Assembly: GCA_913061235.1 (NCBI GenBank)
Contig: CAJXTB010000001.1
Location: 248,001-312,000, forward strand
DNA length: 64,000 nt
Direction: 5' to 3'
DNA from: an uncultured Pseudomonadota bacterium
Lineage (GTDB): Bacteria; Myxococcota_A; UBA796; GCA-2862545
The first letter of the stretch is position 1; every line of letters starts with the position of its first letter. A program made the translations under genes and the position numbers. Below are positions 1 to 64,000 of the stretch, piece after piece. The notes under the pieces were generated by a model. That model saw only the letters and a list, made by a program, of their open reading frames with translations. It had not been told where the DNA came from and ran no database searches.

Positions 1-124
1 TGCTCATGCTCAGTCCCTAGTTGGCGGCCTGCGTATCGGGTGCCGTCACGACTGGCCATGCCGGGCCCGGTCCAAGGCGAGTCAAGTGCCACACTTACAC
101 GGATGACACGCGCTAAGTCGTTGC

Positions 125-724
125 ATGCAGCTCACAGTAGACCGGCTCCGCAACGCCGTCAGCGCCCCTCCCCGCACCCACGACGCGCCACAGGTTCGCC
201 GTGCTGCGGTCACCATGATTGTGGACCCCCAGTTCAATGTGCTGCTCATGCAACGCGCTGAACGCGAAGGAGACCCGTGGAGCGGACACCTGTCATTTCC
301 CGGCGGTCACGTCGAAGATGACGACGGCGGCGACCTCGCGGCGGCCATTCGCGAGACCCATGAGGAGATCGGCTTGGTGCTCACCCACAGCCAATTGCTG
401 GGTGCCTTGGACCCGATTCAGACACGGGGCCGCGGAGTGCCGCGACGCGTCATTGCACCGTTCTTGTTCGTTGTGCCGCAGCTCCCTACCGTCCGTCCGA
501 ATGATGAAGTCGCTGCCGTGCACACGATTGGCCTAAGCCCGCTGCTTTATGGCTCTGGCCGCTCGCACTTCACACTCACCCACGCGGACCAACCGTGGCG
601 CCTGCCGCAGGTCCACTTTTCTGGTGGCAAGTTGTGGGGCCTCACGCTTCAGATCGTCGATGACCTTCTCAACCGCCTAGATGGCCGAGGAACTGGACTG
701 GAACGTCCCGTGGAGACTCCATGA
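125..724 (+). CDS. NUDIX hydrolase, CoA-pyrophosphatase-like
   Basis: A 199-residue cytosolic protein with a NUDIX fold. The Nudix box is visible around residues 61-86: a GGH start, an acidic DDD run, and the metal-binding REThEEIG core. The N-terminal part (VRRAAVTMIV...VLLMQRAE) and the SFPGGHVE entry resemble the NudL/NUDT7 CoA-pyrophosphatase branch rather than MutT. That branch cleaves nucleoside or CoA diphosphate derivatives with Mg2+; the substrate here is inferred. The canonical first Glu of the box is replaced by a Gly/Asp stretch, which also occurs in that branch. No convincing Shine-Dalgarno precedes the chosen ATG. The stop overlaps the start of the next gene (ATGA), so the two are probably translationally coupled. 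Confidence 0.82.
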   Translation: MQLTVDRLRNAVSAPPRTHDAPQVRRAAVTMIVDPQFNVLLMQRAEREGDPWSGHLSFPGGHVEDDDGGDLAAAIRETHEEIGLVLTHSQLLGALDPIQTRGRGVPRRVIAPFLFVVPQLPTVRPNDEVAAVHTIGLSPLLYGSGRSHFTLTHADQPWRLPQVHFSGGKLWGLTLQIVDDLLNRLDGRGTGLERPVETP

Positions 725-2160
725 TTTCCCTACTTCTCGCTCTTGCAACCGCCGGTGAGTGCGACGTTGTCCAGCCCTGTGGAACCGGTCACGCCTTCGA
801 CCTGCACCACAACGCCTTGCAAGACCCAGACTGTGCAGCGCTCCTTCCGATCCGTCGACTGCCCGACGCCATTCCGCCCTCGCTTCGCGGCGTCGAAAAG
901 CGCACACGCGACAGCTTCGCCACCTTTCCCAACTCCACCGAGACAGACAACTTCATCGTCAAGTGGGGCGTGCAAGACCGCGACATCAGCCAGCAGAACG
1001 TCGACTCGCTCATCGCTGCTCTCGAAGCGAGCTGGGACAAGTACATCGACGAGTGGGGCTACACCGCCCCCAACGGCTCTGACACCTTCAAGTTCAACGT
1101 GTACGTCGGCAACAGCGGCTCGGGCGCTCCAGATGACCTGGGAGCCGGCGGCTACTACTGGACAGATGACGAAGGCTACCCCATGGTCGTGGTCAGCCAA
1201 GACGGCCTGTCAGACCCCGGTTTTATCGGCACGCTCGCGGCACACGAGTTCTTCCACGCCATGCAGGACTCAAACGGAGGATTTGCCTACGACGACATCA
1301 GCGGCTGGTGGTGGGAAGCGACCGCCATGTGGGTACAGCACGAAGTCTTTCCAGAAGATGAGAACTGGCCCGTCTTTCTGTACTGGTTCGCCATCCGGCC
1401 CCAGCTGTCCGTCGGCTACTTCGAGTACCCAACCACCGGTACTCCCGAACAGTTCCACCAATACGGCGCCTTCGTCTACGTCGCACATCTTGCGGAACGC
1501 CACGGAGGTCCAGGTCTTGTGCAGGAGTCCTTCGCGCGGTCGTTCGACGGTGACACCCCAATGGAGGTCCTCGAGGAGCTCATCACCGAGTCCGGAGACG
1601 ATATCCGTACAAGCTTCGGTGAGTTCGTTCTGCGCAACGGCACCTGGGACTACCCAACCGAGGACTGGTTCGAGTACTACATAGACATCTACGGTGGCTA
1701 CGAGACCCCGCAGGCAGACCGCATCAGCGGTACCGTCAACACCCAGACCGTCAACAACGACAACGACGACTGGGTCGCGCCCCGGGGCAACCTGCCGCAC
1801 ACATTCGGCGCCAACTACTGGCGATTCCGCGCACCACCGGGCCGATTCGAGCTCGAGTTTGAGGGCGAGTCCGACATTCAGTGGCATGTAGGCGTTGCCA
1901 CACAGACAGGGACCACCCATGACACCCACTCGGTGCTGATCACAGACGGTGTCGGCAGCGCAGAAATCTCGGGGCTCGACGGCGTGGATGAAGCCTGGAT
2001 TGTTGTCTCTCCCACGGGGACGGTCGATGACGATGACGGCGCCGACTACGCCTACGAATTTAGAGTACGCACCGGAGTGTGCGGGTGCGACGCCGGCTCT
2101 CCGCTGTCGGCAGGGTGGCTCTTGGTCCCATTCCTGGCACTTCTTCGTCGACGCCGATGA
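721..2160 (+). CDS. secreted zinc metallopeptidase-like protein with MYXO-CTERM-like tail
   Basis: A 479-residue exported protein. It opens with a short hydrophobic signal segment (MISLLLALATAG). A zinc-protease motif HEFFH lies at residues 175-179, within AAHEFFHAMQ. An aromatic- and acid-rich region follows, then a beta-rich domain from about residue 330. The C-terminus carries a Cys-containing patch (CGCDAG), a hydrophobic helix and a terminal Arg run. This is the layout of the MYXO-CTERM sorting signal that myxobacteria use to anchor proteins at the outer surface after processing by a rhombosortase/myxosortase-type enzyme. The catalytic role is inferred from HExxH and the export signals; the peptidase family is not certain. 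It is coupled to the NUDIX gene by a 4-base overlap. Confidence 0.8.
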   Translation: MISLLLALATAGECDVVQPCGTGHAFDLHHNALQDPDCAALLPIRRLPDAIPPSLRGVEKRTRDSFATFPNSTETDNFIVKWGVQDRDISQQNVDSLIAALEASWDKYIDEWGYTAPNGSDTFKFNVYVGNSGSGAPDDLGAGGYYWTDDEGYPMVVVSQDGLSDPGFIGTLAAHEFFHAMQDSNGGFAYDDISGWWWEATAMWVQHEVFPEDENWPVFLYWFAIRPQLSVGYFEYPTTGTPEQFHQYGAFVYVAHLAERHGGPGLVQESFARSFDGDTPMEVLEELITESGDDIRTSFGEFVLRNGTWDYPTEDWFEYYIDIYGGYETPQADRISGTVNTQTVNNDNDDWVAPRGNLPHTFGANYWRFRAPPGRFELEFEGESDIQWHVGVATQTGTTHDTHSVLITDGVGSAEISGLDGVDEAWIVVSPTGTVDDDDGADYAYEFRVRTGVCGCDAGSPLSAGWLLVPFLALLRRRR

Positions 2161-2194
2161 AATGGCAGAGCCTGCGGCTGCGTAGCCTGATGTG

Positions 2195-3100
2195 ATGCCA
2201 AACTGGATTCCCCTCGCACAGTTCGCCCAGCGCACCCCACAAGGGATTGCGCAAGCGGACTGGCAACACCCCGTGTCTCGCCCAACGTCGGCAATGACGT
2301 TGCGCGCTGGCGTGGAAGAAGTCGTAGACACCGTCACAGCCCTTCAGCGCGCTGAGTGGCTAGAGGACGGGGTCTATGTGGGTACCAACGCCTTCGCGGA
2401 GACGTACGAGACCCTGGTTGAGTGTGCGCGTTGCCTGGGCGTAGCGGTTCCACCGGCAGTCATCAGCCCGATTCCGGCACGCAAGCAGCGCATCTTAGGA
2501 ACCGACGCACGGCCCTTTTTGCACCTCTCAAGCTTCTTCTTGCGCACCGCACCCGTTGCTGAGCGGCAGTTCGCTCTCGGACGTCTGCTCGGCCCCATCG
2601 CCACGCGCAGAGTCACCTCTGACAGTCTGTATGCTTTGTTGGTGGACGACGGCGGACTGCGCACGCTGGCCCGACGCAGCCTCGGCCCAACCGTCGAAGT
2701 CGCCTTAGCCCCGGCCTCCCTCGCCGCTCGCCTGTTGTGGTCACGCTCCCACCGCATGTCGGAGATCAGCGCCGACCGTGCCGGCCTGCTGTGTACAGAC
2801 TCCATCACCAACGCTGGACGCGCACTGCTGCGCATGGCCCTCGGCGTCACCCCCGATGTCGAGCCCGATGCCTACTTGGCCCAGCTCAACGCCCACCGCG
2901 ATGGCTCCCCAGGCAAGTGGGCGGAGCTGCTCGCGAGCAGTCCGTGGACGCACAAACGGATTGGCGCGCTCAAGCTGTTCAGCACAAGCCAGGCCTATGC
3001 GCGTGCCCAACAGCGCGAGCCCGATGCGTCCAGCCTGTCGGATGTGGACCTAGACGCCGCGGTTGACGCCCTGCTGGAGATTCGCCCATGGAGCGCATGA
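2195..3100 (+). CDS. degenerate M48-like peptidase-family protein
   Basis: A protein of about 301 residues with no signal peptide. The C-terminal half carries the block SEISADRAGLL (about residues 190-200) and a following helix ending in ALLRMALG. This matches the third-ligand region (ExxAD) of M48 metallopeptidases. The position expected to hold HExxH reads FALGRLLGPI, so both zinc-binding His residues and the catalytic Glu are missing. It is probably a non-catalytic M48 relative, perhaps a scaffold or binding protein; this is inferred. A GTG three bases upstream (2192) could also start translation. The 3' end overlaps the next gene by 13 bases, which places it in the GTPase/kinase operon. 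Confidence 0.6.
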   Translation: MPNWIPLAQFAQRTPQGIAQADWQHPVSRPTSAMTLRAGVEEVVDTVTALQRAEWLEDGVYVGTNAFAETYETLVECARCLGVAVPPAVISPIPARKQRILGTDARPFLHLSSFFLRTAPVAERQFALGRLLGPIATRRVTSDSLYALLVDDGGLRTLARRSLGPTVEVALAPASLAARLLWSRSHRMSEISADRAGLLCTDSITNAGRALLRMALGVTPDVEPDAYLAQLNAHRDGSPGKWAELLASSPWTHKRIGALKLFSTSQAYARAQQREPDASSLSDVDLDAAVDALLEIRPWSA

Positions 3101-4461
3101 TCGAGACCGCCCTCGGCCAGGCGGGAGATTTCGCGGGTGCAAGCCTATGGAGACAAGCCACGGCCCAGCTGTCCTCAGGTGTCCGTATTGGCGTGCTGGG
3201 CATCGATCCCCGCAGTGTTCGGGACGCCGTCGCCGCTCTGCCAGACACCGTCACCGCCGTACCGCTCGTTGTTCACGACAACGCCGACGCCGTCGCAGAG
3301 TCGCTCTTGGGCGTGCACGCCGTCGTCTGGGCGACTCCCGCGACCGGTCCATTGTCCGCCACAGAGCGATTGGCCATGCAAGACCTGGACAGCTTTGCAC
3401 CGACCCAGCGTGCGGTTGTACTGACCCGACTCGACGTCATCTCCCAGCTCAGCGACTCCCCCGATGCCGAACAGCGCGCCATCGTCGAGCGCGTTGGGGC
3501 GTTGTGCCGAGACGGATGGGTGTGCCCGAGTCCGGCCAGTGCGTGGGTCACTGCCCTGCTCGCCAACCGCAGTGCACTGACCGCCGAGTGCCGCATTCGC
3601 GTCGCCACCGTGGTCCTCACCAATGCCCGCGTGCACACCGATCTCGACCTTGCAGACATGGACCGAACCCACGCCCGCCTGCAAGAAGACGTCGACCGCC
3701 TGCGCGCACAAGACGAAGACGCCCGTGCTCAAGCCAATGAGACCGCACGACACGTCCTGGGCAGTCTCATCCGACACACCACAGCGCTCACTCGCAAGTG
3801 GCAGGCCTTTACCGCCGAGCTTCGCGCCGCTCTGCCGAGCGAGCTTGCAGGTGTGGAGCCGAGCTCCCTTCACGCAGACCTCGTCAGTACCTGGCTAGCG
3901 CACGTCTTAGATACCTGGCTGACCGATGCATCCAGCCAATGGGAGCAGGACCTCGCAGCGGACTTGGAAGGCGTGGCGAGCGAACGCTGGTTGTCGGCCC
4001 TGCACCTCTTGATCACCCCCGTCACCGTCTCAGGCGTGGCCCGCACCCCCGGTTGGCGGCACCGCCTGTTGGTCACCGGTGCCCTCGGTGGTGGGGCCAC
4101 ACTCGCAGTCGCGGGCTTCTGGACCCCAGGGCTTACCTTGGTTGCTGGCGGTGCGGCGCTGGCTGGCCTTCGACGACTGCGCCAGACATCCACGCTTGAA
4201 CAGCTCACAGCCGCTGCAGGTGAGGCACTGGACACCGTGGCCGCAGAGCAAGTCGCGGCTCTGAACCAACAAACGGACAAGCTTCAAGACGCCATCCACC
4301 AGCTTGAGCACCACGACGCGGATGTTCACAACACCGCCCTGCACACTGCCGAGATGGCCCTACAAACCGCCAAGGACCAACACCAAGAGCGACAAGCCAC
4401 ACTGCTGGCAAACGCCGAACTTCTAGATGCACGGCTCGCTGCGGTACAAGAGTCCGCATGA
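3088..4461 (+). CDS. pseudo-GTPase / dynamin-like partner protein
   Basis: A 457-residue protein arranged like the dynamin-type GTPase encoded next to it. Its N-terminal G-like domain has lost the nucleotide-binding signature: the beta1-loop reads VRIGVLGIDPRSVR instead of GxxxxGK[ST]. A switch-like ATPATGP and a G4-like LTRLD segment remain. An acidic, Arg/Gln-rich coiled coil lies near residues 185-225. A hydrophobic pair (LLVTGALGGGATLAVAGF and LTLVAGGAALAGL, about residues 325-360) could insert in the membrane, and a second coiled coil ends the chain. Known bacterial dynamins often occur as tandem pairs with one divergent member, so a partner role is inferred. It overlaps both neighbours (13 and 4 bases). 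Confidence 0.6.
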   Translation: MERMIETALGQAGDFAGASLWRQATAQLSSGVRIGVLGIDPRSVRDAVAALPDTVTAVPLVVHDNADAVAESLLGVHAVVWATPATGPLSATERLAMQDLDSFAPTQRAVVLTRLDVISQLSDSPDAEQRAIVERVGALCRDGWVCPSPASAWVTALLANRSALTAECRIRVATVVLTNARVHTDLDLADMDRTHARLQEDVDRLRAQDEDARAQANETARHVLGSLIRHTTALTRKWQAFTAELRAALPSELAGVEPSSLHADLVSTWLAHVLDTWLTDASSQWEQDLAADLEGVASERWLSALHLLITPVTVSGVARTPGWRHRLLVTGALGGGATLAVAGFWTPGLTLVAGGAALAGLRRLRQTSTLEQLTAAAGEALDTVAAEQVAALNQQTDKLQDAIHQLEHHDADVHNTALHTAEMALQTAKDQHQERQATLLANAELLDARLAAVQESA

Positions 4462-6410
4462 CCGACCCCTCCCTCGACGCCTTCCGTGCGCAACAACACC
4501 GCATAGCGGCCGCAATCGATACCCTCTCGGCCGCCACAGAGCCGCTGCACGCGCCACACGCGGAGCACCTGACAGACCTCGCGGAGCGCACCCGCAACGG
4601 GACATTCCGGGTGGTGCTCTTGGGGTGCTTCTCCTCTGGCAAGAGCACCCTGCTCAACGCCTTACTCGGCCGGCCCGTCCTGCCGGTCAAGGTCAATCCG
4701 TGCACCGCTGTGCTCACCGAAGTGGTCTACGCCGAGACCCCTGCTGTGACCATTCACCACACGGACGGCACCACACGAGACCTTGATATTGACTCGTTCA
4801 TCGCGGAGTTCCAGCTCAGCGGAGATGACACCACACCCGAGCTAGACCGATTCTCTGGCGTAGACCGCGCCGTCGTCGGCTGGCCGCTGGACCTGCTCAA
4901 GAACGGGGTCGTGCTGGTTGATACGCCGGGCCTGGACGACGACCCCATTCGGACCGAGCGCACGCTGTCCACCCTGCCTTCAGCAGACGCCGTGTTGATG
5001 GTCCTCAACGCTACGCGCTTTCTGACGGCCTTAGAACGGCAAGCCATTGCTTCCCTGGCCGCATTGGGCCTGAACACCCTGTTCTTTCCCATTGCCATGG
5101 CCGACTTGGTGGACGCCCTCGCAGATGACCCGGCCGCGGCTCGTCGTGACCTTGAAGCCCGAGCGGATAGCCACCTCGCTGGCCTGGTTGGTGAACACTC
5201 CGACCGCATTCACTGGGTCAACGGGCGCGGAGCCCTGCGCGCCCGCTGGGTGAACGGCGCTCCAGCATCCGGCGACGCGACAGCAACGGGTATTCCGGCA
5301 TTCGAACGCGCACTCACCACGTTCTTGGTTCATGACCGAGGGCAGGCGCGCGAGCGTCGAATCGTGGACGCCGTCGACAGCATTCGCCTGGACCTGCGCG
5401 AGCGCAAAGCTCTCGAAGACGCAACACGGGCCACATCGCTCGACGACCTCATCCAGCGGCGCGTAGAGCTACAGCCACAGCTCGACCGCATCCACGCCGT
5501 CGCCGCACGTATCGAGCGACAAGTCAGCGCCTTCGTCACCCAACAAGGAGCAGAGGTCTGGGAGGACTTGCGTAGCTTCCTTGCCGACACCGAGCGCATC
5601 CTGCCCACCGTCGTCGCAGAGATTGACGTTGGCAACTTCGCGGGCCTTCGGTTGCTGTTGCCGAGTGGCCGCGAGGCGGTCGAAGCCAGACTTCGCGACG
5701 GCCTGCAAGACTGGCTCACCGAGCGGCTACAGCGCTGGCGCGACGGCTGCGTTCCGCGCATCAACCGCGCCCTCACCGAGCTGCGCGACGAACTTGCCGG
5801 AGACGCCACCGAGTTCGATACCCTGCGTGCAGACGTCTTGGACGCGTTCACTGCGGGTCACATGCTCGACAGTGAGCCCGAACAGGGCCCCACCACAAAT
5901 GAGCGCTGGTTCGCCGTGGCCATCGGTGCCGTCCTGCTGTCACCGGGCACGGTCGCAGCTGGCTGGAACCAAGGCTACGAGGGCATTCTCAAGGGTGCAG
6001 CCGGTCGACTCGGTGCGCGAATCGGAGTGGTGGCCATCGGCGCACTGCTCGGGCCACCCGGATGGATTGGGCTGGTCGTCTACATCGTCGCTGACGCTGT
6101 CGTGGTGCTGCTAACAGGCGGTACACAGCTCACCCGCACACGCGAGCGGCTAGCAGCAGCGCTTCAGGGGCAGCTCGTCGGACAAGTCACGGAACAGCGC
6201 GAGCAGATCGAGCAGCACGTGAGCGACGCTCTGCAGCCGTTCAGCGATGCCTTGACCCAGGCCTGCCAGAATGACGCGACGGCACTGACCGCTCAGCTCG
6301 ACGCCGTGCTGCTTGCCCGCCAGACCCTCGACGACACGACCGTCTCTCGCGACGGCCTGTGGTCCGACCTCGACGACGCCTTGTCGACCACTGCCGACAT
6401 CCTCTCCTGA
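4458..6410 (+). CDS. dynamin-like large GTPase
   Basis: A 650-residue protein with a Dynamin_N-type GTPase domain. G1/P-loop is GCFSSGKST at residues 56-64, a G2-type Thr lies in PCTAVLT, and G3 is DTPGL at residues 155-159. The usual [TN]KxD G4 is replaced near residue 215 by FFPIAMADL, so guanine specificity is less certain. A long helical stalk follows. Two hydrophobic segments near residues 490-555 (AVAIGAVLLSPGTVAAG; IGVVAIGALLGPPGWIGLVVYIVADAVVVLL) could serve as a membrane paddle or hairpin. Bacterial dynamins remodel or repair membranes. The ATGA overlap with the pseudo-GTPase gene suggests coupled, stoichiometric synthesis. Confidence 0.8.
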   Translation: MTDPSLDAFRAQQHRIAAAIDTLSAATEPLHAPHAEHLTDLAERTRNGTFRVVLLGCFSSGKSTLLNALLGRPVLPVKVNPCTAVLTEVVYAETPAVTIHHTDGTTRDLDIDSFIAEFQLSGDDTTPELDRFSGVDRAVVGWPLDLLKNGVVLVDTPGLDDDPIRTERTLSTLPSADAVLMVLNATRFLTALERQAIASLAALGLNTLFFPIAMADLVDALADDPAAARRDLEARADSHLAGLVGEHSDRIHWVNGRGALRARWVNGAPASGDATATGIPAFERALTTFLVHDRGQARERRIVDAVDSIRLDLRERKALEDATRATSLDDLIQRRVELQPQLDRIHAVAARIERQVSAFVTQQGAEVWEDLRSFLADTERILPTVVAEIDVGNFAGLRLLLPSGREAVEARLRDGLQDWLTERLQRWRDGCVPRINRALTELRDELAGDATEFDTLRADVLDAFTAGHMLDSEPEQGPTTNERWFAVAIGAVLLSPGTVAAGWNQGYEGILKGAAGRLGARIGVVAIGALLGPPGWIGLVVYIVADAVVVLLTGGTQLTRTRERLAAALQGQLVGQVTEQREQIEQHVSDALQPFSDALTQACQNDATALTAQLDAVLLARQTLDDTTVSRDGLWSDLDDALSTTADILS

Positions 6411-6411
6411 G

Positions 6412-7326
6412 ATGCGACTCTGTGAACCCGAAGACACTGCATTTCAGCAGATCATCGCGGCGCCCATTCGCGTAGTCATCGTAGGTGGCACAAGCGTAGG
6501 CAAGACCACCCTCGCCAACGCGTGGACCGGTGGCGACGCTCCGACAGGTCTCGCGGGTCAGACCCACGAGGTGCACGAGACGCTCTACCAAGACCGCCTC
6601 ATCATCGATACGCCAAGCCTCGATGAAGGGTTCGACATCTTTCGAGTCGCCCACGGCTGCGATGTACTGGTGTGGGTGGTCGACGGACTGCGCCCCATCA
6701 GCCAGACGGAAGCCACCCGCATTGCGGCCGTTCGGCCCTTGGTAGGCGACTGCGTAGCCATTGTGTCGCGGGCCGACCTGTTGCCCACGGCCGAGTACAC
6801 CCAAGTCATGAAGCGCTGCACACAGCTGTTCGAGGGCCCCACTCTCGCCGCTGACCTGCGACGTTCTCCTCCAGCGTTTCCCCCCATCGATCCACTTCGC
6901 ACCCGAAGGCGAGCCCTTCAGTCTTTTCTGACCGCCTGTCTAGCCCCACTCGAACAAACCGAGACGCTGGTGGATGAGTGGCGAGCACTGTGTCGAACTG
7001 CAGCGCCAGCCGAGGCACACAATGACGTCCAGCGCTTCGAACTTTCTTTGAGCGCCGCGTGCGACAACTTGGGACTACGACCGCCTGCCTCGTTGCCGGT
7101 CCCAACCTTCGCCCATGCCGGCCCCCACATCTCGTCCACTCATGTCGGTGCCTCTGGTTCTGCCACTCACGCCGTTCACCGTGCACAGTGGTGCATGGAC
7201 GGTGAACTCATCTTGACCGATTGGTTGGTCCCCATGGGATCCCGGCTAGAGCGCCAAGAACGACGAAAGGCGATGGCCGTGGCACTCAAGCGAGTGCTGA
7301 GTCTGCCTCCTACGCCCCTCGCGTAG
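6412..7326 (+). CDS. small P-loop GTPase
   Basis: A 304-residue GTPase-like protein that starts one base after the stop of the dynamin-like gene. Walker A is GGTSVGKTT at residues 25-33, the G3 equivalent is DTPSLDEG, and a good G4 is SRADLLPT, so a Ras-like G domain covers about residues 15-195. The C-terminal 100 residues contain no recognised domain, but end in a basic helix (RLERQERRKAMAVALKR). I chose the ATG at 6412 because the longer reading upstream runs inside the previous gene and has an atypical Ser/Thr/Pro composition. It is likely a third component or regulator of the dynamin pair. Confidence 0.75.
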   Translation: MRLCEPEDTAFQQIIAAPIRVVIVGGTSVGKTTLANAWTGGDAPTGLAGQTHEVHETLYQDRLIIDTPSLDEGFDIFRVAHGCDVLVWVVDGLRPISQTEATRIAAVRPLVGDCVAIVSRADLLPTAEYTQVMKRCTQLFEGPTLAADLRRSPPAFPPIDPLRTRRRALQSFLTACLAPLEQTETLVDEWRALCRTAAPAEAHNDVQRFELSLSAACDNLGLRPPASLPVPTFAHAGPHISSTHVGASGSATHAVHRAQWCMDGELILTDWLVPMGSRLERQERRKAMAVALKRVLSLPPTPLA

Positions 7327-7338
7327 TAGTCTTGCGAC

Positions 7339-9150
7339 GTGAACGATTCTGAAAGCCTCATCGCCTGCCCATCGCCCTTCCATTCTGGGCGCTTTATCCT
7401 CGAATCCCTTGTGGGACGCGGCGGCATGGCCGAGGTGTATCGAGCGTATGACCAAGGCCTAGGTCGGTGGCGCGCCATCAAGATCATGTTGCCGGACTAC
7501 GTTCGCAAGAGAAAGCTACGGGCCCGATTCGAGACCGAAGCCAAAGCCATGGCACTGCTCGACCACAAGAACATCGTACGGGTGTACGACGTCGGCCAGC
7601 ACAACGGCGCGCCGTTCATCGTGATGGAGTTGTGCCCAGGTGGTTCACTCGAAGCCTGGCTCATCGACCAAGGTCCGTTCTCCCCCACTCTGGCTATCGA
7701 CTGCGTTCAGCAGATCTGCACAGGCGTCACAGAAGCCCATGCCAACGGGGTCATTCACCGCGACATCAAGTCGCAGAACATCCTGGTTGGCACCGACGGT
7801 CGGTGCAAGATTACCGATTTCGGTATCGCCCAGACCGAGTTGACCAGCTTCACCAACACCGGCTCCGCCATGGGAACGCTGGGTTTCATGGCGCCAGAAC
7901 AGAGGTCAGACGCAAAGAAGGTCGATGTCCGGTCCGACGTCTACTCAATCGGTGCCACGCTGTACAACTTGCTCACCGGCAAGATTCCCACGCACTTGTT
8001 CGCCGCAGACCAAGACGATGAAATCCTCGCGGGTATCGAGCCTGAGATGCTCGCCGTCATCAAGAAAGCTACCGAGTACAAGCGGGAAGCCCGGTATCAA
8101 ACAGTGCAAGAGCTCTCGGATGCTCTGACCGTTCTGGCACCCGTCGCGCCGCCAGAAGGACAGCTCATCAAGCTACGCGGCGACTATACGCCACCGCCGG
8201 TACCTCGAATCCGTCGCCCCTCGCCAACAGGAGCAGTGACTCGTCTGGACTCACCGCCCGAGCTGACAGACGACAGTCCACACAGCGCTCCAGCCAGCCA
8301 GAGCGACTACGTGATCAGCGTGCCACCGCAGCATGTCCGTGCCTATCAGACCGAGCGCAGTTCGACAGGCGAGAGCGACCACGACATTCTGGCTCGCCTG
8401 CCGCCCATCGGTGCGCACCAAGCCCCACCCCTTCCACAAGCCCCGGAAGACAAACACCACCAAGCTACCGGGCTTCCTGCGCGGGACCGGTTGGTCGGCG
8501 ACAAGACCCCCCCTCATCGGGAACGCCGTGAGTCGTCCGGCTACGTCGAGTCGCCTAGCCTGCAGGCGTTTGAGCTGCATTCCCAAGCGTTGCCCAAAAA
8601 ACCTGACCCGATGGGCCGCGTTCCGCGAAAAGACGCCCGGAGCATATCGCCGCAAGATGACAACCGAGGCTTCCTGGCGGACCTACTCGACACGCTTGTC
8701 GGACCGGGCATGTACCTCGCCATTCCGTTGTTTCTGATTCTGCTCATGGGCGTTGCCTACTACTCTTGGTCGAGTGGCCAAATCAGAAGTGCGAACGACG
8801 GATACGAGGCCGCTACCTCCTACTTCATCTCGACGGTAGACCGGAGCGAAAACGTGTTCGACAGCCTCGTCACTCTCGGCGGGGACAGTGTGCTCATTCA
8901 GAGCCACTTGACCGACTACCAGCAAGCCACAACGCCAGACGACAAAGTCCAAGCCGGCGGCCGCCTACTTCGAGCCGCGCGGGCCGAGTTTGCAGAGCTC
9001 CCGACGCCAGCTCCCACCGACATGTACGCATCCGGAGAACACAGACGCGTGCGTCAGGGAATCGAGACCTTGGCCGAGCGTTTGGATGAGTGGGAAGACG
9101 CTGAAAAGACACGTCGACGCGCCAATTCCGGTCTGTTTGGACCCCTCTAG
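7339..9150 (+). CDS. transmembrane Ser/Thr protein kinase (PknB-type)
   Basis: A 603-residue receptor-like kinase starting at GTG. The N-terminal kinase domain is intact: Gly loop VGRGGMAEVY (residues 25-34), ATP-binding Lys48, HRD at residues 140-142 followed by IKSQN, DFG at 160-162, and an APEQ activation segment. A proline-rich linker of about 180 residues follows. One membrane helix (LAIPLFLILLMGVAYYSW, about residues 457-475) is followed by a helical domain of about 125 residues, probably periplasmic. It lies 12 bases after the GTPase gene, in the same direction. Phosphorylation of the neighbouring GTPases is an attractive but untested inference. Confidence 0.87.
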   Translation: MNDSESLIACPSPFHSGRFILESLVGRGGMAEVYRAYDQGLGRWRAIKIMLPDYVRKRKLRARFETEAKAMALLDHKNIVRVYDVGQHNGAPFIVMELCPGGSLEAWLIDQGPFSPTLAIDCVQQICTGVTEAHANGVIHRDIKSQNILVGTDGRCKITDFGIAQTELTSFTNTGSAMGTLGFMAPEQRSDAKKVDVRSDVYSIGATLYNLLTGKIPTHLFAADQDDEILAGIEPEMLAVIKKATEYKREARYQTVQELSDALTVLAPVAPPEGQLIKLRGDYTPPPVPRIRRPSPTGAVTRLDSPPELTDDSPHSAPASQSDYVISVPPQHVRAYQTERSSTGESDHDILARLPPIGAHQAPPLPQAPEDKHHQATGLPARDRLVGDKTPPHRERRESSGYVESPSLQAFELHSQALPKKPDPMGRVPRKDARSISPQDDNRGFLADLLDTLVGPGMYLAIPLFLILLMGVAYYSWSSGQIRSANDGYEAATSYFISTVDRSENVFDSLVTLGGDSVLIQSHLTDYQQATTPDDKVQAGGRLLRAARAEFAELPTPAPTDMYASGEHRRVRQGIETLAERLDEWEDAEKTRRRANSGLFGPL

Positions 9151-9170
9151 CGCCCGCTACTCGGGGCGCT
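9149..9170. terminator. bidirectional hairpin between convergent genes
   Basis: A 7-bp inverted repeat, AGCGCCC...GGGCGCT, with an 8-base loop spans the kinase stop codon and the end of the SRPBCC gene on the other strand. It is GC-rich and lacks a long T-run, so termination is inferred mainly from its position between convergent genes. Confidence 0.45.
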
Positions 9171-9822
9171 GCATCCGCTCAGATTCCATCGAATCAGGCG
9201 CTACCGGCTCAGAGGACTCAGCGTCTTGCGCAGGCTCTACCGGCTCGGGCTCTTCTGTGTCGACAGGCCGTTCCATAACACCGCGCGGAACAGCCTCATC
9301 CAGAGGTAGCTCTTGCGCCATTGGCTCTGGGAACTGACCGCTCAGCTTGGCAGCCACGGCTGTCAGTAGCTCATGATGACACGCTGCCCAGCCCGGGCGC
9401 ACACGCTTGAAAAAGAGGCCCCGAAACGGCCACGGCGGGGTGTCTAGAAAGGTGGTCATGGTGACGACCGTGCCCGAGGTCGTGGGGTCTTCGGTGAACT
9501 GGTAGCGAGTCGTGAATCCGTACCGACCCGTGTGTTCCCAGTCGACGTACTGATGACCAACCTCGGCAATCGTGCCCTCGGCCATGCGGCTCCATGGACC
9601 TGCGTCGTACCGAACCCGAAACGGTGCGCCAACGTGTGCGGACGGCTCACCAATCATGCGCTCACTGGCACAGTCGTCCGAGTACAGATCAAGAGTGTGC
9701 AGGTCTTCGAATTGTTCACGAATCACCGGCATGGCAGCATTCACCGTGACCTCAGCCACAATGTCCGCTTCCATTCCGTCCCACTTGCCAGCGAGCGCGA
9801 GGGACGTGAGCCAAAGAATCAT
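9157..9822 (-). CDS. exported SRPBCC (START/polyketide-cyclase-like) protein
   Basis: A 221-residue protein with a short N-terminal hydrophobic segment ([12 protein letters not shown]). Its body fits the SRPBCC helix-grip fold: an early VNAAMPVIREQFEDL helix, antiparallel strands (FRVRYDAG, YQFTEDP, GTVVTMTTFLDTPPWPF) and a long C-terminal helix. Such proteins bind hydrophobic ligands, but no ligand can be read from the sequence. The last 50 residues are a Pro/Glu-rich, probably disordered tail. Its ATG overlaps the trpA stop (ATGA), so it is probably co-transcribed with the trp genes; a role in tryptophan synthesis is not implied. Confidence 0.6.
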   Translation of the reverse strand: MILWLTSLALAGKWDGMEADIVAEVTVNAAMPVIREQFEDLHTLDLYSDDCASERMIGEPSAHVGAPFRVRYDAGPWSRMAEGTIAEVGHQYVDWEHTGRYGFTTRYQFTEDPTTSGTVVTMTTFLDTPPWPFRGLFFKRVRPGWAACHHELLTAVAAKLSGQFPEPMAQELPLDEAVPRGVMERPVDTEEPEPVEPAQDAESSEPVAPDSMESERMQRPE

Positions 9823-10583
9823 GAGGTCTCCATCAGACCGTTCAGGAACACTTGGGGGTCATCACCCCGTCCCAAAACCTCGATGAGAGCGCTGCCTACA
9901 ACAACACCGTCCGCATGGGGCTCAATCACCTGGACCGTCTCGGCCGTGCGAATACCGAATCCCGCACAGACAGGAACGGGAGATGCCTCGCGAAGTGCCG
10001 CAAGGTAGCCTGCCAACGAGTCGGGCAATGTTCCCGAGCCCGTGATGCCGGTCCGAGTCACTGCATACAGGAACCCACCGCTGGCGTGGGCCAAGGTGGC
10101 GGCGCGCTCAATCGGCGTGACTGGCGTGACCAGCTGAACGAGGCCGAGCCCATGCGGCTCAATCGCTGCACGAAACTCGTCGGACTCCTCAAAGGGAAGG
10201 TCCGGGATGATGAATCCGCTGACGCCCACCTCGGCACACCGCTTGGCCAGCGCTTCGAAACCAAAAGCCAGCAGCGGATTGAGGTAGCCGAACAGAAGGA
10301 CAGGAGCCGAACGTTCCGTCTTCTCCAGCAGATCGAGCACCCACTTGACGCTCACGCCGTTCTCAAGTGCCTTCTGGCTTGATAGCTGAATGGTCGGTCC
10401 ATCCGCCATCGGGTCACTGAAGGGGATGCCAACCTCAACAACGTCGGACACGTCGCACACCGCTTGCAGCTGTGCAGCGAAGCCGTCGAGCGTGGGGTAG
10501 CCAGCAGTGATGTAGGACACCAGCGCCGGACGGCCAGCGCGCTTTGGCGAACGAATCGCATCAGTCATGGACTGCGCGGTCAT
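9819..10583 (-). CDS. trpA: tryptophan synthase alpha subunit
   Basis: A 254-residue TIM-barrel enzyme that splits indole-3-glycerol phosphate into indole and glyceraldehyde-3-phosphate in complex with TrpB. Family blocks are clear: [12 protein letters not shown] at the start, the catalytic Glu in [27 protein letters not shown] carrying the catalytic Asp, [14 protein letters not shown], and the phosphate-binding end [10 protein letters not shown]. Length matches the family. The start overlaps the trpB stop by 4 bases (ATGA). This is the last trp gene of the cluster and is itself coupled to the SRPBCC gene downstream. Confidence 0.96.
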
Positions 10584-11803
10584 GATGCCACCCCCTGCTT
10601 AGCGAGGATGTCGAGGTCCTTGTCCCCTCTCCCACTGCAGCCAATCAAGATGCGCTTGCCTGGATTCTCAGCGGCCCACCGACGCGCACCGTGAAACGCA
10701 TGTGCGGTCTCAATGGCTGGGAGGATGCCTTCCAGACGACAGACTTCTTGCAGGGCATCCAGCGCCTCGGCGTCTGTGGCTGCCAAGTACGTGGCCCGAC
10801 CCGTCGCATGCAGAAATGCGTGCTCTGGCCCCACGCCTGGGTAGTCCAGTCCGGCACTGACCGAATGGGTCTCAATGACCTGACCGTCGGTGTTCTGGAT
10901 GAGGTAGCTCATCGTTCCGTGCAGAACACCGGGGGTTCCGTAGGCCAGCGTTGCCGCGTGCTCACCCAGACCATTTCCGCTGCCGCCGGCTTCAATACCC
11001 AGCAGTTCAACGCTCTCGTCACCCACAAACGGATGGAACAAACCAATCGCGTTGGAGCCGCCTCCAACACACGCGATAGCGACGTCTGGCAGACCTCCAG
11101 CCATCTCGAGCATCTGCCCACGGGCCTCCAAGCCAATCACTGCCTGTAGCTCGCGAACCAGCCACGGATACGGGTGTGGCCCAACGGCCGAACCTAGTAG
11201 GTAGAACGTGCCAGCAGGGTCACTCACCCAGTCGCGCAGCGCCTCGTCAATCGCGGCTCGCAATGTGGCGTCGCCACCGGTGACCGGGATCACCTCTGCG
11301 CCGAAGAGCTTCATGCGACGGACATTCGGAGCCTGGCGCTCCACGTCCACAGCACCCATGTACACAATGCAGTGAAGCCCAAGACGCGCACAGGCCGCAG
11401 CAGACGCCACACCGTGTTGGCCAGCGCCCGTTTCGGCCACAATACGGGTAGCCCCCATGCGCTTGGCAATCATGGCTTGGCCGAGAGCATTGTTGATCTT
11501 GTGCGCACCGGTATGCGCCAAGTCTTCACGCTTCAGCCACACATCCGCACCCCAGGCCTCGGACAAGCGCGGCGCGTGGGACAGCGGCGTTGGCCGGCCA
11601 ACCCATGAACGGAGCTCGGCACCGAGCTCAGCCTGGAATGACGGGTCAGCGAGCGCAGCACGGGCACCGGCCTCGAGCCGCTCAATAGCGGCAACCAGGG
11701 TCTCGGGAATGTAGCGTCCACCAAAGGGACCAAAGCGGCCACGGGCATCTGGCAATTGCCCCGCAGCGAGGGCAGCAACGTCATTAGGTCCTGGCAATTT
11801 CAT
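10580..11803 (-). CDS. trpB: tryptophan synthase beta subunit
   Basis: A 407-residue PLP enzyme that condenses indole with serine. The sequence shows [15 protein letters not shown], the PLP Lys in the segment [10 protein letters not shown], the ammonia/serine-site block [11 protein letters not shown], and the phosphate-cradle GGGSNA followed by IGLFHPFV. I chose the ATG at 11803 because a strong Shine-Dalgarno (GGAGG, 4-base spacing) precedes it and the length fits the family; longer readings run back towards trpF. It sits 67 bases after trpF and overlaps trpA by 4 bases. Confidence 0.96.
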
Positions 11804-11870
11804 GGGGCCTCCGAAGCCCAGCACGTATCGCATCGGACCCACGATTGGCAGGACATGCAGCGATGTCTGT

Positions 11871-12485
11871 CTACAGCGTCTCGCAAGCGTCGCGCACAAC
11901 CCGCACGAACTGCACAATGCGCAACGGGTCTTTCACACCACGCGCGCTCTCGACACCGCTACTGACGTCCACAGCGACAGGCTTCACCGCAAAAATGGCC
12001 GCAACCACGTTGTCTGGAGACAGACCTCCTGCGAGCATCAGCGGCACCGTAGCCGCCATGGCTCGTGCTCGGGCCCAGTTCCCGGTGATGCCCTCACCCG
12101 CCTCGCCCGGACCATCCACGAGCACAAGGCCGTCCGTCCACGCTGTCCCCACGCTAGGCACAGTCAGGCGTTCGAGCACCGTGGCATCATTTCGGTAGGT
12201 CGGCACGTACCGCCAATTCTTGGGGACCGGACCCGTATAGGTCGCATCCCCTTGAAGGACGGTGAACGGGAGCGACGCAATGGCCGCGACGGTTGTCGGA
12301 TCCGGGATGCGAAACACAGCAAAGCGCTCGATGTGCTCTGGGACACGTTCCAACAATCGAGCCGCAAGGTCTACCGAGACCTGCCGGACCGACGGAACAA
12401 GCACCAGACCAATCGCGTCAACACCGGCCTCAACCGCCGCATCGACATGCTCGGGCTCGGTCAGTCCGCAGACCTTGATGCGCAC
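11871..12485 (-). CDS. trpF: phosphoribosylanthranilate isomerase
   Basis: A 204-residue TIM-barrel isomerase acting between TrpD and TrpC. The signature [12 protein letters not shown] opens the protein and contains the catalytic Cys. Later blocks include [39 protein letters not shown] and [10 protein letters not shown], the last carrying the phosphate site. The start is GTG at 12485, which shares its first base with the stop of the upstream gene (TAGTG arrangement). Translation of trpF may therefore depend on ribosomes finishing the unrelated secreted-protein gene at 12485-13471. Confidence 0.95.
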
Positions 12486-13471
12486 TACTGGCCGCAGGTG
12501 TTGTCTTGCGAACCGTTGCGCGAGCAGCGGCCCGGGTCCATGGGGTGTGACGACATGCACTGCTCAGGACACTCAAAGTCCATCATGCCGCAGCCCATCA
12601 TGCAGGCCATGAACGCGCCAGAACACTGGTAGACAGCATCTGCGTCAGGGCAATCGTAGTACGACCCATTCACGCAACAACTACCGGAAGAACTGGACTG
12701 TGAGTTGCTGCTCGGCGCACTCGTCATGCCACCGGTAGACCCCGTTGTGTTGACGTCCAAGGTGGTGTCCGCCGGCATGTTCATGTCCATCTGCAGGCCG
12801 GGAACATTCACGTTGATGTTCAACCCACCCGGAGCCGTGGGGGCCGCGACATTGGTCACGTTGAAGACCTGGATGACTTGGGGAGCCTGGTCAAAGCCCA
12901 TGCAGCCTCCAGGCGTGCACGTCACTGGCAAGAACTGCCCCTTCGCCAACGTCACAGTACCTTGGTCAAAGACCGACTCCTGCATGACGTCGTGCCACAG
13001 CACAATCGTGTGCGTTCCAGGGTCGAGATTGAGCATGAAGGGCATCTGGGGAAGCGCCAATGGGCGACCCCCATCACTCTGTACCCAGGCATCCACATTG
13101 GTCAGTGAGAAGTTGATGGCACTGCCGCGAAACGCGCTGTCTGCTCCGTCCCCGTAGCCTTCCGTCAGCCCGTCACACCCGCGCATGTCGGTGATCGACA
13201 CCGTCGCACCGGGCCCCGGAACGTTCACCAGCCCGTGGCAGCGTGTGACCGTGCCACCGGCTTCCATGGCTACCCACACCTCATGCTCGCCCTCATCGAC
13301 TTCCAGTTCAACCGGGCGACGGCCACGGACTTTGCCATGGTCGTCACCGTCGACCCAGACAAATGCGGGGACCATGCCGCGCTTCTCGATCGTCAGCGAA
13401 CCCGCCTCAGCAGTCTGGGCTGTGGTGAGTGAGGCCACAAGAGCAAGGGCAGCAACGGTGAGAAAACGCAT
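12485..13471 (-). CDS. secreted PEGA-like protein with Cys-rich C-terminus, inside the trp cluster
   Basis: A 328-residue exported protein. A clear signal peptide (MRFLTVAALALVASLTTAQTAEA) is preceded by a Shine-Dalgarno (GGAG). Two PEGA-like beta modules follow: one near residues 28-80 (VWVDGDDHGKVRG...VELEVDEGEHEVWV) and a more divergent one near 115-170. A Val/Asn-rich and Ser-rich linker leads to a Cys- and Met-rich C-terminal region of about 70 residues with at least ten Cys, including CCVNGSYYDC and CMMGCGMMDFECPEQC, probably disulfide-bonded. It lies between trpC and trpF in the same direction, and its stop overlaps the trpF start. Its function is unknown; nothing links it to tryptophan chemistry. 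Confidence 0.72.
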   Translation of the reverse strand: MRFLTVAALALVASLTTAQTAEAGSLTIEKRGMVPAFVWVDGDDHGKVRGRRPVELEVDEGEHEVWVAMEAGGTVTRCHGLVNVPGPGATVSITDMRGCDGLTEGYGDGADSAFRGSAINFSLTNVDAWVQSDGGRPLALPQMPFMLNLDPGTHTIVLWHDVMQESVFDQGTVTLAKGQFLPVTCTPGGCMGFDQAPQVIQVFNVTNVAAPTAPGGLNINVNVPGLQMDMNMPADTTLDVNTTGSTGGMTSAPSSNSQSSSSGSCCVNGSYYDCPDADAVYQCSGAFMACMMGCGMMDFECPEQCMSSHPMDPGRCSRNGSQDNTCGQ

Positions 13472-13581
13472 AGGGACTCCAGGTTGGGAGCGACGAAGAC
13501 ACGGCAAGACACCGTGCATTCCCCGGGATTCCCCACTAACGATAAAGCCCCGCTTGATCACGCCATGTCATCGGAGCCCCC

Positions 13582-14055
13582 ATGCGCCTCGTACCAGTTG
13601 CCCTACTTCTGTCCGCATGCGCCGGACGCGCCCCCATCGTGCCAGACACCACAACGTTCGTAGGTGTCGGCGGTGTGGACCACGTTGGACTCACAGTGAC
13701 TGACCTACAGGCGAGCCAGGAGTTGTTCGTAGACGTGTTCGACTTTCGTGTTCGCGGAGAAGACCCGGAGTACCCTGCAGTCTTCCTGACCAATGACGTT
13801 GTGACCATTACCCTGTGGCAGGCGAGCGACCCCGCCAACGCGGTCGCGTTCGATCGAAAGAACAACGTGGGCTTACATCACCTGGCGCTGAAGGTCAGCA
13901 GCTTTGACGCCTTGGACGCCCTCTATGCAGAACTCCAGACTATCGAGGGCGTGACCATCGCCTTCGCCCCGGAGCTGTCGTACGGAGGGCCGGCAAAACA
14001 CATGATGTTCACCGAGCCAAGTGGCAACCGCATCGAGCTCATTCATCGGCCCTAG
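13582..14055 (+). CDS. VOC-superfamily (glyoxalase-like) lipoprotein
   Basis: A 157-residue protein with a lipoprotein signal (LLLSAC, acylated Cys13) followed by a single vicinal-oxygen-chelate domain. Visible VOC features are the opening VDHVGLTVTDLQAS with a metal-type His, the central GLHHLALKV repeat, and the closing FTEPSGNRIELIHRP with a Glu ligand. Single-domain VOC proteins usually dimerise to make metal-dependent lyases or resistance proteins; periplasmic lipid-anchored versions are unusual. It is encoded opposite to the trp genes. Its stop and the trpC stop interlock in the tetranucleotide CTAG at 14052-14055. Confidence 0.78.
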   Translation: MRLVPVALLLSACAGRAPIVPDTTTFVGVGGVDHVGLTVTDLQASQELFVDVFDFRVRGEDPEYPAVFLTNDVVTITLWQASDPANAVAFDRKNNVGLHHLALKVSSFDALDALYAELQTIEGVTIAFAPELSYGGPAKHMMFTEPSGNRIELIHRP

Positions 14056-14828
14056 CGAAAGGAACGAATGACCGCAGCTGGGTCGTCTGACCGCATCAGC
14101 GCGGAGCCTACGAGCACGCCGCCGTAGCCCAAGTCACGCACGCGCTTGGCGCCGTCACCGTGTTCAATGCCACTCTCAGCGAGGACAGGCACATGGGTCG
14201 GAAGATGAGGTGCGAGCTCGGCAAAGCGACCCGGATTGACCTGGAGCGTGCGTAAGTCACGGCAGTTCAGACCAGCGAGGAAGGGCTGGCTGCCTGTCCA
14301 CGCGTGGGCGACCGCGCCAATGCGTTCAAGGTCGTCGGCATCAAACCCTTCGACCAAGACAAACAGGTCGGCTTCCGCTGCTGTGCGCAACATCTCACGC
14401 AGAACGTCGTCTTTGAGCATGGTGGCAATGAGCAGCACGCCTCCGGCACCGGCAGCTCTCGCTTCCCACACCTGGGCAGGGTCAACCAGGAAGTCCTTGC
14501 GCATCACCGGAGCAGAACAGGCGGACGCTGCGACGACATGGTCAATGTCGCCTGCGAATCGGGACGGCTCGGTCAATACGCTGACCGCCGTCGCACCGGC
14601 ATCTGCATACACTTGCGCGCGCCGACGCGCCTCGGCAATCGGGTCGTCCGGGGCCGTGAGAACGCCCACAGACGGGGCACTGAGCTTGCACTCTGCAATG
14701 ATGATGAACCCGTCCACCACCAAGCGAGGTGGGGTGCGCATAGCAGCGTGGCTGCGAACTTCTGCGGGGTGCAATCGGTCCGCACGAATGCGCGAACTCT
14801 TGGCCATAGTGGCGAGAAAGTCAGCCAT
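14052..14828 (-). CDS. trpC: indole-3-glycerol-phosphate synthase
   Basis: A 258-residue TIM-barrel enzyme that closes the indole ring. Family blocks are FIIIAECKLSAPSVG (the usual IKRxSPS is slightly altered, with Leu in place of Arg), AVSVLTEPSRFAGD, PVMRKDFLVDPAQV with the catalytic Lys, VLVEGFD, GLNCRDLRTLQVN, VLAESGIEHGDGAK and GVLVGSALM. It starts one base after the trpD stop. Its C-terminal codon is followed by a stop that interlocks with that of the convergent VOC gene. Confidence 0.94.
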   Translation of the reverse strand: MADFLATMAKSSRIRADRLHPAEVRSHAAMRTPPRLVVDGFIIIAECKLSAPSVGVLTAPDDPIAEARRRAQVYADAGATAVSVLTEPSRFAGDIDHVVAASACSAPVMRKDFLVDPAQVWEARAAGAGGVLLIATMLKDDVLREMLRTAAEADLFVLVEGFDADDLERIGAVAHAWTGSQPFLAGLNCRDLRTLQVNPGRFAELAPHLPTHVPVLAESGIEHGDGAKRVRDLGYGGVLVGSALMRSDDPAAVIRSFR

Positions 14829-14829
14829 G

Positions 14830-15834
14830 TCAGCCCACTACGCTAGCGAGAAAGCGGGCTGCGCGACCGTCATCAATCACCTCGGCTGCGCGCTGAACGG
14901 CGAGCCTTGGGTCCGCTTCGCGTCCGTTTAGCTGGAAGACCAGCGCCGTGTTGAGCAGGACAGCATCGCGAATCGGGTTCTTGACGCCGCCGAAGAGGTC
15001 GCGAAGCAGACCGGCGTTGTGCTTGGCATTCCCCCCCGAGAGGTCTTGCTCTGTACAGCGAGCAATGCCGTATTCGCGGGGGTCTGCGGTGTAGCGTCGC
15101 ACGCGACCGGGTGTCACATCGAACAGCTCAAAGGTCCCGCACGGAGTCGCCTCGTCCCAGCCGCCTTCCCCGTGAACCACGAAGCAGCGTGTGATGGGCA
15201 AGCCGGACACAGCCTCTGCCATCAGCGCCGCCGCATCCTCACTGAACGCACCAATGAGCTGATGCTTTGGCTGTGCTGGGTTCGAGAGTGGGCCCAAGAT
15301 GTTGAACACCGTCCGCACTTTGAGTGCCCGACGGGTCGGGACCACACTGCGCATCGACGGATGGAAGCTTGGCGCAAAGAGGAATGTAAACCCAGTCCGC
15401 TCCAGCAATTTGACGGCCTCGGCCGGGTCTTCATACAGAGGAACGCCAGCGGCCTCGAGAATATCAGCCGACCCACACGAGCTGCTCACCGAGCGATTGC
15501 CGTGCTTGACGACGGTCTCTCCGCTCGCTGCAAGCAGCAACGCTGTCGCAGTCGACACGTTGAAGCTGTGATGGCCATCGCCGCCGGTACCGCAGGTATC
15601 GACCCAGTCATCGTTGACCGGCGTTGGCAAAGGCAGTGCGGCTGCACGCATTCCAAGTGCCAGGCCACGCACCTCGTCTGCGGTCTCGCCCTTGGCACGC
15701 AAGGCAATGAGCAGTGCCCCCTTCACTGTGTCGGAGACGTTGGGGTCCAAGAAGACCGCCATCAGTGCGGTGGCCTCGGTCGCCGTCAGGTCGTTGCCAG
15801 CCAGTAAGCCCTCAAGCAGATCACGCGCTTGCAT
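14830..15834 (-). CDS. trpD: anthranilate phosphoribosyltransferase
   Basis: A 334-residue enzyme that attaches phosphoribose from PRPP to anthranilate. Landmarks are DTCGTGGDGHHSFNVSTA (PRPP diphosphate loop), VKHGNRSVSSSCGSADILEAAG (anthranilate/ribose site), FLFAPSFHPSM and RTVFNILGPLSNPA. All are close to the family consensus, and length is normal. It overlaps trpG by 14 bases and trpC starts directly after it, so E-G-D-C forms one tightly coupled run. Confidence 0.97.
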   Translation of the reverse strand: MQARDLLEGLLAGNDLTATEATALMAVFLDPNVSDTVKGALLIALRAKGETADEVRGLALGMRAAALPLPTPVNDDWVDTCGTGGDGHHSFNVSTATALLLAASGETVVKHGNRSVSSSCGSADILEAAGVPLYEDPAEAVKLLERTGFTFLFAPSFHPSMRSVVPTRRALKVRTVFNILGPLSNPAQPKHQLIGAFSEDAAALMAEAVSGLPITRCFVVHGEGGWDEATPCGTFELFDVTPGRVRRYTADPREYGIARCTEQDLSGGNAKHNAGLLRDLFGGVKNPIRDAVLLNTALVFQLNGREADPRLAVQRAAEVIDDGRAARFLASVVG

Positions 15835-16411
15835 GATGCGTCTCCAACGTCAGAAAGTTCGCGAGAAGCTGCGGCCCTTCCGGCGACAGCACGCTCTCTG
15901 GATGGAACTGTACACCTTCAATCGCCTGGGTCTTGTGACGCACGCCCATCACCTCTCCGCGGGAGGTGTACGACGAAACCTCCAAGCTGTCCGGCAGTGT
16001 GTGTTCAACAACCGCAAGCGAGTGGTAGCGTCCGAACAACGCCGGGTTCGGAATATCTTTGTACAGCCCTTTTCCGTCGTGAAAGACCTCCGAAGACTTG
16101 CCATGCATGAGCCGCGGCGCACGGTCTACGGTGGCGCCGTGAAGCATGGCGATGGCTTGGTGCCCCAGACACACGCCGAGCACCGGGATCTGGCCCATGA
16201 AGTGCTCAAGAACGGGCAAGCTCACCCCCGCATCTTCGGGACGCCCTGGCCCCGGACTGATGCACACGTGGGTTGGCTGCAGATCGATGGCTTGCTGAAG
16301 CGACAGCTCATCGTTGCGGTGCGTGTGAACTTCGCAGCCCAACACCAAGAACGCCTGGACCAAATTGTAGGTAAAGCTGTCGTAGTTGTCGACGAGTAGC
16401 AAGCGCACCAT
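15821..16411 (-). CDS. trpG: anthranilate synthase component II (glutamine amidotransferase)
   Basis: A 196-residue class I amidotransferase that supplies ammonia to TrpE. It has the family start LLVDNYDSFTYNLVQ, the oxyanion block SPGPGRPEDAG, the nucleophile Cys in GVCLGHQ, and the catalytic HPES near residues 171-174. Such subunits can also serve PabB; its overlap with trpE (ATGA) and its place in the trp run support TrpG, with possible dual use. Length is normal. Confidence 0.95.
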   Translation of the reverse strand: MVRLLLVDNYDSFTYNLVQAFLVLGCEVHTHRNDELSLQQAIDLQPTHVCISPGPGRPEDAGVSLPVLEHFMGQIPVLGVCLGHQAIAMLHGATVDRAPRLMHGKSSEVFHDGKGLYKDIPNPALFGRYHSLAVVEHTLPDSLEVSSYTSRGEVMGVRHKTQAIEGVQFHPESVLSPEGPQLLANFLTLETHHASA

Positions 16412-17796
16412 CAGTCCATCTCCGTCGCGAGGGCAAGAGCAGCACCGATGGCCGCTCCCTTGACTAAAATCTCGTTGTGTTCGGTCAGAGCCACGCTGTC
16501 GGCGACGACCCCGGCACCCGCCTGGTAGCGATAGTTTTGTCCCGACATCACCAGAGTCCGAATGGTGATGGCTTGGTCCATAGTGCCGTCGTGGCCAAAG
16601 TAGCCGACGGTTCCGCCGTACAGGCCGCGCCCTTCAGGCTCGAGCGTATCGATGATCTGCATGGCACGAATCTTCGGTGCGCCAGTCAGTGTTCCCGCAG
16701 GAAAAGCAGAGGCATACAGGTCAAAGCAGTCGACATCGGGCCGCAAGACGCCATTGACGCCGCTGACGATGTGCATGACATGACTGTAGCGCTCAACGGT
16801 CGCTGAAGGCCCGACCGTGACGGAGCCTCCGACCGCTACGCGACCCAAGTCGTTGCGCGCAAGGTCGACGAGCATGACGTGCTCGGCCAGCTCCTTGGGG
16901 TCCGCCAACAACTCCTTCTCAAGAGCTAGGTCCTCTTCGACATTCGCTCCCCTTCGACGGGTCCCGGCGATGGGACGCAGCGTGGCTTGGCGACCGTCCA
17001 GCTTGACCAATGCCTCTGGCGACGAGCCAATGACCGACAAGTCCCCTTGCTGAAAGAAGTACAGGTATGGCGACGGATTGAGCAAGCGGAGCGCTCGGTA
17101 CACCTGAAACGGGTCCAGGTCCGTGGTTCCGCAGAACCCCGAGGACACCACCAACTGGTAGACATCACCGCTAGCGATCGATTCCTTGATGGTCTCGACA
17201 CTCTCCATGAACGACTCTTTCGACATGGTCGGCACCGGTTCGCTGAACTGCTTGCCGGTGCGACGATATGGAACACCGCCACGTAGAGCAGCGACGACCT
17301 CACCGCGTAGTGCGAGGCGTTCCTCTTCCGTGCCATCGTGTAGCAGCGCTGCACGACGCGAGACGTGGTCGAAGACCAGCACAGTCTTGGGAGCAAACCA
17401 CGCACCGTCCGGATGGCCTTCGACTCGTGGAGTCGACACCGGCAGACGCTCAAACCGACGAACCACATCAAAGCCAGTCACACCGACCAAACCACCGCGA
17501 AACGGTACTTCTGGGGTCATTGGTCCTGGTCGTGGAGCACGAGCAAGAACCGAGCGAAGCCCGTCCAACAACCCCTTCTGGCCCGGCTCCAGTGGAGTCG
17601 GCTCACCGTCGACCCACAGCGTGTCACCACGCAGCTCGACCTCCATCCCGTCGCCAAGACCTAGGAACGAGTACCGAGCAACCCGCTCTCCACCCTCCAC
17701 GCTCTCCAGAAGGAATCGCGGACGAAAAGGAGCCAGTTTTAGGAAGGCCGACACCGGAGTGTCGAGGTCGGCCGCAATGTCGAAGGGGGCGCGCAT
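16411..17796 (-). CDS. trpE: anthranilate synthase component I
   Basis: A 461-residue chorismate-utilising enzyme that makes anthranilate. The PIAGT motif (in TLRPIAGTRRRG) distinguishes it from PabB, which has PIKGT. Other landmarks are HVMLVDLARNDLGRV, FPAGTLTGAPKIRAM and GGTVGYFGHDG. The N-terminal FLLES matches the tryptophan-binding element of feedback-inhibited TrpE, so allosteric control by tryptophan is expected. A Shine-Dalgarno GAGAGGA precedes the ATG. Only 35 bases separate it from the OmpA-family gene upstream, and I see no trp leader peptide or attenuator there. Confidence 0.96.
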   Translation of the reverse strand: MRAPFDIAADLDTPVSAFLKLAPFRPRFLLESVEGGERVARYSFLGLGDGMEVELRGDTLWVDGEPTPLEPGQKGLLDGLRSVLARAPRPGPMTPEVPFRGGLVGVTGFDVVRRFERLPVSTPRVEGHPDGAWFAPKTVLVFDHVSRRAALLHDGTEEERLALRGEVVAALRGGVPYRRTGKQFSEPVPTMSKESFMESVETIKESIASGDVYQLVVSSGFCGTTDLDPFQVYRALRLLNPSPYLYFFQQGDLSVIGSSPEALVKLDGRQATLRPIAGTRRRGANVEEDLALEKELLADPKELAEHVMLVDLARNDLGRVAVGGSVTVGPSATVERYSHVMHIVSGVNGVLRPDVDCFDLYASAFPAGTLTGAPKIRAMQIIDTLEPEGRGLYGGTVGYFGHDGTMDQAITIRTLVMSGQNYRYQAGAGVVADSVALTEHNEILVKGAAIGAALALATEMD

Positions 17797-17831
17797 ATGT
17801 CCTCTCGGAGAATGGCGCGCCTTAACCCGCC

Positions 17832-19781
17832 CTACTCGCCGGGAGTGGCCGTCTCAATACGTTCGCGGCTGTACTCGAAACGCCCACTGTCGAGCTGTCC
17901 GGGCTGACCAGCATGACAAGGCACGCCATCTGCGGGTTCAGGCTCCAGAATGAAGAACTGAACGCGGCGGTTGCTCGCGCGGTCTTCGTCCGTGCGTTCC
18001 ACAACGGCTGTACACGACTCGCCGTAGCCCACGGGCAACAAGCGACTGGCCTCAACACCTTCGCCGACCAAGACCTCCACAACGGCTTCCATGCGGCGCT
18101 GCGACAGGTCGCGGTTGTACGACGATGAACCGTCCGTCGAGGTGTGCCCTTGCACTTCCACAAGACCAATCTCTGGCGAGGTCCGCATGTCGTTGGCCAC
18201 ACTGACCAGCAGCTCGCGGGAACCCGGTGCAAGGTCAGACGAATCGAAGGCAAACAAGACCGGTTCAAGAATAACCACGCCCGTATCGGTGACCACGGTG
18301 GTTGCCGCAGACAGACCAAACTCAATGACAGTGAGCACGTTCTCAGAGGGAGAGAGACTCACCTCACGGCGTTCCCGACCATACTGTGGGGCCACGGCAA
18401 AGATGGTCCAATCGCCCGGCGGCAAGACCATCATCTCTTCGCCATCTGCTCCAACAAGAATGTCTGACCAGACCTCTGGACCCTCGAACTTAAGCGATGA
18501 ATCGACCGGTGCACCGGCGGTGGTGAGCGTCTTGACACGGATGGTACCTGGAGCCCACAGCATGTTGATGCGCAGGTCGTTGGCGCCTCCCTCCAGCGCC
18601 TCGGTGTCGCGCTCTACTGGTACGTAGAAGCCCGAACCGTGCTCTGCACGAATGGTCAGAGCCTCACCGGGCATCAAGTCGCGCGCCAAAAGCTGACCGC
18701 TGTCATTGGTGGTGCCCAGCTCTCGCTCGCCTTGCATGACAATGGCACCCACAATCATGGTGCCTTCAGGGTCCACTACGGTGACGTTGAGGTCCGCCAA
18801 TACGTCTGGACAGCCGTCCTCGTCCATGTAGCCATTGAAGACTTCAGCTTCGCGTGGGCACTGGTCAGACTCGACCAATCCATCACCGTCAAGGTCACGA
18901 GGGCCACGCTTGCCGACCGTGAAGCCGAGCCCGGCAAACACGCGGAACTTCGCAGCACTTCCACCACGGTTCAAGCCGGCGGCGCCTCCGACGGTCCAGG
19001 ACAGCCCGAACGGGTAGCGTCCCTTCAAGTGGACAACACCTTCGCCGGGAGAGTTGGTACCGCTCACGTCATTCTTCGCCAAGACCGGTCGAAAGTCGGC
19101 TTCGAGGCCAATGCCGAGGGTATCCGCGACCGCCCAAGTCACGCCGAGAGCCGCCAACAAGCGGGGCCCGCCCTGGAGCTGCTGGAAACTGGAGGAACGC
19201 CCCAGCTCGAGGCCTGCATTGCCTGCGAAGGTAAACGGACCGGCACCAAAGGCAGGAGCGAGGCTCAAACCACCCGCGAACCCGCCACCCACAAAGCGGT
19301 CAGAGTCGCCAGTCGGGAAGTAGGCCGTAGGAATGATGGACAGACCGAAGCCTTGGTCGTCATCTTTGGGCAGAATCAAGCCCACCGGCACAGACAGGTG
19401 CAGGTCGCCAATGCCTAAGCCGTCTGTTCGTTCCACCTGCTTGCTGGACAAGAACACCGGTACGCCTGCGGCAAGAGCAATGCGCTCATGAACCGCAAAG
19501 TGCACGCCCGCATTGATGGCGAAGACATCGTCCAACAAGGGCAGCCGGGTATCTTCACCGGCTTGGCGCTGGACCAAGACCAGAGGAGACTCTGCGTACT
19601 CCCCAAGCAAAGAGAAGCCAATCGAACCTGGAACCTGAGTCTCGGGACGCCATGTCTGGAGGAAGTCGCGAACATCATTGTCACCAACAACATGGTCGAA
19701 GCCATGCGCGTTGATGTCATCGTTGTTCTGGGCCAGCGAAACAGCAGGCAGCAACAGGGCAAGGGCGAGTAATCGGGGCAT
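17832..19781 (-). CDS. OmpA-family outer membrane protein with TSP3-like and PEGA-like modules
   Basis: A 649-residue envelope protein. A signal peptide (MPRLLALALLLPAVSLAQ) is followed by a beta-barrel-like region to about residue 270. A Ca-binding-type Asp loop region (DLDGDGLVESDQCP, then DEDGCPD) follows, then two or three beta-sandwich modules resembling PEGA/carboxypeptidase-regulatory domains. The C-terminal OmpA domain binds peptidoglycan (FAFDSSDLAPGS, VEVQGHTSTDGSS, NRDLSQRRMEAV, LLPVGYGES). I chose the ATG at 19781 because GGAGG lies 5 bases upstream. It is the first gene of the run leading into trpE, so trp transcription may partly read through from here. Confidence 0.88.
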   Translation of the reverse strand: MPRLLALALLLPAVSLAQNNDDINAHGFDHVVGDNDVRDFLQTWRPETQVPGSIGFSLLGEYAESPLVLVQRQAGEDTRLPLLDDVFAINAGVHFAVHERIALAAGVPVFLSSKQVERTDGLGIGDLHLSVPVGLILPKDDDQGFGLSIIPTAYFPTGDSDRFVGGGFAGGLSLAPAFGAGPFTFAGNAGLELGRSSSFQQLQGGPRLLAALGVTWAVADTLGIGLEADFRPVLAKNDVSGTNSPGEGVVHLKGRYPFGLSWTVGGAAGLNRGGSAAKFRVFAGLGFTVGKRGPRDLDGDGLVESDQCPREAEVFNGYMDEDGCPDVLADLNVTVVDPEGTMIVGAIVMQGERELGTTNDSGQLLARDLMPGEALTIRAEHGSGFYVPVERDTEALEGGANDLRINMLWAPGTIRVKTLTTAGAPVDSSLKFEGPEVWSDILVGADGEEMMVLPPGDWTIFAVAPQYGRERREVSLSPSENVLTVIEFGLSAATTVVTDTGVVILEPVLFAFDSSDLAPGSRELLVSVANDMRTSPEIGLVEVQGHTSTDGSSSYNRDLSQRRMEAVVEVLVGEGVEASRLLPVGYGESCTAVVERTDEDRASNRRVQFFILEPEPADGVPCHAGQPGQLDSGRFEYSRERIETATPGE

Positions 19782-19815
19782 GCATCCTCCGGTGGCCAAT
19801 CGTCACCGAGCCGCC

Positions 19816-19845
19816 GGTATACCCGACTAGCCCCCCTTTCCTCAA
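19816..19845 (-). promoter_or_regulatory. candidate sigma-70-type promoter for the OmpA gene
   Basis: On the minus strand a TTGAGG hexamer and a TATACC hexamer are separated by 18 bases, ending about 35 bases before the ATG at 19781. The similarity to consensus is moderate and no transcript data exist. Confidence 0.35.
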
Positions 19846-19916
19846 CGAATGCCCTATAAACCCGGATCACACAGCCCGATGGCTGCCATTGTACGCCGTC
19901 AACCGAACCTTGCGCC

Positions 19917-19960
19917 AAAACAGCGCTGACCGACCCGCACAAGGGCCGGGCGGCGCAGCG
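19917..19960 (-). terminator. rho-independent-type terminator after clpA
   Basis: In the minus-strand transcript a nested hairpin forms shortly after the clpA stop. The outer arms are CGCTG and CAGCG, and the inner arms are CCGGCCC and GGGTCGG with one mismatch and a 6-base loop. A short U-run (TTTT) follows. Confidence 0.5.
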
Positions 19961-19971
19961 CACAACACAAT

Positions 19972-22278
19972 CTACGCGTCAACATCATCCGGGACTTCGC
20001 TTTCCGAAGGCGTGTCGTCCTCCGCAGGCTCGACAACTGGCGGCTTGGGTCGGGCAACAGCCTTGACGACAACCACCTCGTCCACGTAGTCAATCTCGGC
20101 GGTACCACCGTCTTGCAGAGCGCCAAACAACAGTTCCTCGGCGAGCGGCTTCTTGACGTGCTCTTGAACAACACGCTGCATCTCACGGGCACCGAACTCG
20201 TCGCTGAATCCCTTCTCTGCGAAGAACTCGCGTGCTGCATCCGTGGCCGTCAAGGTGACTTCACGCTCGGTGAGCTGCTGTTCGAGCTCGAGCAAGTTCT
20301 TGTCGACAATGCGCAGGATGACCTCTTCTGGCAAGCCGTTGAACCACATCACGCCGTCTAGGCGGTTGCGGAACTCGGGCGGGAAGAGTCGCTTGAGGGC
20401 GGCTTCGGCCTTTCCACCGGCGGTGGGCTTGGCGAAACCGACATTGCGCTTGGTGGCTTCACGTGCGCCCGCATTGGTAGTGATAATGACAACCACATTG
20501 CGGAAATCGGTCTTGCGACCGTTATTGTCGGTGAGCGTGGCGCTGTCCATAATCTGAAGCAAGATGTTGAAGATGGACGGATGCGCCTTCTCAATCTCAT
20601 CAATGACCAACACGCTGTGAGGCGTCTTGTGAACGGCATCCGTCAGCTGTCCGCCCTGCTCGAAGCCCACATATCCAGGAGGCGCGCCGATCAGACGGCT
20701 GATGCTGTGCGGCTCCATGTACTCGGACATGTCAAATCGCAGGAAGTTGATGCCGAGGGCATTTGCGAGCTGTTTCGCCAGCTCGGTCTTGCCCACACCG
20801 GTCGGTCCAGCGAACAGGAACGACCCCACGGGCTTGTGCTGATGCCCGATACCGGCTCGGGCCATCTTGATGTTGCTGACCACCTTTTCAATCGATTCGT
20901 CTTGCCCGTAGATGACTCGCTTAAGGTCCTCTTCCAAGTGACGTAGACGCTCACGGTCCTCACCGGCGACTTGCTTCGGCGGAATGCGCGCCATCTTCGC
21001 GACGGTTGCTTCCACGTCCTCCACCGTGACGGCGTCTCTGTCTGCCAGCTTGACCCTGGACCCAACTTCGTCGAGCACATCAATGGACTTGTCTGGGTTC
21101 TGCCGACCGTTGATGTGCCGGGTAGCCAGCTTCACGCAGGTGACGATGGCGTCATCCGCATATGTGACGCCATGATGCTCTTCGTAGCGGGGTTGTAGGC
21201 CTCGCAGAATCGCGGTGGTCTCATCCACAGTCGGCTCAACAACGTCAATCGACTGGAATCGGCGCGACAGGGCTTTGTCCTTGCCGAATGCCGACCGGTA
21301 TTCCTCATGCGTCGTCGACCCAATGCAGCGCAGCGAGCCGTTGGCAAGCGCGGGCTTGAGCATGTTGGACGCGTCCATTGAGCCGCCAGATGTCGATCCA
21401 GCCCCGACGATGGTGTGGATTTCGTCTACGAACAAGATGGCCTTGTCGTCGTCTTCCAGAGCTTTCACCACACCCTTAAGACGCTCTTCAAAGTCGCCGC
21501 GGAACCGGGTTCCAGCGAGCAAAGCGCCCATGTCGAGAGCGTAGATGTGGGTATCCTTGAGGCTCTCATGCACGTTGCCCATCTGGATTTCGCGCGCCAA
21601 TCCTTCGACCAAGGCCGTCTTGCCCACGCCGCTATCGCCAACGAACAAAGGGTTGTTCTTACGACGACGTCCGAGCACCTGAATGGCCCGTTGAATCTCG
21701 TTGGCACGCCCGATGAGCGGGTCGATCTTACCCTTCTCAGCCCGTTCGTACAGGTCCGTGGTGTAGGCAGCCAAGGCATCGTCAGCCACAGGCGCTTCGC
21801 CATCGGGACCAGCCCCAACCGGCACGCCTTGAGGCCCGGCCGTCTTGCCGTCCTTGCGGATGCCATGGCTGATGAACGAGGTGACATCGAGACGGGTCAC
21901 GCCTTGCGCTTCGAGTAGGTAGACCGCATGGGACTCGGGCTCGGCAAACATAGCGACAAGCACGTTGCCACCGTCCACGGCTCCACCGCTGCTTCGTTGG
22001 ACGTGCAAGAGCGCACGCTGAAGCACGCGCCGGAAACCAACGGTCTGAACTGGGTCGTATTCACCATCACCGGGCAGTGACTCGAAGTCCCCAAGGACCT
22101 CTTCCACGCCCTTCTCAACAGCGGCCATGTCGCCGCCACACGCCTCAATGATCTCTGCGGCACGTGGCTCATGGAGCAGGGCGTACAGCAGGTGTTCCAA
22201 GGTCAGGAACTCGTGGCGGTCCTTGCGCGCCCGCTCGACAGCCATGCCGAGGGCAAATCTTAGGTCGTCACCAAGCAT
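19972..22278 (-). CDS. clpA: ATP-dependent Clp protease ATPase subunit ClpA
   Basis: A 768-residue AAA+ unfoldase that feeds proteins to ClpP. The Clp_N domain is followed by AAA-1 with Walker A GDSGVGKTA and AAA-2 with Walker A GPTGVGKTE and Walker B VLVIDE. The ClpP-contacting IGL-type loop appears as VGF in AAA-2. I chose the ATG at 22278: from it, the spacing to RHEFLTLEHLL matches E. coli ClpA exactly, and GGAG lies 9 bases upstream; an in-frame ATG at 22293 is an alternative. The last 45 residues form a Glu/Asp/Pro-rich tail that E. coli ClpA does not have in this form. No clpS adaptor gene lies beside it. Confidence 0.95.
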   Translation of the reverse strand: MLGDDLRFALGMAVERARKDRHEFLTLEHLLYALLHEPRAAEIIEACGGDMAAVEKGVEEVLGDFESLPGDGEYDPVQTVGFRRVLQRALLHVQRSSGGAVDGGNVLVAMFAEPESHAVYLLEAQGVTRLDVTSFISHGIRKDGKTAGPQGVPVGAGPDGEAPVADDALAAYTTDLYERAEKGKIDPLIGRANEIQRAIQVLGRRRKNNPLFVGDSGVGKTALVEGLAREIQMGNVHESLKDTHIYALDMGALLAGTRFRGDFEERLKGVVKALEDDDKAILFVDEIHTIVGAGSTSGGSMDASNMLKPALANGSLRCIGSTTHEEYRSAFGKDKALSRRFQSIDVVEPTVDETTAILRGLQPRYEEHHGVTYADDAIVTCVKLATRHINGRQNPDKSIDVLDEVGSRVKLADRDAVTVEDVEATVAKMARIPPKQVAGEDRERLRHLEEDLKRVIYGQDESIEKVVSNIKMARAGIGHQHKPVGSFLFAGPTGVGKTELAKQLANALGINFLRFDMSEYMEPHSISRLIGAPPGYVGFEQGGQLTDAVHKTPHSVLVIDEIEKAHPSIFNILLQIMDSATLTDNNGRKTDFRNVVVIITTNAGAREATKRNVGFAKPTAGGKAEAALKRLFPPEFRNRLDGVMWFNGLPEEVILRIVDKNLLELEQQLTEREVTLTATDAAREFFAEKGFSDEFGAREMQRVVQEHVKKPLAEELLFGALQDGGTAEIDYVDEVVVVKAVARPKPPVVEPAEDDTPSESEVPDDVDA

Positions 22279-22395
22279 AAGTAGGTACTCCATCAATCAT
22301 CAACACACCGTACCGCGACCTCGTGCCGCAACGCATCTGTGCCTGTCATACACAACAGTTCTGCACACACAGCACCGCGTCACCATCTTGCGGTG

Positions 22396-23523
22396 TCACC
22401 GTTCGTCGTCACGCAGGACCAACTGCGAGATTACGGGCCTGTGGTCAGAACAATTCGCTGGGCCAAGCTCGCTGCTTCGAACGGCAAAATCCGGTGTTGC
22501 GTAGATGTAGTCCACGCGAAGGGGCAGCCACCCTAGAGCATGCACCGTCGCACCAAATCCGCGACTTCCACGGGCGAAGGTGTCTACAAAAGACCGTCGA
22601 AGCTCGGTATGTAGGGCGCTATCGCGGGTACTGTTGAAGTCACCGAGGATGAGTGTGGGGTCTTGGTACAGAGATACCCGCTCCAACAACGCCGACGACT
22701 GCCGACCTTGGCGCGCGACCACCGCAGCACCATCACGTGACGCCGCCAACAATGAGCCCGGCTCGCCTTGGGCAAGGTCAGACACGCTCTGCCGCATGAC
22801 GGCGCCAGTAAGGGGCCAATAGGGCTGCAGGTGTACGCCAACCACGTTGAATTGACGCCCTTGACCCGTGATCTCAGCCGAAACATACTGCCAGGCATCT
22901 TCATCGGAAAAGGCGTGGCCGCTTCCACTCACGGTAAAGACGTCGCGGCGCGCACACACCGCAAGTCCGCCGCGCGAGGCGTCGTCGGTGCCAAAATAGT
23001 CCGAGTGTACGCAGGTGAGATGGAGTCGTTCTTGAACGGCCTCAAGTGCGTCGCGTGAGATCTCAAGCAAGGTCACGACATCCGGGTCCGCCGCAACGAT
23101 GCCGTCGACGACGCATTGGACGGGGTCGTCTTCACCGCCCCAGAATCGCTGAACATTCCACGAGATGGCCGTCAGAGAGACGCCTTCGGCACGCTGCGGA
23201 CGTGCTGGAAAACTGGGGCCCCACAGCACACCCGCGGCGATTGACACGACCGCAAGAAGCGCCGGGAGCGACCGCCTATCGGGCAGGATGCACCACGCCG
23301 CGAACGCCGCCGTTCCCGCCGCTCCATACAAATACGGCAACACGGTGACCATAACGACGAGCAAAGGACCCGGCGCTCGGACTGAACGACCGCACGCAGT
23401 CACAGCTAATACGCCAACAATGGCGAGTCCTAGCAGGGCGACGACTCCCGTTCCCCACACACCACCACGCCATTGCTTCGGCAGCGTTGGATCAGGCCCA
23501 GTATCGGTGTTGACGTCGGTCAC
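22396..23523 (-). CDS. membrane-anchored endonuclease/exonuclease/phosphatase-family protein
   Basis: A 375-residue protein starting at GTG. Three hydrophobic helices occupy residues 23-125 (for example VVALLGLAIVGVLAVTAC and LLVVMVTVLPYLYGAAGTAA). An EEP-fold catalytic domain follows, with ISWNVQRF (metal/Asn), TLLEIS (catalytic Glu), GVHLQPY, LILGDFNS (Asp-x-Asn) and a terminal SDHRPV. These match the DNase I/Mg-dependent phosphodiesterase core. The substrate is unknown; related membrane proteins act on nucleic acids or phospholipids outside the cytoplasm. It lies upstream of clpA in the same direction with about 100 bases between. Confidence 0.83.
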   Translation of the reverse strand: MTDVNTDTGPDPTLPKQWRGGVWGTGVVALLGLAIVGVLAVTACGRSVRAPGPLLVVMVTVLPYLYGAAGTAAFAAWCILPDRRSLPALLAVVSIAAGVLWGPSFPARPQRAEGVSLTAISWNVQRFWGGEDDPVQCVVDGIVAADPDVVTLLEISRDALEAVQERLHLTCVHSDYFGTDDASRGGLAVCARRDVFTVSGSGHAFSDEDAWQYVSAEITGQGRQFNVVGVHLQPYWPLTGAVMRQSVSDLAQGEPGSLLAASRDGAAVVARQGRQSSALLERVSLYQDPTLILGDFNSTRDSALHTELRRSFVDTFARGSRGFGATVHALGWLPLRVDYIYATPDFAVRSSELGPANCSDHRPVISQLVLRDDER

Positions 23524-23622
23524 GGCAACTCTTGGCCTACGGTGTCAGCAACGGCAACCCCGGCCCTGCAACAATGTCAGATGAAACACAGCTGGCAGAC
23601 ACATTCTCGCTGTCTTCACTGA

Positions 23623-23901
23623 TTACTCAGCGCTGCCCTCGACCGTGGTCCAGGGATTGGCCCAGCCGAGTGTCTGCGGCACGAGCGGCTGACCACAGTC
23701 TTGCTCAATGCCGTCGCCCTCGATTTCAACGGCACCCGGATGCACATTGGCATCTCGGTCATTGCAGTCGCTACCACCGGCTAGCTCACTGCTGAATCCG
23801 TCGCCGTCTGCATCCACCACGTCGAACCCATCGCCGTCCTGGTCGATGCCGTCGTACGGAATGTCCACTGAAAACAACAGGGTGCTGAGCATCATCCACA
23901 T
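23623..23901 (-). CDS. short secreted MopE-type metal-binding-motif protein
   Basis: A 92-residue protein with a very short hydrophobic N-terminus. An Asp-rich run ([17 protein letters not shown]) is followed by one copy of the MopE-type motif ([15 protein letters not shown], then IEQDCG). In Myxococcota this motif is repeated many times in large surface proteins; here one copy forms most of the protein. Ca2+ or other metal binding is inferred from the Asp loops. A Shine-Dalgarno GGAG precedes the ATG. Confidence 0.7.
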
Positions 23902-23957
23902 CGGGTCTCCATGAGAGTAGGAGAGGTCGGACCGGTGTTGTCAGTTGTTCAGAGAAA

Positions 23958-24386
23958 CTACGCCAGGTACAGGACGAGAACGGCAAAAGCGAGGGTTGCC
24001 GGAGCAGAGAGTGCAAATGCCTGCCAAGCCGCGCGAGGGCGTCGCGTTCGCCAGGTCCACCACAAGGTCCAGCCCACCAAGGGCGTCAGTACAAGACTGC
24101 ACGCCAGCACTCCCAAGCGCTGTGCTGTTGTCAGGCCGGGATCCGTCGCGAAGGTGGTCCGCAGCGCCTGCTTAGCAATCTTGAGCATCTTGGCGTTCGG
24201 CTCAATAGGGTCACCAGCTCGCACCCGAGCTTGTGCGGCATCCAGCTCGTGGTCGGCGAGGTGGTTGTCCGACAGCAGCCACGCCACAGCCAGACCGTCT
24301 CCATCCGGCAAGAAGCCACAAGCGGGACACACCTGGTTGTAGGCCATGCGGTCGGCACCACAGCGCACGCAGACAGCGCGACTCAT
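23958..24386 (-). CDS. zinc-ribbon membrane protein
   Basis: A 142-residue protein. Its first 25 residues hold two CxxC pairs (CVRCG and CPACG) spaced as a zinc ribbon. After an acidic helical middle, two hydrophobic segments (LGVLACSLVLTPLVGWTLWW and FALSAPATLAFAVLVLYLA) form a membrane hairpin at the C-terminus. Its function is unknown. The ATG overlaps the stop of the gene upstream (ATGA), so the two probably work together. Confidence 0.6.
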   Translation of the reverse strand: MSRAVCVRCGADRMAYNQVCPACGFLPDGDGLAVAWLLSDNHLADHELDAAQARVRAGDPIEPNAKMLKIAKQALRTTFATDPGLTTAQRLGVLACSLVLTPLVGWTLWWTWRTRRPRAAWQAFALSAPATLAFAVLVLYLA

Positions 24387-25342
24387 GGGCGTCCACCATC
24401 GGTGAAAAACACCTGTTCAAGCGTGGCATCTTCACCGTCTGTTCTGCCCTCTACCCATTTGCGAATCGCATTGGGCCGACGGAATCCAGCGCCAGCGCCG
24501 TCTACAATCAACACGTCCGGCTGCTCAACGAAGACCTGCTCAACCAGCGCCAAACTGTTGAGCGCTGCGGGCCCGAGTCGGCGTGCACGAATGAGGTCCG
24601 GTCCAAAGGTCGGGACAACATCGTCCCCAACCGAGACCAGCTCAAGCGTGCCAATGTAAAACGGCGACTTGGCCAACGCTTTGGAAGCGCGCGCAAGAGA
24701 CCGTCGACGCTCCGCATCAGACCCGGTCGCCACGCCCAACAGCCGTGCTCCTATGTCCGCCATTGATTCGACCGAGCCTGTGCGCGAGAACCGCTTCCCC
24801 ATGGTGGCAAGGATTCCAGGTGCCCAGACCGGTCGCTCTGATCCCGACACGGGGAACGCCGTGCGTCCAACGGCCAACGCAAGAAGACCCACCGTGGTGC
24901 TGCTTCCGTCCTCAGACAGAAACCACCCAACCCGAACGGTCATTGTGGAGGCCTCTCCGAGAGCAGTCACCAATCGCGGGTCGCGGACCGCGTGCTCGCG
25001 CAGTCGTCCAAAAAATGGTGGGTCCGCTTGCACGGTGACTTCAATCGCGAACCGGCGTTCTCCAGGAACAAGCAAGGCGATGAGCTCACCGCCGAGGTCA
25101 CATCCGACCCCTTCCAGCCACCCCTTATCGACAGTGCACTCTACCGAGTCCTCTGTAGACGCAGCCCCAAGAGCAACCAAGCGCTTGGGGAGAGTGGTGG
25201 GAGCCAAGGTTCCCGCCCAAAGCATCAAGGCATCCGCGACGACCGCTCCGGCCTCCCCAGCCTTGAGTGACACCGACCGGTCCAAGCCGCGTAGGTCCGC
25301 TCCATGGCGCAACCCTTCCGTTCGTACCTGCGTGACGTACAT
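24383..25342 (-). CDS. unrecognised protein, possibly a degenerate P-loop ATPase relative
   Basis: A 319-residue protein that I do not recognise. The start (MYVTQVRTEGLRHGADLRGL) resembles the first strand of RecF/SMC-type ATPases, and near the end DVLIVDGAGAGF looks like a Walker B strand. However, no Walker A exists where one would be expected (KAGEAGAVVADAL). No signal peptide or membrane helix is seen. I chose the ATG at 25342 over an upstream reading that extends into a low-complexity, basic region overlapping the divergent gene. It is coupled to the zinc-ribbon membrane protein by a 4-base overlap. Confidence 0.45.
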   Translation of the reverse strand: MYVTQVRTEGLRHGADLRGLDRSVSLKAGEAGAVVADALMLWAGTLAPTTLPKRLVALGAASTEDSVECTVDKGWLEGVGCDLGGELIALLVPGERRFAIEVTVQADPPFFGRLREHAVRDPRLVTALGEASTMTVRVGWFLSEDGSSTTVGLLALAVGRTAFPVSGSERPVWAPGILATMGKRFSRTGSVESMADIGARLLGVATGSDAERRRSLARASKALAKSPFYIGTLELVSVGDDVVPTFGPDLIRARRLGPAALNSLALVEQVFVEQPDVLIVDGAGAGFRRPNAIRKWVEGRTDGEDATLEQVFFTDGGRP

Positions 25343-25405
25343 GCACACTCCACAGCCGGGGGCTATCCCAACCCGGGTCTCACGCGTAGCCCCGATGGAG
25401 TGGTG

Positions 25406-25849
25406 ATGGTTGAGACCGAGAGTCCCAAACGACAGACAAGCCCGTGGCGGTGGGCGTTGCTGGTCGCCGCCATCGTACTCACTGGGTACTCGGTCTACAT
25501 TGCGGGTGGGCTGACAGACCGCATGAACTCTACGTCGTCCGCCCTTCCTGCGCGGCAGCTTCCGTCCGCCCCCGAAGGCGTGGTGTGCGACGTTGCCCCG
25601 GATGTCCAACTTGAGGCGCGTGTAGACGTTCGCATTCAGGCCACACAAGGCGAAGGCCTAAGAATCGCAAGACGCATCCACGCTACTGCGGACGAACAGG
25701 GCCTTCATCTTCCGTCAGGCACGCTCTTCGGCGCCGGAACAATCTCTCTGGGCAGTGCCGAGTACGCTGGCTTCGAGTTCGCTGAGAGTGGCTGTACAAC
25801 GGTCAGTCGGTTGCCACCAGAGCCCGATGTTGACGAGGACACGCCATGA
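25406..25849 (+). CDS. single-pass membrane protein of unknown function
   Basis: A 147-residue protein. A basic N-terminus (ESPKRQTSPWR) precedes one membrane helix (WALLVAAIVLTGYSVYIAGG). A periplasmic domain of about 100 residues follows, rich in beta-strand and containing two Cys (GVVCDV and SGCTTV) that could pair. I chose the ATG at 25406 because GGAG lies 5 bases before it. The gene faces away from the gene at 24383-25342, and its stop overlaps the next gene by 4 bases. Confidence 0.55.
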   Translation: MVETESPKRQTSPWRWALLVAAIVLTGYSVYIAGGLTDRMNSTSSALPARQLPSAPEGVVCDVAPDVQLEARVDVRIQATQGEGLRIARRIHATADEQGLHLPSGTLFGAGTISLGSAEYAGFEFAESGCTTVSRLPPEPDVDEDTP

Positions 25850-26517
25850 TTGCCTTGTTGCTTTCCCTCGCTCTTGGAGCCGAACCCTTCGCTGGTGCTG
25901 CCATCCGGCCGTTCTCACGCGCAGACTTGGTCTGGGTGCAAGAGGGTCGAGGAAGCGGAGAAGGCGTTGGTGAGTTCGACGGCGTGGTCCGTCCTGGCCT
26001 CCAGCCATATGTGGGCGCTTGGTTTGGCCCGAGGATCGGTCTGCTAGGCTCCGTCGGCATCGCAAGCCTGTCTACAAGCACGTTCGTCGGCGACAACATC
26101 TCTCGACGGTCGCACTCCGTGGTCCGCCCCTCCATCGACCTACGAGTCGCCGTGCGTCCCCAGAACCCACGCGTGTGGACCCTCGCCTCGTTCCACGCGG
26201 ACATCCCAAGTGCGGTTGATCGGTCGACCGTCTACACAGAGGAAGAGCAAGAAGCCGCAGACGTTGCAGTGCGCAACACCCGGTCTCGGCTGGGCGGAGT
26301 TGGAGGTGCGCTGGGTGCTGGAGTCGATGTTTCTTTGGTTCCGGCGCTTTCTGTCGGAATTCAATATCGATTGGAACTACATCGCGGATCTCTGCGAAAC
26401 ACCACCGCAGTCACGACATCCACGTGGCTGGCGTCGGATGCGAGTCTGCTGTTCACGGTGCACTGGCCAAGCGCAAAACACGACGAAGGCCCTATGGATG
26501 AGGCTGCAAACCCCTAA
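25846..26517 (+). CDS. small outer-membrane beta-barrel-like protein
   Basis: A 223-residue protein with a short signal peptide (MIALLLSLALGAEP). It has alternating amphipathic strands with aromatic ends: VRPGLQPYVGAWFGP, LGSVGIASL, SIDLRVAVRP, GVGGALGAGVDVSLVP, LSVGIQYRLEL and ASLLFTVHW. This pattern suggests an 8- to 10-strand barrel in the outer membrane. A Glu/Ala-rich patch near residue 130 may be an extracellular loop. The last 15 residues are polar. No family can be named. It is coupled to the preceding membrane protein (ATGA). Confidence 0.55.
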   Translation: MIALLLSLALGAEPFAGAAIRPFSRADLVWVQEGRGSGEGVGEFDGVVRPGLQPYVGAWFGPRIGLLGSVGIASLSTSTFVGDNISRRSHSVVRPSIDLRVAVRPQNPRVWTLASFHADIPSAVDRSTVYTEEEQEAADVAVRNTRSRLGGVGGALGAGVDVSLVPALSVGIQYRLELHRGSLRNTTAVTTSTWLASDASLLFTVHWPSAKHDEGPMDEAANP

Positions 26518-26559
26518 ATCGTCGCAACGATCGGCTGCACAGTGCCGTGAACAGCCCTT

Positions 26560-26585
26560 TTGACATGCACCGGGTCACCTGATAG
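26560..26585 (+). promoter_or_regulatory. candidate promoter of the ATP synthase operon
   Basis: A perfect -35 hexamer TTGACA at 26560-26565 is followed after about 14-17 bases by a weak -10 (TGATAG, then TAGCCG). It lies in the only sizeable gap before atpF. Just upstream, at 26518-26531, is a small inverted repeat (ATCGT...ACGAT) that may end the preceding transcript. Confidence 0.4.
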
Positions 26586-26629
26586 CCGCCGCTCTCTTTG
26601 GGACCTGGGCCCTGGACGCGGAGCCAACG

Positions 26630-27067
26630 ATGGAAATCTTCCCGACACCTGCACTCGCTGCTGTGATGATCGTCCCCTTCTTGGTCACCTTCATGGCCTT
26701 GTACGTGATTCTGTTCCGCCCGCTCGTGGCGTACCTAGAAGCACGAGAGAACGCACGTGACGGCGCTCTGCAAGAAGCCAAAGCGCTCGAGAGCCAAGTG
26801 GCCGAGCGCACCGAGGACTTGCAAAAGCGGCTCGAGGCCGCGCGCTCCGAAGTTGTGGCCTTCCGTGCCGCCGAGCGCGCCAAGGCGCTTGAGACGGAAT
26901 CGGAAATCATCGCCGATGCCCGCACCACAGCTGATGCACACATCGGTCGTGCTGTGATCGAAATTCAAGCGTCTGCCGCAACTGCTCGCGAGAGCATCAG
27001 CACAACCGCTTCCACCCTCTCTACCGAAATCGCAGCCCAGGTCCTGGGCCGCGAGCTGTCGGCCTAG
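26630..27067 (+). CDS. atpF: ATP synthase F0 subunit b' (first b-type subunit)
   Basis: A 145-residue stator subunit. One N-terminal membrane helix (AAVMIVPFLVTFMALYVILF) continues into a long charged helix (residues 35-140, rich in Glu/Arg/Ala heptads) that pairs with the second b subunit and reaches delta on F1. It lacks the His-rich export domain of its neighbour. GGAG lies 6 bases before the ATG. It is the first gene of the ATP synthase operon; subunits a and c (atpB, atpE) are not in this window, so they must lie elsewhere. Confidence 0.88.
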   Translation: MEIFPTPALAAVMIVPFLVTFMALYVILFRPLVAYLEARENARDGALQEAKALESQVAERTEDLQKRLEAARSEVVAFRAAERAKALETESEIIADARTTADAHIGRAVIEIQASAATARESISTTASTLSTEIAAQVLGRELSA

Positions 27068-27084
27068 CCATGACAGGACGGACA

Positions 27085-27897
27085 ATGATTCTTCGCAACG
27101 CCATCTTGGCTCTTGCTCTGGTCGCCTCCGGCCCCGCGTTCGCGCAGGACCACGGTGGTGACCATGGCGGCGAACACGCCCCCGCAGACCATGCAGAAGC
27201 CGGCCACGGTGATGCCAACGGTCACGGCTCTGATGGTCATGGCGACGCCCACGGCGACGATGCCGGTCACGGCGAACACCACGACCCAGGCGAATTCTAC
27301 CTAGGTGACGATGACGGCGACGGTACCGCAAACTGGATGGACTCCAGCTACGACGGCACCGAGCGCACCTTCATGGAGCTCTTCAGCTCTGCGGACGACC
27401 CCTACGTTGTCATGGACATCGGCTTCCACGCCCTCCACATCTTCTTGCTTCTGGCGCTGTTGTTCGTCGTGGGTCGCCGTCCAATCGGTGACGCTCTGAA
27501 GAACCGCGCGCTCGGCATCCGCAAGGAGTTGGTCGACTCGGCTCGCGAACGCGACGAAGCCCGGAAGAAGAACGAAGAGCTCGTCGCACGCCTCGGTAAG
27601 TTCGAACGCGAACTCGAAGAGATGCGCGTCACCGCTACTGAAGACGCCAAGCAAGACGCAGCCCGCCTTGTTGAGCGTGCTGAAGCCGAAGCCAAGCGCA
27701 TCGCCGAATCTAGTGAGCGCAGCATCTCGGAAGAGATCCGGCGCGCCAAGGCCAGCCTCCGCAAGGAAGCAGTCGACCTGGCAGTGCAGCTCGCCGAGAC
27801 TACCCTCTCTAAGGAAGTTCAGGCAGACGACCAACGTCGCCTGGCCCGCCAGTTCCTAGACACCCTGACCACTGACGGGGACTCCGCACATGGCTGA
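27085..27897 (+). CDS. atpF: ATP synthase F0 subunit b with exported His-rich N-terminal domain
   Basis: A stator subunit of about 270 residues with an unusual front end. A signal peptide (MILRNAILALALVASGPAFA) is followed by some 47 residues containing eleven His among Gly/Asp/Glu, then an Asp loop (DDDGDGTANWMD). The true membrane helix (ALHIFLLLALLFVVG) comes next, then the normal b-subunit coiled coil of about 140 residues. The extension would face the periplasm. Metal binding, or pH or Ca sensing, is inferred from composition. I chose the ATG at 27085 because of a Shine-Dalgarno (AGGA); an in-frame ATG at 27070 is possible. The 3' end overlaps atpH by 8 bases. Confidence 0.87.
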   Translation: MILRNAILALALVASGPAFAQDHGGDHGGEHAPADHAEAGHGDANGHGSDGHGDAHGDDAGHGEHHDPGEFYLGDDDGDGTANWMDSSYDGTERTFMELFSSADDPYVVMDIGFHALHIFLLLALLFVVGRRPIGDALKNRALGIRKELVDSARERDEARKKNEELVARLGKFERELEEMRVTATEDAKQDAARLVERAEAEAKRIAESSERSISEEIRRAKASLRKEAVDLAVQLAETTLSKEVQADDQRRLARQFLDTLTTDGDSAHG

Positions 27898-28450
27898 CCG
27901 CTCCCTGGCCCGACGCTACGCGCGCGCCTTCATTGAGATTGCAGAAGAGACCAACCAGAGCGAAAAGCTCGGAACGGAACTCAATTCAGCACTCTCCATG
28001 TTCCGCTCACACGACGACATGCTTCTAGAAGCGCTGTCGAATCCCGTGTACACCAAGACTGAACGCAGTGGCGTGCTTGAAGCCGTTCTTCCGAAGCTAG
28101 CCGTCTCCGCTACCGTGAAAAACACGCTGCGCTTGATGCTCCGGAACAACCGCGTCGCTCTACTGCCCATGGTCATGGAAGAATTCCAGTCCTACGCTGA
28201 CCAGCGCGCCAACCGCGCCCGCGTCATCGTAGAGACCGCAGAGCCGCTGACTCCACAGCTTGAAGCTGAAGTCCGCGCCGCTCTGGAAGGCATTACAGGA
28301 AAGACCGTTCTCATCGAGACCCGTGTCAAACCCGAGCTGATTGGCGGCGTTGTCGCCCGAATCGGTGGAAAGGTGTACGACGCTTCGGTCCAAAGTCGCC
28401 TGGCAAATCTCAAGAAAACCCTGCTCAGTTCGGAAATCTCCGACTCTTAG
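27890..28450 (+). CDS. atpH: ATP synthase F1 subunit delta
   Basis: A 186-residue peripheral stalk cap linking the b subunits to the alpha3beta3 head. The family start RSLARRYARAFIEIAEET, the central LRLMLRNNRVALLPMVMEEF, and the C-terminal VKPELIGGVVARIGGKVYDASVQSRL are close to the OSCP/delta consensus, and length is typical. It overlaps the preceding b gene by 8 bases. Its stop codon is directly followed by an intercistronic hairpin. Confidence 0.95.
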   Translation: MADRSLARRYARAFIEIAEETNQSEKLGTELNSALSMFRSHDDMLLEALSNPVYTKTERSGVLEAVLPKLAVSATVKNTLRLMLRNNRVALLPMVMEEFQSYADQRANRARVIVETAEPLTPQLEAEVRAALEGITGKTVLIETRVKPELIGGVVARIGGKVYDASVQSRLANLKKTLLSSEISDS

Positions 28451-28471
28451 CAGCCCATTCACGGTGGGCTG
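28451..28471 (+). other. intercistronic hairpin between atpH and atpA
   Basis: A perfect 7-bp stem (CAGCCCA/TGGGCTG) with a 7-base loop begins at the base after the atpH stop codon. There is no T-run, so it is more likely an mRNA stability or processing element than a terminator. It may help give alpha a higher yield than the stator subunits. Confidence 0.5.
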
Positions 28472-28522
28472 CCAGTCGGCAGGCTCATCATTTCGCATCT
28501 CTTCGACCTACTGGAGCACCCC

Positions 28523-30049
28523 ATGGACATCCGCGCTGACGAGATCAGCCAGATCCTAAAGCAGCAGATCAAGGACTTCGAGTCCCGCGTCACCGTCTCT
28601 GAGACGGGTACGATTCTCTCTGTTGGTGACGGTATTGCACGTATTCACGGCCTTGAAAACGCTGTCGCCGGAGAGCTCCTAGAGTTCCCAGGCGGCCTGA
28701 AGGGCATGGTTCTCAACCTCGAAGAAGACAACGTTGGTGCCGCACTCTTCGGCTCCGACCAAGGCGTTCACGAGGGCGACGAAGTCAAGCGTACCGGCAA
28801 GATCGTTGAGGTTCCGGTTGGACCGGGCCTGATGGGTCGTGTTGTTGACGCAATCGGCAACCCGGTGGACGGCCTTGGCCCCATCGACGCCGTTGAATCA
28901 CGCCGCGTTGAAATCAAGGCTCCAGGCATCATGCCTCGTAAGTCGGTTCACGAACCGCTTCAGACGGGCATCAAGTCCATCGATGCAATGACCCCCGTTG
29001 GCCGTGGCCAGCGTGAGCTCATCATTGGTGACCGCCAGACAGGCAAGACGGCCGTCGCTATTGACGCCATCATCGCCCAGAAGGTCTTCAAGGACGACCC
29101 GAAGAACAAGGTGCATTGCATCTACGTTGCTATCGGTCAAAAGCAGTCCACCGTGGCCCAGGTTGTTGAGAAGCTCAAGCGTTACGGCGCCATGGAGTAC
29201 ACCTGCGTTGTGACCGCTCCGGCGTCCGATGCAGCCCCCCTCCAGTTCATCTCGCCGTACACCGGCTGCACCATCGGCGAGTACTTCCGTGACAACGGAC
29301 AGCACGCCTTGGTTGTGTACGATGACCTGTCAAAGCAAGCTGTCGCATACCGCCAGCTCTCCCTGCTCCTTCGCCGCCCACCGGGCCGTGAAGCGTACCC
29401 AGGTGACGTCTTCTACGTGCACTCCCGTCTACTTGAGCGCGCCGCCAAGATGAGCGATGCCATGGGAGCCGGTTCTTTGACCGCACTCCCCATCATCGAG
29501 ACCCAAGGTGGCGACGTCTCCGCGTACGTTCCAACCAACGTGATTTCTATCACCGATGGCCAGATCTACCTGGAAACCGACCTGTTCAACGCTGGTCAGC
29601 GTCCTGCTGTGAACGCCGGTCTTTCGGTGTCTCGCGTTGGTGGTGCTGCACAGATCAAGGCCATGAAGGAAGTTGCCGGTTCACTCCGCCTCGACCTCGC
29701 CCAGTTCCGTGAGCTGGCAGCCTTCTCGCAGTTCGCCAGTGACCTCGACGCCGCGACCCAGCAACAGCTGCGCCGTGGAGAGCGTCTGATTGAGCTGCTC
29801 AAGCAGCCTCAGTACGACCCCATCCCCGTCGAAGTTCAGGTTGTTCAGCTCCTGGCCGGTAACGAAGGCATCTACGATGACCTCGAAGTCTCAGAAGTCA
29901 TCCCGTTCGCGACAGCATTGTCCGAGCACTTCCAAGGCAGCAAGAAGGAGCTTCTCGAAGAGATGCTTCGTCTCGGCACCATGAAGAAGGAAGGCCTCAA
30001 GGCTCGGATCATTGAAGAGACCAAGAGCTTCAAGACCACCTGGAAGTAG
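28523..30049 (+). CDS. atpA: ATP synthase F1 subunit alpha
   Basis: A 508-residue non-catalytic nucleotide-binding subunit of the F1 head. The P-loop is GDRQTGKTA (about residues 169-177). Family blocks include [21 protein letters not shown], the alpha signature region [24 protein letters not shown] and [24 protein letters not shown]. Length is normal. GGAG precedes the ATG. Third-position T is noticeably more frequent here (GTT, GGT, CGT) than in flanking genes, consistent with high expression. Confidence 0.98.
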
Positions 30050-30079
30050 CACTCCCCTCTCCACACCTGTGAGAACCCG

Positions 30080-30970
30080 ATGCCCAATCTGAAGGACATC
30101 AAGACCCGCATTTCGTCGGTCAAGAAGACAAAGCAGATCACCTCGGCGATGAAACTCGTCGCGGGTGCAAAGCTTCGTCGTGCGACCGAGCGGGCCATGA
30201 GTGCACGTCCCTACCGCGCTCAGCTCTCGGACGTCCTCGTCCGGGTAGCGGGCAACGTCGGTGAATCGACGAGCGAGCCCTTGCTTCAGTCACGTCCTGA
30301 CGTGACCAAGATTCTCGTCGCTGTACTGACGACGGACCGCGGTCTGTGCGGCGGGTTCAACAGCAACCTTCTCCGCAAGACTAATCCCTGGTTGAAGGAC
30401 CGGCAGGCAAGCGACATTGATGTCGAAATTGCCGTCTTTGGTCGCAAAGGCTCGGACTTCCTGAAGTCTCGTGGCTTTGACGTCGCAGAGCGTACCCTCG
30501 ACTACGGCAAGACAGAGAAGATGGACCTTGTCCGCCCTCTCACCGCCAAGATGGTCGCCGGCTTCCTCGATGGAACCTACGACGAAGTTTGGATTGTGTT
30601 CAACGAGTTCGTCAATGCCTTGGTGCAGGAACCGACCTTTACGCGCGTCCTACCCATCGCCATTGATGAGTCTGCCACGGAAGTCGCTGACTCGAACCAG
30701 GCGCAAGCCCAGATCGAGTACCGCTACGAGCCTAACGCCGACGGTGTTCTCAAGGCACTTCTTCCGCTGTACTTGCGCACGTTGGTCCTCACCTCCTTCT
30801 TGGAGACTGAGGCCGGTGAGCATGCTGCTCGGATGACCGCCATGGACAACGCGACCCGCAACGCGTCTGACCTCATCGACAGCTTGACCCTCGAATTCAA
30901 TCGCGCCCGTCAGGCCGCGATTACCACCGAAATCACGGAAATCGTGTCCGGTGCCGAGGCCCTCAAGTAG
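30080..30970 (+). CDS. atpG: ATP synthase F1 subunit gamma
   Basis: A 296-residue rotor shaft of F1. The N-terminal helix LKDIKTRISSVKKTKQIT and the C-terminal helix (MDNATRNASDLIDSLTLEFNRARQA) that together form the coiled-coil shaft are both present. The conserved TTDRGLCGGFNSNL lies near residues 90-103. The Shine-Dalgarno is weak (GTGAGAA). Its stop is followed within 5 bases by a hairpin with a TTCG loop that separates it from atpD. Confidence 0.96.
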   Translation: MPNLKDIKTRISSVKKTKQITSAMKLVAGAKLRRATERAMSARPYRAQLSDVLVRVAGNVGESTSEPLLQSRPDVTKILVAVLTTDRGLCGGFNSNLLRKTNPWLKDRQASDIDVEIAVFGRKGSDFLKSRGFDVAERTLDYGKTEKMDLVRPLTAKMVAGFLDGTYDEVWIVFNEFVNALVQEPTFTRVLPIAIDESATEVADSNQAQAQIEYRYEPNADGVLKALLPLYLRTLVLTSFLETEAGEHAARMTAMDNATRNASDLIDSLTLEFNRARQAAITTEITEIVSGAEALK

Positions 30971-30974
30971 GTCC

Positions 30975-30994
30975 ACTTCCGGTTCGCCGGAAGT
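30975..30994 (+). other. TTCG-capped intercistronic hairpin between atpG and atpD
   Basis: A perfect 8-bp stem (ACTTCCGG/CCGGAAGT) is closed by the exceptionally stable tetraloop TTCG in C(UUCG)G-like geometry, except that the closing pair here is G-C. No T-run follows. Position and stability suggest protection of the upstream mRNA 3' end or partial termination before the highly expressed beta gene. Confidence 0.55.
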
Positions 30995-31099
30995 CCAATT
31001 ACCAGTTTCTCATTTCATTCCCTTCATGTGACGGCCGCCTGGCTGTCTCAAGACACTTCCAGCCCGCCGTCTCTGAACGCTCACGCCGACAGCTGATAG

Positions 31100-32563
<1,464 letters not shown>

Positions 32564-32592
32564 TCGCTCATTGAGCGGTAAGGGAGCCTGTC

Positions 32593-32988
32593 ATGGCTGA
32601 TCTGCACATTGACATCGTAACGCCAGAGAAGAGCATCTTCTCGGGCCCTGCGACCGAAATCCGAGTCCCTGGTTGGCTGGGTGAGTTCGACGTCCTTCCT
32701 GGACACGACCTCTTCCTTTCCCTAGTGCGTGGTGGTCTTTTGACTGTCTCCGCTGGTGGAACAGACCACAAGTTCGTTGTTGGCCGCGGCTTTGCCGAAG
32801 CTGGTCCCGAACAGGTCTCTGTCCTCGTTGACTCCGCGACTCCAATCGCGGATGCCGACTTGGCGAGCGCATCGTCGGACTTGGAAGCTGCTGAAGCGGT
32901 CCTCGCGACCTCCGCTGCGGACTCCGCAGAGTGGACGCAGGCCGAAGAAGCCTCCGAGCTTGCTCGAGCGCGGATGGCTGCTCGCTAG
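32593..32988 (+). CDS. atpC: ATP synthase F1 subunit epsilon
   Basis: A 131-residue subunit of the central stalk that also inhibits ATP hydrolysis. The N-terminal beta-sandwich begins LHIDIVTPEKSIFSG and contains VPGWLGEFDVLPGHD and GRGFAEAGPEQVSVL. The C-terminal helical hairpin is Ala/Glu-rich. A small inverted repeat (CGCTC...GAGCG, 32565-32577) lies between atpD and this gene, and the Shine-Dalgarno is AAGGGAG. It is the last gene of the operon. Confidence 0.94.
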   Translation: MADLHIDIVTPEKSIFSGPATEIRVPGWLGEFDVLPGHDLFLSLVRGGLLTVSAGGTDHKFVVGRGFAEAGPEQVSVLVDSATPIADADLASASSDLEAAEAVLATSAADSAEWTQAEEASELARARMAAR

Positions 32989-33013
32989 TAGCGACGTCAC
33001 AGACAATTGAATG

Positions 33014-33047
33014 GCCCGGCTCTCTTCGTGAGACGCCGGGCTTTTCT
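33014..33047 (+). terminator. rho-independent terminator of the ATP synthase operon
   Basis: The outer stem GCCCGGC/GCCGGGC encloses an inner stem TCTC/GAGA with a TTCGT loop and one bulged C. TTTTCTGTT follows. It lies 25 bases after the atpC stop and is the clearest intrinsic terminator in the window. It is followed by the convergent AraC gene. Confidence 0.85.
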
Positions 33048-33060
33048 GTTCTTACACAAG

Positions 33061-33936
33061 CTACTGTTGGCCAACGTGTGCGCTTGGGGAGACACCGAAC
33101 TTCCGCAGGTACTCCCGACTAAACTGATTCGGGCTTTGGTAGCCCACGTCAAAGGCCACCGTGGTCACCGCTTGCTCCCCGACCGATAGCATCCGTCGAG
33201 CCTCCATCAGTCGCAGCTCCTTTTGGTACTGAAGGGGCGTGTTCGACGTGATGTCGCGAAAGTGTTTGTGAAAGGAAGACACACTCATTCCTGCCTCTCG
33301 CGCGAGGTCAACCACGGCCAGCGCCGTTCGAAAGTCACGGCGAATCGTCGTAATGGCCCTGGAGATTCGACTGGCGCGGCTGTGAGGGCGAAGCAGCTGT
33401 CGAAGCATGCCAGCTTGCGGGGCCATCAGCGCGCGGAAGTGAATCTCCCGCAGCAGTAGCGGCTCCATGACGCGTCGTTCGGTCGGGTCCTTCGACAGCG
33501 CCAGATACCGTCTGAGTGCGTCGATCAGTTGAGGGTCTGCTCGTTGGGCCACGGTCGAACGCGACGAGCCATGCGGGTGCAGCGTGTCCTGTACCTCTTC
33601 GACCAAGCTACGGATTAGCTCCAGATCTAGCAATAGGACAATGGACAGATACGGTGCGTCGAGATGGGCCGAAGTGATGTGGGCAGTCACTGGCGTGTCG
33701 TGACTGACCAGTAGCGAGTCGCCAGGTAGAAGCTCAATCGTCTCGTCACCCAAAGCGAGCTCTTTCTTTCCTTGGACGACGACGCACACCACCGGGTCAT
33801 AGACGTCGGGCAGCAACCGAATGGGCTTGTGTGCACGGAACAACACAACTCGCTCACTCGGTCGCACAACTCCCACACTCGGCGACACACCAGCCCAGTG
33901 TGCCGCGACCGCCGTTGCTAGGGCGTCAATCTCCAC
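33061..33936 (-). CDS. AraC-family transcriptional regulator
   Basis: A 291-residue regulator starting at GTG with a strong Shine-Dalgarno (GGAGG). The N-terminal AraC_N/cupin-like sensor contains YDPVVCVVVQGKKELALGDE and LLPGDSLLVSHDTPV. The C-terminal double helix-turn-helix is canonical: AVVDLAREAGMSVSSFHKHFRD followed by AFDVGYQSPNQFSREYLRKFG. The Asn/Gln/Phe/Ser pattern of the second helix is typical of the family. It lies 12 bases downstream of the SDR gene in the same direction, so it probably controls that gene and perhaps the divergent katG. Confidence 0.92.
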   Translation of the reverse strand: MEIDALATAVAAHWAGVSPSVGVVRPSERVVLFRAHKPIRLLPDVYDPVVCVVVQGKKELALGDETIELLPGDSLLVSHDTPVTAHITSAHLDAPYLSIVLLLDLELIRSLVEEVQDTLHPHGSSRSTVAQRADPQLIDALRRYLALSKDPTERRVMEPLLLREIHFRALMAPQAGMLRQLLRPHSRASRISRAITTIRRDFRTALAVVDLAREAGMSVSSFHKHFRDITSNTPLQYQKELRLMEARRMLSVGEQAVTTVAFDVGYQSPNQFSREYLRKFGVSPSAHVGQQ

Positions 33937-33948
33937 AAGACCTCCTCC

Positions 33949-37480
<3,532 letters not shown>

Positions 37481-37562
37481 GTAGAAATCTCCTCACGAGA
37501 CAACCGGTTACTCGCCCGTCACGAACGAGGAGCCTCCATGCGGCTGCCGATTTGGAGGTCTT

Positions 37563-38585
37563 GTGGAAGTGCTACTGATTGTGGGTGGAATCGCCGGTGT
37601 CACCATCATCGGGTTCATCATCTGGGCGCTTCAGGCACGCAATCGGTACAGCGATGTCGATGACGAACCGAACGTTGGGCGGTCGGCAGGTCCCGCGCCG
37701 GCTCCCAAATCTGGGAGCTTCCCCCAAGCGCCAAGCGCCCCCAAGTCGTTCAGCGAGGCGTTCGTCATGGGGGACTACGACATGCTGAGTCGTACGCAGC
37801 TGCTTGAAGACCTCCGCCTACCCCACGCCGCATCCGCCGTGGACGGCAACAACACAGACCTTTTGGTGGACCTGCTCAACGAACCCCTACCCGACGGCGT
37901 CGTCATGGTCATCGCAGACAACGCAAGCGCAGAGGCGCTCGAATCCATCTGGCCGACGCTGAAGCTCGAAATCGCTCGGGTCAATGTCGGCCACGCGCTG
38001 GACATGCTGGGCCGAGCTCCACAAATCGATGCGTGGGCGTTCCCCACGAAGTTCTTATCGGGCGAGTTCGCAGCCCTAAGCGCGGAGCAAATGCGCTCCA
38101 GTCTGGCCCACCTCGACTGTTTGGAGGTGTTGGAGGCACTTCCCGCGTCAACGGATACGTCAGCGCTCCTGCCCTTCCTTGCCGATGACCTCGACATTCT
38201 ACTGGTCAACAGCATCCTCAAAGGAATCGGCAATGCCGACACAATTGCAGGTGTCATGCTCACAACAACCAGCGACACCGTCTCACACGAAGCCATGGCC
38301 AGATTGGAGAGCTTCGAGACACACGTCGCTGAGACTGCACTTATGAAAGTCGCCTTGGCGGCCCCCGCTGACAGTCCCACAGATGCCGGGTTTCGAGCAG
38401 TGCACGAAATCCATACGCTGTCGCTGTTGGCCAACGTCGCCGAACACGCCAAGGACGAGTCCGTACGTAGCGAGGCCATTGACAAGGTGGACGACCCAGA
38501 GGTCCTACAACGCATCGCCGCTAACGACACAGATGACGAGGTCCGCGACGCCGCAGCGCAGCGCCTCGTCGAACTCGACGCGTAG
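37563..38585 (+). CDS. membrane-anchored helical-repeat (HEAT-like) protein
   Basis: A 340-residue protein starting at GTG, with GGAGG just upstream. One N-terminal membrane helix (LLIVGGIAGVTIIGFIIWAL) is followed by a Pro/Ala/Ser linker. A domain of about 270 residues is built from short amphipathic helices; the last repeats (EHAKDESVRSEAIDKVDDPEVLQRIA and the next) are HEAT-like. HEAT solenoids mediate protein binding; no enzymatic motif is seen. It follows katG in the same direction after 82 bases, but no functional link is evident. Confidence 0.6.
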   Translation: MEVLLIVGGIAGVTIIGFIIWALQARNRYSDVDDEPNVGRSAGPAPAPKSGSFPQAPSAPKSFSEAFVMGDYDMLSRTQLLEDLRLPHAASAVDGNNTDLLVDLLNEPLPDGVVMVIADNASAEALESIWPTLKLEIARVNVGHALDMLGRAPQIDAWAFPTKFLSGEFAALSAEQMRSSLAHLDCLEVLEALPASTDTSALLPFLADDLDILLVNSILKGIGNADTIAGVMLTTTSDTVSHEAMARLESFETHVAETALMKVALAAPADSPTDAGFRAVHEIHTLSLLANVAEHAKDESVRSEAIDKVDDPEVLQRIAANDTDDEVRDAAAQRLVELDA

Positions 38586-38656
38586 GGCCCCTCCTACATT
38601 CTGGCTCGCCCCCGCATGAACGGCGCACTATGAGCCCTCCTTCCCCGGGATGCATC

Positions 38657-39046
38657 ATGATTCTCCGCCTTGCATTGCTGACATCTGCCCTGGCAATCGC
38701 TGTCGCCTGCGACCCAACGACCCCAACAGGCCCGGTTGACCCAGACACCGAAGCGGACACGGACGCGGACACCACACCTCCCGATTCCTCCGCCATTCCA
38801 TGCCCCGAAATCTGGGACACCGAGCTTCCGCCGCTACAGATCGATGCCTGGACCTACAACGGGGAATCCGTGCTGCTGGCATCACCCGACTGTTGTGACC
38901 AGTACCGGGAACTACGAATCGCCGATACCTGCGAGTACATCTGTGCGCCCGACGGCGGCTTCACCGGCCAAGGCGACATGCGCTGCACCGACTTCTTCGA
39001 CACCGCAACGCACGTCGAGACGGTCTGGGTCAATCGCAACCCTTAG
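38657..39046 (+). CDS. small Cys-rich lipoprotein
   Basis: A 129-residue predicted lipoprotein. The signal ends in AVAC (Cys18), followed by a Thr/Pro/Asp-rich spacer with repeated acidic pairs (DTEADTDADTT). A compact domain of about 80 residues contains seven Cys, including CCDQY, CEYIC and CTDFF, likely disulfide-bonded. The acidic spacer is common in myxobacterial surface lipoproteins. The family is not recognised. The upstream ATG at 38630 would place a charged, Pro-rich stretch before the signal, so 38657 is preferred. Confidence 0.65.
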   Translation: MILRLALLTSALAIAVACDPTTPTGPVDPDTEADTDADTTPPDSSAIPCPEIWDTELPPLQIDAWTYNGESVLLASPDCCDQYRELRIADTCEYICAPDGGFTGQGDMRCTDFFDTATHVETVWVNRNP

Positions 39047-39048
39047 CG

Positions 39049-39537
39049 CTAGCGCCGCGGCACAGGCGGGACAGTTCCGTCGACAGCCGAAAGGTACAGG
39101 AACGCCGACTTTCGGTCACCACTGACCTTGAAGACCTGAATGGCGTGCTTCAGAAGGTCGCGCCGGCTCACTTGTCCAAGCAGTCGCCCCCCCGAATCGA
39201 CCACTGGCAGCCGGCGGAAGGGGTGCTGCAGAAACAGGTGTGCTGCCGACAATAGAGGTGTACCGGCCGAGACAGTGGTGACGTCCGCCGTCATCACGTC
39301 AGAGACTTGCTGCGGAGGAAGCTGGTCATGGACGGCTCTGATCAGCGCGCGGATGCAGTCCTTCTCACTCAACACCCCAACCAGCTTCTTGCCAACCACG
39401 ACCGGACAGCCAGAGAAGCCTCGCTTCACCAACTGCTGCACAACGTCGTAGATGCGCTCATCAGGGCCCACGGTGTACAGACGCTTCGTCATGAAGGCAT
39501 CGACTCGCACGCTCATGTGTTCGTGTGCTGTGGTCAT
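39049..39537 (-). CDS. two-CBS-domain protein
   Basis: A 162-residue protein made almost entirely of a CBS pair. CBS1 (about residues 13-70) shows VDAFMTKRLYTVGPDERIYDVVQQLVKRGFSGCPVV with KLVGVLSEKD; CBS2 (about 77-140) shows VSDVMTADVTTVSAGTPL with FRRLPVVDSGGRLLGQVSRRD. Such stand-alone Bateman modules bind adenine nucleotides and regulate partner proteins. The partner is unknown. I chose the ATG at 39537; longer readings have no family similarity. It converges on the lipoprotein gene with only 2 bases between. Confidence 0.86.
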   Translation of the reverse strand: MTTAHEHMSVRVDAFMTKRLYTVGPDERIYDVVQQLVKRGFSGCPVVVGKKLVGVLSEKDCIRALIRAVHDQLPPQQVSDVMTADVTTVSAGTPLLSAAHLFLQHPFRRLPVVDSGGRLLGQVSRRDLLKHAIQVFKVSGDRKSAFLYLSAVDGTVPPVPRR

Positions 39538-39646
39538 GATTCGGTCCTGGGAAGGTGGTGTCTCCCAGTGTACAGAAGGTCCTACCAATCGGCCAAGATG
39601 TTCTTGCCTCTTCCATTTCGCCCCCCACAGATGGTAGCCAGTCACA

Positions 39647-40264
39647 ATGTTCGTCCTGCTGCTCTTTCTGTCACAAGCCTCGGCCCAGGTGCCCGTCTCC
39701 GACGAGCCCACGCCCTTTCGCGCACCTAGAGATGAGGCCGAATACCAGCGCCAATCCACCGAACTCCAGCTTGCTGCCACCCGCAATGCATGGGGCGGGG
39801 TGGAGCGCGCGTACCGTGCGCTGATGACCACAAACGTACCTCTCACAGGGGCAATGCACGTCTCTGGAGCCCGAGCGGCCCAGTCCCGAGGGGACATGAC
39901 CGCCGCACGAGACCGGATTCGACAGGCACTTCAGGCAGAGCCAGAGCTGGAAGAGGCCAGTGACTGGCTCCGTGAGCTCGACGGCGGCTACGCGTCTGTC
40001 CTGCTGCTCGGCGACCCCGGCCGACACCACCTTCTGTGCGATGCGGTTCCGTTCGACCCAGCTCTCGCCAAGGCCATTGAGTTTGCGAAGGCCGCGATTG
40101 CCGAGACTGGCACCTTCAACGGCATCCTTCCAGAGGGAACCTATCAGTTCGCTGATCTGACTCTAGAGGTACGACCCGGGATTACCACCCAGCGTATCGA
40201 TCTACGGTCCGACCGAACCCTTCGCCGCTCTGAACGAGAAGAACGCCGAGACCCTCGTCCGTAG
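39647..40264 (+). CDS. secreted TPR-like protein
   Basis: A 205-residue protein with a signal peptide (MFVLLLFLSQASAQ). The middle is helical and reads like two tetratricopeptide repeats (AWGGVERAYRALMTTN and GDMTAARDRIRQALQAEPELEEA). The C-terminal 100 residues form a beta-rich domain (YASVLLLGDPG, GILPEGTYQFADLTLEV) that may be a small PEGA-like module. The last 20 residues are Arg-rich. Its function is unknown. It precedes the pseudokinase gene by 79 bases in the same direction. Confidence 0.5.
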   Translation: MFVLLLFLSQASAQVPVSDEPTPFRAPRDEAEYQRQSTELQLAATRNAWGGVERAYRALMTTNVPLTGAMHVSGARAAQSRGDMTAARDRIRQALQAEPELEEASDWLRELDGGYASVLLLGDPGRHHLLCDAVPFDPALAKAIEFAKAAIAETGTFNGILPEGTYQFADLTLEVRPGITTQRIDLRSDRTLRRSEREERRDPRP

Positions 40265-40343
40265 CGACCATTCGTGGTACACTCTCCGCCCTTCCCCCGC
40301 CTCCCCGGCACCCTCCACTTCTCCCGCGCCCCCGCACATCCCC

Positions 40344-41885
40344 GTGTCAGCACTGAACACTGAAATCGGTTCCCGAGTTGGACCCTTTGTTCTACAACAA
40401 CCGCTCGCTCTACCTGGAGCGGGTGAATGGTTTCGTGCGCAACGAGTGACCTACAGTCGGGGGCCCAATGATGTCTTGGTCTGCGTGGCCGAGACGCCCG
40501 AAGACGAACGCGTGCTGCGTGATGCACACGAGGCCTTGTGCGCGCTGAATGACCCGCACTGGCCAACCCCAGTGGCTTGGTATGACGGAGCCTGTGCGCT
40601 CGCGGTCACTGCCCCAGTGGGACACAGCCTGGCATCGCTGCTGCCCTTGCGAGCCACAGACGAGATTACGCTGACCTCTTCCACGCTGCTCGATGTGGCC
40701 ATTGAGATCTGCGACGCCCTGGCTCACGCGCACAGCCGTGGCTGTGTTCATGGTGCCATCAGCCCGACTCACGTCACCATCGACCCCACAGGACAAGTGG
40801 TGTTGTGGGGACTCGGCGAGAGACACACCGCACCGCCAGACTGGACTCCAGCGGATGCCGGGCCTGCCACCACCGCAACCGACCAATGGCAACTGGGCCA
40901 CCTCATCGCTGCCCTCGTCAGCGGGAGTCACCCAGCCCCCGATTGCAGCAGCCTTGGCCGTCAGTGGCCCGCTCTGGGTCGAGTCGTGCGCCGCATGACC
41001 GCCGAGCACCCGCTTGACCGTTACCCAACTCTCCAGCTTGCGCGTCGCGAATTGCTCGCATTGGCTCGCAAAGCCCCTACCCCCTCCCAACGACGTGCTC
41101 TAGGTGCATCCCTGCATCGCCACCGCACAGCGTCCCCCGCCCCCGAAACGAGGTCCTCCATGGCTCAGCCCCCACGCATTCAGCTTCCGTTGCCGTCCAC
41201 AAAGACGCCAGCGACCGAACTCTACGAAGACGAGACCGCGCGTCCTGTCGAGCCACGTCGCTACGCGAATCCGCGCGAGACCGTGCCCGTGGTCCGTCCG
41301 AGCGTCGGCGCCTACGTGCCTACCGCACAGGTCAGCGCAACCCGCCCCTCCTTCGCAGACATTCCAATCACGCCAGTGCCCACCAATCGGGACATCGCCG
41401 TTGTCGCCGTCGAAATCGACGATACCGACCATGGCCGTCCAGAGCCTCTGGGCCGCTCCATGAAGACCGACGACATGCCAGTTCCAACCCCCGAAGACAT
41501 CTTCGGCGGACTTGAGATGCTCGACGGAGACCCCGTCGAGGCACCGCCTGCAGTCGCAAGCATCTCGAGCTTCTCCATCAACCCATCGCTGGGTCCCGTC
41601 CCGACCATCTCACCGTCGCCGCTCGGTGGTCAGACCAGTGGACCGACAGCCGTTCCAACGACCGACCCCGGCTTCCACGCAGTGAGCATGGACCTCGACG
41701 GAACCGAAGGAAGCTTCTTCAGTGACGCCGCAGCAGGCGTTCAGGGCATTCCGAACGCTCCCGCAAACGGTGATGAGCCGGCTCTACGCCAACGCAACGT
41801 CTCCCTCATCGAGACCGTCGCACAGGGCATGGTCGCAGCCAACGCCGCCCTGTTCGCGCTGTGGTTCGTGGTCCGCGTGCTGTAA
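40344..41885 (+). CDS. tail-anchored pseudokinase
   Basis: A 513-residue protein starting at GTG, with a Ser/Thr-kinase fold that has lost catalysis. The Gly loop is absent (LALPGAGEWF), the VAIK Lys is missing (VLVCVAE), HRD is replaced by His-Gly-Ala (residues 136-138, in VHGAISPTHV), and DFG by WGL. The C-lobe end (WPALGRVVRRMTAEHPLDRYPTLQLARREL) is well kept, which confirms homology. A Pro/Thr-rich linker of about 240 residues ends in one hydrophobic helix (ANAALFALWFVV) at the extreme C-terminus, so it is tail-anchored with the kinase-like domain in the cytoplasm. Probably a scaffold or allosteric partner of an active kinase. Confidence 0.75.
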   Translation: MSALNTEIGSRVGPFVLQQPLALPGAGEWFRAQRVTYSRGPNDVLVCVAETPEDERVLRDAHEALCALNDPHWPTPVAWYDGACALAVTAPVGHSLASLLPLRATDEITLTSSTLLDVAIEICDALAHAHSRGCVHGAISPTHVTIDPTGQVVLWGLGERHTAPPDWTPADAGPATTATDQWQLGHLIAALVSGSHPAPDCSSLGRQWPALGRVVRRMTAEHPLDRYPTLQLARRELLALARKAPTPSQRRALGASLHRHRTASPAPETRSSMAQPPRIQLPLPSTKTPATELYEDETARPVEPRRYANPRETVPVVRPSVGAYVPTAQVSATRPSFADIPITPVPTNRDIAVVAVEIDDTDHGRPEPLGRSMKTDDMPVPTPEDIFGGLEMLDGDPVEAPPAVASISSFSINPSLGPVPTISPSPLGGQTSGPTAVPTTDPGFHAVSMDLDGTEGSFFSDAAAGVQGIPNAPANGDEPALRQRNVSLIETVAQGMVAANAALFALWFVVRVL

Positions 41886-42704
41886 GTGGAGCCCGTTGCC
41901 AACGGCATTGCGGTGGTAGCCGTCCGCACACCGACGCTGCCGCCAGCAACCCACACAAACACCTACGTTGTGGGTCACGACGCCTTGACCGTCGTCGACC
42001 CAGCCTCTCCCTACCCGGAGGAGCAAGAGCGTCTGGCGGAGTCCCTCACTAGGATGAACCTGCCAGTTGAGCGCATCTTGCTCACACACCATCATCACGA
42101 CCACGTCTCGGGTGTGACGGCGCTTCAGGAAGCCTTTCCTGGGCTCAAGGTGTGGGCGCATGAGCGGACGCGGCAGCGTTTAGAGGGCGCCATCCATGTT
42201 GACGTCCTCCTAGCGGACAACGATGTCATCGACTGCGGCGGGGTGTCCCTTCGTGCCGTCTTCACGCCAGGCCACGCGCCAGGCCACTTGGTGTACGTCG
42301 ACGCATCGACAGGAGCGGCCATCGCCGGAGACATGGTCGCGGGAATCGGCACCATCCTCATCGACGAGACTGACGGCGACTTGTCACTATACTTGAACAG
42401 CCTAGAGCGTCTGAAATCGCTCGGTCTAAGTGTACTGCTGCCGTCCCATGGTCCAGCGCTGCACCAGCCCGAAGCCATCTTGAGCTTCTACATCGCCCAC
42501 CGTCACCAACGGACGGAACAAGTCCGCCAAGCGTTGGCTGAACACGGAACCAGCACTGCCGCCGAGCTGGTGCCACACGTCTATACGGAGCTCGACCCGC
42601 GCGCGTTCCCCATCGCCGCCGTCCAGCTGGGCTCGCACCTGCGCTGGCTACACGACCACGGCTTGGTCCAGCGAGACGGTCCTCGTTTTTGGCTGCAATG
42701 CTGA
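41886..42704 (+). CDS. metallo-beta-lactamase-fold hydrolase (LACTB2-like)
   Basis: A 272-residue enzyme starting at GTG directly after the previous stop. The MBL metal motif HHHHDH lies near residues 63-68, followed by the HAPGH site and the C-terminal SHGP. A winged-helix-like C-terminal segment (STAAELVPHVYTELDPRAFPIAAVQLGSHL) matches the LACTB2-type MBL branch. Members act as hydrolases or ribonucleases; the substrate is unknown. It overlaps the K+ channel gene by 7 bases. Confidence 0.85.
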   Translation: MEPVANGIAVVAVRTPTLPPATHTNTYVVGHDALTVVDPASPYPEEQERLAESLTRMNLPVERILLTHHHHDHVSGVTALQEAFPGLKVWAHERTRQRLEGAIHVDVLLADNDVIDCGGVSLRAVFTPGHAPGHLVYVDASTGAAIAGDMVAGIGTILIDETDGDLSLYLNSLERLKSLGLSVLLPSHGPALHQPEAILSFYIAHRHQRTEQVRQALAEHGTSTAAELVPHVYTELDPRAFPIAAVQLGSHLRWLHDHGLVQRDGPRFWLQC

Positions 42705-43762
42705 TTCTGCCCAAGCGTTCCAGCCGCGCCAAGCGCCGGATGCGTCGCAGAGACGTCATCGGAGACGCCCAGCTACGCCCACTTGCCCGCCGAATGGTCG
42801 GCGCCGGCCTGTGGGTTTTGGCAACAGGCATCATTGGGGCTGCCGGCTACCGCGTGCTCAGCGGCGGCGAGTGGAGCTGGGCCGATACGCTGTACATGAC
42901 TGTCGTGACCATCTCGACCGTGGGCTTTGGCGAGACCTTGCCCAACATGGACACGATGCCCTACGCGCGTCTGTGGACCGTGGTCCTCATCTTGTTCGGC
43001 AGTGCCGGCCTGCTGACATTCATCTCTTCATTCACCGCATTTATCGTCGAGAACGACCTCGGTGAAGCGCTAGCGAGGTCACGTATGATGCGCCGTATCG
43101 ACGATTTGGAAGGCCACTGTGTGGTCTGTGGATGTGGCAGCACCGGCGAGTATGTGGCGAAGGAGCTGGTGCGAATCGGAACGCCGTTCGTGGTCATCGA
43201 CAAAGACGTCGAAAAGCTCGACCGCCTAGACCGTGAGCTGCCCAATGGCATGCTGTACATCGTTGGGGATGCCACCACAGATGAAGTGCTACTTGACGCA
43301 GGTATCGAGCGCGCCACTGCCGTCGTTGCCGCACTCCATGACGACCCCGACAACCTATACGTCACCCTGTCTATCCGGACTCTCGCCCCCGATATCCGAA
43401 TCGTGACGCGGGCCATTGAGCAGGGCGCACGGCGTAAGATGGTGTTGGCGGGAGCGGACTCTGTGGTGCTCGCCAACGTCATGGGTGGCACTCGTATGGC
43501 CCAAGAGATGGTCCGGCCGAAGGTCGTGCAGTTCCTCGACCAGATGCTGCGTGAGCAGGCACTGGACTTGGAAGAACTCACACTGGAACCTGGACACCGG
43601 CTCATCGGAACCACCTTGGCACGCGCCGACCTCCGCTCACGAGGCAACGCTCTGGTTCTGGCGGTTCGGTCAGAGCAAGGTCGGTTTACCTACAACCCCA
43701 AGTCGGACCATGTCTTCGAGGAAGGGTCGACCCTCATCCTGATTGCGCCGCGTGAGGCCTAG
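42698..43762 (+). CDS. K+ channel with RCK (TrkA-N/TrkA-C) regulatory domains
   Basis: A 354-residue two-helix potassium channel. TM1 (LWVLATGIIGAAGYRVL), a pore loop with selectivity filter TVGFGE, and TM2 (WTVVLILFGSAGLLTFISSFTAFIV) precede a cytosolic RCK-N Rossmann domain (HCVVCGCGSTGEYVAKEL, VVIDKD, GDATTDEVL) and an RCK-C domain near the end. This is MthK/Kch-type architecture gated by a nucleotide or cation. I chose the ATG at 42698 over a TTG at 42689. The very basic N-terminus (KRSSRAKRRMRRR) is notable. It is coupled to the MBL gene by overlap. Confidence 0.9.
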   Translation: MLILPKRSSRAKRRMRRRDVIGDAQLRPLARRMVGAGLWVLATGIIGAAGYRVLSGGEWSWADTLYMTVVTISTVGFGETLPNMDTMPYARLWTVVLILFGSAGLLTFISSFTAFIVENDLGEALARSRMMRRIDDLEGHCVVCGCGSTGEYVAKELVRIGTPFVVIDKDVEKLDRLDRELPNGMLYIVGDATTDEVLLDAGIERATAVVAALHDDPDNLYVTLSIRTLAPDIRIVTRAIEQGARRKMVLAGADSVVLANVMGGTRMAQEMVRPKVVQFLDQMLREQALDLEELTLEPGHRLIGTTLARADLRSRGNALVLAVRSEQGRFTYNPKSDHVFEEGSTLILIAPREA

Positions 43763-43806
43763 CCCAAAATTCGCCCCATAGCTTAGCTATGTAGTCGAAT
43801 TTCGGG
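43763..43806. terminator. nested bidirectional terminator between K+ channel gene and miaE
   Basis: Outer arms CCCAAAATTCG and CGAATTTCGGG (10 of 11 paired) enclose a perfect inner hairpin CATAGC-TTA-GCTATG. The structure starts at the channel stop and extends into the last codons of convergent miaE, so it can end both transcripts. Confidence 0.7.
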
Positions 43807-44355
43807 CCCTGGGCTCGCTAAGACTTCTGCCTCATGACCGGCGAGCTCCTGCAATCGATGGTGCACTTCGTCGGCTGGAAAATAGACCTTCGCGAGATCG
43901 GTATACAGCACGTGATGTCTTGCTTCCGAGGCTAATAAACCGGTGTAGAAGGCAGCGAGTTCTTCATCTTCCAGCCCTTCTGCGAGCAGCTTCATCCGCT
44001 CGCAGCTTCGCGCTTCGATCAAAGCACAGCACAGCAGCGTATCGAGAAGCCGCTTGTCGGTCCGCCGTACGGCCTTGTGCAGCCCAGCGGCGTATGGGCT
44101 CGGCTCGAGGTGGTCGAAGGCAATGCCGCGCGCGCGCAGAAGGCCCAGGACCTGCTCGAAGTGCTCCAGTTCTTCCCGAGCCAGCTCGGATAGCGGCACC
44201 AACATGGCGTGGTTCTTTGGGTACTTGAACAGCAGCGACATGGCAGTGGACGCCGCCTTCTTCTCGCAGTGAGCGTGGTCGATAAGGACGGTCGGGAGCG
44301 CGCCAAGAGCCTGGGCAAGCCAGTCTGGTCGGGTCTCGGAAGCTAAGTGGAGCAT
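43783..44355 (-). CDS. miaE: tRNA 2-methylthio-N6-isopentenyladenosine hydroxylase
   Basis: A 190-residue non-haem di-iron monooxygenase that hydroxylates the isopentenyl group of ms2i6A37 in tRNA. The ferritin-like ligands are visible: HCEKKAAS with the first Glu, EELEHFEQV (ExxH), IEARSCERM, and SEARHHVLY (ExxRHH). I chose the ATG at 44355, which gives the usual family length; upstream codons (RRVRIIGT...) have no MiaE match and cover the divergent promoter. Its last codons are part of the bidirectional terminator. It implies that miaA and miaB exist elsewhere. Confidence 0.9.
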   Translation of the reverse strand: MLHLASETRPDWLAQALGALPTVLIDHAHCEKKAASTAMSLLFKYPKNHAMLVPLSELAREELEHFEQVLGLLRARGIAFDHLEPSPYAAGLHKAVRRTDKRLLDTLLCCALIEARSCERMKLLAEGLEDEELAAFYTGLLASEARHHVLYTDLAKVYFPADEVHHRLQELAGHEAEVLASPGPEIRLHS

Positions 44356-44458
44356 GCGCGCGTTTAACGGCGGATGATGGCGGCCGCACCACGGGTTGGC
44401 AGTGGCGCACCCAACCGCTTGGGCTACTGTGCCCACACACGTACCGTCGGAGGTTCCT

Positions 44459-44917
44459 ATGATCCGCACCCTTCTCGCTGGACTCACGCTGCTGGCCGCC
44501 TCTTCGGCCATGGCTCAAGAGACTCAGAGCGTCACCTTGCCCACCGGCCGAACCATCGATGCTGAGGTCATTCGTGCCCCCGCTGCGGGCTCTATGGAGC
44601 ACGCGTTGTTCACCACGCTGACCACGGTCATCGCGGGTGATTTCGATACGTTCTTCGCCGGTCAGTGCGACCCCACCACGTGCTCGGACCCGCTCCAGCA
44701 GGAGCAACTGCGCACGTACAACTTGCCCTCCGCACAACGCAGCGGTGGCTCGTGCCTGCATGGTGACACCAAAGACACCCTCATCATCACCAAGCGCAAG
44801 GAAGCGCCCGGTGGTCTCGTGACAGTCTACCTGTGGTGCGGTGCCGCCCGCATGCCGGCCCCCTCTACGTGGGGACAGGTCGACGGTTCGTGGCGTACCA
44901 GCTCTTTTAGCTGGTGA
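44459..44917 (+). CDS. exported protein of unknown function
   Basis: A 152-residue protein with a clear signal peptide (MIRTLLAGLTLLAASSAMAQ) and a strong Shine-Dalgarno (GGAGG). The mature part is about 130 residues, with five Cys (GQCDPTTCSDP, GGSCLHG, LWCGAA) that could form disulfides, and a beta-strand-rich end (TLIITKRKEAPGGLVTVYLWCG). No family is recognised. Its stop overlaps the GTG start of the RNB ribonuclease gene (GTGA), an odd pairing of a secreted protein with an RNase. Confidence 0.6.
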   Translation: MIRTLLAGLTLLAASSAMAQETQSVTLPTGRTIDAEVIRAPAAGSMEHALFTTLTTVIAGDFDTFFAGQCDPTTCSDPLQQEQLRTYNLPSAQRSGGSCLHGDTKDTLIITKRKEAPGGLVTVYLWCGAARMPAPSTWGQVDGSWRTSSFSW

Positions 44918-46635
44918 GCCTCACTGCAAAACGCCTCGGTCATGTGACCGAGCGCGGTGCTGTTGCCCTGTATGACTCAGCGGTACATCCGATTCCCACC
45001 GATCTGCCCATTGGAACCTGGGTTGAGCTGACGGTCGGCTCGTCGGAGCTGCGCGAGCTGGCAGGTCCGGACACAGCGTTGGCCGACACCTACACGGTCG
45101 CTGCAGACCATAAGCTCACGCCCTACCTACCGGAAGCGGTCGAAGCCGAGGCACAGGCATGGGCCAACTCGCCAGGTATTGACGACCCCTCGCTCACCGA
45201 CCTGACCCACTTGCCCTTCATCACCATTGACGAAGAGACTAGCAAGGACCTCGACCAGGCCGTAGTGGTGGAGCCCACTCCGACCGGCTTTACCATTTGG
45301 TACGCCATCGCAGACGCCGCGCACTTTGTTCGGCCCGGCATGGCTCTGTGGGACGAAGCCATGGCCCGCGGCTCTACGGCCTACTTGCCTGGCCTCATCG
45401 TTCCCATGCTGCCGCGCATCTTGTCCGAAGACATCATCTCCCTCAACGAAGGCGTCGACAGGCGTGCCGTTGTGTTCGAGATGGCCCTGTCTAGCGACGG
45501 CCGATGTACCGGAACTCTCATGCATCGCGCTCGTGTGCATTGCCGCTGCAAGACGTGGTTTGACGCCGTTCAAGCCTACTACGACGGCGGTCCGTGCCCA
45601 AGCGAAGACCCCGCTGTCGTCGCGAGCTTGGACCACCTAAAAACGGTCGGCGAGATGCGCATCCGCTTGGCCGAAGAACGCAGCATGGCGTCGTACCGTC
45701 GGCGTCCCCTGGACATTCACCTGCCGAACAAGACCGACGCCAGATTCGTCGCTCTGACTGCACCTCGCAACGCCGTCGAACGCTACAACGAGCAGATCAG
45801 CATTCTCGCCAACGTAGAGGGCGCCATCATCTTGGCCAACGCCCAAGACGGCGATGTTCAGCCTATCTACCGGGTGCACGACGCCCCACCAGACGCCGCA
45901 ATCGACCGCCTACGTCGCCAGCTCAATGCCTTTGCACGGGCACACGACCTACCCGAAGACATCTGGACATGGGACGGCAAAACCCCGCTCGCTACCTGGC
46001 TCGAAGAGCTGCCGAGTGGTGGACGCCAGGGCCAGCTCGCCCGAGCCATCCATCGGATGGCGCTGATGACCAACAAGCGCAGCACCTTTCAGTCCGAGCC
46101 CGACAAGCACCACGGTGTCGGCGCCCCCATCTACAGCCGATTTACCGCACCCATGCGCGAAGTCGTGGGCATCTTCGTCCACAAAGAGCTGTGCGAACAC
46201 TTGGGCTGGGCCACTCCCAACGCTCCAGACGACGACGAGCGAATTCGCAAGGCCGTCATCAACATCTCCCACGCCACGCGCACGCGACAGAGCAAGCTCG
46301 ACCGGCAGATGAACCGCATCGTCATTGACCAACTGTTTGAGGGCGAGCTGGACCTTCCACAATCCGAACGGACTGCCTACAGTGCGCTGGTACTGGGCGT
46401 GACCAAGGACAAGGTGCATGTGCAGCTGGAGACCGCTCCCCTGGACGTCAAGCTGTACGTCGGTCACATCGAGGCACAGCTCGGGAAGGACTTGCACGTC
46501 GACCCCTCTGAGATTGCCCTGCGTGACGAAGATGGAACCGCTGTACTCGCCGTTGGCGACGCCATTACACTCACCGCAGTCAGCCTAGATACCGAGAGAG
46601 ACCGGTGGAAATTCCACGTGGAGAAAGCCAAGTGA
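44914..46635 (+). CDS. RNB-domain 3'-5' exoribonuclease (RNase II/R family)
   Basis: A 573-residue exoribonuclease starting at GTG. The active-site block reads TIDEETSKDLDQA: three of the four usual metal-site Asp are kept and the fourth is Gln, the DLDQA variant that I recall from actinobacterial-type RNB proteins. Other family blocks are WYAIADAAHFV, STAYLPGLIVPMLP, LNEGVDRRAVVFEM, YNEQISILANVEGA, HHGVGAPIYSRFTAPMREVVG and, near the end, an S1/OB-like strand set (VLGVTKDKVHVQL). The N-terminal cold-shock domains are shortened. It degrades RNA from the 3' end. It is coupled to both neighbours by GTGA overlaps. Confidence 0.88.
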   Translation: MSLTAKRLGHVTERGAVALYDSAVHPIPTDLPIGTWVELTVGSSELRELAGPDTALADTYTVAADHKLTPYLPEAVEAEAQAWANSPGIDDPSLTDLTHLPFITIDEETSKDLDQAVVVEPTPTGFTIWYAIADAAHFVRPGMALWDEAMARGSTAYLPGLIVPMLPRILSEDIISLNEGVDRRAVVFEMALSSDGRCTGTLMHRARVHCRCKTWFDAVQAYYDGGPCPSEDPAVVASLDHLKTVGEMRIRLAEERSMASYRRRPLDIHLPNKTDARFVALTAPRNAVERYNEQISILANVEGAIILANAQDGDVQPIYRVHDAPPDAAIDRLRRQLNAFARAHDLPEDIWTWDGKTPLATWLEELPSGGRQGQLARAIHRMALMTNKRSTFQSEPDKHHGVGAPIYSRFTAPMREVVGIFVHKELCEHLGWATPNAPDDDERIRKAVINISHATRTRQSKLDRQMNRIVIDQLFEGELDLPQSERTAYSALVLGVTKDKVHVQLETAPLDVKLYVGHIEAQLGKDLHVDPSEIALRDEDGTAVLAVGDAITLTAVSLDTERDRWKFHVEKAK

Positions 46636-47456
46636 GTCGAGCCTTCTGCGCTGTCGAAAACAACGACGAGCCCCTCGCTGGAACCGCCCCTGGAGACATC
46701 CAGACCTGGCTCGGCGTTGAGCTGTCAGGGGCGTGGCAAGCACGTGCCATTCACAGCGAAGGCATCAACGATGCCCTTCGAGACGTCTTGACCACCTGGC
46801 AAGCAGCCGGTGGACGACGCATGCAGTTCCTCAAGCAGAGCATTCCTGTTCCCCCAACAGTGTGGTTCGCTGAAGACGGTGTGCTGTGGTCGTGGCCACT
46901 GACCACCGCTGCGGAACTGGCAGAGCAGCTGAAGGCCGGACCACCTCCCCACGCAACTCGCCACAGCAAGCCTGTTCTGTGGGTCTGCACACACGGAAAG
47001 CGAGACCTGTGCTGCGCCAAGTGGGGCCTACCCGTGTACCGAGCGATGGTGGAGGACGGTCGCATTCGCACCTTGCAGACGTCCCACCTGGGCGGACACC
47101 GGTTCGCAGCGACCGCTCTGGAACTACCGGCGGGACTGCTGTATGGGCGACTCTCACCCGATGACATGCCGACCCTCGCCACCCACATCACCCAGGGCAC
47201 CCTGTGGCTCGACCGGTTGCGAGGCCGCAGCGCCTTGTCCATGGCTGCGCAAGCCGCCGAGATTGCGGTCCGTCAGCACACCGGAGACATCGACAATAGC
47301 GACGTCTCAGCAGCAGAGGACGACGGTCAGGTCACCGTCACCCTGCAAGGTTCCGAGCATGCGGTGCGCACCGAGCACATTGAGGGTCCAACCAAGCTCG
47401 CGAGCTGTAGCGGCACAATGAAAGCCAGCAAGCGCTGGGTCGCGACGCTCCGCTAG
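46632..47456 (+). CDS. sucrase/ferredoxin-like family protein
   Basis: A 274-residue protein starting at GTG, overlapping the RNB stop. It matches the Suc_Fer-like family: the Cys motif CTHGKRDLCCAKWG (near residues 124-137) and SHLGGHRFAATALELP lie in a thioredoxin-like ferredoxin fold that can bind a 2Fe-2S cluster. The opening SRAFCAVENNDEPLAGTAP is also typical. Its biochemical role is not established. Its stop interlocks with that of the convergent DnaJ-like gene in a CTAG tetranucleotide (47453-47456). Confidence 0.82.
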   Translation: MSRAFCAVENNDEPLAGTAPGDIQTWLGVELSGAWQARAIHSEGINDALRDVLTTWQAAGGRRMQFLKQSIPVPPTVWFAEDGVLWSWPLTTAAELAEQLKAGPPPHATRHSKPVLWVCTHGKRDLCCAKWGLPVYRAMVEDGRIRTLQTSHLGGHRFAATALELPAGLLYGRLSPDDMPTLATHITQGTLWLDRLRGRSALSMAAQAAEIAVRQHTGDIDNSDVSAAEDDGQVTVTLQGSEHAVRTEHIEGPTKLASCSGTMKASKRWVATLR

Positions 47457-48550
47457 GCTGCGTCGACGACAACTCGCACATGCAAGTCACCCGGCAATCG
47501 CCCACGAGGACCCGGAATGCCGGCTCCCTTTGTGCGAATCACTTTTCCGGTCCGACTGTTCGGTGGAACCGTCACGGTCACCACCGCATGCAGGTTGCGG
47601 ACATCCACTGTTCCCCCATGCTGTGCGACGTCCATCGGAATGATGACGTCGGTCCATAGGTCCAGTCCACGACGTTGAAAGTGAGGATCTGGCGCCACCT
47701 TCACCGTGGTCCACAGGTCGCCATGCTCGCCACCATTGATGCCTGGAGCCCCTTCGCCACGGGTTGTGACCACCCGGTTGTTCTGCGTGTCCGCCGGAAC
47801 GCGAATCGTCACGCTGGCTCTGCGCAAGAGGATGCCCTGCCCTTTGCACTGGGTGCATGCGCGCCCAGCCAAGCGCCAGCCTGTGCCTTCACACTTCGAA
47901 CAGCGCTCCGGCCGTTCGATGTCCAACACCCAAGGGCCGCCGAGGGCCGCCGTCTTGAGCGGAATGACGGCATCAAACTTCAGGTCCGAACCACGCTTCG
48001 GCATGGCCGTTCCCATGGGACGATGCCCACCCGGAGTGGCTCGTGGACGGCCGGATGCACTCGCACTCGCGGTTGTGGACTGATGCGGGGTCTGTGGTGC
48101 TCGTGGAGCGGCGTTCGGGCGAGGGGCATTCGCACGGGCTCCAGTCGCCTTCTGTGGCTCGCGTTCAGCGGACATGGGTCCACCACCCCACGCTCCCGGG
48201 AACGCCTCAGCATCTTCCGGGGGACGACGCGGCTTGCGACGGCTCTGGTAGTCACGGCTACGGTCGCGCTTGCGCTGTGGCGACCGCTTGTACGCCTTGA
48301 GTCCGTCGGCAAAGTTCATGGTGACTGCAAGATCACCATGCTCGTCGTACAGAGACTTCTTGTTCGGGTCCGACAGAATTGTCCATGCCGCACTCGCAGC
48401 ACTGAACAGTTGCTTGGCGTTCGGATTGTCTGGATTTCGGTCGGGATGCAGCCGCCGCGCCGCCGCTCGCCAGGCCTTCTTCACCACATCAATGTCCGAC
48501 CCAGGCGTCAGGCCGAGCGTCTCGTAGAGCTTGTAGGTCGGGGACCGCAC
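47453..48550 (-). CDS. DnaJ-like co-chaperone with half zinc finger
   Basis: A J-domain protein of about 365 residues. The J domain carries HPD (in RRLHPDRNPDNPNA) near its start. A basic, Pro/Ala-rich linker of about 120 residues replaces the G/F region. Only two CxxCxGxG motifs (CSKCEGTGW and CTQCKGQGI) remain of the usual four, then two C-terminal beta domains that bind clients. It therefore sits between DnaJ and CbpA types. GTG at 48550 has GGAGG just upstream; GTG at 48583 is an alternative start. It faces away from the fusion enzyme gene at 48619. Confidence 0.85.
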   Translation of the reverse strand: MRSPTYKLYETLGLTPGSDIDVVKKAWRAAARRLHPDRNPDNPNAKQLFSAASAAWTILSDPNKKSLYDEHGDLAVTMNFADGLKAYKRSPQRKRDRSRDYQSRRKPRRPPEDAEAFPGAWGGGPMSAEREPQKATGARANAPRPNAAPRAPQTPHQSTTASASASGRPRATPGGHRPMGTAMPKRGSDLKFDAVIPLKTAALGGPWVLDIERPERCSKCEGTGWRLAGRACTQCKGQGILLRRASVTIRVPADTQNNRVVTTRGEGAPGINGGEHGDLWTTVKVAPDPHFQRRGLDLWTDVIIPMDVAQHGGTVDVRNLHAVVTVTVPPNSRTGKVIRTKGAGIPGPRGRLPGDLHVRVVVDAA

Positions 48551-48618
48551 ACTTCCTCCGCTTGCCGCAACGGGTTCGCGCACGTCCAGCCAGCAGCGGC
48601 AGGATACACTCGCCCTTA

Positions 48619-51276
48619 ATGGACGTCGTCGCCGAGTTCCAAGAGCAGATCAATACATGGGCAACCCTGTACGCGGGTCGCCCACGTAAGGAACTTCGAG
48701 AGTTGTGGTTGGTTGGGTTGGAGCGAGAGAAGCTCGTCACCGTCGCCTACAACCCGAACATCATTGGACCGCGCCTTGTTCGCATGGGCGTACCCGAAAA
48801 CATTGGTGAGCAGGTGGTGCGTGCCATTGGCTGGGCGTGGCGCGACGAGGAGATGCACGCGGTCTATGTGCGCGGTGCACTGCTCCACGAGAGCGCCCTC
48901 CCCCAACGACTTCGCACATGGATGACCCACGCATCGGGGCATGTTGCCGGATGGACCAGTAGCCGCCAGCAACACTACCGCTGGCGAGAAGCTCCCCTGA
49001 CCCGAACCGTCGCCGAGCTGATTGAGTACGCGGGTGTGTTGGGCGGACAAGTCCCCGAAGGTGCCCGTGAACACCTGCACTTCGACAGCTTCCGTGCGTT
49101 CTGTCTGTTCAGCATTGCCGCAGAGACCACCGCTGCAATTGGCTGGGCCCGCATGGTCGAGGTCGGCAAGCTCGCTGGAATCCGCGCAGAAGACATCACC
49201 GCATTCGGGCGCATGGAGCAAGACGAACGCCGCCACGCAGCCATCTTCACGCTGTTGGCAGACGTGTTTGACGACGACGACAGAGTCCGCCCTCACGTCA
49301 CCGAGCTGTGGCTGAAGGCCCGCATTGGTGAGGTCGGCCAACGCTTCTTGGCCACACCCGAGTCCAGCGCAGAAGCCTGGAACAACCCGATTGGCAAAGG
49401 CGCGCCGGTCTACGTGCACCAAGGCAACGCCGCCGAGAGTGCGCAGTCCTGTATGGATGCAGTGCTCGACCGTCTCGGGTTCGATGAGCTGCTGGCCCAA
49501 GCGCCTCGCCACGACGGCCCGGTCCAGGTCGCCATTCGTGCCACCTTCATGCACGGCTACCACCGCAAAGACCCGTCGCCGTACGTGTCGCCACAGCTGT
49601 TGGCCGCCCTCGCCAAGCGATGCGCCCAGGCTGGCGCACAGGTCACAGTGCTCGAGACGCCCAACGTCTACGACCGGTTCTTCCGCGCTAGAGACGTCCA
49701 AAACGTTGCCAACTACCTAGGCTTTGACGACCCCAACTACACGGTCGTAGACGTCACCACCGAGCTCGAGGTTCACCCCTACATTCGCGGTCAAGGACGC
49801 GACTGCATCAGTCGAAGCTGGCGCGACGCCGACGTTCGCATTGCCTTCGGCAAGCTTCGCGGGCACCCCGTCACCGACGCCATGCTCACGCTCGAAGGCG
49901 TTGAAGGGCTCAACGGACGACACGACGACACCCTGTGGGGCGACCGACGCGCCGACCGCACCACGGCCATGTTGATGACATTGGACGCATTCCCACCCGA
50001 CATCGCTCTGCTGGATGCCTGGCGCGACGTGCCCGACGGTCTGCTCGGCATGATGGCTTGCGCCCAGCCTCGACAGCCCTTTCGCCTGTATGGAAGCACC
50101 GATCCGCTGTCGCTGGACATGGTAGTCACGGAGCACATCGGTGGCGCGCTCGAAGACCACAAGCTGATGAACTGTGCAGTGGATTGGTTCGGCGACCCTC
50201 GCCCGTCGCTCACGGTCATCGGCGAAAACACGCCGATCCCTGGGTGGCGTCGCCCGGACCGCACGCGCTTCAGCCGCCTCCTGACGCACCTGGCGGAGCC
50301 CGTCTTCGTCCATGCCAGCGGACGCGGTGCGGCCTTCGTCCCAGACATGGACACTCGCGCCTTTCCGCCAATCACGCCGCCTTCTGCCCCCCTACGATTG
50401 GCCCGCGCCGTGGTGCGCCGCATCATTGGCCAAGAGTCGGCCTCTGAGCCAGACAAGACACTGCTTCCCACGCAGACCCTAGAGATTCGCGGTCACAAGC
50501 TGCGCATGGCCACCGTTGGCCAAGGCCCCCCCGTGGTCTTCCTACACGGCTACCCAGACACGCTGCACGTTGCCGGTCGACTCGCACTTCAGCTTGCCGA
50601 CTCGCACACGGCCTACCTGTTCGACTGGCCAGGAACCGGAAAGAGTGAGCCATGGGGTGGACCGCTTCACCCTGACGCACAAGCCGACCGCTTGCGGGAC
50701 ATCCTAGACGCCTGGGGACTCGACGAAGTGGTTCTTGTGGCCGCCGATATGGGCGGACCACCCGCGCTGTGTTTCGCTGCTCGCTACCCAGAGCGCGTAC
50801 GTGGCGTGGCCGTGTCCAACAGCCTGTTGTTCGATGATGAGCCCACAAGTCCCGAGATTCGCATCATGCGCAAGGCGGGTCTGTCGACACTTGCCTTCAT
50901 GGTGTCGCCGCGCGTCGTCTACCGGCAGTGCAAAGCAACGTTCCTACCCAGCGATTGGACACTGCCCGCGGCCCTGGATGATGACCTGTGGCGCGCCTTC
51001 TCAGCGAGCCCGGTCCGCCGTCACCTGGCCAAGATGTGCCGCGACTATGAGCGCGCCCTGCCCAAGCTGCCACACCGCTACGACGCCGTGAAATGCCCGG
51101 TCCTTGCCCTGTGGGGCGAGAACGAGACGCACTTCCACCGCGCCCATGGCGAGCGCTTGGTGCACGGCCATGCCAATCGCCGCTTGGTAGACGTGGCAGA
51201 TGGCGGACACTGGATGGCCTGGACCCACACCGCACGCGTTGCAACGGCCCTAAACACCTGGTTGGAGGAGCTGTAA
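48619..51276 (+). CDS. three-domain fusion: di-iron ferritin-like + DUF362-like + alpha/beta hydrolase
   Basis: An 885-residue single chain. Domain 1 (about residues 1-265) is a helical ferritin-like fold with a complete di-iron set: E77-x-x-H80, E169 and E203-x-x-H206, probably with E64. Domain 2 (about 275-565) matches DUF362: SPYVSPQLLAALAKRCAQAG, the ADVRIAFGKLRGHPV strand, PDIALLDAWRD and the closing STDPLSLDMVV; its ferredoxin Cys motifs are absent. Domain 3 (about 625-885) is an alpha/beta hydrolase with HGYPD and a nucleophile elbow AADMGG, where Asp710 replaces Ser as in epoxide hydrolases and haloalkane dehalogenases; His864 in GGHW is the base. The stop overlaps the next ATG. An oxygenase-plus-hydrolase role is inferred. 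Confidence 0.8.
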   Translation: MDVVAEFQEQINTWATLYAGRPRKELRELWLVGLEREKLVTVAYNPNIIGPRLVRMGVPENIGEQVVRAIGWAWRDEEMHAVYVRGALLHESALPQRLRTWMTHASGHVAGWTSSRQQHYRWREAPLTRTVAELIEYAGVLGGQVPEGAREHLHFDSFRAFCLFSIAAETTAAIGWARMVEVGKLAGIRAEDITAFGRMEQDERRHAAIFTLLADVFDDDDRVRPHVTELWLKARIGEVGQRFLATPESSAEAWNNPIGKGAPVYVHQGNAAESAQSCMDAVLDRLGFDELLAQAPRHDGPVQVAIRATFMHGYHRKDPSPYVSPQLLAALAKRCAQAGAQVTVLETPNVYDRFFRARDVQNVANYLGFDDPNYTVVDVTTELEVHPYIRGQGRDCISRSWRDADVRIAFGKLRGHPVTDAMLTLEGVEGLNGRHDDTLWGDRRADRTTAMLMTLDAFPPDIALLDAWRDVPDGLLGMMACAQPRQPFRLYGSTDPLSLDMVVTEHIGGALEDHKLMNCAVDWFGDPRPSLTVIGENTPIPGWRRPDRTRFSRLLTHLAEPVFVHASGRGAAFVPDMDTRAFPPITPPSAPLRLARAVVRRIIGQESASEPDKTLLPTQTLEIRGHKLRMATVGQGPPVVFLHGYPDTLHVAGRLALQLADSHTAYLFDWPGTGKSEPWGGPLHPDAQADRLRDILDAWGLDEVVLVAADMGGPPALCFAARYPERVRGVAVSNSLLFDDEPTSPEIRIMRKAGLSTLAFMVSPRVVYRQCKATFLPSDWTLPAALDDDLWRAFSASPVRRHLAKMCRDYERALPKLPHRYDAVKCPVLALWGENETHFHRAHGERLVHGHANRRLVDVADGGHWMAWTHTARVATALNTWLEEL

Positions 51277-52655
51277 TGTACGCGGTCATTGGTGCTGGAA
51301 TGGGCGGACTCGCCTCTGCGATTCAGCTCGCCCGGAGCGGCCGGGAGGTCACCGTCTTCGAAGCGACAGCACAGCCTGGAGGCCTTGCCGGACGCGTAGA
51401 CCTCGGCGGGCACGCCATGGACGGCGGACCGTACATCCTTCTCGACCGGCCCGGACTGGAGTGGTCCTTTGAACAGCTTGGCGAGACCCTGGCCGACCAT
51501 ATCGACCTCATCCCCCTCGATGAAACCTGGCGTGTGTGCTGGCCAAACGGTCAAGAAGTCCGTGTCTACCGCAGCCTGGAGCAGACCGCCCAAGAGCTAG
51601 AGTACGCCTACCCTGGGGCCGCCAAGCGCTACATTCGCTACGTTGAACAGATGACCAAGACCTATCAGCGTCTTGCCCCGTTCCAGCGAAGCAGACCGCC
51701 GAAGCCCTGGCAACTGCTGCGTCCCAGTCGCGTTGCTGCCGTCCCTTTTCTACTTCGCCCACTCGGCCACCACCTCGCAGCTACCGGACTGGCCGAAAAG
51801 GTGCAGCATGCGCTAGGGATCTGGACCCACATTGCCAGCCAGCCGCTCGCTAAGGCCCCCGCACCTCTCGCGTTTGTACCAGCAATTGTGCACTCCGTCG
51901 GTGCGTTTGTAGCCCGAGGTGGTGTTCACACAATTCCTGAAGCCCTGCACCGCATCGCGGAAAAAGCAGGGGTTCAGTTCCGCTTCAATACACGGGTCAC
52001 GCGCATTGACCGCAGTGGCGACCGAGTCACGCACATTGTGGCTGGCGACGAACACATTGCTGTCGATGGCGTAGTCAGCAACGCCCCAGGCATCGGCACA
52101 CTCACCGAGCTGGTCCAGCCACCCGACCCCGCGCTGAGCCGTGAACTGAAGGAGCTTCCGCTACAGTCCCCCGGGGTTGCCGTGTACATGACCGGTGACG
52201 CCGAGCCGCAGGTTCCGTTCCTGCGGTTCATGCTGCGACCAGACGAGCCGTGTCGCCTGTTCATCCGCTTTGATGGTGTGGATGAGACCCGCCCCCGACA
52301 GCTACGCCTGCTCTGCCCAACCGACCACACCTGGGCTGAAGCTGCCGGACCCGAGGGACAGACCCAGTACTTGAATACCGTCATCAATGAGTCGTGGTGG
52401 CGCGCCGGAATCGACAACGTCGAGACCTTGGGCACCCGCATTCCGGTGGAATGGGGACGCCGACACCACCTGTACCGGGACAGTATGAATCCGGTCATGA
52501 CCGCCAAGTACATGCGTCGTGGGCGACTGCCGCACAGCCCATCAATAGCCACCAACCTGCATCTCGCAGGCTCGGCTACGCATCCGGGTCAATGGGTCAG
52601 CTTTGCAGCCATCAGCGGCATCTTAGCCGCAGCCGCGATTACCGAAGACGCGTAA
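51276..52655 (+). CDS. CrtI/phytoene-desaturase-like FAD oxidoreductase
   Basis: A 459-residue flavoprotein. The dinucleotide motif GAGMGGLASAIQLARSG at residues 6-22 is followed by the acidic end of strand 2 (VFEA) and QPGG. The C-terminal FAD block reads LHLAGSATHPGQWVSFAAISG, close to carotenoid desaturases and isomerases. The middle differs from true CrtI, so the substrate may be another hydrophobic polyene or quinone-like molecule. GGAGG precedes the ATG, whose A is also the last base of the previous stop (TAATG), so it is strongly coupled to the fusion enzyme. No other carotenoid genes lie nearby. Confidence 0.85.
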   Translation: MYAVIGAGMGGLASAIQLARSGREVTVFEATAQPGGLAGRVDLGGHAMDGGPYILLDRPGLEWSFEQLGETLADHIDLIPLDETWRVCWPNGQEVRVYRSLEQTAQELEYAYPGAAKRYIRYVEQMTKTYQRLAPFQRSRPPKPWQLLRPSRVAAVPFLLRPLGHHLAATGLAEKVQHALGIWTHIASQPLAKAPAPLAFVPAIVHSVGAFVARGGVHTIPEALHRIAEKAGVQFRFNTRVTRIDRSGDRVTHIVAGDEHIAVDGVVSNAPGIGTLTELVQPPDPALSRELKELPLQSPGVAVYMTGDAEPQVPFLRFMLRPDEPCRLFIRFDGVDETRPRQLRLLCPTDHTWAEAAGPEGQTQYLNTVINESWWRAGIDNVETLGTRIPVEWGRRHHLYRDSMNPVMTAKYMRRGRLPHSPSIATNLHLAGSATHPGQWVSFAAISGILAAAAITEDA

Positions 52656-52657
52656 AA

Positions 52658-53215
52658 CTAAGGACGCGTGAAGCCCAGGCGCTGTCCGCCACGGCATTCC
52701 TCGATGAACAGCATGCTCTGGCCATCCTCGCGGAATCGGATGACAGCCCGGCTGTGTTCACCGGTGACATCCGACGTCTCGATGCGCATGCGATTGCTCC
52801 GCGAGTCCAGCACCGTGTACCCAAGCACACTGCGACTCGTGCCGAAGTCGAGCACCATCGTTGTGCCATCCACCGTCAACGTTGCTGTCTTCAGCCCTTC
52901 CATGCCAGCATGGTAGGTCTCGAGCGACGGGTCTGCCGGGTCGGTTCGACGGGTCGCTGCAACAAGGCCAACGAGCATGGCAGCGTCATCGCTCAAGTCG
53001 GCGGCGGCAATCTCTTCGTCCGTCGGGATGGGCTCGGCAAACGCCAACTCAAGGGCGTCTACACGCTCTTGCTCCGACGGTGACAGCACCAAGTCCCACA
53101 CTCCGAGCGCCTTGCTCGACGCCATGTCAGCCTGAGTACTCTGCGCATGCGAGACCGAAGTCATCACCCCCGGCGTGAGCAAGGCGAGCCCCAATACAGC
53201 CAATCGAATCCACAT
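52658..53215 (-). CDS. exported protein of unknown function
   Basis: A 185-residue protein with a signal peptide (MWIRLAVLGLALLTPGVMTSVSHAQ). The mature part begins with an acidic helical stretch (PSEQERVDALELAFAEP, PTDEEIAAADLSDD) and ends in a beta-rich domain (TATLTVDGTTMVLDFG, SNRMRIETSDV, AVIRFREDGQSMLFIEE) that looks lipocalin- or YceI-like, without a firm match. I chose the ATG at 53215; longer readings are basic and lack a signal. It converges on the CrtI-like gene with 2 bases between; a 6-bp self-complementary repeat ACGCGT at 52648 and 52664 could form a weak terminator. Confidence 0.6.
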   Translation of the reverse strand: MWIRLAVLGLALLTPGVMTSVSHAQSTQADMASSKALGVWDLVLSPSEQERVDALELAFAEPIPTDEEIAAADLSDDAAMLVGLVAATRRTDPADPSLETYHAGMEGLKTATLTVDGTTMVLDFGTSRSVLGYTVLDSRSNRMRIETSDVTGEHSRAVIRFREDGQSMLFIEECRGGQRLGFTRP

Positions 53216-53307
53216 ACCGTCGTCTCCCGTTCCGGCGTACCTAGCCAGTTTCACACAAACACGCGACGCAGCCCCTTTTCGTCCATCAACCGGGGTAGCA
53301 TTCGCAC

Positions 53308-56300
53308 ATGCCAGCGCTTCCCTCAAGCGGCACGAGCCCTCGTTCGATGCCCTCGGCCATTGGCCGCTACGCCGTTCTTCGCACCATTGCTCGTGGCGGC
53401 ATGTCCGTTGTGTACGAGGTGGAAGACCCACAGACCCGCGAGCGGTTTGCCCTCAAGCACCTGTTCGTCGACGGAGACGTCGCTCGAAGTCGCTTCGCCC
53501 GTGAATACGGCGCCATGGTACGGATGATTCACCCGAACATCGGCCGCGTCTTCGCCCAGGGGGAACACGACGACTACCCGTGGATGACCCTCGAATACCT
53601 CGACGGTGTCCCGGTGACCGAGCACGTCGAAGCCCACGGAGCACCCGGCTCACAGCGACGCACCTACGCCGCGGTCCAGACCATGCTGGCACTCGCCCGT
53701 GCCCTCGACCACGTTCACGCTCGCCGCATTGTGCATCGGGACATCAAGTCTGGAAACGTGCTGGTCCTGCCAGATGGACGGGTGAAGCTCGTCGACTTCG
53801 GCATTGCTTGGGTGCCAGGGTCGAATCAAGAGAGCGAACGCGAAGAGTTCGTAGGCACCCTCGCCTACGCAGCCCCCGAGCAATTTCGCGGCGAGACCCC
53901 AACGGCAGCATCCGACCTGTATAGCGTTGGTTGTCTCTTGTATCGATTGCTGACCGGGACCCGTCCATTCACGGGTAGCAATGCCGCTGAGATGGCAAAG
54001 CTTCACACCTCCCGCCCACCGACTCGACCACGGTCGCTCGTAGCAACACTGCCGGGTGACCTTGAGCGAATCGTCCTGCGCCTGATGAAAAAGAAGCCCG
54101 ATGCGCGCATTCCAACGGCACGGGCGCTGGCTGACCAGCTCGCCGAATGGATAGGGACGCAGCCTACACAGACAGCATCGGTCAAGCTCGACCGGGGCGC
54201 CAGACGAGGCATTGGCCGAGAGGCGGAGCTCGAGACGCTGCGTCAGAAGATTGAGCAGGGAAGCGGTGGAACGGTCCTCACGCTGCGTGGTTTGCTCGGC
54301 GCACGGCACAACGCACTGCTGGACCTTCTGGTCGCCGACGCCCAGGCAAGACAGGCGCCGGTCCTTCACATTACGCACAAAGACAGCGAGCGATTCGCCC
54401 AGCTGCAAAACGCTGGCCGGTCTCAAGAGCGCACATTGGTCGCCCTCGTGGACGTCCACCAGTGGGACAGCGGAAGCTCCCGCGCCCTCGAGCGGTCCAT
54501 CGAAGCGGCTGCAGAAAATCCGAATGGCGCCATCTACGTTGCCTCCCTCGCCTTGGACGCCTCCGACCTCGCTATCGACATCCTCTTGGAACGTTCAAGC
54601 TGTGATGTTGTGCTCGGCCCCCTGCCCTTGGACGGCACCCGTCGCCTCGTCGGCGCACTTCTTCAGCGCCACGCGCCACCTGCCGCATCTGCACGGTCCA
54701 TCCACCACGCCACCGACGGCGTACCGGCCTACGTTGAAGAAGTCATTGGCCAGATGATTGCCAAGGGACAGCTCGACGACGTTCGCAACGGCGCAACTAC
54801 AGTAGCGTGGCCCTGGCGTCAGCAATCGGAGGTGCCCTCCCCAGAGGGCGCGGCATGGACCGTTGACCAAGCCCTGGCAACCGTGGATGCAATCGGCCAG
54901 CGCATCCTAGAGGCATTGGCGGCTACCCATTCCCCAGCACCTGTCGACCGTCTGTTGGCACTGATTGACCTCGCCCCGCCCGACCGGACCAGCACCCTGC
55001 TGCGTCTCGTCACCACCGGCCTGGTCCGAATGGACATCCATGACGGTGGGCAGTGCCTGTTTTGGACCCGTCCCCTCGCCGCCCAGCTCGTCCGAGAACG
55101 CACCCCTGGCCCGCGCGCACGAACCTTGGCCCGACGCGCGCTGTCCTCTGCTGTTGCCTACACACCACATGAACAGGTGCGCATGGCGCTCACTGCAAAG
55201 CGCATCGAGTCCGCTTTGGCTCCAGCGCACCAGCAAGCACGCGTCCACTTGTCCCAGGGAGCACCGGCATCCGCCCTTGAGCTGGTCGAGCCGGTCTATG
55301 CACAGCTTCAAGACGTTCAGGGCATGGACCGCGACCAGGCACTTGTTCAGCTGACCTTCGCTGCCGCCCTTCACCAACTACGGCCCGGAGACGAACGCAT
55401 CCCAAAAGCGCTGGCAGCCGTGACGCGACTGACCTCCGCACCAGAGCTGTTGGCGGAGACTGCGCTCATCACAGCCCGCGTCCACCGCGCCCTGGCGCGC
55501 AATGACGATGCCCGCCAAAAGCTGGGAGAAGCCTGGACTCACGCGAGCTCACTCACAGAGCGCCAACTCGCCGCGAGTGTCGCCTATGAAGCGGGAACCG
55601 CCTACGTTGACTCAGGACACATCGCATGGGGAAAGCGTTGGTTCGACCGGTGTACGGCCGCCGCAAGTACCTCCGGAGACCCCCGGCTGACCGCACTGTC
55701 GACAGTGGGGCAGGCCATTGTTCAGTTCCACCACGGGGAGCTAGACAATGCTGGCACGACCGCTGCACGAGCGATCGAAGGCATGCACCACAGCGGCGAC
55801 GTTCGCGCCCTGTCCCTGGCAGTCCCACTGCGAGTGAACACGCTCCGAATTCAAGGCCAGTACAGCGCAGCACTCGCATGTATCCAGCGTCATCAGAGCA
55901 CTCTTCAGTCTGCTGAGACGCCGGTATTTGCTGTCCGAATGCATGTCGCTCGCGCGCATGTTGAGCTCGACCTCGGTCGTCTAGGCTGGGCACAGGATAG
56001 CCTCGAGCAAGCGCAAGCCGGACTGGGTGGTAGCGACAACCTCCGTGCGCAGCTGGCAACCGGGATTCTGCAGGCCCGAGTCCACATTGAGTCCGGTGAG
56101 CCTGGACGTGCCCGAAGTCAGCTGGAGCGCCTGGTACACCGCGCACGACGAGCCGGTCTCGTCCTACTCGCTCGTCAGGCCCAGACAGCCCTTGCTGAAG
56201 CACTCGCCCAAGACGGCCATCCAACCGAGTCACAGTCCCTCTTCGACACTGTCTTGGCGGATACCCACGGCTCTGGAGACGCTATTGGCATCATTCAGAC

Positions 56301-56550
56301 CCGCTGCGCCCAAATCCGGGCACTACACACATTGGTCAACCCGGAGAGCTTCGCCAAGGCCCTACAAGGCTGGCCACAGTTGCCCGGAGCTCTCGGAGTG
56401 CAGCTCGACATCGCACGAGCACGGCTCGGATGGGACCGGAGTCAGCTGCTCAATGCGGATGCGTCTCGCGCGCAGCTAGAGGAGTGCCTACAGAGCGTCT
56501 GCGCCACGCTGGACCCGCCAGAACGTCGGGCAGTGCGGCTACCGACCTAG
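53308..56550 (+). CDS. Ser/Thr kinase fused to a STAND-like ATPase and TPR region
   Basis: A 1080-residue soluble regulator. The N-terminal kinase is intact: Gly loop IARGGMSVVY, Lys50, HRD at 143-145, DFG at 163-165 and AAPEQF. From residue about 300 a STAND-type NTPase follows (GREAELETLRQKI), but its P-loop reads GLLGARHN instead of GxxxxGK[ST], so nucleotide binding is doubtful. From about 630 to 1060 come many TPR-like helical pairs. This resembles the PknK/MalT-type kinases common in myxobacteria, with a degenerate ATPase. There is no membrane helix. The kinase may be controlled by ligand or protein binding to the TPR part. Confidence 0.88.
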   Translation: MPALPSSGTSPRSMPSAIGRYAVLRTIARGGMSVVYEVEDPQTRERFALKHLFVDGDVARSRFAREYGAMVRMIHPNIGRVFAQGEHDDYPWMTLEYLDGVPVTEHVEAHGAPGSQRRTYAAVQTMLALARALDHVHARRIVHRDIKSGNVLVLPDGRVKLVDFGIAWVPGSNQESEREEFVGTLAYAAPEQFRGETPTAASDLYSVGCLLYRLLTGTRPFTGSNAAEMAKLHTSRPPTRPRSLVATLPGDLERIVLRLMKKKPDARIPTARALADQLAEWIGTQPTQTASVKLDRGARRGIGREAELETLRQKIEQGSGGTVLTLRGLLGARHNALLDLLVADAQARQAPVLHITHKDSERFAQLQNAGRSQERTLVALVDVHQWDSGSSRALERSIEAAAENPNGAIYVASLALDASDLAIDILLERSSCDVVLGPLPLDGTRRLVGALLQRHAPPAASARSIHHATDGVPAYVEEVIGQMIAKGQLDDVRNGATTVAWPWRQQSEVPSPEGAAWTVDQALATVDAIGQRILEALAATHSPAPVDRLLALIDLAPPDRTSTLLRLVTTGLVRMDIHDGGQCLFWTRPLAAQLVRERTPGPRARTLARRALSSAVAYTPHEQVRMALTAKRIESALAPAHQQARVHLSQGAPASALELVEPVYAQLQDVQGMDRDQALVQLTFAAALHQLRPGDERIPKALAAVTRLTSAPELLAETALITARVHRALARNDDARQKLGEAWTHASSLTERQLAASVAYEAGTAYVDSGHIAWGKRWFDRCTAAASTSGDPRLTALSTVGQAIVQFHHGELDNAGTTAARAIEGMHHSGDVRALSLAVPLRVNTLRIQGQYSAALACIQRHQSTLQSAETPVFAVRMHVARAHVELDLGRLGWAQDSLEQAQAGLGGSDNLRAQLATGILQARVHIESGEPGRARSQLERLVHRARRAGLVLLARQAQTALAEALAQDGHPTESQSLFDTVLADTHGSGDAIGIIQTRCAQIRALHTLVNPESFAKALQGWPQLPGALGVQLDIARARLGWDRSQLLNADASRAQLEECLQSVCATLDPPERRAVRLPT

Positions 56551-56558
56551 ACGCTGTC

Positions 56559-57182
56559 TTATCGGCGGTGCTCACGTTCGAGCTGACGGGCTTCCTGGCG
56601 TCGTCCCAGCTGCTTGAGAGCGTCTACGCACGGCTCCACAGCGGCCCGCTCGCCCAGAGCAATCGCTCGCTGAAGCGGCTCAATGGCTTTGTCTGGAGAG
56701 GCGATCATCAATGCGGCACGACCTTGACCCAGCCACGCCACAACACCGTCCGGTTGTAGCCGACCGAGTCGCTCGAACATCGACAAAGCACCTTCGTAGT
56801 CCGCCTGCCGGAACCGAACGACGGCCAGCATTTCAATGGTTGGCGCATGGCTTGGGTCGATGGAGGCAGCCCGATAAAGGACGGTATGTGCCGCATCTAG
56901 GTCACCGGCAAAGGCATGGGCGTGGCCAAGCGAGCGAAGAGTACGCAGACTGCCCGCTTCCTCTTCTACTGCCAGCTCAAGCAGCGGTACGGCCGCCTGC
57001 CAGTCACCAGAGTCTGCTGCAGCGCGTCCCCGAACCAGCGCAGGCTCGACAGTGCGCTGTCTCATGGTCACCGCGGGCAGCGCCATAGAGGCCACCACGG
57101 AATCATCAGGCGCAGAAGGAGACGGCTGTGCCAACGCGGACGACCACGCCAATAAGGCCACGCTCATCGCCAAACATCGCAT
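56559..57182 (-). CDS. exported TPR protein
   Basis: A 207-residue protein with a signal peptide (MRCLAMSVALLAWSSALAQ) and a purine-rich Shine-Dalgarno (AAGGA). From residue about 50 come four tetratricopeptide repeats: SGDWQAAVPLLELAVEEE, AGDLDAAHTVLYRAASIDP, QADYEGALSMFERLGRLQP and ASPDKAIEPLQRAIALG. It is likely a periplasmic scaffold. It converges on the kinase-TPR gene, 8 bases away. I chose the ATG at 57182, since the longer reading adds a hydrophobic but Cys/Pro-containing leader overlapping the next gene. Confidence 0.72.
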   Translation of the reverse strand: MRCLAMSVALLAWSSALAQPSPSAPDDSVVASMALPAVTMRQRTVEPALVRGRAAADSGDWQAAVPLLELAVEEEAGSLRTLRSLGHAHAFAGDLDAAHTVLYRAASIDPSHAPTIEMLAVVRFRQADYEGALSMFERLGRLQPDGVVAWLGQGRAALMIASPDKAIEPLQRAIALGERAAVEPCVDALKQLGRRQEARQLEREHRR

Positions 57183-57261
57183 GGTCCTTCCCCCCCTGCA
57201 CGGTCCCGGTGTCCGCAAAAACAACGGCCACCAAAACCCGCCAAGTTTTACCAGAAGAACA

Positions 57262-57744
57262 TCACTCTGCGGCATGAATTTCGCGAATTTTCAGCGTTAC
57301 TGCGAACGATGCCGCTCGGACCAGAACGTCACGCTCAGACACCTCAAGCCCCACCCGCTGGAACTTCAGCTTCACTACCGTAGACGCCGAAACCACGAAA
57401 TAGTAGGCAAAAACCAGACTGTTGGTGCCGTCGATCCCGGTCACAATCGCCATGACGGCACTGTCTCCGTCGCGACGGCTTCGGCGCACGACAATTCGGC
57501 CGGCCCCCAAACGCGCCAACTCCTCTAGCTCCAGCCGCACCAAGTCCTCGACATAGCCGGCGCGCTCTTCGGATCCCGCCGGCGCAGCTAAGTGGTAGCC
57601 ACCAACAATCAGGTGTTCTTCCAGGTTGGGTTCGGCCCACGCATGAATTCCGTCCGCCCCATCCACTCTCTGCCAGTCGGCAGGCACGTCAATGACAAAG
57701 ACATCGCAATCATGTGTGGTCAATGGGGCGGAGGCGGCAGTCAT
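57262..57744 (-). CDS. cytosolic protein of unknown function (DcrB/PsbP-like pattern)
   Basis: A 160-residue protein without signal or membrane helix. The order of short strands and helices (FVIDVPADWQRV, IHAWAEP, HLIVGGYHL, a helix ending in ELEELARLG, then AVMAIVTGIDG, LVFAYYFVVS, VVKLKFQRVG) is like that of DcrB/PsbP-fold proteins, whose opening phrase is often P.gW. This is only a fold suggestion. It is divergent from the gene at 57832, with an 87-base gap. Confidence 0.5.
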   Translation of the reverse strand: MTAASAPLTTHDCDVFVIDVPADWQRVDGADGIHAWAEPNLEEHLIVGGYHLAAPAGSEERAGYVEDLVRLELEELARLGAGRIVVRRSRRDGDSAVMAIVTGIDGTNSLVFAYYFVVSASTVVKLKFQRVGLEVSERDVLVRAASFAVTLKIREIHAAE

Positions 57745-57831
57745 GTCACCATCCTACGACAGGCGATGGCCTTGCGTTTCATCGTTGACGCAAGCGGTCT
57801 CATCCTCAACACTGCCCCCGGAGGAGAAACG

Positions 57832-58398
57832 ATGCTCAGACGATTGTTGGCCACACTACACGTCTGCTTGCTGCCCCTGACCGCCGTCGCGGACGACGGT
57901 TGGATGTGCGTCGCCTCCTCACAGTGGTCCATGTGTGCGCCAGGCACACAAGACTGCGTCTCCCACACCACCACTGCCCCGGCCGAAGACACAGAGCGCG
58001 CCAGCGCGGAGCAGCGGGCCACCGAGGCATGCCGTCAACAGACAGATGTTGAGCGATTGCGAGCCTCATGGACCCAGCACCCACAGGCCGCCCCGACAAG
58101 CACCCGCCTAGACGCGGCTTGCGTAGCGACGCGCTGTACTGAACAGACAGTCGATATCTCCCCGTTCGCAGATGCTTTTGATGATCCCGTCTGCATTCAA
58201 GTTCGCGTCTACATCTGCGAGCTGTGTGGCTCGGACAGCCCGCTGTGCACCAGCGTCAAATCAGAGCAGCCAGTCACGGCCGCTGCCTGTTCAGACACGC
58301 ACGTCCGCCTGGAAGCATTTTCAGACTTTCTAGGTCAGGTCGATTCAATTCAACCGGGCACGTGGACCGACGCGCGTCGGGAGCTTTGCGGCCAATAG
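57832..58398 (+). CDS. exported Cys-rich protein of unknown function
   Basis: A 188-residue protein. The signal peptide (MLRRLLATLHVCLLPLTAVAD) is preceded by an excellent Shine-Dalgarno (GGAGGAG). The mature chain has about twelve Cys, placed singly or in small groups (CVASSQWSMCAPGTQDC, ACVATRC, CELCGSDSPLC), suggesting several disulfides. A Glu/Ala/Thr-rich helical stretch lies in the middle (EDTERASAEQRATEAC). No family is recognised. An in-frame reading extends upstream to 57592, but it overlaps the divergent gene and lacks a signal. Confidence 0.65.
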   Translation: MLRRLLATLHVCLLPLTAVADDGWMCVASSQWSMCAPGTQDCVSHTTTAPAEDTERASAEQRATEACRQQTDVERLRASWTQHPQAAPTSTRLDAACVATRCTEQTVDISPFADAFDDPVCIQVRVYICELCGSDSPLCTSVKSEQPVTAAACSDTHVRLEAFSDFLGQVDSIQPGTWTDARRELCGQ

Positions 58399-58788
58399 TC
58401 CGTTCGGTCAGGAAGCACGGATCCGCTCGGTACCGCTGTTGACAGCGAGTGCACCCTACCGCACGCGTGTTACCACACCGACGTATTTGATCGATCGATT
58501 CAGGCCGGGTTGTAGGTGTACTGATTGAGCGCCTTCTACTGATCCTCCCCGACAGTAGACGGCCTCCCGGCTCCATAGTGAGCGCGGCATGCTTCTATGA
58601 TCCGGCCTTTGTTCGACCTGTGACGGGATTATACATTCCCACACAGAACTAAGGGAATCGGCCTCCGTCCTAAGGAATGCCAAGATACACGGCTGGAGAA
58701 CACGTCCAAATCACTGTGTAGAAAATTTTTCTACGAATGCCTTTGGACGTTCGCCACACAGACCGTATGTTGAACTTGGAGGTTCCCC
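58399..58788. promoter_or_regulatory. 390-base gene-free region rich in inverted repeats
   Basis: No gene is supported here. The stretch contains several small dyads: CGCTGT/ACAGCG near 58434-58447, an ATCGATCGAT self-complementary core near 58490-58499, and ATTCCC/GGGAAT at 58635-58658. An AT-rich TTATACAT near 58629-58636 could be a -10 element. A large co-centred palindrome lies at 58702-58750. It is the most structured intergenic region in the window and probably controls the lipoprotein gene at 58789. Confidence 0.5.
58702..58750. repeat. co-centred double palindrome upstream of 58789
   Basis: A perfect 17-base palindrome, GTAGAAAATTTTTCTAC (58718-58734), sits exactly in the middle of an outer 9-bp inverted repeat, ACGTCCAAA (58702-58710) and TTTGGACGT (58742-58750). 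Both spacers are 7 bases and both dyads centre on base 58726. It ends 38 bases before the ATG at 58789. Confidence 0.75.
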
Positions 58789-59274
58789 ATGCGCGTCGCA
58801 CTCACAGCCCTTGCTTTCGCCGCCTGTACTCCATGGACGGACTTCCCAGATGTCGAAGGCCCCGGTGATGTTGTCGCCGCCTCTCCCGGCACCTACAGCG
58901 GAACCGCAACACTCGAGGTGAGGGCCTTTGCCGGCCCAGTCATGGTGAAGCGCGAGCTGTGCACCACCCCGGTGGACATCGTGGTGGACTCGACCGCCGA
59001 GTTTCTCTTGGAGGGCGAGTTCGAGTGCACATTCGAAGAGCTCGGAGATGTAGACGCGGAATTCCGTGGCAACTCAAACACGCTGCCTTTGATTGCGGGT
59101 GAGCTCGACGCCTCTCCCGTGCTCGCAGAGTGGGACGGCTGGTTCATTGACTCCACCGAGTTCTACGCAGACATGATTGGCGACGACACCGCACGTGGAC
59201 TTCGCCTGGAATACCGCGGCTTCGTCCAGGCCGACCGAACCGGTCCCCTACCTGGCACAAGCGTCGGCCCATAG
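58789..59274 (+). CDS. small predicted lipoprotein
   Basis: A 161-residue protein with a short lipoprotein-type signal (MRVALTALAFAAC, Cys13). The mature domain is acidic and beta-rich: GTYSGTATLEVRAFAGP, VDIVVDSTAEFLLEGEFEC, DVDAEFRGN, TARGLRLEYRGFVQ. It has one Cys pair (ELCTTP and EFECTF). Similar repeating strands occur in small beta-sandwich lipoproteins, but no family can be named. GGAGG precedes the ATG. Its upstream region is unusually structured, which suggests tight regulation. It converges on the PilT-like gene with 2 bases between. Confidence 0.65.
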   Translation: MRVALTALAFAACTPWTDFPDVEGPGDVVAASPGTYSGTATLEVRAFAGPVMVKRELCTTPVDIVVDSTAEFLLEGEFECTFEELGDVDAEFRGNSNTLPLIAGELDASPVLAEWDGWFIDSTEFYADMIGDDTARGLRLEYRGFVQADRTGPLPGTSVGP

Positions 59275-59276
59275 CG

Positions 59277-60647
59277 CTACCGGGTTGGTTTCAGCGCCGA
59301 GTCACGACTGATAGTGCCGTTCGCAACCGCGTTTGAAATCGCTGTCTGCATAGAGACCATGCCGTCGGCACGCCCCAGGTCCATGACATTGGTGATCTTG
59401 GCAGTATGGCCCTCGCGAATCACGTTCTGAACAGCGCTGGTGCTGCGCAGCACCTCAACGATTGGGACCCGCCCCTTGCCTGTCGCCCGAGGCACTAGCT
59501 GCTGACAGATGACACCACGCAGAGACAGCGCGAGCTGAGCGCGAACCTGGGATTGGCGTCCAGCCGGGTAGGTGTCCACAATGCGCTCCACAGAAGCCCC
59601 AGCGGACCGACTGTGAAGCGTGGCGTAGACCAAGTGGCCCGTCTCTGCCGCTGTGAGAGCTAGGGCAATCGTCTCCGGGTCGCGCATTTCCCCGACCACA
59701 AGAACATCCGGGTCCTCGCGCAGTGCATCTCGCAAGCCGGTTGGAAAGTTGCGCACATCACGACCGATCTGACGCTGCCGCACCAACCCATGACGACCAC
59801 TCGCAATGGTGAACTCGATAGGGTCTTCCAACGTAATGAGAAGCCCGCCCTGGATACGAAGACGCTCTTGTGCCATGGCAGCGACAGTGGTGCTCTTGCC
59901 CGAACCGGTTGGACCGGAGACCAACACTAGTCCCTGACCAATCGTCGACAGCGCCATCGCTTCGCCCGGAAGCTGCAGCGAGATGAGCTTGGGAGCGGCC
60001 GCTGGCAGAATGCGAACCGCAATAGCCGTTCCACCAAAGTGCAGGTAGACATTGATACGTAGGCGACTGTCATGATAGTCGATGCCGATATCCACCGACT
60101 GACCACTCTCTACGCGATTCTTCTGTTCGGGGCTCAGCCACTTGGCAATCGCTTCGTCAATAGAAACGCTCTGACCTAGTCTATGAAGTCGACCGTCTAC
60201 ACGAATTACCGGTGTTGCTCCTGTGGACAGATGAACATCGCTGGCCTTCGCCTCAATCGCACGGGCCAACAGCATGTCCAAGTCCGCCGTTCGCTGCTGT
60301 GGCAGAACAGTGTCCCGCACGACCGGAGCGGGCGTTGCCCCACTGCCACGGCGAAGCCGAACGGACGACACCCCGCGCAATCCAGCAGACATATCGACGT
60401 CGTAGACTCCCAGCTCTCCGGCGTCATAGACAAACGAAATCGGCTGTTTTTGAGTCACAGCCCGCGACTGTGCCGGGGTCAACAGGGCCATGACGAGACG
60501 GTCGTGCATTCCCTCGGAGACCGTTGGGAAAAACAGCCGAATCGGAGCGCCATTCTTCGTAAACTCAGGCGGTGACCCGCGCGTAATACGCAGCAGATCG
60601 CCACCCTGGGAGCGCAGCATCTTCAGCAATGATTCAACTTGAGCCAC
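59277..60647 (-). CDS. PilT-like ATPase with duplicated N-terminal domain
   Basis: A 456-residue hexameric-type secretion/retraction ATPase starting at GTG with a good Shine-Dalgarno (GAGGAG). Walker A is GPTGSGKST at residues 245-253. The Asp box (LITLEDPIEF), Walker B (DPDVLVVGEMRDPET) and His box (GHLVYATLHSRSA) match PilT, the motor that retracts type IV pili. Residues about 120-215 are the normal PilT N-domain (ASDVHLSTGATPVIRVDG). Residues about 1-105 look like a second, divergent copy (GDLLRITRGSPPEFTKNG). That makes it about 100 residues longer than classic PilT. No other pilus gene lies nearby. Confidence 0.86.
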   Translation of the reverse strand: MAQVESLLKMLRSQGGDLLRITRGSPPEFTKNGAPIRLFFPTVSEGMHDRLVMALLTPAQSRAVTQKQPISFVYDAGELGVYDVDMSAGLRGVSSVRLRRGSGATPAPVVRDTVLPQQRTADLDMLLARAIEAKASDVHLSTGATPVIRVDGRLHRLGQSVSIDEAIAKWLSPEQKNRVESGQSVDIGIDYHDSRLRINVYLHFGGTAIAVRILPAAAPKLISLQLPGEAMALSTIGQGLVLVSGPTGSGKSTTVAAMAQERLRIQGGLLITLEDPIEFTIASGRHGLVRQRQIGRDVRNFPTGLRDALREDPDVLVVGEMRDPETIALALTAAETGHLVYATLHSRSAGASVERIVDTYPAGRQSQVRAQLALSLRGVICQQLVPRATGKGRVPIVEVLRSTSAVQNVIREGHTAKITNVMDLGRADGMVSMQTAISNAVANGTISRDSALKPTR

Positions 60648-60700
60648 AGGGAAAACTCCTCATTTGACGCCCCTTCCCGGGCAAATACTCTACCGGAGTT

Positions 60701-61108
60701 CTACAGGAAGTCGGAGAAGAACACGAGGAACGCGGCAACGGCTCGGTAATCACCATGGTCACTGCAATTACGTGCATTTCCCCACTGTGAGCTGCCCTTG
60801 TAGATGTCTCCATCCGACTCAATACGGCCCACCTGGGAGCTGCCAATGTACAGGTCACCGTCGGACTCAATGCGGCCAATCTGGGAGCTTCCCCGGTAGA
60901 TGTCACCGTCTGACTCGACCCGGCCGACCTGGCTGCTGCCCACGTACACGTCGCCGTCGGACTGGAAGTCGCCACGGTCGCTGCTGCCCACGTACACATC
61001 GCCGTCCGATTGGACTTCTCCAACCTGGCTGCTGCCCTCGTAGATGGCAATGTCAGAGGCCAGTGCGGGTCCGGCGATAAGTAGCGACAGAAGGGTCAGT
61101 GTCTTCAT
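60701..61108 (-). CDS. secreted 16-residue-repeat protein
   Basis: A 135-residue protein with a signal peptide (MKTLTLLSLLIAGPALA). Residues 29-108 consist of five tandem 16-residue units of the form hGxhxSDGDhYxGSSQ. An N-terminal half-unit and a C-terminal Cys-containing tail (NARNCSDHGDY, then a hydrophobic end) complete the chain. The alternation of Gly turns and beta residues suggests a beta-hairpin repeat, solenoid or flower-like fold. Its function is unknown. The last residues AAFLVFFSDFL may act as an anchor or pack against the repeat. Confidence 0.72.
   Translation of the reverse strand: MKTLTLLSLLIAGPALASDIAIYEGSSQVGEVQSDGDVYVGSSDRGDFQSDGDVYVGSSQVGRVESDGDIYRGSSQIGRIESDGDLYIGSSQVGRIESDGDIYKGSSQWGNARNCSDHGDYRAVAAFLVFFSDFL
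60785..61024 (-). repeat. five tandem 48-bp coding repeats
   Basis: The coding DNA for residues 29-108 of the repeat protein is made of five in-frame 48-base units. The segment encoding SDGD[VIL]Y and the following GSS is the most conserved; neighbouring units differ mainly at third positions and in two variable codons. Such direct repeats can expand or contract by slippage or recombination. Confidence 0.75.
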
Positions 61109-61194
61109 GGAAGTTCTCCTAGTGAGTTGTCATGCCCCAATCCCCCACCCTCGTCCACCGCGATGCATTATGAAGTGCGCCGCTGGAGGGCCTG

Positions 61195-61917
61195 ATGGGT
61201 CGGATGTTCGAAAAGCGTAAGCACACCATGTTTCGCCGTTGGGACCGCATGGCCAAGGCCTTCACCCGCGCAGGCAAGGAAATCACCATTGCCGTCAAGG
61301 CGGGTGGTGAGAACCCCGACTACAACCCGTCACTACGTCGGGCTATTCAAAATGCACGTTCGGTAAACATGCCGAAGGACAAGATCGACGGTGCCATCAG
61401 CAGGGCAACGGGCGTCGATACCGAGGACTACCAAGAGCTGATCTACGAAGGGTACGCGCCCCACGGCATCGCCATCCTGATCGAGACCGCTACCGACAAC
61501 CCCACACGCACCATCGCAACCGTCCGTCTGGCCTTCAAGAAGTGCGACGGCAGCATTGGCACGTCCGGCTCTGTCGCCTACATGTTCGTGCGCATGGGTG
61601 TGTTCAAGCTCGACGCAGAGGGGCTCGACCGTGACGACCTAGAGCTAGAGCTCATCGACCACGGCCTGGAAGAGCTGGAGGACGACGAAGACGAAGAAGG
61701 AAACCCCATCTTGGTCATCCGCTGCGCCTTCACCGACTTCGGTACGCTCCAGTCCGCCATCGAGGCCAAGGGTATCGAGCCGAAATCATCCGGTTCCGAG
61801 TACATCCCGCAGACACTGACCGAGCTCGACGACGCGCAGACGGAGGACGTGTTGAAGCTCGTGGACAGGCTTGAGCAAGATGACGACGTTCAGAATGTCT
61901 ACCACACGCTAGCGTAA
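61195..61917 (+). CDS. yebC: YebC/TACO1-family protein
   Basis: A 240-residue protein of the YebC/PmpR family, which binds DNA as a regulator in some bacteria and helps ribosomes through proline stretches in others. Family blocks are FTRAGKEITIAVKAGGENPDYNPSLR, VNMPKDKIDGAISRATG, YEGYAPHGIAILIETATDNPTRT, GSIGTSGSVAYMF and a C-terminal EDVLKLVDRLEQDDDVQNVYH. The usual opening GHSKW is altered here (MGRMFEKRKHTMFRRWDRMAKAFTR), as in the YeeN branch. It has a very acidic loop (LEDDEDEEGN). Confidence 0.9.
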   Translation: MGRMFEKRKHTMFRRWDRMAKAFTRAGKEITIAVKAGGENPDYNPSLRRAIQNARSVNMPKDKIDGAISRATGVDTEDYQELIYEGYAPHGIAILIETATDNPTRTIATVRLAFKKCDGSIGTSGSVAYMFVRMGVFKLDAEGLDRDDLELELIDHGLEELEDDEDEEGNPILVIRCAFTDFGTLQSAIEAKGIEPKSSGSEYIPQTLTELDDAQTEDVLKLVDRLEQDDDVQNVYHTLA

Positions 61918-62047
61918 GTTCGCCTCGGCTGCGTCGCTCCAAACGGCCCCCAGCCTAGAACGCGGGCAGAGGGCTGTTGTTGGGACTACGCACTGGGGGC
62001 CTAAATCTGCTGGCCTGTCGAGCCGACAGACAAGGACGAGGCCCAAC
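61918..62047. other. gene-free stretch with a 9-bp inverted repeat
   Basis: A GGCCCCCAG (61945-61953) and CTGGGGGCC (61993-62001) pair with a 39-base spacer lies shortly after the yebC stop. It could form a long-loop terminator or an operator. I see no gene in this stretch. Confidence 0.4.
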
Positions 62048-62059
62048 ATGCACATGTTG
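62044..62059. promoter_or_regulatory. CAACATG-CA-CATGTTG dyad
   Basis: A 16-base dyad with perfect 7-bp arms lies about 155 bases upstream of the response-regulator start. It overlaps the start of a possible 56-codon reading frame. It is compact enough to be a repressor or activator site; this is inferred from symmetry only. Confidence 0.4.
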
Positions 62060-62218
62060 ATGGACACGACCGCCAGACGACGTCCAGCGACGGCAGCAGC
62101 AAGCTCCATCGGTGATGCAGGAAGAGCGAGTGTTGGGGACTGTTCCATGGGTCGCACGTCGCAAGGCATGTTCACGGCGCTGTGGACTCACCGATTCGAT
62201 GCGTCGGAGGCCACATGA
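62048..62218 (+). CDS. possible 56-residue small protein
   Basis: A short reading frame beginning MHMLMDTTARRR with a Shine-Dalgarno-like GAGG 6 bases upstream. It ends in an ATGA overlap with the response-regulator gene. Composition is Ala/Ser/Arg-rich with no domain or signal. It may be a leader that couples translation of the regulator, or chance. Confidence 0.25.
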   Translation: MHMLMDTTARRRPATAAASSIGDAGRASVGDCSMGRTSQGMFTALWTHRFDASEAT

Positions 62219-62580
62219 AGCGCCTGGCAATCGTCGACGACAGTGCGGCAGATCGCTTTCTCATCGAACTGATGGTGGAAGACCGATTTCACGTTGATGT
62301 CTACCCAGATGCGGCCTCAGCCATTGCTGGAATCCAGTTGACCCGGCCCGACGCCGTTCTCAGCGACATCGAACTACCGGGCATGCGCGGCACGGAACTA
62401 TTGGGTCGGTTGCGAGAGGTCGCGCAGGGTGTGCCCGTCATTGCATTTACCGGTCACTCTTCGGCATTGGACAAAGCGCGACTGCTGAAAGCCGGGTTCG
62501 ACGGATACGTGAGTAAGCCTGTTCTAAGTGACGAACAGCTGTTCGATGAGATTGGGCGTGTAATGGATGCGGCAGGCTGA
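62215..62580 (+). CDS. CheY-like single-domain response regulator
   Basis: A 121-residue receiver domain. The acidic pair (VDD, residues 8-9), the phosphoacceptor Asp51 in AVLSDIELPG, the switch Thr in IAFTGHSS and the Lys in YVSKPV are all present; there is no output domain. CGGAGG precedes the ATG at 62215. It therefore acts by protein-protein contact. It converges on the hybrid kinase gene 69 bases away, an attractive but unproven partner. Confidence 0.88.
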   Translation: MKRLAIVDDSAADRFLIELMVEDRFHVDVYPDAASAIAGIQLTRPDAVLSDIELPGMRGTELLGRLREVAQGVPVIAFTGHSSALDKARLLKAGFDGYVSKPVLSDEQLFDEIGRVMDAAG

Positions 62581-62649
62581 GCGAATCCTCTGTGGGCTGC
62601 CTTAGATCACGCCAAACCCGGTGTCGTTCACGGTAGCGACGCAGGACGC

Positions 62650-64000
62650 CTACTCGTCAGCCATCGGCGGGAAATCGAGTAAGAAAGTGGTACCAACCCC
62701 CACTTCACTTGCCATTCGCAGAGTACCTCCCATACTCCGCATCGCCCGCGTGACGATAGCGAGGCCAAGTCCGGTGCCCGGTACATCTGAAGCAGCGCGC
62801 TGGAGCGGCTGGAGCACGCGCTTGGCATCCGACCGCTTGATGCCGCGGCCATTGTCGCTCACCGTGAGCGTGACCCCACTGTCAGGACGCAGACGACTAC
62901 CGATCTCAATGATCAGCGCTCGACCTGGGTCTCGGTAGGTGAGCGCGTTCTCCACGAGGTTCTGAAAGACCTGCACCAAGGCTCTGTGGGAACCAACAAC
63001 GCTCGGCAGGTCGGCAATGCGCACAATCGGCTTCACCTCTTCCAAAGGCCCCGCGAGCTGCGCCAGAGACTCCTCCAAGCACGACGAGGCTTCGACCTCA
63101 GTGAGCGATTCGTGCGCGCTAGATTGGGCAAAGACAAGAAGGTCTCTGACCAGACAGGTCATCGTGGTTGCCGCTTCCATCATGTAGTGCAAACATGTCT
63201 CGGCGTTCTCGCCCGTTGGATTGGCGGCAAACAGCTCGCCAAACTGGGACATTCGTCGAGCTGGCGCCTTTAGGTCGTGGGCGGCGTGGGACGCGAACGC
63301 TTCCAGGTCCGCCGTTCTCTCCTCCACGAGTTTGGTAAGCCGCACTCGCTCTTGGGCGTGACGCATGCACTGAGCCAGCCAACTCGCGGTGCATCCGATT
63401 CGGGGCAAGACCTCATCAACCCCCTCACCGATGAGGGCGGCACTGGCCTCTTCGGTGATGACGACCAGAGGGGCCTCGGCCATCTGAACGACTGTCTTGA
63501 CGTCGTCATCTGCGCTCCGATGCCAGACGAGGATATCTCTCGACCCTCCGGTCAGTTCCGAAGCTGTCTTCAGGATGCCCACAGTAGCCTTGGGGTCGAT
63601 GAGTGCCGCCGCCTCCCGGGCAAGCTGTACAACGTCTGGATCCGAAGTGATGACGTGGATAATGGGGCCATCGATATTGGGTACCAGCCATCGCCTGACC
63701 AGCCGTGCTGCGAGCTCCCGTAGCGGCTCCAGTCCACTTGGCTTGACCTCGAACCCGCTCGCACCGGCGAGAAGAGCCTTTTCCTGGTCACCTCGCGCTT
63801 CGGACGTGGTCAACACCACGGCTGGAATTGCACGGGTATCCGGTGTCTCGCGGAGCCACTTGAGAACCTCATGCCCCGAGCGGCCAGGCATCTTGAGGTC
63901 GAGCAGAATCAGCTGTGGCGGTGAGCTGCGAGCCATCAGGTAGTGCGACAGTTCATCGCCGTTGGGCAGTCGATGGCACCGTGCGCCGGCTCGAGCCAAC
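62650..64000 (-). CDS. receiver-histidine kinase hybrid, 5' end beyond window
   Basis: A partial protein of at least 449 residues that continues past the right edge. The visible part begins inside a receiver domain (phosphoacceptor Asp in LILLDLKMPG; VVLTTSEA; EVKPSG). A second, degenerate receiver-like domain follows (IIHVITSDPDVVQLAREA ... PLVVITEE), without a clear phospho-Asp. A coiled coil leads to a HisKA domain with the phospho-His in SHAAHDLKAP. The HATPase has its N box (FQNLVENALTYRDP), VSDNGRGIK and GTGLGLAIV. There is no membrane helix in the visible part. REC-first kinases of this type are abundant in myxobacteria and usually respond to another kinase. Confidence 0.87.
   Translation of the reverse strand, partial: LARAGARCHRLPNGDELSHYLMARSSPPQLILLDLKMPGRSGHEVLKWLRETPDTRAIPAVVLTTSEARGDQEKALLAGASGFEVKPSGLEPLRELAARLVRRWLVPNIDGPIIHVITSDPDVVQLAREAAALIDPKATVGILKTASELTGGSRDILVWHRSADDDVKTVVQMAEAPLVVITEEASAALIGEGVDEVLPRIGCTASWLAQCMRHAQERVRLTKLVEERTADLEAFASHAAHDLKAPARRMSQFGELFAANPTGENAETCLHYMMEAATTMTCLVRDLLVFAQSSAHESLTEVEASSCLEESLAQLAGPLEEVKPIVRIADLPSVVGSHRALVQVFQNLVENALTYRDPGRALIIEIGSRLRPDSGVTLTVSDNGRGIKRSDAKRVLQPLQRAASDVPGTGLGLAIVTRAMRSMGGTLRMASEVGVGTTFLLDFPPMADE

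What the first reader, a model, noticed from the sequence alone, without database searches (positions are those of the whole stretch)
27085..27360. Exported His-rich domain on ATP synthase subunit b
One of two b subunits carries a signal peptide, then eleven His in about 47 residues with Gly/Asp/Glu, then an Asp loop, before its membrane helix. This would place a metal-binding-like or proton-buffering segment on the periplasmic face of F0, next to the proton entry path. Standard b subunits have almost nothing there.
Basis: partly seen in the sequence, partly recalled or inferred. Interest (0 to 1): 0.65.

Follow-up and report, generated by a model that had tools for sequence, protein, structure and literature searches.

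The report
ATP synthase stator with periplasmic metal-binding-like tail
In a little-known, uncultured group of bacteria, one stator subunit of the ATP-making motor carries an exported tail rich in histidine and aspartate plus a strongly conserved calcium-binding-like loop just outside the membrane, which suggests that metal ions or protons are handled right at the motor's periplasmic face.

Summary
The second b-type subunit of the F0F1 ATP synthase operon (ATG 27085, stop 27897) has a 20-residue signal peptide ending AFA|QD, 11 His in the next 47 residues, an Asp loop (DDDGDGTANWMD, 27307-27342), then the b membrane helix. The frame and the b'-b-delta gene order recur in relatives. The emphasis needs correcting. 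His-rich exported b tails are common elsewhere in this phylum (10 of 33 sampled b subunits, 6 of 21 other families). What is special is the Asp loop: in 17 of 18 readable b subunits of the same family it keeps oxygen donors at all five side-chain positions (1,3,5,9,12) of an EF-hand/thrombospondin-type calcium loop, although the tails scramble and identity to the window protein is only 33-48%. No other sampled family has it; a degenerate scan of 84,980 species found it in b only in twelve MAGs, apparently of this family. Best reading: an exported stator tail with one Ca2+-type site next to the membrane and a disordered His/Asp-rich segment near the proton inlet. Metal binding and any effect on the motor are inferred, not shown.

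The parts
26630..27067 (+). b' subunit (first of two b-type genes), no signal peptide, only a few residues before its membrane helix
   Evidence: PF00430 E 2.6e-7; NCBIfam best match is subunit B'
27085..27897 (+). b subunit with exported N-terminal tail (270 aa from ATG 27085; ORF can also start at ATG 27070)
   Evidence: PF00430 E 2e-17; start choice from Shine-Dalgarno-like AGGA
27085..27144 (+). signal peptide, cleavage predicted AFA|QD
   Evidence: sequence; hydrophobic stretch plus AxA site also in most relatives
27145..27285 (+). His-rich tail: 47 residues, 11 His, no Lys or Arg
27307..27342 (+). Asp loop DDDGDGTANWMD, calcium-type Dx[DN]xDGxxNxxD motif (residues 75-86)
   Evidence: conserved in 17 family members, oxygen donors at positions 1,3,5,9,12 in all
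27415..27483 (+). single membrane helix of b (approximate)
   Evidence: PF00430 match starts at residue 114; AlphaFold long helix from residue 106
27890..28450 (+). delta (OSCP) subunit, overlaps the b gene by 8 bases
   Evidence: PF00213 E 7.9e-45
28523..30049 (+). alpha subunit
   Evidence: ORF and sequence; name from recognisable sequence, not from a search here
30080..30970 (+). gamma subunit
   Evidence: ORF and sequence; name from recognisable sequence
31121..32563 (+). beta subunit
   Evidence: ORF and sequence; name from recognisable sequence

Best explanation
This is the b subunit of the cell's only detected F0F1 ATP synthase, with an exported N-terminal module. Shown by sequence: signal peptide, low-complexity His/Gly/Ala/Asp tail, one conserved Dx[DN]xDGxxNxxD loop, then the normal b helix and coiled coil; the partner b' lacks the module, so one tail per complex is expected. 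Inferred: Sec exports the tail and signal peptidase trims only the signal peptide. The loop binds one Ca2+ and orders the chain just before the membrane helix, bracing b against the periplasmic H3-H4 loop of subunit a. The flexible His/Asp-rich part, free of Lys and Arg, hangs near the proton inlet as a weak proton buffer or transition-metal binder.
For: Loop: D1, G6 and D12 invariant, D/N/T at 3, D/N at 5, N/S/D at 9 in 17 sequences, while position 4 is free (H, G, A, K, S); D75, G80, D86 are invariant columns in A1 where mean column identity is 42%. The same genome has 55 thrombospondin-3 repeat matches with near-identical loops (DLDGDGVANLDD, DVDGDGIANTND, DLDNDGVPNESD). Dx[DN]xDG loops bind Ca2+ in at least 16 unrelated contexts, most of them not intracellular (PMC3123361). 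Tails: mean 18% His, 0.6% Lys+Arg, 19% Asp+Glu, versus about 7% His and 6% Lys+Arg after codon-position shuffles. In Bacillus PS3 the H3-H4 loop of a contacts b near the periplasmic side and may touch b's N terminus (PMC6377231). A His-rich extension of subunit a from an ice worm raised ATP synthesis when moved to E. coli, as reported in PMC12796488.
Against: No binding data. AlphaFold gives the loop only about 50-61 pLDDT, and Rigden et al. note that the motif does not normally appear in disordered regions. Neither TSP_3 nor EF-hand Pfam models match. One family member (L092) lacks both long tail and loop and has an otherwise normal b, so the module is dispensable there. Lys/Arg avoidance may only reflect the positive-inside rule.
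Confidence: 0.5

Rival explanations
1. The His-rich tail is the functional part: a transition-metal (Zn, Cu, Ni) or proton-buffering antenna at the inlet; the Asp loop is a linker.
For: His enrichment recurs in many families that lack the loop and exceeds base-composition expectation. Precedents for metals and His-rich extensions at F0: zinc-type cap on subunit a in P. aeruginosa, zinc proposed in Polytomella, ice-worm a extension (PMC12796488).
Against: Within the family the loop is conserved and His number is not (L028 keeps the loop with 2 His, L010 with 3). The P. aeruginosa metal site is on the cytoplasmic side and on subunit a.
Confidence: 0.25
2. The module is an assembly or anchoring device: signal peptide and tail ensure N-out insertion of b, and the tail binds cell wall, lipid headgroups or another periplasmic protein through Ca2+ or His.
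For: Signal-peptide-like leaders precede b across the class and also subunit c, so use of the export machinery looks ancestral; a long polar N-tail would need Sec.
Against: No partner gene found; very short tails suffice in most relatives.
Confidence: 0.15
3. Mostly neutral low-complexity expansion by replication slippage in a high-GC genome.
For: Tails in L007, L008, L011 and L022 are made of near-perfect short repeats; tail length ranges from 21 to 113 residues.
Against: Does not explain the loop (17 of 17 ligand sets kept) nor the His excess and near absence of Lys/Arg relative to shuffles.
Confidence: 0.1

Closest known systems
F-type ATP synthase subunit b (PF00430), e.g. Bacillus PS3, E. 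coli, P. aeruginosa
   Same: membrane helix, long stator coiled coil, operon position before delta
   Different: solved b chains match only from the membrane helix on (profile positions 90-102 onward); none carries an exported tail with this loop
Dx[DN]xDG calcium loops (EF-hand, thrombospondin type 3, dockerin)
   Same: 12-residue spacing of oxygen donors, Gly6, acid at 12
   Different: single isolated loop, no Cys, no repeat array, no Pfam match to TSP_3 or EF-hand
Metal-capped subunit a of P. aeruginosa and His-rich C-terminal extension of ice-worm subunit a (PMC12796488)
   Same: metal or His-rich element added to an F0 subunit near a half-channel
   Different: subunit a, not b; the P. aeruginosa site is cytoplasmic
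His-rich exported tails on b subunits of other families in the phylum
   Same: signal peptide plus His/Glu/Asp/Gly tail before the b helix (e.g. L155, L165, L167)
   Different: no Asp loop in any of the 33 sampled

Membership tests
F0F1 ATP synthase subunit b | PF00430 core over the curated cut-off | tested here: met
   63.8 bits vs 28; all 16 members match
F0F1 ATP synthase subunit b | gene order b'-b-delta-alpha in the main operon | tested here: met
   window ORFs; b' and delta flank b in relatives (b' not seen at the short L003 contig end, delta not listed for L010)
F0F1 ATP synthase subunit b | single N-terminal membrane helix, N-out | tested here: inconclusive
   helix and signal peptide predicted from sequence and AlphaFold; topology not measured
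Dx[DN]xDG calcium-binding loop | D/N at 1,3,5, Gly6, oxygen donor at 9, acid at 12 | tested here: met
   17 of 17 loop-bearing sequences, allowing one Thr at position 3
Dx[DN]xDG calcium-binding loop | Ca2+ is actually bound | not testable with these tools
   needs a binding assay
Dx[DN]xDG calcium-binding loop | loop sits in an ordered structural context | tested here: inconclusive
   AlphaFold pLDDT about 50-61 in the loop
Thrombospondin type 3 repeat (PF02412) | match to the family model, tandem repeats with Cys | tested here: not met
   no TSP_3 match listed for the window protein at E up to 5, nor among the 25 most frequent families over 16 members; single loop, no Cys

The most novel reading that the evidence does not exclude
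A calcium-responsive F0 stator: occupancy of the periplasmic loop changes how b holds subunit a or how the proton inlet is gated, so periplasmic Ca2+ tunes ATP synthesis, with the His tail adding pH or metal sensing.
Probability: 0.12. Interest if true: 0.82.

Novelty: new variant of a known kind. Interest (0 to 1): 0.55.

Why it matters
ATP synthase is one of the most conserved machines, and its stator b subunit is not known (to me, and in the papers searched) to carry a periplasmic metal-site module. A clade that has kept a calcium-type loop next to the membrane across 13 genera, with a His/Asp tail near the proton inlet, gives a direct test of whether local buffering or metal ions influence proton entry in F0, a question raised by recent high-resolution structures. 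It also shows that exported b tails are a widespread, apparently undescribed trait of this phylum.

Tried and rejected
Late start (translation after the tail): rejected, since frame, leader and loop are conserved and the gene abuts b' and delta. Loop as a Pfam domain: no TSP_3 or EF-hand match. Short-peptide searches of the PDB gave only chance-level matches, one of them calmodulin site 1 (E 0.93). AlphaFold on two family members did not give a confident loop. Subunit a of the same genomes: no signal peptide or N-terminal extension that would pair with the b tail, and the loop-less genome G001 has an ordinary-looking a. c-ring sequences keep the Glu and a Q...ES pattern; not enough to call Na+ or H+. 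Literature searches for signal peptides or His-rich tails on b subunits found nothing relevant; most subscription papers are missing from that library. One table script stopped with an error after families f1 and f2; only its f1 and f2 rows are used, and its L008 row is an artefact of a truncated contig.

Full report
OBSERVATION. The ORF at 27070-27897 (+) encodes a 275-aa protein (270 aa from the better start, ATG 27085) whose residues 114-241 match the ATP synthase b family PF00430 at 63.8 bits. Upstream of that core are a 20-residue signal peptide (MILRNAILALALVASGPAFA|QD), a 47-residue stretch with 11 His and no Lys or Arg, and the loop DDDGDGTANWMD at 27307-27342, followed after about 25 residues by the membrane helix. 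The first gene of the pair (26630-27067) is a b' subunit with almost nothing before its helix; delta follows with an 8-base overlap, then alpha, gamma and beta. The genome has one detected copy of this b; a and c lie elsewhere, at C9:183207-184098.

IS IT REAL CODING SEQUENCE AND RETAINED? Searches of 58 relatives and 71 class members and reading the N termini show the same order, hydrophobic leader, tail, loop, helix, in 17 b subunits of the same family from 13 genera (one, L008, is cut by a contig end before its leader). b' is directly upstream and delta directly downstream in these loci (b' not seen at the short L003 contig end, delta not listed for L010). Length differences keep the frame. 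ATG 27085 has an AGGA six bases upstream, ATG 27070 does not. The AxA site lies before the tail, so cleavage would leave the tail attached.

WHAT IS CONSERVED. In the alignment of 16 family members (identity to the window protein 33-48%) the invariant columns include D75, G80 and D86 of the loop, with N83 and W84 at 90% or more. Over 17 sequences: position 1 D (17), 3 D/N/T (14/2/1), 5 D/N (14/3), 6 G (17), 9 N/S/D (15/1/1), 10 W/F (16/1), 12 D (17); position 4 is H, G, A, K or S. That is the ligand pattern of the EF-hand-type Dx[DN]xDG loop, in which side chains 1, 3, 5, 9 (through water) and 12 and a backbone oxygen at 7 hold Ca2+ (Rigden et al. 2011, PMC3123361). The same genome holds 55 thrombospondin type 3 repeat matches, with loops such as DLDGDGVANLDD and DVDGDGIANTND, so a loop of this type was at hand in the lineage; whether the b loop came from one is unknown. 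Pfam TSP_3 and EF-hand models do not match the b subunit, so it is a motif, not a member of those families.

DISTRIBUTION. The phylum name Myxococcota is therefore my inference. A tree of b cores puts 17 family members, including the loop-less L092, in one clade (100/99), with L092 nested inside it, which reads as one gain and one secondary loss; L028, which has the loop, is unresolved. Family f2 of the same order has His repeats (3-8 His) but no loop. In the rest of the phylum nearly all sampled b subunits have a signal-peptide-like leader and a short polar tail; 10 of 33, in 6 of 21 families, have 5 or more His, none has the loop (tails delimited by eye). So the His-rich tail is recurrent, the loop is clade-specific.

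COMPOSITION TEST. In 15 family tails the mean is 18% His, 0.6% Lys+Arg and 19% Asp+Glu; shuffling bases within codon positions gives roughly half the His and several percent Lys+Arg, and the other reading frames give 2-4% His. Base composition or slippage alone does not explain this, although repeats in L007, L008, L011 and L022 show that slippage supplies the length. The lack of Lys and Arg could also follow from the positive-inside rule for exported segments (established knowledge).

MECHANISM. Shown: architecture, export signal, conservation. Inferred: the loop binds one Ca2+ and stiffens the chain at the membrane surface; the tail is a flexible His/Asp segment that can buffer protons or bind transition metals near the inlet. 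In the Bacillus PS3 structure the periplasmic H3-H4 loop of subunit a touches b near the periplasmic side and may reach b's N terminus, and that loop is proximal to the periplasmic half-channel (PMC6377231). Which side of a the tailed b occupies here, relative to b', is not known. Precedents that ions or His-rich additions matter at F0: a zinc-type ion capping the cytoplasmic channel of P. aeruginosa subunit a, zinc proposed in the periplasmic-side half-channel of Polytomella, and a His-rich extension of ice-worm subunit a that raised synthesis in E. coli, all as described in PMC12796488. AlphaFold models are confident for the helix (over 90) but not for the tail (about 40) or loop (about 50-61), so structure prediction neither supports nor excludes a folded site. 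No solved b chain covers the extension.

VERDICT. A real, clade-conserved variant of subunit b. The finding stands, with the emphasis moved from the His stretch to the calcium-type loop, and with the note that His-rich exported b tails are widespread in the phylum. I found no description of either in the papers searched, a limited library.

Noticed in passing
L063, L061, L067, L071, L072, L073 and others (subunit c genes): Subunit c precursors of this class also begin with a signal-peptide-like leader (e.g. ...LLAVSTSAFAQDGDYSDSK).
   Followed up: partly
L047 and other subunit a loci: Subunit a proteins end in short His/Asp-rich C-terminal tails (PHSEDDHH, PHVAHDDGAHGHESH, PHGHHDDDHAH), reminiscent of the ice-worm extension.
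   Followed up: no
L015, L022, L029, L095, L122 (family f2): b subunits start with a very short 9-12 residue AxA leader (e.g. MFGISPAFA), followed in some by His tails with HEGAA-type repeats; unclear whether such a leader works as a signal peptide.
   Followed up: no
genomes G009, G011, G013, G015: No subunit a or c gene was found although b is present; two of these genomes are 94-97% complete. Could be assembly gaps or loss.
   Followed up: no
window 48562-51276 (+): 904-aa ORF that reads like a fusion of a ferritin-like part, a middle domain and an alpha/beta hydrolase.
   Followed up: no
own genome C31, C54, C13, C17: Proteins with long arrays of thrombospondin type 3 repeats (55 matches in the genome).
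   Followed up: partly
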